From IMG/VR virus record IMGVR_UViG_3300018421_005007, positions 1 to 32,925 of that record: a stretch of DNA of 32,925 nt. The stretch is one strand, 5' to 3'. Shown in pieces: positions 1 to 32,925 of this stretch. The DNA comes from a virus. The translations under genes and the position numbers were made by a program. A model generated the notes under the pieces. It ran no database searches and was not told where the DNA came from. It worked only from the letters and a program-made list of their open reading frames with translations. The number at the start of each line of letters is the position of its first letter. The stretch's first letter is position 1.

Positions 1-555
1 TGGTTGGGTTACGGTCAATCATTTCAAGATGCTAAATTCAATGTGCATATCTCCTGTCGAAAAGGCCCACAAGGCATTATTGATGTATTACCGAGACTCT
101 CGCCAGAAGCACGAAACACAATCACGATCGAAAATGACGAAATGTCCTGGGGCATCGACGCAAGCCTCGAACTTGCCGACCACGTTGCACTCGTTCTTGA
201 CATACACCATCACTGGGTCAATAGTGGAGAATACATTCAACCCACCGACGATAGATTTAGTCGCATAGTAGATAGTTGGCGTGGTGTGCGTCCTGTCATA
301 CACTATTCAGTATCACGTGAGGACGTTCTTGTAGACTTTGATCCTAATAAAAAGCCTACAATGGATATGTTGCTGTTAGAGGGTTACAAAAAGCAAAAAC
401 TTAGAGCACATTCAGACTTTATGTGGAATAATGCTGTGAATGACTGGGCACTTACATTCCGAGATTACGCCGATATTATGGTGGAGAGCAAGGCAAAAAA
501 TCTTGCGTCAATTGCACTTTGGGAATATGAAAAGGAAATAAAGAAAGTTGCCTAA
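1..555 (+). CDS. uvdE: UV-damage endonuclease UvdE (UVDE), 3' part
   Basis: Partial gene: the frame is open from base 1 and the true start lies upstream. UvdE is a TIM-barrel, metal-dependent endonuclease that nicks DNA 5' of UV photoproducts, so here it probably repairs sunlight damage to phage DNA. The metal-binding landmarks of the family are in order (numbering from the TTG codon at base 4): IENDE with Glu43, VLDIHHH with Asp66 and His69, VIHYS with His100, LRAHSDF with His136, and DIMVESKAK with Glu161. About the C-terminal 60 percent of a usual 300-residue enzyme is present. It overlaps the following methyltransferase by 8 bases, so the two are probably co-transcribed. Family assignment is firm; activity is inferred. 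Confidence 0.9.
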   Translation, partial: WLGYGQSFQDAKFNVHISCRKGPQGIIDVLPRLSPEARNTITIENDEMSWGIDASLELADHVALVLDIHHHWVNSGEYIQPTDDRFSRIVDSWRGVRPVIHYSVSREDVLVDFDPNKKPTMDMLLLEGYKKQKLRAHSDFMWNNAVNDWALTFRDYADIMVESKAKNLASIALWEYEKEIKKVA

Positions 556-1261
556 TAGATTTTATAAATCACCCAGGCTTTCAAAGAAGTATAGCAAAGA
601 AAGATCAAACTGGGATGAGTTTTACCCTTCAGAAAGAAGTGTTTTCGATAGAGTAGGTTTCACCTTAAATGATAGCGTGTTGGATTTAGGTTGTGGGTGC
701 GGAGGTCTTAGTCTGGCATTAAACAAGAGATACGGTGTTAAAAAATACAACGGTATTGATATAAACAAAGATAATGTTGAAAGTGCAAAAACTGTCAATA
801 ATAATGCAATTATAAGACACGGAGATATTTTAGAAGAAAAATTTGATTCCTACATTGGAAATTTTGATAGAGTAATAAGCCTTAGTTGTATAGACTGGAA
901 TGACGAAACAGATCTAATGATAGAAAGAGCATGGTCATTTGTTAAACCTGGCGGTGTATTAATTACAAGTATAAGATTAACAAATGAAAAAACAATAAAG
1001 GATATTAAAAAAGCCTATCAATATATCGATGAAACTGAAGTAGCACAATACACAATTTTTAACACCACAGACATTCTAAAAACATTTACCAAATTTAATC
1101 CTAGATCTATCTATTCTTATGGATACTGGGGTAATATAAAAGAAAACACTGTGGCACCATATGATAAGGTAGTGTTTAGCGTATTCGCTGTTTCGAAAAA
1201 ATATGACGAAACTACATCTGGGACTAGTATTTCTCTTAATATTCCCAGTGATGTTATTTGA
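548..1261 (+). CDS. class I SAM-dependent methyltransferase
   Basis: 237 residues. The glycine-rich SAM-binding motif I (VLDLGCGCGG, residues 44-53) is followed by the acidic post-I strand (GIDIN, 70-74), a GDILE segment (93-97) and the motif IV-like strand FDRVISLSCIDW (about 108-118). This is a class I Rossmann-fold methyltransferase. The substrate cannot be read from the sequence; small-molecule, protein and nucleic-acid targets are all possible. The start is TTG at 548, inside the end of uvdE, with AAGGA at 532-536 as a likely ribosome site. The overlap suggests translational coupling to the repair gene. No target-recognition domain of a DNA methylase is visible. Confidence 0.8.
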   Translation: MPNRFYKSPRLSKKYSKERSNWDEFYPSERSVFDRVGFTLNDSVLDLGCGCGGLSLALNKRYGVKKYNGIDINKDNVESAKTVNNNAIIRHGDILEEKFDSYIGNFDRVISLSCIDWNDETDLMIERAWSFVKPGGVLITSIRLTNEKTIKDIKKAYQYIDETEVAQYTIFNTTDILKTFTKFNPRSIYSYGYWGNIKENTVAPYDKVVFSVFAVSKKYDETTSGTSISLNIPSDVI

Positions 1262-1360
1262 TGTAGTATGGAATAAGGTTTAGCGTCAGCGTTTAATACC
1301 AGCGTATCCACTTGTTTTTTCCTTTTCTCCGTAGGACAATAATATTTATAATAAATACTC
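1262..1360. other. gene-free spacer before the SOD gene
   Basis: 99 bases with no convincing ORF on either strand. It contains a run of T (1314-1320) and ends in a late-promoter box at 1351-1358. A short direct CAGCGT repeat is present but no inverted repeat, so I do not call a terminator. Confidence 0.5.
1351..1358 (+). promoter_or_regulatory. T4-type late promoter box ATAAATAC (SOD gene)
   Basis: The box matches the TATAAATA-type late promoter. T4 late transcripts start about 6 bases after the last A, which would be near 1363, one base before the ATG at 1364. The transcript would therefore be leaderless or nearly so. Confidence 0.6.
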
Positions 1361-1363
1361 GTG

Positions 1364-1921
1364 ATGCTAAAACAACACAGAGATATAGTTCTAGAAGCAG
1401 AAAGAACGAGAGCAACGCTTGTTTTGAATCCGTTACCATATGCACGTGATGCATTGGAACCGGTGATGAGCAAGGAAAGTGTTGATCTACACTACGGTGT
1501 TCTTTCAAAAGGATATGTTGATCGCTACAATAACAAAGAAGGCGATGACACATTTAATTATGGTGGTGCTCATTTGCACAACCTATTCTGGGCTCACTTA
1601 CAGCCTGCTGCTTCTGGTAACAAACCATCTGGAGCATCCGAAGAACTGATCAATAAAAAATATGAGTCCTTCGAAAACTTCAAAGAAAAATTCATTGAAA
1701 CAGCCAAAAAGTTACAAGGAAGTGGTTGGGTTTATATGGACGTCAGTGGTAAGATTGACACAATAGCCAACCAGGATTTCAAACGTGGAACCGAAATTGC
1801 TATGCTTGTGGATATGTGGGAACACAGTTATCTACTAGACAGCGACAAAAACAAATACCTTGATAACATATGGCGAATTATCAATTGGTCAATAGTCAAC
1901 GACAGATTAACAGGAGAATAA
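1364..1921 (+). CDS. Fe/Mn superoxide dismutase family protein
   Basis: 185 residues from ATG 1364 (a GTG stands just before it at 1361). The iron/manganese SOD fold is recognisable along the whole length. All four metal ligands can be placed: His43 (LHYG), His72 (AHLHNLFW), and Asp150 and His154 (DMWEHSYL). The second-sphere glutamine sits in NQD (Gln137), the position used by Mn-type enzymes. The usual gateway histidine four residues after the first ligand is replaced by Leu47, while the active-site tyrosine (Tyr51) is kept. There are about 20 extra residues before the normal LPYA start. It could detoxify superoxide during infection, but the missing histidine leaves activity open. A late box lies directly upstream and a basic peptide gene follows 1 base later. 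Confidence 0.85.
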   Translation: MLKQHRDIVLEAERTRATLVLNPLPYARDALEPVMSKESVDLHYGVLSKGYVDRYNNKEGDDTFNYGGAHLHNLFWAHLQPAASGNKPSGASEELINKKYESFENFKEKFIETAKKLQGSGWVYMDVSGKIDTIANQDFKRGTEIAMLVDMWEHSYLLDSDKNKYLDNIWRIINWSIVNDRLTGE

Positions 1922-1922
1922 A

Positions 1923-2093
1923 ATGTTTACTTGGTTAAAAAACCTATTCGCGCCGGCGAAAAAGGATACACTAGTTTTAACAAAGGAAGTCAAACCAAAA
2001 AAGGCTGCCTCTGCTAAAAAGAAGGCTGCGCCTAAGAAAAAGGCAGCACCTAAAAAGGCACCTGCCAAAAAAGGCAGACCTAAAAAATCATAA
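1923..2093 (+). CDS. histone H1-like Lys/Ala/Pro-rich peptide with AT-hook-like end
   Basis: A 56-residue ORF starting 1 base after the SOD stop. After a hydrophobic start (MFTWLKNLF) it becomes a low-complexity tail of KKAAPKKKAAPKKAPAKK type, ending with KKGRPKKS. The GRP core flanked by lysines resembles an AT-hook, and the Lys/Ala/Pro tail resembles histone H1 C-termini and bacterial AlgP/Hc1-like proteins. Such peptides bind DNA by charge, so condensation of phage or host DNA is a reasonable guess. No strong ribosome site is visible, so it is probably coupled to the SOD stop. It is short but its composition is far from random for this AT-rich genome. Confidence 0.7.
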   Translation: MFTWLKNLFAPAKKDTLVLTKEVKPKKAASAKKKAAPKKKAAPKKAPAKKGRPKKS

Positions 2094-2104
2094 GGAGATT
2101 TAAT

Positions 2105-2278
2105 ATGTTAGATAAGTTTAAAACTTGGGTAGCAAATCGTTTCACGGAAAGAACTTCTTGGGACGGTGCAATGCTAATACTTTTAGGAGTAGTAGTATTA
2201 ATTGCAAAACCAATTGCAGGCTTACTTGCATATGCGGCAATCGCATATGGTGCTTGGACTATTTACAAGAGTGAATAA
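2105..2278 (+). CDS. small two-helix membrane protein
   Basis: 57 residues with an ideal AAGGAG ribosome site (2092-2096 region) before ATG 2105. The N-terminal 20 residues are polar and amphipathic (KFKTWVANRFTERTSW). Two hydrophobic segments follow (about 22-34 and 36-52), separated by a Lys-Pro turn, and the protein ends in a short charged tail. It is probably an inner-membrane peptide. Its last base is the first base of the following Fe-S carrier gene (TAATG), so the two are translated together. Function is unknown; a holin-like role is possible but nothing in the context supports it, since the lysis genes are elsewhere. Confidence 0.65.
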   Translation: MLDKFKTWVANRFTERTSWDGAMLILLGVVVLIAKPIAGLLAYAAIAYGAWTIYKSE

Positions 2279-2604
2279 TGCCACAAGCAGTAGATCTAAC
2301 AGATTCTGCAAGGAAGCACCTGGAACGCCTTATAGATAAGGAAGGCAAACCCATCGTCCGTCTATCAATGAAAGGCGGTGGGTGTGCCGGGTTTCAGTAT
2401 CACTGGGAAATGACAGATTCGAAAGAACTGGATGACGAAGTGATAGAACTATCAAATGGCGAATTTGTTATAGATTCGCAAAGCCTTTTATATCTCATTG
2501 GAACTAAAGTGGACTATGTCGAAGAAGTCTTTGGTTCCTATCTACAGATAACAAATCCTAATTCTTCATCGAGTTGTGGTTGCGGAGAAAGCGTAGGCTT
2601 TTAA
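2278..2604 (+). CDS. A-type iron-sulfur carrier (IscA/ErpA/HesB family)
   Basis: 108 residues, the normal family length. The three conserved cysteines are present: Cys36 in GGGCAGF and Cys100 and Cys102 in the SSCGCG tail. A-type carriers accept Fe-S clusters from scaffold proteins and hand them to apo-enzymes. In a phage this could help mature viral Fe-S proteins, such as the 7Fe ferredoxin at 20685. It starts on the TAATG overlap with the membrane peptide and belongs to the SOD transcription unit. Its stop abuts the stop of the opposing zinc-ribbon gene with no spacer. Assignment is firm; the client proteins are inferred. Confidence 0.92.
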   Translation: MPQAVDLTDSARKHLERLIDKEGKPIVRLSMKGGGCAGFQYHWEMTDSKELDDEVIELSNGEFVIDSQSLLYLIGTKVDYVEEVFGSYLQITNPNSSSSCGCGESVGF

Positions 2605-2892
2605 CTAGAACTTAGAAATTTCAATGTCAGCGTTTGCAGGCATATCCCATATTTGTTTGTTTTCAACTCCCTTGCGTTGTGCAAAACGCTTGGCATCACA
2701 TTCGCCACAAACATGGAAATAATTGTTGTTCAGCCGGGCTCTACTGATCTTTTTTAGATCCCTGGTAAATACACTGTCACAGTTATCACAACGGAGTTCG
2801 ACTATGGTTTTTACACGTTTATATTTGTGTTCCTTGCCCAACTTACTCCTGCGTGTGTGTTCAGTTTCAATTTGTTTAGTGCCTAAAAACAT
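2605..2892 (-). CDS. zinc-ribbon protein of unknown function
   Basis: 95 residues on the minus strand, convergent with the Fe-S carrier. A basic N-terminal half (HTRRSKLGKEHKYKRVK) precedes two CxxC knuckles 24 residues apart (Cys35/Cys38 and Cys62/Cys65), the arrangement of a four-cysteine zinc ribbon. The C-terminus reads KGVENKQIWDMPA. It is probably a small nucleic-acid-binding or transcription-linked protein, but I recognise no named family. A TAAATA core on this strand (2898-2903) would place the transcript start at the A of the ATG (2892). Coding potential is supported by the paired knuckles and clean packing against both neighbours. Confidence 0.75.
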   Translation of the reverse strand: MFLGTKQIETEHTRRSKLGKEHKYKRVKTIVELRCDNCDSVFTRDLKKISRARLNNNYFHVCGECDAKRFAQRKGVENKQIWDMPANADIEISKF

Positions 2893-2897
2893 AGTTT

Positions 2898-2903
2898 TAT
2901 TTA
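2898..2903 (-). promoter_or_regulatory. late promoter box, minus strand (zinc-ribbon gene)
   Basis: The minus strand reads GTAAATAA with core TAAATA. Six bases after the last A is position 2892, the first base of the ATG. The match is weaker than the ATAAATAC boxes, but its position fits the pattern seen at 1351, 21843 and 29404. Confidence 0.4.
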
Positions 2904-2934
2904 CTAATTTACATTAGGCTTATAGAATAAATTG

Positions 2935-2942
2935 ATAAATAT
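2935..2942 (+). promoter_or_regulatory. late promoter box ATAAATAT (fibre block)
   Basis: Predicted start near 2947 gives a leader of about 26 bases holding an AGGGG ribosome site (2963-2967) before ATG 2973. It probably drives the long structural operon. Confidence 0.65.
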
Positions 2943-2972
2943 TAGAGCAAAGAGGACCTTTTAGGGGAAAAA

Positions 2973-5900
2973 ATGGCAAGAAAAGTAATTGATGTTGGTG
3001 CGATTGGTAATGACGGAACTGGCGATAGTATCCGCGAATCGTTTAACAAAGTAAACGACAATTTTAGAGAATTATATAGTTCGCTTGGACTTGGTGAAAG
3101 ATTAACTTTCATTGGACTTGACGACACACCATCAACATTCTTAGGACAGGAAGGTGCGGTTCTTGCTGTTAATCCAACAACCGATGCTCTACAGTTTAAA
3201 CAAATTACGGGCGGTATTGGTGTAAGCATTGATACTACCAGCAACTCCAACCAAATAATTGTAAACACAGAATTTTCTGAAATTTCAGGTGACCCTTCAC
3301 CGCAATTAGGTGGTGACCTTTCTGTAAGATCAGGAGGAAACACATACAAGATTGTTGACCTTGATACTCCTACTGAAGATTCTGAAGCAGCAAATAAAGC
3401 CTATGTGGATACCAAACTTGCTCGTGCAGGTGTGAATGCAATAGATCCTGAAACTGGAACTACCAATTCAGCACTTGGTAGAATGAGTGGGCCACTAGTC
3501 TTATCAAGAGATCCTGAACCAGAAGATGACGAATTATATGGTGGACTGGTTGCAGCAACAAAAAGATATGTTGATAGTAGTGCATTTGGAAGTAGCGTAA
3601 ACTTATACGTGGCAACTTCAGGCTCGGATGAAAGACCAGGTGTTTCAAGATCAATACAGGGTAGGGCACTTGCATATGCATACAAAACAATTGAAGCGGC
3701 GTGTAAGAGAGCAGAAGAGATTATTAGAGAATCTCAAGATGATATAGGTCCTTACAAAAAAGTTTTAACATACTCGAATGGAACAAAGACAGTTACACTA
3801 AACGCTGTTGAAACATCTCCTTCTAGTGGAGCAGGTTTTTCTGCTACACCTAAGATGAGTGTTGACACGATATCTATTAACAGCGTTGGAACAAACTATA
3901 AGGCAGGTGACATTTTAACTATTTCAGGTGGAACAGGAACTCCTGCTAGATATGAAGTTTTATCAACGGCAACTGATCCTGGTGCTGTTGTAACATTTAG
4001 ACAAATTAGTTCAGGTAGTTATACAGTATTACCTGGATCATCAAATGTTGTAACAACGACAGACAGTGCTTTTGGTAGTGGAGCAACATTTGATATCACA
4101 TATAAAGTAAGTGACATAGATATTGTCAGTGGCGGAACAGGATACAGTTTAGTATCTGTTAGAATTACCGGTGGCGGCGGTTCCGGAGCATTTGGTGTTG
4201 CTACGGTCACAGGCGGAGTAATCACTGCAATTGAACTTACTGATAGCGGAAGCGGATTTACTAGTCTTCCTACAGTGGTTGCTGATCTTCCGAGATTCCT
4301 TTTAAAAACGGAAGGACAGAGAACAGACTATACGGGTGATGTAGTTACAGATACCGAAGTTGCATACAGAACCAGAGATATTAGAGAAGGTTTATATTTA
4401 AGAGGTGAAACTTCAGGCGCACTTGCACAGATTCTAGCACACGAAGGTGCATTGGATTCATTCGGTAATGAGATATTCGATGTTGACATTAAGTATGGAA
4501 CATTTGAAATAGACGAGCCAATTTCATACGGTGACATCACTAACCAAACACAGATTACAATATTAATTGAAAGTGGAATATACGAGGAAAACTATCCTAT
4601 CAAGGTTCCACAAAACGTTGCACTAGTTGGTGACGAGTTTAGACGTTGTATAGTTAAACCAAGACCAGGAACTTCTAGTTCGCCTTGGGCGTTCCAAAAG
4701 TTTAGACGTGATACAGAAATCGATGGGTTGGAAACAGCAACACAATTGTATGGTTATCACTATCTAGAAGATACAACACAACCTGTTTATCCTAAGATTA
4801 ATAATCCAGGTAATATTAAACAGGCAGCAACCCTAATTGAATTGAACAGATCATTCCTACAGAATGAAGTTGTTGCGTGGATTAATCAACAGATAGCCAC
4901 TAACACTGCACCATTTACATCAGCGTTTGATTATAACGAAGAATTATGTAAGAGAGACGCTGGACTAATACTTGATGCAATGGTGTTTGACATTAAGTAT
5001 GGCGGCTATGACAGAACTATTTCCGCTGGTTTAAAATACTATCAGAATGCAAGCGGAAGAATTGCTATAACAACTCAGTTGTCTGAAACCATTGCATCTC
5101 TAAATCATCTTGAAGATTTAATCAATGATGTAATATCAAACAATGAAATTGTAACGGTATACAATCAGGTATTTCCACAAATTATAGACAATGCTTATAC
5201 AGCAGAAGCAGGTGCTTCAACTGTATTAGGATTACTATTTGATGCATTGGAAGATGTCATTGACGGTTCTGGATCAGTAAACTATCCTAAGGACAACGAA
5301 AAACTTGATGTGTTCCTATGTAACGATGCTGTAATTATTAGAGCACTTACAATGCAAGGACATGGTGGATTTTCCATGGTGCTTGATCCGCAAGGACAAA
5401 TACTTGCCAAGTCACCGTATGCACAGGAGTGTGCTTCATTCTCTAAATCCATTAATGCACAAACATTTGCAGGTGGTATGTTTGTTGATGGATTCGCAGG
5501 TAACTTACAGTTTAGACACACGGGGACTGTTGCAGGAACAGGCAATACAAGAATTACAGTTTCCGGTCTTGAGAGAGTTCCACAACTTCCTGCTTCGTTT
5601 ATTGTAAGTGATGAAGTATTTAGAATTAACTACGTAAGAGATTTTGTTTATAGTCCTTCAGGATCAACTGCAACTTTCTCGCTAGATGAAACAACACCAT
5701 TTGATCTAACACCAGGACAACAAACAGTAACTTCGATCAGTGTTGGAAGTCCTGCAGTGATTACGCTAAACGATCACGGGCTACAGGCTAATTCTTCAGT
5801 GGTGTTTTCAACAACAGGAAGCCTACCAACAGGAATAACTGCTGGCAAGGAATACTATGTTGCAGAAAATGGTTTAACAAATAATACATTTAGAATTACA

Positions 5901-8900
5901 GAAACATTCGGAGGAACCGTATTAGTTGACACAACCGGCGCAGGTTCAGGAACGCATAGGTATCAAAGACTGTATGAAGTCCTTATGCCTGGTAACAGAT
6001 CAATGTTATCAAACGACTTTACACAGGTCGCTGACATGGGTTATGGATTATTGGCTACCAATGGTGGTTTGACTGAAGCAGTTTCGATGTTTACATATTA
6101 CTGTTATACATCATACTTTGCACTCAATGGTGCGCAGATTAGATCAATAGCAGGTTCGTCAGCACACGGTGTTTATGCCCTTGTAGCAGATGGTTCGGAT
6201 CCATTGGAAGTTCCAACACCCACAACGGTATACTATGATCTTTCACAGCGTTGTGATTGTTATTTTCCATCAGCAACCTATGCCAACACAGCAAACGGAT
6301 TATACATTTACGTAACCAATTATGATTACACTCCACTTAATAATTCAGAACTTGAAGTTGATCATGGAAATCTAGTTTATAGATATCCTGTTACTTCAGT
6401 CGCAACAGAAGATTTACCGGATGGTGTTGCAAGATTAAATCTAACATCGGACGAAACTGGAAACTTCGAAGGACTGTTCGACGTTGTTCCGGATGGAACC
6501 AAGATGGTCATCAGATCCAACTCGCAGGTTTTACTAACAGGTGAACTTGCAGACGTTGCAACTAGACCATCAACTGGTTTAAGATTACAGGAAGGCGATG
6601 ATGTATATCGTGTTTTACAATTTGAAGATTATGATGATACAGTAAATGGTAGAGGAAGACAGAAGTGTCAATTTACCGTTGCTGATCCGACTCTAGTTTC
6701 TTTTGTTATAGAAGTCGATTCCATTGCTGGAACCGATACACTAACAACTGCTAGAAATCATGGATTAAAAACTGGCGATGTGTTTATTCCAACAGTAACG
6801 GCAAATGGTCTGACTGCATCAACTACCTACTATGTGTATGATGTTCCTAATTATAATGAATTGCAACTTAGCACATCATTGGGCGGGTCTCTACTAAGTG
6901 GTTTAACAAACGGTAGTGGACTGGGATTAATTGCAACCATACCACATAAACAACTTGCAGATTATAGATTGTCATTTGGAACTACAGGAACATTACCAAC
7001 TGGAATAAATGATGCAGTTGAATACTTTGTTCTTGAGGACGGATTAACAACTACCACGTTCCAAATTTCCACGGTGCCCAATGGTGGCGCTATTGAGGTT
7101 ACTGGTGCGGGGTCTGGTGTTCACAGTGCAGCAGCAGAAGGTATTACAAAGACAACACTTAGAGAAAACTACAACTATGTTGATTTAACAATATTCAAAC
7201 CTGGTGAATCAGTAGGAACTTCAGGTGCCAATCCTGTTACTCCAGGATCATTTACTACTCTTTCATCGATAAGCATTGCAGCGCCTGCGGTATTTACAAC
7301 TGCTTCACCACACGGATTAAGTGTTGGTGATGCAATTAGAATTGAAACCACTGGCGATTTGCCAACCGGCCTAAGCGATACACAACACTATTTTGTTTAC
7401 GACAATGATGTTGATGGGTTAGGCGGAAGTTCAGTTCAGTTCTCAGTTAGTGTTGAGCATCCAAATCTTGCAGCAGCACTTGAAGTGGAAACTACAGGAA
7501 CGCAAACAGGAACACACTCGTTTGCATTAATAACTGGTAGAGTTGGAGATGATAATTTTGCCGTTGTTCCAGTTGCACCTCAGGAAAGATCAAGAGTTCC
7601 TGGGTCAAGATTTGTATTCAAGGGAGAAGAGTATGTTATTGACACGTATGAATCTGAAGAGGATCTAAACGAACCATATGCAAGAATTACGCTGGATAGA
7701 CCTTTGGTTGATTCAGTAATAGCATACGGTGCTACCTACACAATTAAATCTGCAGTTCCAATTAGAACTGTTGGTGCAAATGGTAATTTAACAATTAGAA
7801 TTTCATTAACTCGTGTTACAGGACATGACTTACTTGACATAGGAACAGGATCCTATGCTGATACAAACTATCCAAATGAAATATTTGGTCCTCCAGTTAA
7901 TGCAATCAACGATTCAAATGAAACGGAAGAACGAGGTGTGGGACGTGTGTTCTATGTTACCACTGACCAATTTGGTAACTTTAACGTAGGACCTTACTTC
8001 CGAGTTGACCAAGGAACGGGACGAGTTACATTCTCCGCAGCAATTGCGTTGAGTAACCTGGACGGTATTGGATTCAAGCGTGGTGTTCCTATTTCGGAAT
8101 TCTCAACAGATAGTGGATTTAGCGATAACGCTGTTGACACGGTTCCGACAGAAAACGCAACTAGAGTTTACATTGAAAGAAGATTGGGTATCACGCATGG
8201 TGGTGCTCCGGTCATCCAAGCAAGTTTAATTCCACCATTGAGTGGCGGATTCATGTCCTTGGATGGACAGTTAGAAATGAAAGGAAATATGGATCTTGGT
8301 GGCAATAGAATTATTGACCTTGCGGATCCTGTTAATCCTACCGATGCAGTTAACCTACAGAGTTTAACATACGCCAACCTACAAGAATTTTCATTTACTG
8401 ATCTAAAAGCAAATGATATCATGGTGTTCACTGGTGTGGGCAACGATGCCATAAATGCTACGGTCGTTGGCGATATTACACTTAACATAGATTCGACTGC
8501 GAACACAATTGATGCACAGATTGAACCAGACGTAATTTTAAATGCTGATATTAATTCAGCAGCAGGAATTGTTCAGAGCAAACTTGACATGGACTTTGCT
8601 TCAACTGCGGCTGCGGCTCCAACAGGAACTGATGCTGCTAAACAGGCAACATTGGGTCTTGCAAGTTTTGACAGTGCTCAATTTACAGTGGTAGATGGTT
8701 GGGTTCAACTAAAAACTAATGGTGTTCCTAAGACTGCATTGGCACAAGTTACTGCCAAGAGTGTATTAGGTAACAGCGGGTTATCAAGTGCAAATGCTTC
8801 AGATGTGTTATTTACAACCGTTGTTGATGACGGTGGAGCAGCAAAGAAATCACAATTTAGTTCAACAGGTTTCCTAAGAAGACAGAATTCAGGATCATTT

Positions 8901-9737
8901 ACATCAGACGCTGACTACGGTGTCGTTGATATGGCTTCTGGTTCAAGTTCAACAGTTGAAGCAAGTAAACTTGTTGTAAGAGATGTCAATGGTGACTTTG
9001 GTGGTAGAGTAATTGATGTTCAACAGGTTAACGTTGATGGCTTCGAAGCAGTTGACACAGGAACTGTAAGTGGTTCGTCAGGATACTTACAAATTCACAC
9101 ATACGGTGGTGCAGGTGCCAGCGGTAGTGGTGGTATTTTCCTAAATGACGGTTCATTGGCTGCTGACAGAAGAACTGAATACTGGAACGATAGCCACGTG
9201 TTCAAAACTAAAAACGGTTTGGCTAATGCTGGAATTACCGCTGATAGCATTACTGTAACATCATTAACTACGGGCGGTAATACTACTGCTGGAACAGTAA
9301 CTGGTAGATGGACACTAACGGGTAGCACACCTAACGAATCGAGATTTGAAGCAACATACTCAGCGGACGTTGCGGAATACTACGAAGGTGATAAGGAATA
9401 CGAAGTAGGAACGGTATTGGTCTTCGGAGGCGATAAAGAAGTTACAACTACTAACAAACAAGGCGACACAAGAGTTGCAGGTGTTGTATCCAATACGGCA
9501 GCATACGTAATGTATAGTGCATGTCCTGGGTTGAAAAACCTAGTAGCACTAACAGGTAGGGTTCCTTGTAAGGTAGTAGGAAAGATTAAGAAGGGTGATA
9601 TTCTTGTTACAGCAGGAATACACGGTGTAGCAACAGTTTCAACGGATCCTAAGGTAGGAACAATTGTTGGTAAAGCAATTGAGGATTACGATAGCGATCA
9701 CATAGGAACAATTGAAGTAGCGGTGGGTAGAACATAA
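2973..9737 (+). CDS. giant fibre / baseplate-associated structural protein (2254 aa)
   Basis: The largest gene in the window. It opens with the anchor motif shared by four other proteins here (IGNDGTGDSIRESFNKVNDNF, residues about 11-31). A beta-rich region follows, with a pectate-lyase-like stretch near residues 528-560 (IESGIYEENYPIKVPQNV), a helical insert at about 620-760, and repeated beta modules carrying TTGxLPTG and HGLxxGD signatures (near residues 947, 1263, 1337 and 1459). A segment conserved in cyanophage fibres (YVTTDQFGNFNVGPYFRVDQ) is near 1660. The C-terminus has ADVAEYYEGD near 2131, resembling the C-terminal domains of fibre proteins that mature by self-cleavage or intramolecular chaperoning. 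Lengths above 2000 residues are known for marine T4-like fibres. It is probably a virion protein involved in host contact; the exact gp equivalent is not assignable. Confidence 0.85.
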   Translation: MARKVIDVGAIGNDGTGDSIRESFNKVNDNFRELYSSLGLGERLTFIGLDDTPSTFLGQEGAVLAVNPTTDALQFKQITGGIGVSIDTTSNSNQIIVNTEFSEISGDPSPQLGGDLSVRSGGNTYKIVDLDTPTEDSEAANKAYVDTKLARAGVNAIDPETGTTNSALGRMSGPLVLSRDPEPEDDELYGGLVAATKRYVDSSAFGSSVNLYVATSGSDERPGVSRSIQGRALAYAYKTIEAACKRAEEIIRESQDDIGPYKKVLTYSNGTKTVTLNAVETSPSSGAGFSATPKMSVDTISINSVGTNYKAGDILTISGGTGTPARYEVLSTATDPGAVVTFRQISSGSYTVLPGSSNVVTTTDSAFGSGATFDITYKVSDIDIVSGGTGYSLVSVRITGGGGSGAFGVATVTGGVITAIELTDSGSGFTSLPTVVADLPRFLLKTEGQRTDYTGDVVTDTEVAYRTRDIREGLYLRGETSGALAQILAHEGALDSFGNEIFDVDIKYGTFEIDEPISYGDITNQTQITILIESGIYEENYPIKVPQNVALVGDEFRRCIVKPRPGTSSSPWAFQKFRRDTEIDGLETATQLYGYHYLEDTTQPVYPKINNPGNIKQAATLIELNRSFLQNEVVAWINQQIATNTAPFTSAFDYNEELCKRDAGLILDAMVFDIKYGGYDRTISAGLKYYQNASGRIAITTQLSETIASLNHLEDLINDVISNNEIVTVYNQVFPQIIDNAYTAEAGASTVLGLLFDALEDVIDGSGSVNYPKDNEKLDVFLCNDAVIIRALTMQGHGGFSMVLDPQGQILAKSPYAQECASFSKSINAQTFAGGMFVDGFAGNLQFRHTGTVAGTGNTRITVSGLERVPQLPASFIVSDEVFRINYVRDFVYSPSGSTATFSLDETTPFDLTPGQQTVTSISVGSPAVITLNDHGLQANSSVVFSTTGSLPTGITAGKEYYVAENGLTNNTFRITETFGGTVLVDTTGAGSGTHRYQRLYEVLMPGNRSMLSNDFTQVADMGYGLLATNGGLTEAVSMFTYYCYTSYFALNGAQIRSIAGSSAHGVYALVADGSDPLEVPTPTTVYYDLSQRCDCYFPSATYANTANGLYIYVTNYDYTPLNNSELEVDHGNLVYRYPVTSVATEDLPDGVARLNLTSDETGNFEGLFDVVPDGTKMVIRSNSQVLLTGELADVATRPSTGLRLQEGDDVYRVLQFEDYDDTVNGRGRQKCQFTVADPTLVSFVIEVDSIAGTDTLTTARNHGLKTGDVFIPTVTANGLTASTTYYVYDVPNYNELQLSTSLGGSLLSGLTNGSGLGLIATIPHKQLADYRLSFGTTGTLPTGINDAVEYFVLEDGLTTTTFQISTVPNGGAIEVTGAGSGVHSAAAEGITKTTLRENYNYVDLTIFKPGESVGTSGANPVTPGSFTTLSSISIAAPAVFTTASPHGLSVGDAIRIETTGDLPTGLSDTQHYFVYDNDVDGLGGSSVQFSVSVEHPNLAAALEVETTGTQTGTHSFALITGRVGDDNFAVVPVAPQERSRVPGSRFVFKGEEYVIDTYESEEDLNEPYARITLDRPLVDSVIAYGATYTIKSAVPIRTVGANGNLTIRISLTRVTGHDLLDIGTGSYADTNYPNEIFGPPVNAINDSNETEERGVGRVFYVTTDQFGNFNVGPYFRVDQGTGRVTFSAAIALSNLDGIGFKRGVPISEFSTDSGFSDNAVDTVPTENATRVYIERRLGITHGGAPVIQASLIPPLSGGFMSLDGQLEMKGNMDLGGNRIIDLADPVNPTDAVNLQSLTYANLQEFSFTDLKANDIMVFTGVGNDAINATVVGDITLNIDSTANTIDAQIEPDVILNADINSAAGIVQSKLDMDFASTAAAAPTGTDAAKQATLGLASFDSAQFTVVDGWVQLKTNGVPKTALAQVTAKSVLGNSGLSSANASDVLFTTVVDDGGAAKKSQFSSTGFLRRQNSGSFTSDADYGVVDMASGSSSTVEASKLVVRDVNGDFGGRVIDVQQVNVDGFEAVDTGTVSGSSGYLQIHTYGGAGASGSGGIFLNDGSLAADRRTEYWNDSHVFKTKNGLANAGITADSITVTSLTTGGNTTAGTVTGRWTLTGSTPNESRFEATYSADVAEYYEGDKEYEVGTVLVFGGDKEVTTTNKQGDTRVAGVVSNTAAYVMYSACPGLKNLVALTGRVPCKVVGKIKKGDILVTAGIHGVATVSTDPKVGTIVGKAIEDYDSDHIGTIEVAVGRT

Positions 9738-11710
9738 TGGCATACGATAATAATATTAATCCAGGCAATCCACCACTAGTGTGGAGCAGAGTCAGAGACG
9801 CCTTTGACAAGATTAATGAGAACTTTACAATTCTTGGAACTTCACTTGCGAGACAATTACAAAAAGATGTTGCACACATTGAATCCGGAACTTCAGAAAG
9901 TAACCCTGTAAGAATTGTAACGACCGAAGCACACGACATAGCATCCGGAGATAGAGTATTTGTATTCAATACGGGTGTAAGCCAATTAGACAACAACTAT
10001 TACTATGCTAGTGTCATTAGCACTACTGAATTTGAACTATATTCAGATACAGGATTAACGGCAGCAGTTGATGGAACGGCATACGATTCTTATTCTTCGG
10101 GCGGTGGTGAAATACAGGCACTAACAAGTTATTCTAGTTTAGATTTTGAAAACATGACAACTAGCATTTCACCTAACGTTGCTTCAGAATATGACCTAGG
10201 AACAATTTCAAAACCATGGCAGTCATTATACACTGCGGAACATGCAGACACAGATGCAGATGCGTTTAATGGTGTTTGGTTAGGCTCGGCACAAATTAAG
10301 GGCAAGCCAGGCGGAATAGTTGATCTACCAGCAGGTTCAACAGTTGACGGTAGTTTAATTATAAATCCAGATCAAACATTCTTCAAGAGCGTTCAAATAG
10401 ATAGTGGTGATAGAGTTGTTGCAGACGACTTTGTTGATACACTTAATCTAATTAGTGGTAGTGCTATTTCAATGGTTGTTGATAGTGCCGCTGAATCAAT
10501 CACAATCACCAATACTGGTGTTACACAATTAGCAGCAGGATCGGGTGTAAGCGTTAGTTCAGCAACTGGAAACATAACAGTTGCTAATACGGGCGTTCTA
10601 AGTGTTGCTAATTCTACAACACTGCCTGCAATAGCCACAGGAAGAACAGCAGGCGTTGGTATTATAACAAGCACTTCGACAGGAGCCCTAACACTAACAA
10701 ACACAGGTGTTATTGAAGTCCAGGCTGGAACTGGTATAACAACATTTACTGATACTGCAACAGGTATTGTTACGGTAACAAACGGTGCACCGGCAGGTAA
10801 CGCATTTAGATTTATAGATGTATTTGGTCAAACGTCACTGGAAGCAAACTCAGTTGCGGGTAGATTAGAATTTGTTGAAAGTGATAACATCATCATTACG
10901 ACTGATGGTGCAACTGACAAGGTAACATTTACTTTCAATAATACTACAGACATCATTGGTAGTGTGTTTGCAGATGACTCCACAAAACTAGTAGATGCAG
11001 TGGAAGGATTAGTTGTTGGTAATGTTGAAAATACATCAGTCATAACAACAGCAGTTACGACTAATAACCTAACAGCAGACGGTGTAATAGATTTTACCAA
11101 TGCAACAATTAATTTCGAAGGCACGCAATGGCAAAACATACCAGATCCGATATACATGGACATTGTTGGTAGTGTATTTGCAGATGACTCTACTAAACTT
11201 GTTGATGCCGTAGAAGGTGAAATATACGGAACTATCAAGAGTGATAGTTGGATGTTGGCGAGTGATAGTTATCTAACTATTTCAAATGGTGGTGCTACTG
11301 GTCCAGGACCTATTCAAATTGTTGCTTCCGGAGATTTAGATTTAAGTGCAGGCTCAGGTCAAACCATTAATGCAAACAGAAATATTGTAGCATCAGGTGG
11401 TATTACTGGAGATATAACAGGTTATCAAACTGGTGACATGACAGGATCTGTTTTTGCAGATGATTCAACAAAATTAGTTGATGCTGTTGAAGGAAAGATT
11501 GTAGGACCAATTGAATCGGATAATATAAGAGGAACGCTCATAGGAACAGTTTATGCAGATGATTCCACAAAAATTATAGATCATGAAGGTAATGTTTTAT
11601 ACACACCTTCTACTCCAAGCGATTGGAATGGAACTGCACCAACTACTGTAGGTGAGGCGCTGGATAGAATAGCGGCTTGGATAAAGGCAAGTGATGGAAC
11701 GGGAGCGTAA
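9737..11710 (+). CDS. structural protein with ADDSTKLVD repeats (657 aa)
   Basis: The start shares a base with the previous stop (TAATG). The N-terminus carries the anchor motif in degenerate form (RVRDAFDKINENFTIL, about residues 18-33). The middle is a low-complexity Thr/Ala/Val/Gly beta region of the kind found in fibrous phage proteins. The C-terminal third has three exact copies of a 17-residue unit, GSVFADDSTKLVDAVEG (residues 408, 478 and 570), and a variant at 603 (GTVYADDSTKIID). It ends with TVGEALDRIAAWIKASDG, a probable helical cap. This ADDST repeat is typical of T4-like cyanophage virion proteins. It is probably a tail-fibre or baseplate-associated protein made with the 2254-residue fibre. 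Confidence 0.8.
   Translation: MAYDNNINPGNPPLVWSRVRDAFDKINENFTILGTSLARQLQKDVAHIESGTSESNPVRIVTTEAHDIASGDRVFVFNTGVSQLDNNYYYASVISTTEFELYSDTGLTAAVDGTAYDSYSSGGGEIQALTSYSSLDFENMTTSISPNVASEYDLGTISKPWQSLYTAEHADTDADAFNGVWLGSAQIKGKPGGIVDLPAGSTVDGSLIINPDQTFFKSVQIDSGDRVVADDFVDTLNLISGSAISMVVDSAAESITITNTGVTQLAAGSGVSVSSATGNITVANTGVLSVANSTTLPAIATGRTAGVGIITSTSTGALTLTNTGVIEVQAGTGITTFTDTATGIVTVTNGAPAGNAFRFIDVFGQTSLEANSVAGRLEFVESDNIIITTDGATDKVTFTFNNTTDIIGSVFADDSTKLVDAVEGLVVGNVENTSVITTAVTTNNLTADGVIDFTNATINFEGTQWQNIPDPIYMDIVGSVFADDSTKLVDAVEGEIYGTIKSDSWMLASDSYLTISNGGATGPGPIQIVASGDLDLSAGSGQTINANRNIVASGGITGDITGYQTGDMTGSVFADDSTKLVDAVEGKIVGPIESDNIRGTLIGTVYADDSTKIIDHEGNVLYTPSTPSDWNGTAPTTVGEALDRIAAWIKASDGTGA
10958..11590 (+). 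repeat. coding repeat: 3 exact protein copies plus 1 variant of a 17-residue unit
   Basis: Copies encode GSVFADDSTKLVDAVEG at 10958-11008, 11168-11218 and 11444-11494. A variant, GTVYADDSTKIIDHEG, is at 11543-11590. The three exact copies differ only by synonymous changes: copies 1 and 2 differ at 8 codons, and Ser in copy 3 uses TCT instead of AGT. The protein sequence is therefore held by selection rather than by recent duplication. Confidence 0.9.
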
Positions 11711-11714
11711 TTAG

Positions 11715-11969
11715 ATGGCTAAACTAACAGTAAACATCGGACAGAGCGCAAACGACAGACAGGGCGATAATCTACGCACAGCCTTTGATAAGATTAATAA
11801 AAATTTCGACGAACTATATGTAGGTCCTCCACAACTTACACAAGCAGAAATTGATGCATTAACACCTGTGTTTGGTATGATGGTATACAATACTACCACT
11901 GGTAAGTTTCAAGGTTATGCTGCTGATGCCAATAATGACAGCACAGCAGGGTGGGCTGATCTACACTAA
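11715..11969 (+). CDS. small structural protein with anchor motif (84 aa)
   Basis: 84 residues starting at ATG 11715, with GGGAG at 11701-11705 as ribosome site. The first 40 residues are almost a pure copy of the anchor motif (QSANDRQGDNLRTAFDKINKNFDELY). The rest has the pattern of a phage fibre tip or trimerisation module (ALTPVFGMMVYNTTTGKFQGYA), a turn also seen at the ends of collar and fibre proteins. It looks like a minimal anchor-plus-tip protein. It lies 4 bases after the 657-residue protein and is probably a virion component; its exact place is unknown. Confidence 0.75.
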   Translation: MAKLTVNIGQSANDRQGDNLRTAFDKINKNFDELYVGPPQLTQAEIDALTPVFGMMVYNTTTGKFQGYAADANNDSTAGWADLH

Positions 11970-11973
11970 ATAT
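11966..11973 (+). promoter_or_regulatory. late promoter box CTAAATAT (192-aa structural gene)
   Basis: The box overlaps the TAA stop of the 84-residue gene. Predicted start is near 11978, giving a short leader with AGGAA (11980-11984) before ATG 11991. Confidence 0.45.
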
Positions 11974-11990
11974 TGATATAGGAAAACACA

Positions 11991-12569
11991 ATGGCAGATT
12001 TACAAACAATTAATATAGGTAACGTTGTAAACGACGGTCTAGGCGATGACCTAAGAACAGCGTTTCAAAAAGTAAACTCCAATTTTTCTGATCTAAATGA
12101 CGAATTGACTGTTACTGTGGTCAACCTAGGAACAACGGGTGTTGGTCTATTTAAGGAAAAGTCAGGAAGCGAATTAAGATTTAAAAAACTAGTTTCAGGA
12201 ACAAAAATGTTATTAGACGAACAGGATAATAACATAATTGTAAATAGCACTGCACCGGATGCATTCATTAGAATCGATACGGATAGCGGAAGCGTTTTAG
12301 CAAGTTCCTATGAACAAATTACCATGCAAGGAGATTCTGCTCCTGCATCACAGACCGGCGTTAAGGACATTGAAGTAACAACATCTGGAAGTTCTGTTAA
12401 CTTTAAAACAATTATACCAGTTACGGAATACTTAACAACATATGATTTTGGAACAATCAATGGAACATACGCCAATGCAATACAGTTAGCAATGCAGGCT
12501 GCTAACATAGATTTCGGAACACTAACATTCACATCAGATATTGATTTAGACTGCGGCGGTCTAACCTAG
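11991..12569 (+). CDS. structural protein with anchor motif (192 aa)
   Basis: 192 residues. The N-terminus repeats the anchor motif (NVVNDGLGDDLRTAFQKVNS, about residues 10-29). The remainder is beta-rich and polar without cysteine-rich or catalytic signatures, and includes SDIDLDCGGLT at the very end. The shared N-terminus with neighbours at 2973, 9737 and 11715, and the position inside the fibre block, argue for a virion protein docking to the same partner. Its stop codon is part of a strong TAGGAGGT ribosome site for the next gene. No named family is recognised beyond the anchor. Confidence 0.75.
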   Translation: MADLQTINIGNVVNDGLGDDLRTAFQKVNSNFSDLNDELTVTVVNLGTTGVGLFKEKSGSELRFKKLVSGTKMLLDEQDNNIIVNSTAPDAFIRIDTDSGSVLASSYEQITMQGDSAPASQTGVKDIEVTTSGSSVNFKTIIPVTEYLTTYDFGTINGTYANAIQLAMQAANIDFGTLTFTSDIDLDCGGLT

Positions 12570-12574
12570 GAGGT
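12567..12574 (+). promoter_or_regulatory. strong ribosome binding site TAGGAGGT
   Basis: A near-perfect Shine-Dalgarno sequence embedded in the stop codon of the preceding gene, 5 bases before ATG 12580. It fixes the start of the 838-residue gene and ties its translation to the upstream gene. Confidence 0.8.
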
Positions 12575-12579
12575 AACCA

Positions 12580-15096
12580 ATGGCAATAACGTGGACTACG
12601 CCAGCAGGAGACCTTGGAACACTAGAGGAAAGAATTACTATTGAAATACCTCTTGTGGCAACAACTGACACTTCAAACAACATAGTCTATTCAATCATTG
12701 CAGGAAAATTACCGCAGGGATTATTACTAACCAATGGTGTAATCAAAGGAACACCATCCGAAGTAACAAAATTTACAACATCAAAATTTGTTGTTAGAGC
12801 AGACGATGGAACAAGTGGTTGCATGGATAGAACATTTAGTTTATCCGTTGACGGTGCAGACTTTCCTGAATGGATTACGGAACAGGGATTTTTAAATGTT
12901 GGTCAAGGAGAAGCATACTTTGTCCTTGATGATGCGAAGGTGGATTTTCAACTAGAAGCAACTGACACGGATTTAGTTGCAGGCGGAACTCTCGAATATT
13001 ATCTCGTTCCTAATAGTGGTATACTACCGTATGGACTAGCACTATCCAAGACAGGAAAAATATCTGGTTTTACAAAACCCATTCCTGCACTAGAATATAA
13101 CACAAACGTAAGTGGAGCCTATGATAGTGGATCATTTGATACCACTCCGTTGGATATAGCAAAGAATAATTCAACTGGTTTTGACAGTTACTTTTACGAT
13201 AATCAAACATTTGACTTTGGAACCACAGGAAGAGTTCCACAAAAATTAAGCAGGATATACACATTTAGCATTGCCGTAACTGATGGAGTGAATGCTGTAA
13301 GCAGAACATTTAAAATATATGTTGTTACAGAAGAATTTTTAAAAGCAGACAACACACTAATACAGGTAAGCACCAATCTATTCCAAGCAGACTCAACAAG
13401 TGATAGGGTTCCTCTTTGGATAACTGATTCTTATCTAGGAAGATGGCGTGCAAACAACTACATCACTCTCAATGTTGACGTTTACGATCCGCCAACACTT
13501 TCGGGTGTCATAAGTTATTTTTACGTTGATACAAACCCCGACGGATCAGCAAGTGAATTTCCTCCAGGAATGACCTTGGATCAGACAACAGGAGAAATTG
13601 CTGGTAAGGTTCCTTATCAAGCAGCAGTTACGAAAACATATAAATTTACACTCAAGGCTGTAAACTTTCCAGCATCATTAGCAACTGCTGATTATACACT
13701 AGTCGGCGATTGGAATTCTACAAGAGTTTATGTAGCAAATGAAGCAGTTAGATACGATGGTTTAATCTATGTGTGCGTTGAACCCCATGTTAACGTCATA
13801 CCAGGAACTGACGAAGGTGCCAATTGGACACTGGGTGTTGGAACCGTTGATAAAACATTTACTGTTGACATAATTGGTGAAATTGAAAGTGCAATCGAAT
13901 GGGTCAGTGATGCATTCGTTGGAAACATCAAACCCAATCAGCCAAGTAGATTATTTGTAGAAGCAAGAAGTTTATTATATGGCGGAAGAGTTTCTTATCA
14001 ACTGGTTAGTGGAACACTGCCTCCAGGATTAACATTTTTATCAAATGGAATAATACAGGGCAAGGTAAGACAATTTTCAGATTCGGATAATGACGGACTC
14101 ACTAGATTCTTCGACAGAGATAGTTCATTAATAGATTCAACCGGAAGCATAACATTTAACACAACGTTTGATGGCAGTTTAACCAGTTATGATAAAGAAT
14201 TTAAATTTACGGTAAAGGCACAGGATGGTGCAGGATTTGCAGAAACTGAAAAAGAATTTACAATAGTTGTTGTTTCAGAAACTGAAAAAACCTTTTCAAA
14301 TATTTTTGTTAAGCCACTACAGAAAAAATCAAAGAGATTGGAATGGTTTAACTTTATAACGGATGCAACAATCTTTGTTCCTGAAGACATATATAGATAT
14401 GGTGATGAAAACTATGGTGTTCAGAATGAGATCAAGACGCTAATATTTGCAGGCATTGAAAGCAAGACAGCAGTTGAATATGTTCAGGCCATGAGCAGAA
14501 ATCATTACAACAAAAGATTTACCCTAGGTGATGTAAAAACTGCCGTTGCCAAGGATCCAACAACACAGGAAACTGTATATGAAGTAATATATGTTGACAT
14601 AGTGGATGATTTGGAAAAGAATGGTAAGAGCATTTCTGATACCGTTGAACTTGCTGATGACATAGAAAGCAAGGTGTTGGTCAGCCAGAGTAGCATTAGG
14701 GTTGATAGCGATATACCTTTTGCGAGTGATAGTGATCTGCAAAGAGTATTTCCTAACTCCGTAAAGAATATGCGTAATAGAATAAGACAACTAGGCGAAA
14801 GAGATAGAGAATTTTTACCTCTTTGGATGCGTAGCATTCAGGAAACATCGACTGTGGAACTTGGATTTGTAAAATCTTTAGTGATCTGTTACACAAACCC
14901 AGGGCGTTCGGAATCAATTTTAGCCAAAATTAGAGCAAGTAATTTTGACTTTAAAACCATAGATTTTGTTGCAGATCGATATATAATTGACGTAATCGAC
15001 GGTGAAATACAGGATACATACTTGAAATTTCCGCAAGATGAAATATCAAAACAGAATGAATCGTATCCTAAAACACAGAATATATCGCAGCAGTAA
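12580..15096 (+). CDS. large structural protein with Ig-like (He_PIG-type) repeats (838 aa)
   Basis: 838 residues. It has several putative Ig-like modules with the signature Y-x-LPxGLxLxxxGxIxGxP: near residues 39-60 (GKLPQGLLLTNGVIKGTP), about 138 (GILPYGLALSKTGKISG), about 314 (FPPGMTLDQTTGEIAGKVP) and about 471 (GTLPPGLTFLSNGIIQGKV). Linkers end with FxFxVxAxDG strands. The last 240 residues change character to a charged alpha/beta domain (from KTFSNIFVKPLQKK) that may be the attachment part. Ig-like modules on phage tails commonly aid adhesion to cell-surface carbohydrate. It lacks the anchor motif at its N-terminus, unlike its neighbours. A virion surface protein is the best reading. Confidence 0.8.
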   Translation: MAITWTTPAGDLGTLEERITIEIPLVATTDTSNNIVYSIIAGKLPQGLLLTNGVIKGTPSEVTKFTTSKFVVRADDGTSGCMDRTFSLSVDGADFPEWITEQGFLNVGQGEAYFVLDDAKVDFQLEATDTDLVAGGTLEYYLVPNSGILPYGLALSKTGKISGFTKPIPALEYNTNVSGAYDSGSFDTTPLDIAKNNSTGFDSYFYDNQTFDFGTTGRVPQKLSRIYTFSIAVTDGVNAVSRTFKIYVVTEEFLKADNTLIQVSTNLFQADSTSDRVPLWITDSYLGRWRANNYITLNVDVYDPPTLSGVISYFYVDTNPDGSASEFPPGMTLDQTTGEIAGKVPYQAAVTKTYKFTLKAVNFPASLATADYTLVGDWNSTRVYVANEAVRYDGLIYVCVEPHVNVIPGTDEGANWTLGVGTVDKTFTVDIIGEIESAIEWVSDAFVGNIKPNQPSRLFVEARSLLYGGRVSYQLVSGTLPPGLTFLSNGIIQGKVRQFSDSDNDGLTRFFDRDSSLIDSTGSITFNTTFDGSLTSYDKEFKFTVKAQDGAGFAETEKEFTIVVVSETEKTFSNIFVKPLQKKSKRLEWFNFITDATIFVPEDIYRYGDENYGVQNEIKTLIFAGIESKTAVEYVQAMSRNHYNKRFTLGDVKTAVAKDPTTQETVYEVIYVDIVDDLEKNGKSISDTVELADDIESKVLVSQSSIRVDSDIPFASDSDLQRVFPNSVKNMRNRIRQLGERDREFLPLWMRSIQETSTVELGFVKSLVICYTNPGRSESILAKIRASNFDFKTIDFVADRYIIDVIDGEIQDTYLKFPQDEISKQNESYPKTQNISQQ

Positions 15097-15104
15097 AATG
15101 CGTG

Positions 15105-15112
15105 ATAAATAC
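15105..15112 (+). promoter_or_regulatory. late promoter box ATAAATAC (200-aa structural gene)
   Basis: Predicted start near 15117 gives a 22-base leader with GGAG (15127-15130) before the GTG start at 15139. Confidence 0.65.
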
Positions 15113-15138
15113 ATTAAATTGTAATTGGAGAGACAAAA

Positions 15139-15741
15139 GTGGCAAGCAACATTAATTATTTGAGTATTAATGAAAACTTTCCTGTAGCAGGACAGGACAA
15201 TGATACTCAGGTATTCAGAGATAACTTTGATACCATAAAAACAAGCCTTAGAAATGCTAAGGAAGAAATAACAGACTTACAGGGCGATACAGCCAAGGTA
15301 AATGTAGATAATGATTTTGAATTGAATAAGATTCAAAGAGCATTACTTCAGAATAATAGAACACAGAAATTTGATGGTGGTGCCGTAACTGCTTCTCCCA
15401 CTACAATTGATTATGAAAATGCCAACTATCAAATTTATAGACTAAGTGCTAACCTTACTATGGATTTCCTAAATTTTCCAGGAGATCCTGTTTTTGTTTC
15501 CGAAACAACTCCAATTGGAATGGGAAAAGTAACACTTGAATTATACGGTGATGGAACTAAAAGATTAATCACTTTCCAAACTTCAGGTGGAACTGTAATT
15601 AAGAAAAATGGATTTCCGGCATTAACGGAAGTCGGTGCTCATGATTTTGAAGTATCTTCAAACAGTGATCCGATCATTATTGAAGTATGGAGACACAACG
15701 AAGATAACATCTTTATTAGATACATAGGACAATTTTCATAA
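15139..15741 (+). CDS. structural protein with anchor-like motif (200 aa)
   Basis: GTG start at 15139, supported by GGAG at 15127-15130 and a late box upstream. The N-terminus (FPVAGQDNDTQVFRDNFDTI) is a diverged form of the anchor motif: an Asn-Asp turn, then an R-x-NF helix. A short coiled stretch follows (SLRNAKEEITDLQGDTAKV), then a beta domain with GDGTKRLITFQTSGG and EVWRHNEDNIFIRYIGQF at the end. This order fits a small fibre or baseplate-wedge accessory protein. The stop shares a base with the next ATG (TAATG). No named family is recognised. Confidence 0.75.
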   Translation: MASNINYLSINENFPVAGQDNDTQVFRDNFDTIKTSLRNAKEEITDLQGDTAKVNVDNDFELNKIQRALLQNNRTQKFDGGAVTASPTTIDYENANYQIYRLSANLTMDFLNFPGDPVFVSETTPIGMGKVTLELYGDGTKRLITFQTSGGTVIKKNGFPALTEVGAHDFEVSSNSDPIIIEVWRHNEDNIFIRYIGQFS

Positions 15742-15977
15742 TGTTTCATCCGTTTGAAGAGGATCTAACACAGTTAACTGACACCCAGTTAACAGAAAAA
15801 ATATCCGAATTGAACAAAAAATACTTCCAAGCCAGCCGTTTAGGTAAAGGTCAACTGTTGACACAACTCCAAACATTTGTTACAATATACAGAGATGAAG
15901 TGCGTAGAAGAGCAATGCAATCGAAGTTAAATGCAAATGATGATAAGGATTTGGATCAACTAATTAATGTCGACTAA
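15741..15977 (+). CDS. small conserved helical phage protein (78 aa)
   Basis: 78 residues, translationally coupled to the preceding gene by TAATG. Largely helical and charged: TQLTEKISELNKKYFQASRL, then LLTQLQTFVTIYRDEVRRRAM, with an acidic end (NDDKDLDQLINVD). It resembles small proteins seen at the end of structural blocks in marine T4-like phages, but I know no function. It overlaps the next gene by 11 bases. It could be a minor virion or assembly factor; this is inference from position only. Confidence 0.65.
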   Translation: MFHPFEEDLTQLTDTQLTEKISELNKKYFQASRLGKGQLLTQLQTFVTIYRDEVRRRAMQSKLNANDDKDLDQLINVD

Positions 15978-16440
15978 TACAACACAATCAATAATAAAAG
16001 GAATTCTTAAACACGGTCCTGATATAATAGAAAACTGTGTGGTTACGGATGATTTCCAAAAATATTTGGAAAGAATAGACAAAGAATTTCTTAATTATCC
16101 AATTCCAAAAAAAGATGTGGACACGAACAATTGGTTCATGCCTGATAGTTATAAGAATTTGGACATCAAAAAATACGTGTTGGAACTCTGCAAAACCGAC
16201 GAAGAAAGGCAGAGAGTTACGCATGAATTGGAAATTTACGAAAAAAGAAATTTAATTATGCTACTAAGACAAATGAAATATATAGTAGATACACTAAGAA
16301 AACATAATATTTTATGGGGTGTTGGTAGAGGATCGAGTGTGGCTAGTTACACGCTCTTTTTGATGGGGGTCCACCACATCGATAGTATTAAATACAATAT
16401 ACCCTTAAACGAATTCTTTAAAGGAGAAAAAAATGGCTAA
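15967..16440 (+). CDS. DnaE-like fragment ending just before the catalytic aspartates
   Basis: 157 residues. The C-terminal 40 residues (115-151) read like the start of the bacterial Pol III alpha catalytic core: GVGRGSSVASYTLFLMG aligns with the family GPGRGSxxGSLVAY GS motif, and HHIDSIKYNIPLNEFF with ITxIDPLxYNLLFERF. In DnaE that segment is followed by NPER and the PDIDID catalytic aspartates; here the protein stops after GEKNG. The helix before the motif (LLRQMKYIVDTLRKHNI) also fits. It therefore keeps the nucleotide-contacting GS loop but cannot polymerise. The N-terminal 110 residues are unrecognised. Possible roles are binding nucleotides or DNA, or a new function on an old fold. It overlaps both neighbours. 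Confidence 0.65.
   Translation: MSTNTTQSIIKGILKHGPDIIENCVVTDDFQKYLERIDKEFLNYPIPKKDVDTNNWFMPDSYKNLDIKKYVLELCKTDEERQRVTHELEIYEKRNLIMLLRQMKYIVDTLRKHNILWGVGRGSSVASYTLFLMGVHHIDSIKYNIPLNEFFKGEKNG
16388..16395 (+). promoter_or_regulatory. possible late promoter box TTAAATAC inside the DnaE-like gene
   Basis: It lies in coding sequence, so it may be chance. Predicted start near 16400 would give a 33-base leader with AAAGGAG before ATG 16433, the same layout as the clearer boxes. Confidence 0.3.
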
Positions 16441-16663
16441 AACAATTAGAAGCATGAGAGGTAAGGAAGTTGACATGGAAAAACTTAATCTTAGAAACGA
16501 AACCTTGCCTGCTGTTGGTAACATGAAAGTAAATGCACGCGGTGACGAAATTGGTCAGGGCGGTAAAATCATTAGAACCAGAGAAGAAGTTCTAAAAGAT
16601 TATTACAAGCAAAACCCAAGAGCAATGGAAGAAGAACTAGTTAATAGAAATAAAAAAGGTTAA
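16433..16663 (+). CDS. small conserved phage protein (76 aa)
   Basis: 76 residues behind a good AAAGGAG ribosome site. It contains MRGKEVDMEKLNLRNETLPAVGN and a conserved-looking core, NARGDEIGQGGKIIRTREEV, followed by the helix LKDYYKQNPRAMEEEL. I recall similar short proteins beside structural genes of T4-like marine phages, without a known role. There are no cysteines, membrane segments or enzyme motifs. The GDEIGQGGKI turn may bind a partner protein or nucleic acid. It overlaps the DnaE-like gene by 8 bases and precedes the co-chaperonin by 6. Confidence 0.7.
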   Translation: MAKTIRSMRGKEVDMEKLNLRNETLPAVGNMKVNARGDEIGQGGKIIRTREEVLKDYYKQNPRAMEEELVNRNKKG

Positions 16664-16669
16664 TTAAAC

Positions 16670-17059
16670 ATGATCAAAGGCAAGGTAAGGGCAATACATG
16701 CCGACGTTCTGGTCTGTGGTATGCACTTTGGCGAAACCAAGACCAAGGGCGGCATCATTATCAAATCTGATGATGCAAAGGCACACGGTGTAAAACCGCG
16801 CTGGGCAAAAGTTTATGCAAAAGGTCCAGAAAATACTGATCCATACGATGTAGGCGATTGGATTCTAGTTGAGCATGGTCGCTGGACTAGAAAATTAGAA
16901 ATTGAAAACGAACACGGTGAAAAGGTTGAACTTCAAAAAGTTGAATTAGAATCCATCCTAGCCTGGCAAGATGAGGAACCAGACATGGCATACTTTGCAC
17001 AGGAATACGGTGACGGTGCCACTGCAACCTTTGACGCAGGCATGTTCGGTGCACAATAA
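16670..17059 (+). CDS. GroES-like co-chaperonin (T4 gp31 analogue)
   Basis: 129 residues. GroES landmarks are visible: a mobile loop, GETKTKGGIII (residues 21-31), in which GGIII matches the GGIVL tripeptide region that docks on GroEL; a central WAKVYAKGPEN strand in place of GxVxAVGxG; VGDWILVEHGRW matching the VKVGDxVLF strand; and an ESILAW end. In T4, gp31 replaces GroES so that GroEL can fold the large capsid protein, and a similar job is likely here. A 30-residue acidic/Gly/Ala tail beyond the fold is extra. It lies between two phage-specific genes and is probably expressed late or middle. Confidence 0.82.
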   Translation: MIKGKVRAIHADVLVCGMHFGETKTKGGIIIKSDDAKAHGVKPRWAKVYAKGPENTDPYDVGDWILVEHGRWTRKLEIENEHGEKVELQKVELESILAWQDEEPDMAYFAQEYGDGATATFDAGMFGAQ

Positions 17060-17075
17060 TTAGAAATTTTAACGC

Positions 17076-17720
17076 ATGGAATCCGCACCCCATTATTTTT
17101 CTAACTATGGATTTATTGTTAAGGATCTTCCTAAAGAACTACTAGACAAGATCAAGCAGGAAGTTTCTGCTATACTTAACGATAATAAGAATAATAATGA
17201 AATACTAGTATCGGGACTATCTGGTAAGCCTTTTCATAATGAAGGCGGTGTTCCTATACACTACTATCTTAAGGAAAGTTATGACGACATTTCTAAATTC
17301 ATACTGGAATGTGTAAAAGACTTTGAAGATGAGTTTGATTATTTTTCAACCATTAATTTACTAAACAGCGATCTCCCATTGTTTGTTGACAGACCTTGGG
17401 TTAATTTTCAAAAGAAAACTGAGTTTGTTCCTAGCCATATACATGATGGTATATTAAGTTACACGTTCTGGATACAGATACCTTATGATATAACAGAAGA
17501 AATGGGCAACGGTAACCATTGCGGAACCTTTTACTTTGATTACACCAGCATCATTGGAACTTCAAGGCAGCACAAAATACCAATAGACAAGAGTTACGAA
17601 GGAAAGTGCATGATGTTTCCTTCCACACTAAAGCACACCGTGTATCCATTTTACACGAGTGATGAATTAAGAATTTCCGTTTCCGGAAATGTAAAACTTA
17701 ACGCTCTCAATACCGGTTAA
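17076..17720 (+). CDS. 2-oxoglutarate/Fe(II)-dependent oxygenase family protein
   Basis: 214 residues. The double-stranded beta-helix of the 2OG-Fe(II) superfamily is suggested by WVNFQKKTEFVPSHIHDG (His121, His123, Asp124), followed by the LSYTFWIQIPY strand, a distal histidine in PSTLKHTVYPF (His187), and Arg199 in ELRISVSGN, which would hold 2-oxoglutarate. This resembles the phage family with an HxH(D) rather than a plain HxD iron motif. Targets of such phage oxygenases are mostly unknown; protein prolyl, DNA-base or small-molecule hydroxylation are all possible. No clear Shine-Dalgarno lies before ATG 17076. It converges with a minus-strand gene, overlapping by 4 bases (TTAA). Confidence 0.8.
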   Translation: MESAPHYFSNYGFIVKDLPKELLDKIKQEVSAILNDNKNNNEILVSGLSGKPFHNEGGVPIHYYLKESYDDISKFILECVKDFEDEFDYFSTINLLNSDLPLFVDRPWVNFQKKTEFVPSHIHDGILSYTFWIQIPYDITEEMGNGNHCGTFYFDYTSIIGTSRQHKIPIDKSYEGKCMMFPSTLKHTVYPFYTSDELRISVSGNVKLNALNTG

Positions 17721-17905
17721 TAACTATATGCTTTTTCCGGACACAATCTAAACGTTAGTGCTTTTCTGGGTCCGCGTGTAGTATTAATTGAGACCTCCCC
17801 TGATTTTGGATGAAACTCTATCTTTGTTATACGAGCCTTATCGTTGTGTTTACCTACTAGGATTTCTTGTCCAACTTCTAGATTTAGTGATATATTCTTA
17901 ATCAT
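17717..17905 (-). CDS. small beta-rich protein (62 aa), function unknown
   Basis: 62 residues on the minus strand. A strong AGGAGA ribosome site lies 5 bases before its ATG (plus-strand TCTCCT at 17911-17916), which makes the gene credible despite its size. The sequence alternates as short strands (VGQEILVGKH, ARITKIEFHP, EVSINTTRG, KALTFRLC), fitting a small SH3-like or OB-like barrel, perhaps binding RNA or protein. I recognise no family. It has its own late-type box about 31 bases upstream on its strand. It sits alone between plus-strand operons. Confidence 0.65.
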   Translation of the reverse strand: MIKNISLNLEVGQEILVGKHNDKARITKIEFHPKSGEVSINTTRGPRKALTFRLCPEKAYSY

Positions 17906-17941
17906 GGGATTCTCCTTTTTGCATAACGATTGTTACTAAAA

Positions 17942-17947
17942 TATTTA
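17942..17947 (-). promoter_or_regulatory. late promoter box, minus strand (62-aa gene)
   Basis: The minus strand reads GGTAAATATT. Predicted start near 17936 leaves a 31-base leader containing AGGAGA before the ATG at 17905. Confidence 0.5.
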
Positions 17948-17956
17948 CCAGGATTC

Positions 17957-17985
17957 TTGACAAGTATAAACAGATAGTATAAAAT
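17957..17985 (+). promoter_or_regulatory. sigma70-like early promoter
   Basis: A perfect TTGACA (17957-17962) and a TAAAAT (17980-17985) are separated by 17 bases, the optimal spacing. A perfect TATAAT also occurs at 17985-17990, but 22 bases from the -35. Transcription would begin near 17992, just before AAGGAG and the TTG start at 18011. This is the only clear host-type promoter I see in the window and it heads the replication/metabolism operon. Confidence 0.75.
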
Positions 17986-18010
17986 ATAATATAGTCTAAA
18001 GGAGAATAAA

Positions 18011-18418
18011 TTGACCGTAGATCTAAACAGATATAAAGATTTTGTAGAACAAGTAACATCTAAAGAATCAAACAGCACAATGGTGCTAAACAACTCACTA
18101 ATTGACATTGAAAAAGAAAGCGGTGTTAATCTAGCACTGCTAATGACAGGTGCAATTGGTATGGCGTCAGAAGGAGGCGAATTCAGTGAAATCGTTAAAA
18201 AATGCATATTCCAAGGTAAACCACTTAATGATGAAACTATCTTTCATGCTAAACGAGAACTTGGCGATATTATGTGGTATTGGATTAATAGTTGCCGTGC
18301 ATTGGGCCTCGATCCTAACGAGGTAGTTGAGGAAAATGTAAACAAACTAAAAGCACGCTACCCTGGCGGAGAGTTTGATGTTCACTACTCAGAAAATAGG
18401 AAGGAAGGCGATCTCTAA
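18011..18418 (+). CDS. mazG: MazG-like NTP pyrophosphohydrolase
   Basis: 135 residues, from a TTG start 6 bases after AGGAG (18000-18004). The all-alpha NTP-PPase motif is present as E54GGE57 ... E83LGD86, with the flanking helices LLMTGAIGMASEGGEFSEIVKK and RELGDIMWYWINSC. MazG-like enzymes hydrolyse (d)NTPs or ppGpp-like nucleotides to monophosphates. In marine phages they are thought to adjust host nucleotide pools or growth signals during infection, which is inferred here. It is the first gene of the operon behind the sigma70-like promoter and overlaps the next gene by about 40 bases. Confidence 0.85.
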   Translation: MTVDLNRYKDFVEQVTSKESNSTMVLNNSLIDIEKESGVNLALLMTGAIGMASEGGEFSEIVKKCIFQGKPLNDETIFHAKRELGDIMWYWINSCRALGLDPNEVVEENVNKLKARYPGGEFDVHYSENRKEGDL

Positions 18419-18788
18419 GAAAAAGCCAGATATGGTTGTGGATAATCCACAATCAATGAAGTATCCAACAAATGTTGGTTCTCCAGCATTTACAGTTCCT
18501 GATGTTTTGAAACATAAGAATGAACGTGGTGTTAATGCTACGCATCATTTGGAAACACGTTTTGACGATCTAAAACGGAAATATTTTGAACTAGTAGAAC
18601 TTGCAAATGACACGGAACTCGTGTATAATGCAAAGTATAGTTTTATTCCTGTTGTGGGTAAAACATATCATCTATATGTAGGTAGCGATGATAAACTGTT
18701 TTTAAGTATTATCGAGCCTGAGAGAGTTACTTGGGATTGTAAAGGCAGTTTTAAATTCACAGCAGACAGCACTTGGGAGAGAATATGA
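18378..18788 (+). CDS. conserved phage protein of unknown function (136 aa)
   Basis: I choose ATG 18378 because GGAG (18368-18371) stands 6 bases before it. A TTG at 18375 and an ATG at 18432 are alternatives. The N-terminal 20 residues overlap mazG and are basic. Then come MKYPTNVGSPAFTVPDVLKHKNERG, a coiled helical stretch (HHLETRFDDLKRKYFELVELAND) and a beta half (FIPVVGKTYHLYVGSDDKLFLSIIEP) ending in STWERI. I recall relatives in T4-like cyanophages with no assigned role. A helix-then-beta layout beside nucleotide and replication genes suggests a small cytoplasmic factor, nothing more specific. Confidence 0.65.
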   Translation: MFTTQKIGRKAISKKKPDMVVDNPQSMKYPTNVGSPAFTVPDVLKHKNERGVNATHHLETRFDDLKRKYFELVELANDTELVYNAKYSFIPVVGKTYHLYVGSDDKLFLSIIEPERVTWDCKGSFKFTADSTWERI

Positions 18789-19111
18789 AATACAGCGCAT
18801 GGGACATTGGTGGTAAAGTTGCAAAACAGGACGATCGCTATGTTGTCAAGGACAATACAGAACTTAACAATCTAGTTGTTAGTTCAACTGATCTATTTCC
18901 ACTTAAAGCAACCACGGGTCACAAGCACGAAGGACAGGAAGAAGTTTACATCTTTATTGAAGGTAGCGGTATCATGCAACTGGATGATGAAAAATTTAAT
19001 GTTCATGTAGGCGATACTGTGTTAATCAAGGATGGAGTATTCCATCGTGTGGAAGCAATGGAAGATGGTTGCCGTTTTATCTGTGTATTTGATGGTCGGA
19101 GAACATTTTGA
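18785..19111 (+). CDS. cupin-fold protein
   Basis: 108 residues from ATG 18785, which overlaps the previous stop (ATGA) and follows GGAGAGA (18776-18782). Both cupin motifs are present: TGHKHEGQEEVYIFIEGSG (His46, His48, Glu52) and VGDTVLIKDGVFHRVEA (His87). The three histidines and glutamate would hold one metal ion. Small single-domain cupins act as sugar-phosphate isomerases, dioxygenases or ligand binders; the sequence alone does not decide. Its neighbour is a cytidylyltransferase, so a role in sugar or polyol nucleotide metabolism is a fair guess. It overlaps that gene by 4 bases. Confidence 0.82.
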   Translation: MKYSAWDIGGKVAKQDDRYVVKDNTELNNLVVSSTDLFPLKATTGHKHEGQEEVYIFIEGSGIMQLDDEKFNVHVGDTVLIKDGVFHRVEAMEDGCRFICVFDGRRTF

Positions 19112-19518
19112 GAGTAGGATTTACAGCATCAGCATTTGATCTATTCCATAGCGGGCATGTTGCCATGCTAAAGGAAGCAAGATCAAACTGCGACTACATG
19201 ATTGTAGGACTACAGACTGACCCAACCATTGACAGACCCGAAAAGAATAAACCAATTCAAAGTGTGTTTGAAAGATATGTTCAATTGGAAGGTTGCAAAT
19301 ACATAGATGAAATTATTCCTTATGCTACAGAACAGGATCTATTAGACATATTTCTAACATATAAAATTGATGTCCGTTTTATTGGCGAAGAATATAAACA
19401 AAACGAATTTACGGGCAAGCAATTATGTCTTGACAAAGGAATAGAAATACATTACAATAGTAGACAGCATTCGTTTAGCACAAGCGGCTTGCGAAAAAGG
19501 ATAAGTGAGGCAAAATGA
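19108..19518 (+). CDS. glycerol-3-phosphate cytidylyltransferase-like nucleotidyltransferase
   Basis: 136 residues from a TTG start embedded in the cupin stop (TTGA). The cytidylyltransferase signatures are clear: FDLFHSGHVAML with the HxGH catalytic motif (His14, His17) near the N-terminus, VGLQTDPTIDRPEKNKPI, and the STSGLRKR nucleotide loop (residues 124-131). Relatives include TagD and RfaE-like enzymes, which join CTP (or ATP) to a phosphorylated polyol or sugar. In phages such enzymes may feed modification of DNA, lipid or surface glycans. The exact substrate is not visible. It ends in an ATGA overlap with the clamp loader. Confidence 0.85.
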   Translation: MRVGFTASAFDLFHSGHVAMLKEARSNCDYMIVGLQTDPTIDRPEKNKPIQSVFERYVQLEGCKYIDEIIPYATEQDLLDIFLTYKIDVRFIGEEYKQNEFTGKQLCLDKGIEIHYNSRQHSFSTSGLRKRISEAK

Positions 19519-20429
19519 AAGAACTATGGGTAGAAAAGTATCGTCCTAAAACACTAGACAACTATGTGTTTAGAGATGAAAATCAACGTAAACAAGCACA
19601 AAGTTGGGTCAAGGAAAAATCAATTCCGCATTTACTTTTTAGTGGTGCGGCAGGTATTGGTAAAACCACGATGGCCAAAATCCTAATTAATGAATTAGAA
19701 ATTCCAGACTATGACGTATTGGAAATAAATGCATCTCGAACAAACTCAGTTGATGCCGTAAGAGATAAGATTACAAATTTTGTGCAGATGATTCCATTTG
19801 GTCCATTCAAGGTTGTGTTGCTGGATGAGGCTGACTATCTTTCTCCAAATGCACAGGCAGCACTGCGTGGCGTAATGGAAGAGTATCATACTACTGCACG
19901 TTTTATTCTTACTTGTAACTATCCTAATAGAATTATTCCTGCACTGCACTCACGTTGCCAAGGCTATCACATAGAAAGAATTGATCAAACAGAATTTACG
20001 GCAAGAGTTGCGACTATTCTTGTTGAAGAAAAAGTCGACGTTGAACTAGAAACACTTGACCTGTATGTAAAAGCAACATATCCTGATTTGCGTAAATGTA
20101 TTAATATGGTTCAGCAAAACGTGTCAGATGGTAAACTGCATGCTCCTAATAAAGGAGATGAAGGAACCGCTGATTGGAAGTTTGATATGGTTGAATTATT
20201 CAAGGCAGGAAAAATTACAGATGCAAGAAAACTGCTGTGCGGTAAACTAAAGGCTGAAGAAATGGAAGAAGTTTATCGTTGGTTGTATGATAATTTAGAA
20301 ATTTTTGGTGAAGAAGAAAAACAAGATACGGCTGTATTAATAATTAAACAGGGTCTGGTTGATCATACGTTGGTTGCTGATCCGGAAATTAATTTAGCGG
20401 CTGTGCTGATTAAACTAGCACGCCTCTGA
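19515..20429 (+). CDS. 44: sliding-clamp loader large subunit (T4 gp44-like AAA+ ATPase)
   Basis: 304 residues, close to T4 gp44. It opens with the RFC-type LWVEKYRPKTLDNYV. Walker A is GAAGIGKTT (residues 44-52), Walker B VVLLDEAD (Asp104, Glu105), sensor 1 is ILTCNYPNRI, and the arginine-finger SRC motif is at 146-148. In T4, four gp44 and one gp62 load the gp45 clamp onto primed DNA. The small subunit and clamp are not in this window, so they must be encoded elsewhere or differ from the T4 order. Position in an operon with a host-type promoter fits early/middle expression. Confidence 0.95.
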   Translation: MKELWVEKYRPKTLDNYVFRDENQRKQAQSWVKEKSIPHLLFSGAAGIGKTTMAKILINELEIPDYDVLEINASRTNSVDAVRDKITNFVQMIPFGPFKVVLLDEADYLSPNAQAALRGVMEEYHTTARFILTCNYPNRIIPALHSRCQGYHIERIDQTEFTARVATILVEEKVDVELETLDLYVKATYPDLRKCINMVQQNVSDGKLHAPNKGDEGTADWKFDMVELFKAGKITDARKLLCGKLKAEEMEEVYRWLYDNLEIFGEEEKQDTAVLIIKQGLVDHTLVADPEINLAAVLIKLARL

Positions 20430-20439
20430 AAGGACATTT

Positions 20440-20688
20440 TTGAAGATAAGGTATTATCATAAGATAGACGGATGGAGATGGTTAGGATTCGTATTAGCAA
20501 TGGTAGGCGCTTTCATACTGAGTGGAGGCGATCCCAAGTTGCAGTGGCTAGGGTGGGCAATAGCCTGCTTCAGTTGTAGCATATGGATCTATATGGGATG
20601 GAAGGATAAAGATACACCAAGAGCGTTAATGGAATTATTTTATTTGCTGTTAGCGATTAGAGGTATCGTAAATTGGATAGGACAATGA
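20440..20688 (+). CDS. small three-helix membrane protein (82 aa)
   Basis: 82 residues from TTG 20440, with AAAGGAC (20429-20435) upstream. Three hydrophobic helices are visible: about 13-28 (WLGFVLAMVGAFILSGG), 34-52 (LQWLGWAIACFSCSIWIY) and 62-80 (ALMELFYLLLAIRGIVNWI), joined by a polar GWKDKDTPR loop. It resembles a short PnuC-type or DUF-like membrane protein, but no transport motif can be claimed. It is coupled by an ATGA overlap to the ferredoxin, hinting that the two may work together at the inner membrane. That link is inference. Confidence 0.7.
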   Translation: MKIRYYHKIDGWRWLGFVLAMVGAFILSGGDPKLQWLGWAIACFSCSIWIYMGWKDKDTPRALMELFYLLLAIRGIVNWIGQ

Positions 20689-21005
20689 CACACTTAGTAG
20701 ATGATAAATGTATAAACTGTAAGCACACGACCTGCGTTGAAGTATGTCCTGTGGATTGCTTTTATGAAGGACCTAATATGCTTGTAATTAATCCTGGCGA
20801 GTGCATTGATTGTGGAGTATGCGTTCCCGAGTGTCCGGAAGAAGCAATTTATCAAACCGATAATGTTAACGATCCTTGGTATAAACACAATGAATATTTT
20901 TCTGAGGAATGGCCAAATATTATTGAGCAAAAGGATCCCATGCCTGACTATGAAACCTGGTCGGCATACGAAGGCGACAAAACAAAATTATTTAAGGCAA
21001 AATAG
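20685..21005 (+). CDS. fdxA: 7Fe ferredoxin (3Fe-4S plus 4Fe-4S)
   Basis: 106 residues from ATG 20685, which overlaps the previous stop (ATGA). The cysteine pattern equals that of Azotobacter FdI-type 7Fe ferredoxins: Cys9, Cys12, Cys17, Cys21-Pro and Cys25, then Cys40, Cys43, Cys46 and Cys50-Pro, within PVDCFYEGPNMLVI and ECIDCGVC. Such proteins carry low-potential electrons. The C-terminal half (NEYFSEEWPNI...) is the usual acidic extension of this class. A phage copy could feed electrons to viral or host reductases; the partner is not visible. The phage IscA-like carrier at 2278 might supply clusters. Its stop lies in a perfect hairpin. Confidence 0.93.
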   Translation: MTHLVDDKCINCKHTTCVEVCPVDCFYEGPNMLVINPGECIDCGVCVPECPEEAIYQTDNVNDPWYKHNEYFSEEWPNIIEQKDPMPDYETWSAYEGDKTKLFKAK

Positions 21006-21028
21006 TGGGGAGCATAACTCCCCACTAT
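21002..21028. terminator. perfect bidirectional hairpin between convergent genes
   Basis: An 11-base-pair perfect stem (21002-21012 with 21018-21028) and a 5-base loop, CATAA. The arm core is GTGGGGAG. It spans the ferredoxin stop and lies 3 bases from the phoH stop on the other strand. There is no long U-run on either side (AATTATT on the plus side, ATTTTG on the minus side). It probably ends transcription from both directions. Confidence 0.75.
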
Positions 21029-21031
21029 GAA

Positions 21032-21751
21032 TTATTCGTCTCCGTAAATATCTAATATCTCTTTAACCGCTTCATGCCTTTCAATATCCTGTTTTGAAAA
21101 GCGGCATATGTCCACATATTGATGGTTATTAAAGTTGTTATACAACTCAAGGAACTGAAGCAACCCATTATTGCTAGGCCTGTCTGCCTGTTGCAAATCT
21201 CCGGTTACCACCATCTTAGATCCTTCTCCTAACCTAGTTAAAAGCATTTTCATTTGACTAGGTGTTGCGTTTTGCATTTCATCCGCTATGATCACGGAAT
21301 TTTTAAATGTTCTACCTCTCATGTATGCGAGAGGTGCTACTTCAACTATTCCCTCCCTTACCTGTCTTTCAATTTCTGCCTGGCAAAAATTGTCAGAAAA
21401 AACGTCAAAAATAGGACGAGTCCATGGGGCCATTTTTTCATTTAGATCACCTGGCAAAAATCCATGTTGTTCATCCACCGAAACCGCAGGTCTTGTAATA
21501 ACAATTTTATCACATAATCTGTCCTTAAATTCGTTAATCGCCCATTGCACCGCAATCATGGTCTTACCTGTTCCTGCAGGACCGATAGCAAATAGTATAT
21601 GATTGCTTTCTTGATCCAGTTTTTTAAGGTAAACTTCTTGACTGAAGTTTTTTGGAGTAACGTGTATTCTCTTTGATTTATGCGAATTAATGTTTACAAT
21701 GTTGTTATACGCTGCGTTCTGGCCGGCGTGGGCCTTGTGTTTTCTCTTCAT
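21032..21751 (-). CDS. phoH: PhoH-like ATPase
   Basis: 239 residues. I place the start at the minus-strand ATG at 21751, because GGAGG (plus-strand 21764-21768) precedes it and a basic MKRKHKAH start is typical; the open frame continues upstream only through unlikely sequence. Walker A is GPAGTGKT (residues 57-64), Walker B SVIIADEMQN (Asp157, Glu158), and the sensor-like VVTGDLQQ follows. PhoH proteins are RNA/DNA-helicase-like P-loop ATPases, widespread in marine phages and often used as a signature gene; their job in infection is still unclear. It converges on the ferredoxin operon across a hairpin. Confidence 0.93.
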   Translation of the reverse strand: MKRKHKAHAGQNAAYNNIVNINSHKSKRIHVTPKNFSQEVYLKKLDQESNHILFAIGPAGTGKTMIAVQWAINEFKDRLCDKIVITRPAVSVDEQHGFLPGDLNEKMAPWTRPIFDVFSDNFCQAEIERQVREGIVEVAPLAYMRGRTFKNSVIIADEMQNATPSQMKMLLTRLGEGSKMVVTGDLQQADRPSNNGLLQFLELYNNFNNHQYVDICRFSKQDIERHEAVKEILDIYGDE

Positions 21752-21837
21752 ATTAAGGAATATCCTCCGTGTTTGAAAAAAGCCCAGACACGGCGTCTTA
21801 ATATATCCAACGATGTAAAAAGTCCGTATCCGAACAT
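21748..21837 (-). CDS. possible 29-codon upstream ORF of phoH
   Basis: On the minus strand an ATG at 21837 opens a 29-residue frame (begins MFGYGLFTSLDILRRRVW, ends GGYSLI). Its stop overlaps the phoH start as ATATGA, so ribosomes finishing it could reinitiate on phoH. A minus-strand TAAATAC box ends 6 bases before its ATG, so the transcript would start at this codon. The peptide is aromatic and basic, with few Lys/Asn/Ile codons compared with random AT-rich DNA. It could be a leader peptide, a real mini-protein or chance. Confidence 0.35.
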   Translation of the reverse strand: MFGYGLFTSLDILRRRVWAFFKHGGYSLI

Positions 21838-21842
21838 ACAAG

Positions 21843-21848
21843 TATTTA
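21843..21848 (-). promoter_or_regulatory. late promoter box, minus strand (phoH unit)
   Basis: The minus strand reads ATTAAATACT. Predicted start is 21837, the A of the small upstream ORF ATG. Confidence 0.5.
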
Positions 21849-21889
21849 ATAGATTGAAAGAAAAATTATAGCATAACATATTAAAAACG

Positions 21890-21897
21890 ATAAATAC
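21890..21897 (+). promoter_or_regulatory. late promoter box ATAAATAC (21.9-24.6 kb unit)
   Basis: Predicted start near 21902, immediately at GGAG (21902-21905), 6 bases before ATG 21912. This placement rules out an in-frame ATG at 21900 as the working start. Confidence 0.65.
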
Positions 21898-21911
21898 ATA
21901 TGGAGACTAAT

Positions 21912-22430
21912 ATGGCCAGCATTAAAGACGTAATTAACAATATAGAACAAATTTATGGTTCTAATAACAGTTTGAACCTACTTAAAGACTTTGAGCGTGT
22001 AGTTGATGAGCTCGATCTTTATGTGTTTGAAAACTGGATGGAAGGGGAACTAGTTCAGGGTCCTAAAGAAGATAGATATTTCATAGAATGCACATTTATG
22101 TGGCCAAAAAATTCTATGCCTGAACCAGCAGGTGGAAAAAGATTACTAGAATACGGGTGCAAGGTTTCCTATGCTGAAACTGCTATGGCCAGAGTGAGAA
22201 AGATTAAAACACCCGATGACATAAGACCCGGCACAAGAAAAGGAAAGATAGATTACGATCCTATTTGGATGGTAAAGATCAAGATGCCAAAAACTCTTAT
22301 GAAGAATATTGACAGAGGTTATCAAAACTTAGATCGCAATAAGGTTCAAGATATTTTATCTGGAAACATAGCAAAGAATATTCCGGAACCAGCAGAAGAG
22401 CAACCGCAGGAAACTACAGATGGACAGTAA
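21912..22430 (+). CDS. conserved T4-like phage protein, function unknown (172 aa)
   Basis: 172 residues from ATG 21912, chosen because GGAG lies just upstream and the late transcript would begin near 21902. The N-terminus is helical (IKDVINNIEQIYGSN...LLKDFERVVDELD). A mixed middle follows with ENWMEGELVQGPKEDRYFIECTFMWP and MPEPAGGKRLLEYGCKVSYAET, then a basic DPIWMVKIKMPKTLMKNI segment and an acidic/Pro/Gln tail. I recall relatives in marine T4-like phages paired with the next gene, and the two overlap by 11 bases here. A virion or assembly role is likely from late expression, without further evidence. Confidence 0.75.
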   Translation: MASIKDVINNIEQIYGSNNSLNLLKDFERVVDELDLYVFENWMEGELVQGPKEDRYFIECTFMWPKNSMPEPAGGKRLLEYGCKVSYAETAMARVRKIKTPDDIRPGTRKGKIDYDPIWMVKIKMPKTLMKNIDRGYQNLDRNKVQDILSGNIAKNIPEPAEEQPQETTDGQ

Positions 22431-23169
22431 TAAAAAAATCATTAATGAAGGTTTAAGAGGTGGCGATCTTAAGGATCTTGTGTATCCTATGTTTGAAGTT
22501 GATACATTCCGATCAAAGATGGGAGAAGATAAGGACGTTGTTGTCCTAACGTTCCAAGCAAAAGACAGAGCACCAGCGAAAGATTTTATGGAGTTTGTTG
22601 AAAAAGGTTATCCATTTGTATTGGATGCTGATGTTAGTGCTGGTGAAAACATGGAAGGCGAATATAGCATATTCGTGGAAATGGAAAGAACACCAAAAAT
22701 TTATGACAACATTCAGGAATTATTGTTTGGTGTTTCTAGGCTTTCTGGAATAGGAGATTGGGAATTTAAATACTATAAAGAAAAGAAAAACTCTCCTGCA
22801 ACAGTTGAAAATTTAAAAAAGAAAATTCCTTCAAGTTCAAAAATTTATGAACAGGCATTGCAAAAATTTAGAACTGACGAAATGAAAGAATTCTTTAGCA
22901 AGACTCTTATGGATGATCTTGTTTTAGAAAACGATGTAATTACCATTAAGAAACCCTTTGATGTCGAAGTTAAACTGAGACTGGTTAAGGAAGGAGATAA
23001 CAATCATATTCTTGAGGATATTGATGGTCCTAGTGTTAGCGAAGAAGCAATGGCTGAAATATTTTGGCTAACAAAAGTAATGGGTGATTATAACATTGGA
23101 AAATTTGGTGACAATAATTTTGTTTTTACCAATGGTTCCAAATCAATGATATTACAAAGGATAATTTAA
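22420..23169 (+). CDS. conserved T4-like phage protein, function unknown (249 aa)
   Basis: 249 residues overlapping the previous gene by 11 bases. It begins INEGLRGGDLKDLVYPMFEVDTFRSKMGEDKDVVVLTF and has a clear alpha/beta layout: VFVEMERTP-type strands, a hinge (KEKKNSPATVENLKKKIPSS), and a C-terminal MGDYNIGKFGDNNFVFTNG before a basic end. Similar proteins occur in cyanophages next to the same partner, but no activity is known to me. The conserved order of the pair suggests a two-subunit structural or regulatory unit. The next gene starts directly after its stop. Confidence 0.75.
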   Translation: MDSNKKIINEGLRGGDLKDLVYPMFEVDTFRSKMGEDKDVVVLTFQAKDRAPAKDFMEFVEKGYPFVLDADVSAGENMEGEYSIFVEMERTPKIYDNIQELLFGVSRLSGIGDWEFKYYKEKKNSPATVENLKKKIPSSSKIYEQALQKFRTDEMKEFFSKTLMDDLVLENDVITIKKPFDVEVKLRLVKEGDNNHILEDIDGPSVSEEAMAEIFWLTKVMGDYNIGKFGDNNFVFTNGSKSMILQRII

Positions 23170-23682
23170 ATGGCATCTGCAAACTACGATAAGTGTTTAG
23201 AAACAATACTTCATCACGAAGGTGGATATGTAAACCATCCAAAAGACCCTGGCGGGGAAACCAACCTAGGTGTTACTAAAAGAGTTTACGAAGAATGGGG
23301 TGGAACAAAGGACATGAAAGACCTAACGGTCGAGGATGTTGCTCCAATCTATAAGAAAAATTATTGGGATAAAATGAAGGGTGATGATTTGCCTGCAGGT
23401 TTAGACCTATGTGTGTTTGACTTTGGTGTTAACGCAGGTCCAGGTCGTTCAGCAAAATATTTGCAAACCATGATCGGAACAGTTGCTGATGGTGGCATTG
23501 GTCCTAATACACTAAGAGCATTATCAACTTATATTGATGCAGAAGGTGTTGAAGGTGCTATCAAAAATTTCCAAGCAGCACGCCAATCATATTATGAATC
23601 ATTAAGCACCTTTGAAACATTCGGTAGAGGTTGGACTCGCAGAGTTGATGAAACTACTGAACTTGCACTATCAATGGTATGA
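23170..23682 (+). CDS. endolysin, GH108 family N-acetylmuramidase
   Basis: 170 residues, typical for the family. The N-terminal catalytic signature HHEGGYVNHPKDPGGETNLGVT includes the general-acid Glu17. The conserved YKKNYWDKMKGDDLPAGLDLCVFDFGVNAG and VADGGIGPNTL segments follow, the latter being the peptidoglycan-binding C-terminal part. It cuts the glycan backbone of peptidoglycan at lysis. There is no signal peptide, so it needs a holin to cross the inner membrane. It begins the lysis cassette and its stop overlaps the tiny zinc-ribbon gene (ATGA). Confidence 0.93.
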   Translation: MASANYDKCLETILHHEGGYVNHPKDPGGETNLGVTKRVYEEWGGTKDMKDLTVEDVAPIYKKNYWDKMKGDDLPAGLDLCVFDFGVNAGPGRSAKYLQTMIGTVADGGIGPNTLRALSTYIDAEGVEGAIKNFQAARQSYYESLSTFETFGRGWTRRVDETTELALSMV

Positions 23683-23837
23683 GTAAATACTGCCAAAATT
23701 GCGGTAGACAACACGAAGGTAGATTGGTAGAAACCTTTACTGACGGTGACGGACAGCCAATCGATATAGTGGTTTGTGAGAATCCGAGATATAATACAAA
23801 TATATCATTAGCAGATTTTTGGAGATATTATGTTTAG
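23679..23837 (+). CDS. tiny zinc-ribbon-like protein in the lysis cassette (52 aa)
   Basis: 52 residues, starting at the ATGA overlap with the endolysin stop and ending 8 bases into the i-spanin gene. It begins MSKYCQNCGRQHEGRLVETF and has Cys5, Cys8, His12 and Cys33, a plausible three-Cys/one-His metal site. The middle, TDGDGQPIDIVVCENPRY, is compact and polar. Tight overlap on both sides argues that it is a real gene. No function is known to me; it could regulate lysis timing or be an unrelated passenger. Confidence 0.7.
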   Translation: MSKYCQNCGRQHEGRLVETFTDGDGQPIDIVVCENPRYNTNISLADFWRYYV

Positions 23838-24315
23838 TTCAATCAAGATTGCGTTAGTATTAGTAATGTTAGCAGGCGCCGGCGGAGGCTTTATGTATGT
23901 AAAGACTCTTAAGAGTGATCTTGCTATTAGTGAAGCAAACAATGCAAAACTTCAAGACAGTGTTGCAGAACAGCAATCAGTCATTGAGCAACAGAAAAAA
24001 GACTTTACTGCTATATTGGCCGCAAACAAAGAACTCGAAGATAAGAACAGAGTTCTTCAAGCAGAATTTAAAAATCTAGATGAGCGTTTCAACAAAATTA
24101 ATGGCAAGGGAGAAGTTAGAGATATCGGAAAACTTGCCATTGATAGAGATAAAGCAGTTGAGCGTATTATTAACAATGCATCTAAAAAGGCAATGCGATG
24201 TGTAGAAATTGCTATGGGTGCAGAACTAACGGAGGCAGAGAAAAATGCTACTAAGAAATCTGAGATCAATTCAGAGTGTCCTAGTCTTGCTAATCCTAAC
24301 TACGTTCCTTACTAG
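23830..24315 (+). CDS. i-spanin (Rz-like inner-membrane spanin subunit)
   Basis: 161 residues behind GGAG (23821-23824). One N-terminal transmembrane helix (about 5-23, IKIALVLVMLAGAGGGFMYV) is followed by a long heptad coiled coil rich in Gln/Glu/Lys (about 26-100, ISEANNAKLQDSVAEQQSVI and onward), the design of an Rz-type i-spanin. The C-terminus has two cysteines and ends in NPNYVPY. Spanins fuse the inner and outer membranes in the last step of lysis. The identity is supported by the overlapping lipoprotein gene that starts 71 bases before its end, the classical Rz/Rz1 layout. Confidence 0.82.
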   Translation: MFSSIKIALVLVMLAGAGGGFMYVKTLKSDLAISEANNAKLQDSVAEQQSVIEQQKKDFTAILAANKELEDKNRVLQAEFKNLDERFNKINGKGEVRDIGKLAIDRDKAVERIINNASKKAMRCVEIAMGAELTEAEKNATKKSEINSECPSLANPNYVPY

Positions 24316-24628
24316 TTGTAGCACAGTTCAGAAGTTAGACATTTTTAAGACCGAAGTTAAAAGAGAACCTCTTAACTTGGAAAATCCTGCGACTCCTAAA
24401 ATGGAAGAACTAAAGTTCATTATTATCCATAGCCAGAACGCAGAAGAAGTATTTGCTAAAATGAAAGAGCAAGGAAAGGATCCTGTGCTGTTTGGTTTAA
24501 GCGATGAAGACTATGAAACACTTGCTAAGAATTTTGCACAGATACGTGCATATATGATTAAACAACAACTGATAATAGACAAGTATAAGGAATACTATGA
24601 ACCAGTTGAGGAACTTAAATCAGAATAA
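24245..24628 (+). CDS. o-spanin (Rz1-like outer-membrane lipoprotein)
   Basis: 127 residues in a different frame from the i-spanin, overlapping it by 71 bases, with GGAGG (24231-24235) 9 bases before ATG 24245. A signal sequence (RNLRSIQSVLVLLILTTFL) ends in the lipobox LTSC, with the acylated Cys25. The mature part is 103 residues, longer and less Pro-rich than lambda Rz1, with a helical charged C-terminus (AQIRAYMIKQQLIIDKYKEYY). It would be anchored in the outer membrane and pair with the i-spanin across the periplasm, implying a Gram-negative host. Confidence 0.85.
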   Translation: MLLRNLRSIQSVLVLLILTTFLTSCSTVQKLDIFKTEVKREPLNLENPATPKMEELKFIIIHSQNAEEVFAKMKEQGKDPVLFGLSDEDYETLAKNFAQIRAYMIKQQLIIDKYKEYYEPVEELKSE

Positions 24629-24632
24629 ATAC
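24625..24632 (+). promoter_or_regulatory. late promoter box ATAAATAC (holin-like gene)
   Basis: It overlaps the o-spanin stop. Predicted start near 24637 gives a 19-base leader with AAAAGGAG (24642-24649) before ATG 24656. Confidence 0.65.
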
Positions 24633-24655
24633 TAGCATATTAAAAGGAGCGAATT

Positions 24656-24970
24656 ATGCCAGAAGAAAAGAAGCCAGCAGATTTAACCAAAAAGGTTAAT
24701 GTTGAACTAGAAGTTGATACTTCTGTAAAGGATCTTGGTCCTAATCCATATGCTAAATTAATACACCTAGCAAGAGCCGTTGATAGTTGGAGAATTTTTC
24801 CACGTGTGTTTATTACCACTTACATCATTCTATTATACAAATGTGTAATTTGGTATATGAATTTGCCCAATCCAACAATGGAACAATCCGGTTTAATTAG
24901 TATTGTAGTTGGTGCTGGTGCTGCTTGGTTTGGTTTATATACTGGATCTAGCAAGAAACTAGACAAATAA
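24656..24970 (+). CDS. candidate holin, two-helix membrane protein (104 aa)
   Basis: 104 residues with a polar 45-residue N-terminus, transmembrane helix 1 (about 50-69, RVFITTYIILLYKCVIWYM), a short loop (NLPNPTMEQSG) and helix 2 (79-97, GLISIVVGAGAAWFGLYTG), then a lysine tail. The GAGAAWFGLYTG helix is typical of small phage holins found beside endolysins. It follows the endolysin and spanin genes and has its own late box, so a holin that opens the inner membrane is the best reading. The topology would leave both ends in the cytoplasm. Not proven by any catalytic motif. Confidence 0.65.
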   Translation: MPEEKKPADLTKKVNVELEVDTSVKDLGPNPYAKLIHLARAVDSWRIFPRVFITTYIILLYKCVIWYMNLPNPTMEQSGLISIVVGAGAAWFGLYTGSSKKLDK

Positions 24971-25039
24971 AAAAATTTTTTAACCAACAAGATCTATGTT
25001 AAATAATAAAGGATTGCTTAAGGAGGATCCTTTACTATT
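24968..25039 (+). promoter_or_regulatory. dnaJ upstream region: A7T6 palindrome, late-like box, hairpin around RBS
   Basis: A7T6 (24969-24981) lies at the end of the holin-like gene. A TTAAATAA box (core 25000-25005) predicts a start near 25011. An inverted repeat, AAAGGAT (25008-25014) with ATCCTTT (25027-25033), encloses AGGAGG (25021-25026) in its loop, 13 bases before ATG 25040. The hairpin could present or hide the ribosome site in transcripts coming from further upstream. Confidence 0.4.
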
Positions 25040-25882
25040 ATGGACTACTATTCTACACTAGGTATAAACCGAAATGCTAGCCAGGAAGAAATCAAAAAGG
25101 CATACAAAAAAATGTCTATGCAGCATCATCCTGATAGAACGGGCGGAGATGATTCAAAGTTTAAGGAAATAAACGAAGCCTACCAGACCCTTAACGATCC
25201 CCAAAAGAAACAAATGTATGATCAGTATGGTTCTACTGATCCTAGACAACACCAATTCCGCTCAGGAGATTTTCATTTTAACTTTAACGGGTCTCCTTTT
25301 AGCGGAGGCATGGACGAAATGTTTGAACAGTTTTTTGGCGGTGGTTTTGGTCAACGCCAGAGAGCAAATCGTCCAATACAGGTTGCCGTTGACGTAACAT
25401 TAGAAGATGTTCTAAACGGAAAAACAATGGGCATGGAAATACAACTTCCTACGGGCAGAACCAAAGTAGTTACAGTTGATATTCCTGTCGGAGTGGAACA
25501 CGGACAACAGATTAGATATAGAGGAATGGGAGAGCAAAACAATCCTAATTTGCCTCCGGGTGATTTAATTATTACAACCAGAGTAAGAAAACATTCAATA
25601 TTTGATCGTTATGGAGATAATATTGTTTGCGAAATTCCTATAAATGTGTTAGAATTAATAACAGGCACAAAAACTAAAATTCAAACACTTGATAGAAAGA
25701 GCATTGAAATAAACATACCAAAAGGCACACAACCAGATACTGTTCTAAGTTGCAGAGGAGAAGGACTACCCAATATGAGAACAAAGCAAAGAGGAAATTT
25801 GCAAATTAGAATCAAGGGAAAAATTCCTACGCTCAACACAGAACAGTTAAATAGAATTAAAGATATTAAAGATGGAATATAA
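25040..25882 (+). CDS. DnaJ/Hsp40 co-chaperone without zinc finger (CbpA-like)
   Basis: 280 residues. The J domain (residues 1-65) carries the HPD motif (His30-Asp32), which stimulates DnaK ATPase. A short Gly/Phe linker follows (FHFNFNGSPFSGG... FGGGFGQ), then two client-binding beta domains (from IQVAVDVTLEDVL, with GDLIITTRVRKH and CRGEGLPNM). The four-repeat zinc finger of class A DnaJ is absent, so it is a class B, CbpA-type protein. It would recruit host DnaK to phage or host proteins. It overlaps the deformylase gene by 11 bases and begins the proteostasis cassette. Confidence 0.93.
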   Translation: MDYYSTLGINRNASQEEIKKAYKKMSMQHHPDRTGGDDSKFKEINEAYQTLNDPQKKQMYDQYGSTDPRQHQFRSGDFHFNFNGSPFSGGMDEMFEQFFGGGFGQRQRANRPIQVAVDVTLEDVLNGKTMGMEIQLPTGRTKVVTVDIPVGVEHGQQIRYRGMGEQNNPNLPPGDLIITTRVRKHSIFDRYGDNIVCEIPINVLELITGTKTKIQTLDRKSIEINIPKGTQPDTVLSCRGEGLPNMRTKQRGNLQIRIKGKIPTLNTEQLNRIKDIKDGI

Positions 25883-26411
25883 ACTAGACATAGACTATAA
25901 ATTAGGATTACACGAAGCACTTAACCAATCCAGTGAAGTGTGGGATTTCGGCAAAGAAAAATATGATCCTGAAAAATTAGAATGGGATATGTGTAATTTT
26001 ATGATTCAAAACAAGGGCATTGGATTGGCTGCAAATCAAATCGATCTTAAGAAAAGAGTTTTTGTTATGGGCAGCACGGACCTACCGAATTTTCCTAAAC
26101 CCTTTGCACTTTTCAATCCTACAATTCTAGAAGTTAGTAAAGAGAGAGTTCTTGACACAGAAGGCTGTTTAAGTTTTCCAGGTTTACTATTAAAAGTTTC
26201 AAGACCATCCTGGATAGTAGGGCAATGGCAAAACGCCAAGGGCGAAACAAAAGAAGGAAAGATTCAAGGTTATCTTGCAAAATGTTTTCAACATGAATTT
26301 GATCACCTAAATGGTGTATGTTTTGTTGACAGAGTGGGTAAACTGAAGTTACAATTAGCACTTAAGAAATTAGACAAGTTGAGGAAAAAAATAAAAAATG
26401 ATAGAGCCTAG
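25872..26411 (+). CDS. def: peptide deformylase
   Basis: 179 residues with all three deformylase motifs: GIGLAANQ (49-56), EGCLSFP with metal ligand Cys99, and QHEFDHLNG with His141, catalytic Glu142 and His145. It removes the formyl group from nascent proteins. Phage versions are known in marine cyanophages, where they may keep maturation of new proteins going under heavy synthesis; that role is inferred here. The C-terminus is a longer basic helix (KLKLQLALKKLDKLRKKIK), perhaps for ribosome contact. Gene overlaps of 11 and 14 bases place it firmly between dnaJ and clpA. Confidence 0.95.
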   Translation: MEYKLDIDYKLGLHEALNQSSEVWDFGKEKYDPEKLEWDMCNFMIQNKGIGLAANQIDLKKRVFVMGSTDLPNFPKPFALFNPTILEVSKERVLDTEGCLSFPGLLLKVSRPSWIVGQWQNAKGETKEGKIQGYLAKCFQHEFDHLNGVCFVDRVGKLKLQLALKKLDKLRKKIKNDRA

Positions 26412-28749
26412 TAAACAACTACAGCAGATATTTGATTCGTCTGTTCAAATAGCACAAAAATATAACCACAGACTTATCACAATAGAACATTTGGTTCTTG
26501 CAATAGTATCAGACGAAGAAGCAGCCAAGGGTCTTGCTGCGTATGGTGCTGATGTTGATTACATTCGAAGCAATTTAGAACACTATCTTAAAACTAATCT
26601 ACAGGACATTGTAGCCACTGAAGGTAACGTTGTTCCTAAGAAAACTAATTCAGTAGAGCGTGTTTTAAATAGATGCTTCACACAGGTTTTATTCAGTGGT
26701 AGACAACAGATGGAAACTGCTGATGTTATCATTAGTGTGTTGTCTGAAAAGAATTCATTTGGCTTTTATTTCCTAACAAAGGGAGGTATTGCCAAGGATA
26801 AATTTGTCCAGCATTTCCAAAAACATTATGTGGAAGAGGATGACTTCTTTGATGAGGAAAGAGATATAGCACTTAACGAAGATCAAGTTGATAAGATCAT
26901 TAATCAATTTTCAGAAAATTTAAGTTTAAAAGCCAAGCAAAAAGTTATTGATCCTGTCATAGGACGAGAAAACGAACTTGAAGATATTACTCTTGTTTTA
27001 GCACGTAGGCAAAAATCAAATGTTTTGATGGTAGGTGATCCTGGTGTGGGTAAAACTGCTATTGCCGAAGGACTTGCACGCAAGATTTTTGAAAAGAAAG
27101 TTCCTAAGTTTATTCAAGATCATACTGTTTATAGTTTAGATATCGGATCATTGGTTGCTGGTTCAAAGTATCGTGGCGATTTTGAAGAAAGAATTAAGGC
27201 TGTTCTAACAGCGTTACAAAGAAAAGGCAAGGTTATCCTATTCATTGACGAAGCACACATGATGAGTGGTGCAGGCACAGCAAGTCAAAGTTCCAATGAT
27301 CTAGCAAACATGCTAAAGCCAGCACTTGCAAAAGGAAACCTAAAGGTTATTGCTTCCACTACCTGGGAAGAATATCGCAAATACTTTGAAAAGGATCGTG
27401 CGTTGATGCGTAGATTCCAGCGTGTTACGCTAGATGAACCGTCAGAAGAACTAACTGTTAAAATTATTAAGGGCATTAGAAAATACTACGAAAAATTCCA
27501 TAACGTTGCTATTACCGAAGAAGCAATCGAACAGGCAGTAAAACTTTCAGTCAAATACATGGCTGATAAGAAACTGCCTGATAAAGCCATTGACATTATT
27601 GATTGTGCATCAGCAAGATACAAACTTAACGATGATCCTGTTGAGAAAGGCATTCAACAGATTGTTGATGTTGAACAGGTAACATATGAACTATCTAAAA
27701 TGATCGGAATGCCTTTAGAAACTGTTGCACAGAAGGAAAGCAAAAATCTTTCAGGCTTGGAAGATTCCATGAAGTCAGCAGTGTTTGGGCAGGACGAAGC
27801 AGTGGAAACACTGTTAGATAAGATCTTTGTTGCACAGGCAGGATTAAAAACTCCGAACAAACCGATAGGTAGTTTCTTGTTCCTAGGGCCAACTGGTTGT
27901 GGTAAGACAGAAACAGCAAAACAGTTAAGCGAAAAGATGGGAATGAACTTAATTAGATTTGATATGAGTGAATATCAAGAGAAACATTCCGTTGCAAGAC
28001 TGATTGGTGCGCCTCCGGGTTATGTTGGATACGAGGAAAATGCAGGGCAACTAATTACTAAACTACAGGAAAATCCTAATTCAATATTATTGTTAGATGA
28101 AATTGAAAAGGCGCATCGTGATGTATCAAACATCTTACTTCAATTTATGGACAATGGATTTGTTACCGGAAGCAACGGAAAACAAGCGGACGGAAGAAAT
28201 ACGATTCTTATCATGACATCAAATTTAGGTGCGGCTGACAATGAAAACAATACCATTGGCTTTGGCGAACTGGAAAAGAATGATGAGGATGATAAAGCGG
28301 TTAAAAACTTTTTTGCTCCTGAATTCCGTAATAGATTAGATGCAACAATTAAATTTGCAAAACTATCAAATACTGTTGTTGAATCGATTGTTAAGAAATT
28401 CATTGACGAATTAAATTCTCAACTTAAAGATAAGAACATCATAATCAATGCAGACAATGATACTGTTTCGTGGTTATCCGATAAAGGGTATAGTCCTAAG
28501 ATGGGTGCAAGACCTTTGGGCAGAGTAATAGATTCTAAAATTAAAACTCCTCTTAGTAAGAGAGTTCTATTTGGCGATCTTGTTGATGGTGGTAAAGTTT
28601 CTATTTCTATTGAAAACGATGAACCTACATTTACTGTAACTCCTATGCCTAAACCCTTAACCAAGGCAGAGCGAAAAGCACTCAAGGCTCAAGCAGCAGA
28701 AGAGAAACAGAATGCAGAAAAACAAACTACCGAATCCGAAGAAAACTAA
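26398..28749 (+). CDS. clpA: ClpA-type AAA+ protein unfoldase
   Basis: 783 residues, near the size of E. coli ClpA. It has an N-domain (1-150), then two AAA+ modules: Walker A1 GDPGVGKT (213-220) with LFIDEAHMM, and Walker A2 GPTGCGKT (497-504) with LLLDEIEKAH. The long ClpB middle coiled coil is absent. Before APEFRNRLD is an IGF tripeptide (residues 620-622), matching the IGL/IGF loop by which ClpA and ClpX dock on ClpP. It should unfold proteins for the host ClpP protease, since no clpP is seen here. The C-terminal 40 residues are a charged Lys/Glu/Ala tail. It overlaps the next gene by 38 bases. Confidence 0.95.
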   Translation: MIEPSKQLQQIFDSSVQIAQKYNHRLITIEHLVLAIVSDEEAAKGLAAYGADVDYIRSNLEHYLKTNLQDIVATEGNVVPKKTNSVERVLNRCFTQVLFSGRQQMETADVIISVLSEKNSFGFYFLTKGGIAKDKFVQHFQKHYVEEDDFFDEERDIALNEDQVDKIINQFSENLSLKAKQKVIDPVIGRENELEDITLVLARRQKSNVLMVGDPGVGKTAIAEGLARKIFEKKVPKFIQDHTVYSLDIGSLVAGSKYRGDFEERIKAVLTALQRKGKVILFIDEAHMMSGAGTASQSSNDLANMLKPALAKGNLKVIASTTWEEYRKYFEKDRALMRRFQRVTLDEPSEELTVKIIKGIRKYYEKFHNVAITEEAIEQAVKLSVKYMADKKLPDKAIDIIDCASARYKLNDDPVEKGIQQIVDVEQVTYELSKMIGMPLETVAQKESKNLSGLEDSMKSAVFGQDEAVETLLDKIFVAQAGLKTPNKPIGSFLFLGPTGCGKTETAKQLSEKMGMNLIRFDMSEYQEKHSVARLIGAPPGYVGYEENAGQLITKLQENPNSILLLDEIEKAHRDVSNILLQFMDNGFVTGSNGKQADGRNTILIMTSNLGAADNENNTIGFGELEKNDEDDKAVKNFFAPEFRNRLDATIKFAKLSNTVVESIVKKFIDELNSQLKDKNIIINADNDTVSWLSDKGYSPKMGARPLGRVIDSKIKTPLSKRVLFGDLVDGGKVSISIENDEPTFTVTPMPKPLTKAERKALKAQAAEEKQNAEKQTTESEEN

Positions 28750-29407
28750 GAAAAAGTTTTACAACAAATTCGTATATAAAGTATCCATGACCATGCCTGG
28801 TATAGGAGGGTTAAGATATTTTACACTTAACGAATTTTTGGACATCTGTCAAAAAGAAAAACTAGTAAGCGATCTTGATTTAACCTGGCGAGAAAAGATC
28901 ATGAATGACATGATTAGAAATAAGCACGTCTGGGCACAACTGATACCCTTTATCAATAGTTTTGATAGTAAATCATTTTCCAAGAGGTTGGAAGGTAATA
29001 ATGTAGATTTCTATACTAATGATAAGAAACTATATGACGGTCTGTGCAGTAATTTTTCTGATTTTGTAAGGTTAAGATTTGAACCTCCCAAGGGCAAAGA
29101 ACAGGAAATGCTCGAAGCAGATAAGGTTATATTTGCAAAAAAACTACCACACGATAAGTATCAATACAAGGCATATCTACAACCTCACAAGGTTTCTGCC
29201 GATGATAAGTTAAAATTAGCAGCCTGGATGGATAAACAAATTCCATCGATAACGTTTACTGATTCTATTAGAAACTGGTTAATTAATACTTCGGAAAATT
29301 GGGATAGGAGATACATCTATATTCAGGATGAAAAAACCCTACTCATGATCAAACTGCGAAGTCCACACCTAGTTGGTCAAATTTTCAAATACGAGATTAT
29401 ACGATAA
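28712..29407 (+). CDS. conserved T4-like phage protein, function unknown (231 aa)
   Basis: 231 residues. The first 12 codons overlap clpA; ATG 28712 is the first start, and the next in-frame ATG (28787) would remove the likely KFVYKVSMTMPG strand. The N-terminus is very basic (KNKLPNPKKTKKKFYNKF). Later segments include TLNEFLDICQKEKLVS, a FVRLRFEPPKGKE strand and a C-terminus, YIYIQDEKTLLMIKLRSPHLVG, that I recall in cyanophage homologues. There is no enzyme motif. A nucleic-acid-binding or structural job is possible from the basic start. It ends just upstream of a late box. Confidence 0.7.
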   Translation: MQKNKLPNPKKTKKKFYNKFVYKVSMTMPGIGGLRYFTLNEFLDICQKEKLVSDLDLTWREKIMNDMIRNKHVWAQLIPFINSFDSKSFSKRLEGNNVDFYTNDKKLYDGLCSNFSDFVRLRFEPPKGKEQEMLEADKVIFAKKLPHDKYQYKAYLQPHKVSADDKLKLAAWMDKQIPSITFTDSIRNWLINTSENWDRRYIYIQDEKTLLMIKLRSPHLVGQIFKYEIIR

Positions 29408-29411
29408 ATAC
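29404..29411 (+). promoter_or_regulatory. late promoter box ATAAATAC (123-aa gene)
   Basis: It overlaps the previous stop codon (TAA 29405-29407). Predicted start is near 29416, inside the ATG at 29415, so the mRNA would be leaderless or the real start a base or two away. Confidence 0.6.
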
Positions 29412-29414
29412 AGT

Positions 29415-29786
29415 ATGCTCATAGAAAACAGAACACTACTAGAAAACATTAGTGCGGTAACAACAACTGCACAATATAGCGATAAGAAAAAGGGTGCTGG
29501 ATATCATCTGAATAATGATGGAGTTCACACTGTTTCTATGATCGTAAATGCATTTTTGGGCGATATTACCATACAAGGAACACTATCACAGTATCCTAGC
29601 GATAATGACGATGACTGGGTGGATGTATTAACCTTTGCCGGTGACAGCACACTATACAACCAGCCCAACAACGATGATAGCATTGATTATGACCTTTCTG
29701 ACACGTTTACTGGCAAATTTATATGGATTAGAGCCAAATACGAACTAGAAAACGGCACTATTCGCGAAATTCGCTATAACTATTAA
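29415..29786 (+). CDS. beta-rich protein, function unknown (123 aa)
   Basis: I choose ATG 29415, since the late box just upstream would exclude an earlier in-frame ATG at 29373. The 123-residue protein starts MLIENRTLLENI and is rich in strands (GVHTVSMIVNAFLGDITIQG, WVDVLTFAGDS, GKFIWIRAKYEL, REIRYNY). This looks like a small jelly-roll-type domain, as in phage decoration or fibre proteins. I recall cyanophage proteins with a similar DGLHTVSY...F pattern but no function. No ribosome site is visible, which fits a leaderless transcript. Confidence 0.65.
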   Translation: MLIENRTLLENISAVTTTAQYSDKKKGAGYHLNNDGVHTVSMIVNAFLGDITIQGTLSQYPSDNDDDWVDVLTFAGDSTLYNQPNNDDSIDYDLSDTFTGKFIWIRAKYELENGTIREIRYNY

Positions 29787-29800
29787 ACTTTACTTTTACG

Positions 29801-29808
29801 CTAAATAC
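29801..29808 (+). promoter_or_regulatory. late promoter box CTAAATAC (29.8 kb unit)
   Basis: Predicted start near 29813 gives a 24-base leader with AAAGGA (29823-29828) before ATG 29837. Confidence 0.55.
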
Positions 29809-29836
29809 AGTATAAATCTATTAAAGGAATTATACA

Positions 29837-30496
29837 ATGCGTGATCTATTGGAAAAATTAAAATTATTAGAAGGCTTCGATCCGGAAGAGTTTGAAGGCG
29901 AGTTCGATTATGAAGCAGTAGGCGATGATGGCGAAACCACAGATTGCACTCTTTCATACACAGCAAAAGTTGTAGATGGTAAGCCAGTTGTTGATAAAGA
30001 ATCGTTACATTTAAGTTGTCCTATGGATGGTAACAGCAAACTAGGCTACGATGATGAAACAGATCTTGAAATGCAAGATATTGATGAAATCATGCAAATG
30101 GCTCAAGAAGATGCTGAAGAGCAGTGGGCTAATAGAGATAACAAATACGCACACGGCGAAAGCATTGATGATTCTGATGAACAAACATTTGAAGGTGAGG
30201 AGTTCTATGAGTATTATGGATACCTACCTTGGCACGAAGATTTACCAGTAGACGAAGCAGAATACAGAGGACGCAAAGTTCCACTAGGCAAACCAATGCG
30301 TGGTGATGTTAAGAAGTTTAAAGTATATGTGCGTGATCCAAAGACAGGTAACGTAAAGAAAGTTAACTTCGGTGATCCTAACATGCGCATCAAGAAATCC
30401 AATCCAGCACGAAGAAAATCATTCCGTGCAAGACACAATTGTTCAAATCCAGGTCCACGCACTAAAGCAAGATACTGGTCATGCAGGAAGTGGTAA
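29837..30496 (+). CDS. acidic protein with basic Cys-containing C-terminus (219 aa)
   Basis: 219 residues. The N-terminus MRDLLEKLKLLEG contains LLE-Gly, matching the (L/I)xE cleavage rule of the T4 prohead protease. Residues 15-130 are strongly acidic (EEFEGEFDYEAVGDDGETTD, then EDAEEQWANRDN). The last 80 are basic: GKPMRGDVKKFKVYVRDP, then NFGDPNMRIKKSNPARRKSFRARHNC and a terminal KARYWSCRKW with two cysteines. The C-terminal block is a conserved module of marine T4-like phages known to me only as hypothetical. Acidic-then-basic charge and a processing site suggest a packaged or scaffold-associated protein; that is inference. Confidence 0.75.
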   Translation: MRDLLEKLKLLEGFDPEEFEGEFDYEAVGDDGETTDCTLSYTAKVVDGKPVVDKESLHLSCPMDGNSKLGYDDETDLEMQDIDEIMQMAQEDAEEQWANRDNKYAHGESIDDSDEQTFEGEEFYEYYGYLPWHEDLPVDEAEYRGRKVPLGKPMRGDVKKFKVYVRDPKTGNVKKVNFGDPNMRIKKSNPARRKSFRARHNCSNPGPRTKARYWSCRKW

Positions 30497-30499
30497 CAA

Positions 30500-30835
30500 A
30501 TGAAGTTAAACGAATTATTCTCACCCATAGGCGCACCATCTGATAACGATGATATAAACTGGCTTGAAGATTTTAAATTTTTTATCGATAATGATAATGA
30601 AGTTTTATCAAACTACATGTTTCCTGCCATCAAGAAACACAAACAGTATGCAGGACACCCCGACGCTTACAAGATTTATATAAAACCCATACAAAAATGC
30701 AAAGAAGCATATTGCACAAAATATAATATAGATGATCCTAGTGAAAAATTTTCCAAGGACACACTTATTAACATGGCAAGAAAGATTGCCGGTGAGCAGG
30801 AAAAATATATAGAGCGCGGCGACTATGAAGATTAG
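30500..30835 (+). CDS. small phage protein with capsid-targeting-like start (111 aa)
   Basis: 111 residues starting 3 bases after the previous stop. The N-terminus MKLNELFSPIG resembles the neighbour MKIRELFED and the T4 capsid-targeting sequence, though no (L/I)xE cut site follows at once. The rest is helical: EDFKFFIDNDNEVLSNYMF, YKIYIKPIQKCKEAYCTKYN with two cysteines, and FSKDTLINMARKIAGEQEKYI. I recognise no family. It overlaps the nucleotidyltransferase by 11 bases, so they are translated together. Confidence 0.65.
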   Translation: MKLNELFSPIGAPSDNDDINWLEDFKFFIDNDNEVLSNYMFPAIKKHKQYAGHPDAYKIYIKPIQKCKEAYCTKYNIDDPSEKFSKDTLINMARKIAGEQEKYIERGDYED

Positions 30836-31451
30836 AGAACTATTCGAAGACGATAGAGATAAGCACGTTACTTTCTGCTTTGGCAGATTTAATCCGCCTA
30901 CGCTCGGACACAAGGAAGTTTTTAAGACAATGTCAGCACAGGGCGGCGACATTAAAATTTTTACCACCATGAGCAAGGATTCAAAAAAGAATCCATTAGA
31001 CTATGCAACCAAAATAGATTTTATTAGAAAAATTCATCCAGATTACGCAGAGCATGTTGTTGAAGATACAAATCTAAACACGATCACAAAGGTTGCAGAA
31101 TACCTAAATGATCAAGGTTATAATCATGCAACGTTTGTGGGTGGAGATGATAGAAAAAATTTGTATGATCAATTAGTGGCATACAACGGCAAGGAAGAGG
31201 GCAAGAAAGGTCCTTTGGAAAACAAATACAAATTTGAAACATTAGAATTTGTTAGTGCCGGCGCAAGAGAAGAGGGTGCCGAAGGTGTTGAAGGCATAAG
31301 CGGAACAATGGCAAGAGGCGATGCTGCGAATAATGATTTAAAAGCATTTACAAAACACACTGGCGCAGGTGAATATGCCGAAGAACTGTTTAAGGCAGTT
31401 CGAAAAGGAATGGGATTATCAGAAGAGCAACCAGAAGACGATCAAGGCTAG
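30825..31451 (+). CDS. nucleotidyltransferase (cytidylyl/adenylyl transferase fold)
   Basis: 208 residues. After an N-terminal MKIRELFED tag the HxGH-superfamily core begins: FCFGRFNPPTLGHKEVF (TxGH, Gly28-His29), a metal/nucleotide strand (HATFVGGDDR), and the C-terminal ISGTMAR loop matching ISGTxxR. This is the NMNAT/pantetheine-phosphate or FAD-synthetase-like fold; the natural substrate is not clear. The tag has LFE-Asp, a possible prohead-protease site, so the enzyme might be carried in the capsid, as T4 does with Alt. It sits among late genes, far from the metabolic operon. Its 3' end overlaps the next gene in another frame. Confidence 0.82.
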   Translation: MKIRELFEDDRDKHVTFCFGRFNPPTLGHKEVFKTMSAQGGDIKIFTTMSKDSKKNPLDYATKIDFIRKIHPDYAEHVVEDTNLNTITKVAEYLNDQGYNHATFVGGDDRKNLYDQLVAYNGKEEGKKGPLENKYKFETLEFVSAGAREEGAEGVEGISGTMARGDAANNDLKAFTKHTGAGEYAEELFKAVRKGMGLSEEQPEDDQG

Positions 31452-32634
31452 AGATCCTAACTGGAAGGACATGGAAGCACTACGCAAGAGCGGTGCTGCC
31501 GGAGCACATCGAGATAAGAAAAAAGAACGTAAACAAGGTTACGAAAAACACAAGGGGAAAACAATGGACGAATCAATCTACACAAATCCACAAGGAGGCG
31601 AACTTTCCAGAATGGGAAGAATCCTTATGGACAAATCAGTAACGGTGAAGGACGATGCACTATCAAACGTGCTAGGCAGACTAGGAGATGAACTAACACG
31701 CTACGGTGAGCCTGGCGGTGCTTCTAGCATTAATGACCTAGTAAAGAAAGTAAGAGTTTCAAAAGAAAATATTATGAAACTTTTAAAATGGGCGCAACAG
31801 CAAGAAGATAAGAGTTTAGAAAAAGTTAAGGATCCAGATCCTAAGCCTGAAGATGATGAAGATGAAAAAGAAGAATCTGTAGCGAACGAAAATACCCCTA
31901 TTGGTCATACAGATGATGAACGTAATATGATTCGTAAAGAACTTTATCAGATGGCTACCTATGCAAAAGAAATGTTTGAAATGCTCGAAGACTTACCTGC
32001 AGACAGTGATTTCCCCCACTGGTGGCAGGCTAAAGTTGTTAACAGCCTTTCAATGATTAGCAAGGCAAAACACTATCTTGAAAATGAAATCAATGTTCCA
32101 GATGTTGATGGAGATAGAACAGAGGAAGGTGTTGACGAGGCTGATGTCTTAGATAAGATCAAATCAGACATTAAAAAAGGTTGGGGTGCAACAAAAGCTC
32201 AATTTAAGGATCCTTTCAATATGAATGCTGCCAAGGATTACTTGGACAAAGAAGATGCAAAGGAACTAAAGACGGACCTACAGGACGCAGGCTATGACGA
32301 AAAGCAAATTAAAATGGCCTACGGTATCCTAAACGATCCTCGCTACAAACAGGGCAATATGTCAGGCGCACTGAAAGCAATTGAAAAGATTGCTCCTGGT
32401 ATGAGCGAAGAACCTGCAATACAGAATGCTATTAGAGCAACACAAGAATCAGTATGCTCTGAATGCGGTAAGGCTCGCTTTACAGCACTACCAGAAGAAA
32501 TGCAAAAGCAATATGAAAGTGTAAACGAAGAAAAGCAAAAAGGTGTTGATGGCAAAGTATGCTGGAAAGGCTACAAGCGTATGGGCACCAAGAAAAAAGG
32601 CGGAAAGACTGTAGACAACTGTGTTAAGATGTAA
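31375..32634 (+). CDS. multi-segment phage protein, possibly capsid-associated (419 aa)
   Basis: Start uncertain: GTG 31369, ATG 31375 and ATG 31471 are all in frame, none with an ideal ribosome site; I use 31375. The N-terminus overlaps the nucleotidyltransferase and is basic, with ALRKSGAAGAHRDKKKER, a module I recall in other marine T4-like proteins. A helical part follows (GRILMDKSVTVKDDALSNVL), then an acidic linker (PKPEDDEDEKEES), a second helical domain (ELYQMATYAKEMFEMLEDL ... HWWQAKVVNSLSMISKAKHY), KKGWGATKAQFKDPFN, a CxxC (VCSECGKARF), and a conserved end, VCWKGYKRMGTKKKGG. No enzyme motif. It resembles a mosaic of scaffold or internal-protein pieces. Confidence 0.65.
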   Translation: MPKNCLRQFEKEWDYQKSNQKTIKARDPNWKDMEALRKSGAAGAHRDKKKERKQGYEKHKGKTMDESIYTNPQGGELSRMGRILMDKSVTVKDDALSNVLGRLGDELTRYGEPGGASSINDLVKKVRVSKENIMKLLKWAQQQEDKSLEKVKDPDPKPEDDEDEKEESVANENTPIGHTDDERNMIRKELYQMATYAKEMFEMLEDLPADSDFPHWWQAKVVNSLSMISKAKHYLENEINVPDVDGDRTEEGVDEADVLDKIKSDIKKGWGATKAQFKDPFNMNAAKDYLDKEDAKELKTDLQDAGYDEKQIKMAYGILNDPRYKQGNMSGALKAIEKIAPGMSEEPAIQNAIRATQESVCSECGKARFTALPEEMQKQYESVNEEKQKGVDGKVCWKGYKRMGTKKKGGKTVDNCVKM

Positions 32635-32834
32635 TGGAGATCGAAGAGTTAAAAAGACTAGCGGGTATCTATGAACGTCACGGCTGGAAACAGTATGACG
32701 GACCCAATCTATCCATAACAGGCACAGAAAAACAGTATCTAGAAAAGAAGCACGACATACAACCAGGAACCCCTGAATGGTTTAAGTTGTGGTTCTCATT
32801 ACCAAAACTAACAGGTGAGAAACCCATAGGATGA
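32634..32834 (+). CDS. small phage protein (66 aa), function unknown
   Basis: 66 residues on a TAATG overlap with the previous gene. It starts MEIEELKRLAGIYERHGW, a helical leader similar to its neighbours, with an IEE tripeptide near the N-terminus. The rest (SITGTEKQYLEKKHDIQPGTPEWFKLWFSLPKL) reads like a compact helical domain rich in aromatic residues. No family is recognised. Its stop overlaps the next ATG (ATGA), so it is part of a co-translated run of possibly packaged proteins. Confidence 0.6.
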   Translation: MEIEELKRLAGIYERHGWKQYDGPNLSITGTEKQYLEKKHDIQPGTPEWFKLWFSLPKLTGEKPIG

Positions 32835-32925
32835 GAGCATATCAGTTCCTTACAGAAGAAAAGAAAGTAACCGTATACACGGATCCTTCCTATCAGGGTG
32901 CTACACTGGATGACAAGTATTGGAA
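32831..32925 (+). CDS. 5' part of a gene with capsid-targeting-like N-terminus
   Basis: Partial: ATG 32831 (ATGA overlap) to the window end, 31 codons. The start MRAYQFLTEEKKV is close to the T4 internal-protein leader MKTYQEFIAE in pattern (M-basic-x-Y-Q-x-F/L-x-x-E), with LTE-Glu as a possible prohead-protease site. What follows (TVYTDPSYQGATLDDKYW) is too short to classify. The opening suggests a protein delivered into the prohead; function unknown. Confidence 0.6.
   Translation, partial: MRAYQFLTEEKKVTVYTDPSYQGATLDDKYW

Follow-up and report, generated by a model that had tools for sequence, protein, structure and literature searches.

The 157-aa protein encoded near the middle of the window (the whole 32,925-base stretch of IMG/VR virus DNA analyzed here, for which no close isolate was found) is very probably the N-terminal subunit of a split, minimal family-C nucleotidyltransferase of the DNA polymerase III (Pol III) α type, whose partner is encoded elsewhere. 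What looks like a broken gene would be half of a predicted enzyme, its active site divided between a clamp-loader gene cluster and a primase-adjacent gene. The split enzyme is indicated by a second phage gene that begins where the 157-aa protein stops and by the co-inheritance of the two genes, whose products we refer to as the N-half and the C-half.

The N-half and its fixed end point

The N-half open reading frame (ORF) runs without interruption from an ATG start to a TAA stop and overlaps its upstream neighbor by 11 nt (15967–15977) and its downstream neighbor by 8 nt (16433–16440), confirming the intact frame and clean overlaps described in a first-pass annotation of this DNA (Table 1). 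DnaE/PolC profile comparison, which that annotation had proposed as a check, gave matches to Pfam PF07733 (E-value 4.6e-10; score 40 bits, cut-off 23.9 bits), to NCBIfam DnaE/PolC models (E-values of 1e-8 to 3e-3), and to PHROG 11127, a 171-position family named "DNA polymerase" (E-value 3.4e-46), and these matches argue that the kinship with DnaE is not due to chance. The resemblance had been placed in the C-terminal 40 residues, which is correct but understated, since positions 250–394 of TIGR00594 align to N-half residues 14–154. No PHP domain was found in the 157 residues, PF07733 being the only Pfam family detected. The family-C polymerase GS motif recognized in the first pass is present as GVGRGSS; the IDPxxYNxxFERF block reported to follow it is also there, but in a diverged version that reads IDSIKYNIPLNEFF and does not match literally. 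The protein does end before the PDIDID aspartates, as had been claimed: its C-terminal residues are NEFFKGEKNG, at which point DnaE carries on with (M)PDIDID, and neither the catalytic PDIDxD nor the third aspartate is found in the N-half, which stops earlier.

Table 1. Features of the window around the N-half gene
Feature	Position	Strand	Remarks
Upstream neighbor, 78 aa (PHROG 15348)	15741..15977	+	Overlaps the N-half start; upstream in 80/113 loci
Probable N-terminal subunit of a split minimal Pol III α (PHROG 11127)	15967..16440	+	157 aa
GVGRGSS, GS (triphosphate-binding) motif	16318..16338	+	Residues 118–124
Conserved C-terminal end (...PLNEFFKGEKNG stop), predicted fission point	16400..16440	+	Precedes DnaE (M)PDIDID
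Downstream neighbor, 76 aa (PHROG 14844)	16433..16663	+	Present in 102/106 loci
GroES/gp31-like co-chaperonin	16670..17059	+	PHROG 931, E-value 2.5e-11; in 99/100 loci
gp44-type clamp loader (RFC small-subunit-like)	19515..20429	+	In 58/60 loci

A 17-sequence alignment was used to search IMG/VR and retrieved at least 599 stretches, and among the matches listed at least 594 encode relatives of the N-half, so that the protein is indeed conserved in other phages. The stop codon lies 28–36 codons past GxGRGSS in 122 motif-bearing ORFs (some loci having been fetched twice), with a single exception that runs off the end of its contig. Across 68 aligned relatives GxGRGSS is invariant except at its second position, where V is nearly invariant, and residues W56, R83, E87, L100, W117, G118, G120–V125, L130, H136, and F150 do not vary. 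Pairwise dN/dS of the N-half is 0.08–0.18, the larger values coming from pairs with dS above 1. The fixed end point and the low dN/dS indicate that the N-half is not decaying, and the earlier view of it as a maintained protein therefore stands. A remnant in decay, or an artifact of assembly or frameshift in a full-length DnaE gene, is an extremely unlikely reading: the version in phage CBB has been described merely as truncated, in the portion of that report available (PMC5259590), but all complete relatives examined share one end point, the dN/dS values point to constraint, and no DnaE continuation lies 3′ of the N-half stop, where the conserved and unrelated PHROG 14844 gene begins. The AGGAG-type ribosome-binding site of the latter gene sits within the 3′ end of the N-half gene. 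In one near-identical N-half (L005:4171-4643) the frame shifts after residue ~46, through what is probably a sequencing error.

Several other genes of the window were identified in passing. A UvdE-type UV endonuclease fragment (1–555), an Fe/Mn superoxide dismutase (1361–1921), an Fe-S cluster assembly protein (2278–2604), a 2OG-Fe(II) oxygenase (17076–17720), and a 4Fe-4S ferredoxin (20673–21005) make up a host-like metabolic and repair cluster. A glycosyl hydrolase 108 endolysin is followed by two small overlapping frames (23170–24628) that resemble an overlapping spanin pair, one of them opening with a lipoprotein-like signal. A J-domain (DnaJ-like) protein, assigned by reading the sequence, and a peptide deformylase and a ClpA/ClpB-type AAA+ ATPase, both assigned from Pfam, lie consecutively at 25040–28749 as a protein-quality-control cassette.

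A second gene with the catalytic aspartates

Genomes encoding the N-half hold a second gene (PHROG 11778, ~192 aa) whose product has all of the invariant catalytic aspartates. A member of this family is gene 437 of phage Phosso (191 aa). Its product opens with MKKVTDIDIDF, equivalent to the first Asp cluster of DnaE; in addition, GFFKMDFLN matches the segment with the third Asp, and FKKSHAVSYA matches the fingers. When the start was chosen as the nearest Met where one exists, DxDxD was found 1–6 residues past it in 85 C-halves, most commonly in the form MPDIDID. Residues D6, D8, D10, and D71 are invariant among 55 C-halves, which also retain the KSH-bearing fingers motif. The N-half stops short of the catalytic residues because this second phage gene begins exactly there. 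In Mycobacterium tuberculosis DnaE (5lew), a Met stands before PDIDID at residue 413, and the profile of the N-half matches up to 407; the presence of that Met suggests that fission took place at an internal Met native to DnaE. TIGR00594 by itself missed most C-halves, and they are often annotated as "putative membrane protein" or "hypothetical protein," as in the CBB, GAP32, Muenster, and SNUABM phages. A small gene upstream of the N-half gave a weak match to the C-half profile (E-value about 0.04 to 10), which was a short helical match and was taken as chance.

AlphaFold2 single-chain models were made of the N-half, using the window sequence, and of the C-half from another locus (L142), with a mean pLDDT of 85.5 and 92.7, respectively. 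The N-half model superimposed on residues 276–397 of 2hnh (Z 9.4, 105 residues, 3.4 Å) and the C-half model on residues 401–781 (Z 8.2, 182 residues, 3.9 Å), where a structural Z of 7–8 can occur by chance. The corresponding ranges were 277–398 and 397–781 in 5fkw and 294–459 and 458–838 in the Taq structure 4iqj_C; residues 1–51 of the N-half fall outside the structural coverage. The two predicted models thus tile one Pol III α chain, with the boundary near E. coli residue 398. Since Foldseek E-values for both models were above 0.001, the case for the fold rests on DnaE/PolC structures topping the ranks and on the tiling. The structure prediction suggested in the first-pass annotation accordingly placed the N-half in a palm sub-region of Pol III α, with DnaE/PolC filling the top ranks.

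The isolate records for the two halves have 58 of 60 in common among the matches listed. Those listed with the N-half only are Stenotrophomonas phages CM1 and RAS14, and in CM1 the C-half was found directly despite that listing; the C-half alone is listed for a Klebsiella phage record of 109 kb and for Slicko01, and an N-half occurs in Slickus01, the sister phage of Slicko01. The C-half was present in 7/7 contigs with a full N-half match. Distance matrices of the two halves from 27 two-half genomes were correlated (Mantel r 0.80; 0/5,000 permutations as high), a correlation that speaks for vertical co-inheritance and not for contact, since common descent alone would give the same result. In isolates the two genes are separated by at least tens of kilobases. 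A gp61-like primase is encoded within 2.8 kb of the C-half in 63/71 cases, and the clamp loader of the window, downstream of the N-half, shares 54.6% identity with the one annotated in phage Paride; by these neighbors, both halves are in replication-related clusters.

We consider it improbable that the N-half, with or without a partner, works by itself to regulate through nucleotide binding or to act as a decoy for host Pol III. It is a separate polypeptide within its own conserved gene cluster, and one contig (G003) seems to retain it without the C-half, but co-occurrence with the C-half is near perfect in isolates and in contigs covering both loci, and the split point coincides exactly with the C-half start. 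The suggestion of a domain recruited from a bacterial replicase holds for its family-C replicase origin and for the invariant nucleotide-binding motif, but not for a lone domain, as a co-inherited gene supplies the missing half; that of a dominant-negative mimic of host Pol III is not supported, a separate gene starting at the aspartates pointing instead to a split enzyme. Against a decoy role it also counts that Pol III α binds the clamp and tau through its C-terminal region, which is absent from the N-half and the C-half alike. On contig G003 (202 kb), the N-half (G003:C1:97656-98132; L068, L172) and its small upstream partner gene lie within a phage backbone of a very different kind, at a distance from the clamp loader of that phage and lacking the neighbors that are usual on the downstream side. 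The C-half was not detectable on this contig, though a DnaB helicase is present; this N-half is possibly a transferred orphan half or the product of a chimeric assembly.

No C-half was found within the 33-kb window, which is a fragment, or in large contigs of 217, 129, 114, and 111 kb from the clade of the window. Those contigs likewise have no DnaB helicase and no block with gp61, gp41, and the C-half, so the C-half region appears simply to be unassembled in them. True loss of the C-half in this clade (G001, G002, G007, G009, and others), leaving an orphan N-half, was considered and rejected, since DnaB and the replication block are missing too and another contig of the clade has both halves. 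The latter (G117, 210 kb) encodes the N-half at 11393–11848 and the C-half at 178360–178923; its N-half is 53% identical to that of the window and is nested in the window clade, for which basal node support is only 0.35. NrdA proved unreliable as a clade marker for joining contigs, and a gene at the left end of contig G058 failed to tie the window clade to the replication block.

Predicted role of the paired halves

If the halves assemble, the N-half would contribute helices together with the GS loop, the elements by which Pol III grips the triphosphate of the incoming nucleotide, and the C-half, encoded far off beside the primase gene, would bring in a reduced fingers region as well as the catalytic aspartates. 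Such pairing is predicted to create one active site in which GRGSS would hold the triphosphate and the C-half the metals. A family-B DNA polymerase was found in 7/7 relatives tested, including a window-clade contig (G001), the window itself being too short; beside this replicase and the clamp loader, the pair may extend primase-made primers or fill gaps. We infer that the paired halves most likely form a nucleotidyltransferase/polymerase of two subunits, which may extend primers used by the family-B replicase.

The spacing between the second and third aspartates of the C-halves is 60–65 residues versus about 150, by alignment, in Taq DnaE, which implies loss of the thumb, so that what the pair forms may differ from an ordinary DNA polymerase. 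Primer extension, gap filling, or another activity of low processivity therefore seems more probable than replication proper. A thumb-less, PHP-less, two-chain family-C enzyme of ~350 aa might be a polymerase dedicated to primer extension in the handover from primase to family-B replicase, a role that we put forward tentatively. The apparent absence of the thumb, the reduced fingers, and the family-B polymerase already encoded by these phages would also fit a pair that acts as a thumb-less nucleotidyltransferase on ends, nicks, RNA, or free nucleotides, in tailing, repair, or signaling; with a clamp loader and a primase as gene neighbors and the KSH-containing fingers motif retained, we regard such a function as conceivable but doubtful. 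We know of no tested precedent for a family-C polymerase split between its triphosphate- and metal-binding motifs. Should the two-chain primer-extension polymerase prove true, a thumb-less polymerase architecture would be spread over hundreds of uncultured phages.

Relation to known systems

A minimal Pol III α has been predicted by Iyer et al. (2021) to be encoded as separate proteins in group 2.2 jumbo phages, with NTP binding assigned to the N-terminal part and binding of Mg2+ and template to the C-terminal part, the genes for the two lying far from each other, alongside a family-B polymerase (PMC7824862). The window N-half resembles that N-terminal part: it comprises the NTP-binding portion of the core with the GS motif and stops before the aspartates. 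Unlike the phages of that survey, the window belongs to an uncultured lineage outside it, and N-halves of the window lineage are 151–160 aa versus ~170–180 aa in the surveyed system. The homologs RaK2 ORF162, 121Q gp56, CBB_328, Atu_ph07 gp316, and Paride_0087 are about 40–51% identical to the window N-half and have the same neighbors (PHROG 14844, GroES-like, and gp44 genes), with an N-terminal extension longer than that of the window protein. Earlier, CBB_328 was noted only as truncated in the available part of its description (PMC5259590), and individual phage papers, in the parts accessible, refer to a truncated protein or a Pol III α subunit and mention no partner half. No experimental test of a split Pol III was found in the open-licence literature searched. 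The E. coli phage 121Q and the Pseudomonas aeruginosa phage Paride are isolates with both halves, each roughly 170–210 aa and encoded as gp56 and gp16 in the former and as Paride_0087 and Paride_0017 in the latter, which makes the 2021 prediction directly testable. Annotation would gain as well, many C-halves now being named "hypothetical" or "putative membrane protein" despite carrying the Pol III catalytic aspartates.

As in bacterial DnaE/PolC (2hnh, 3e0d, 5lew), the N-half corresponds to palm sub-region 276–397 of E. coli α, with GRGS and its flanking helices. Unlike DnaE/PolC, it has no PHP domain, catalytic aspartates, thumb, fingers, OB, or tau-binding parts, and the aspartates and fingers are on a separate protein. 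Single-chain ORFs of 570–622 aa with a GS-type motif and PDVDID were also seen at three loci (L541, L542, and L543, on contigs G110, G095, and G099, respectively); they seem to have no PHP domain and resemble a compact one-piece family-C polymerase, and G095 and G099 additionally encode a split-type C-half. The 2021 paper supplies the prediction, and the tests made here concern the precise site of the cut, the start at a Met, the tiling of the structures, and co-inheritance; for an uncultured lineage the split polymerase is now supported by independent tests.
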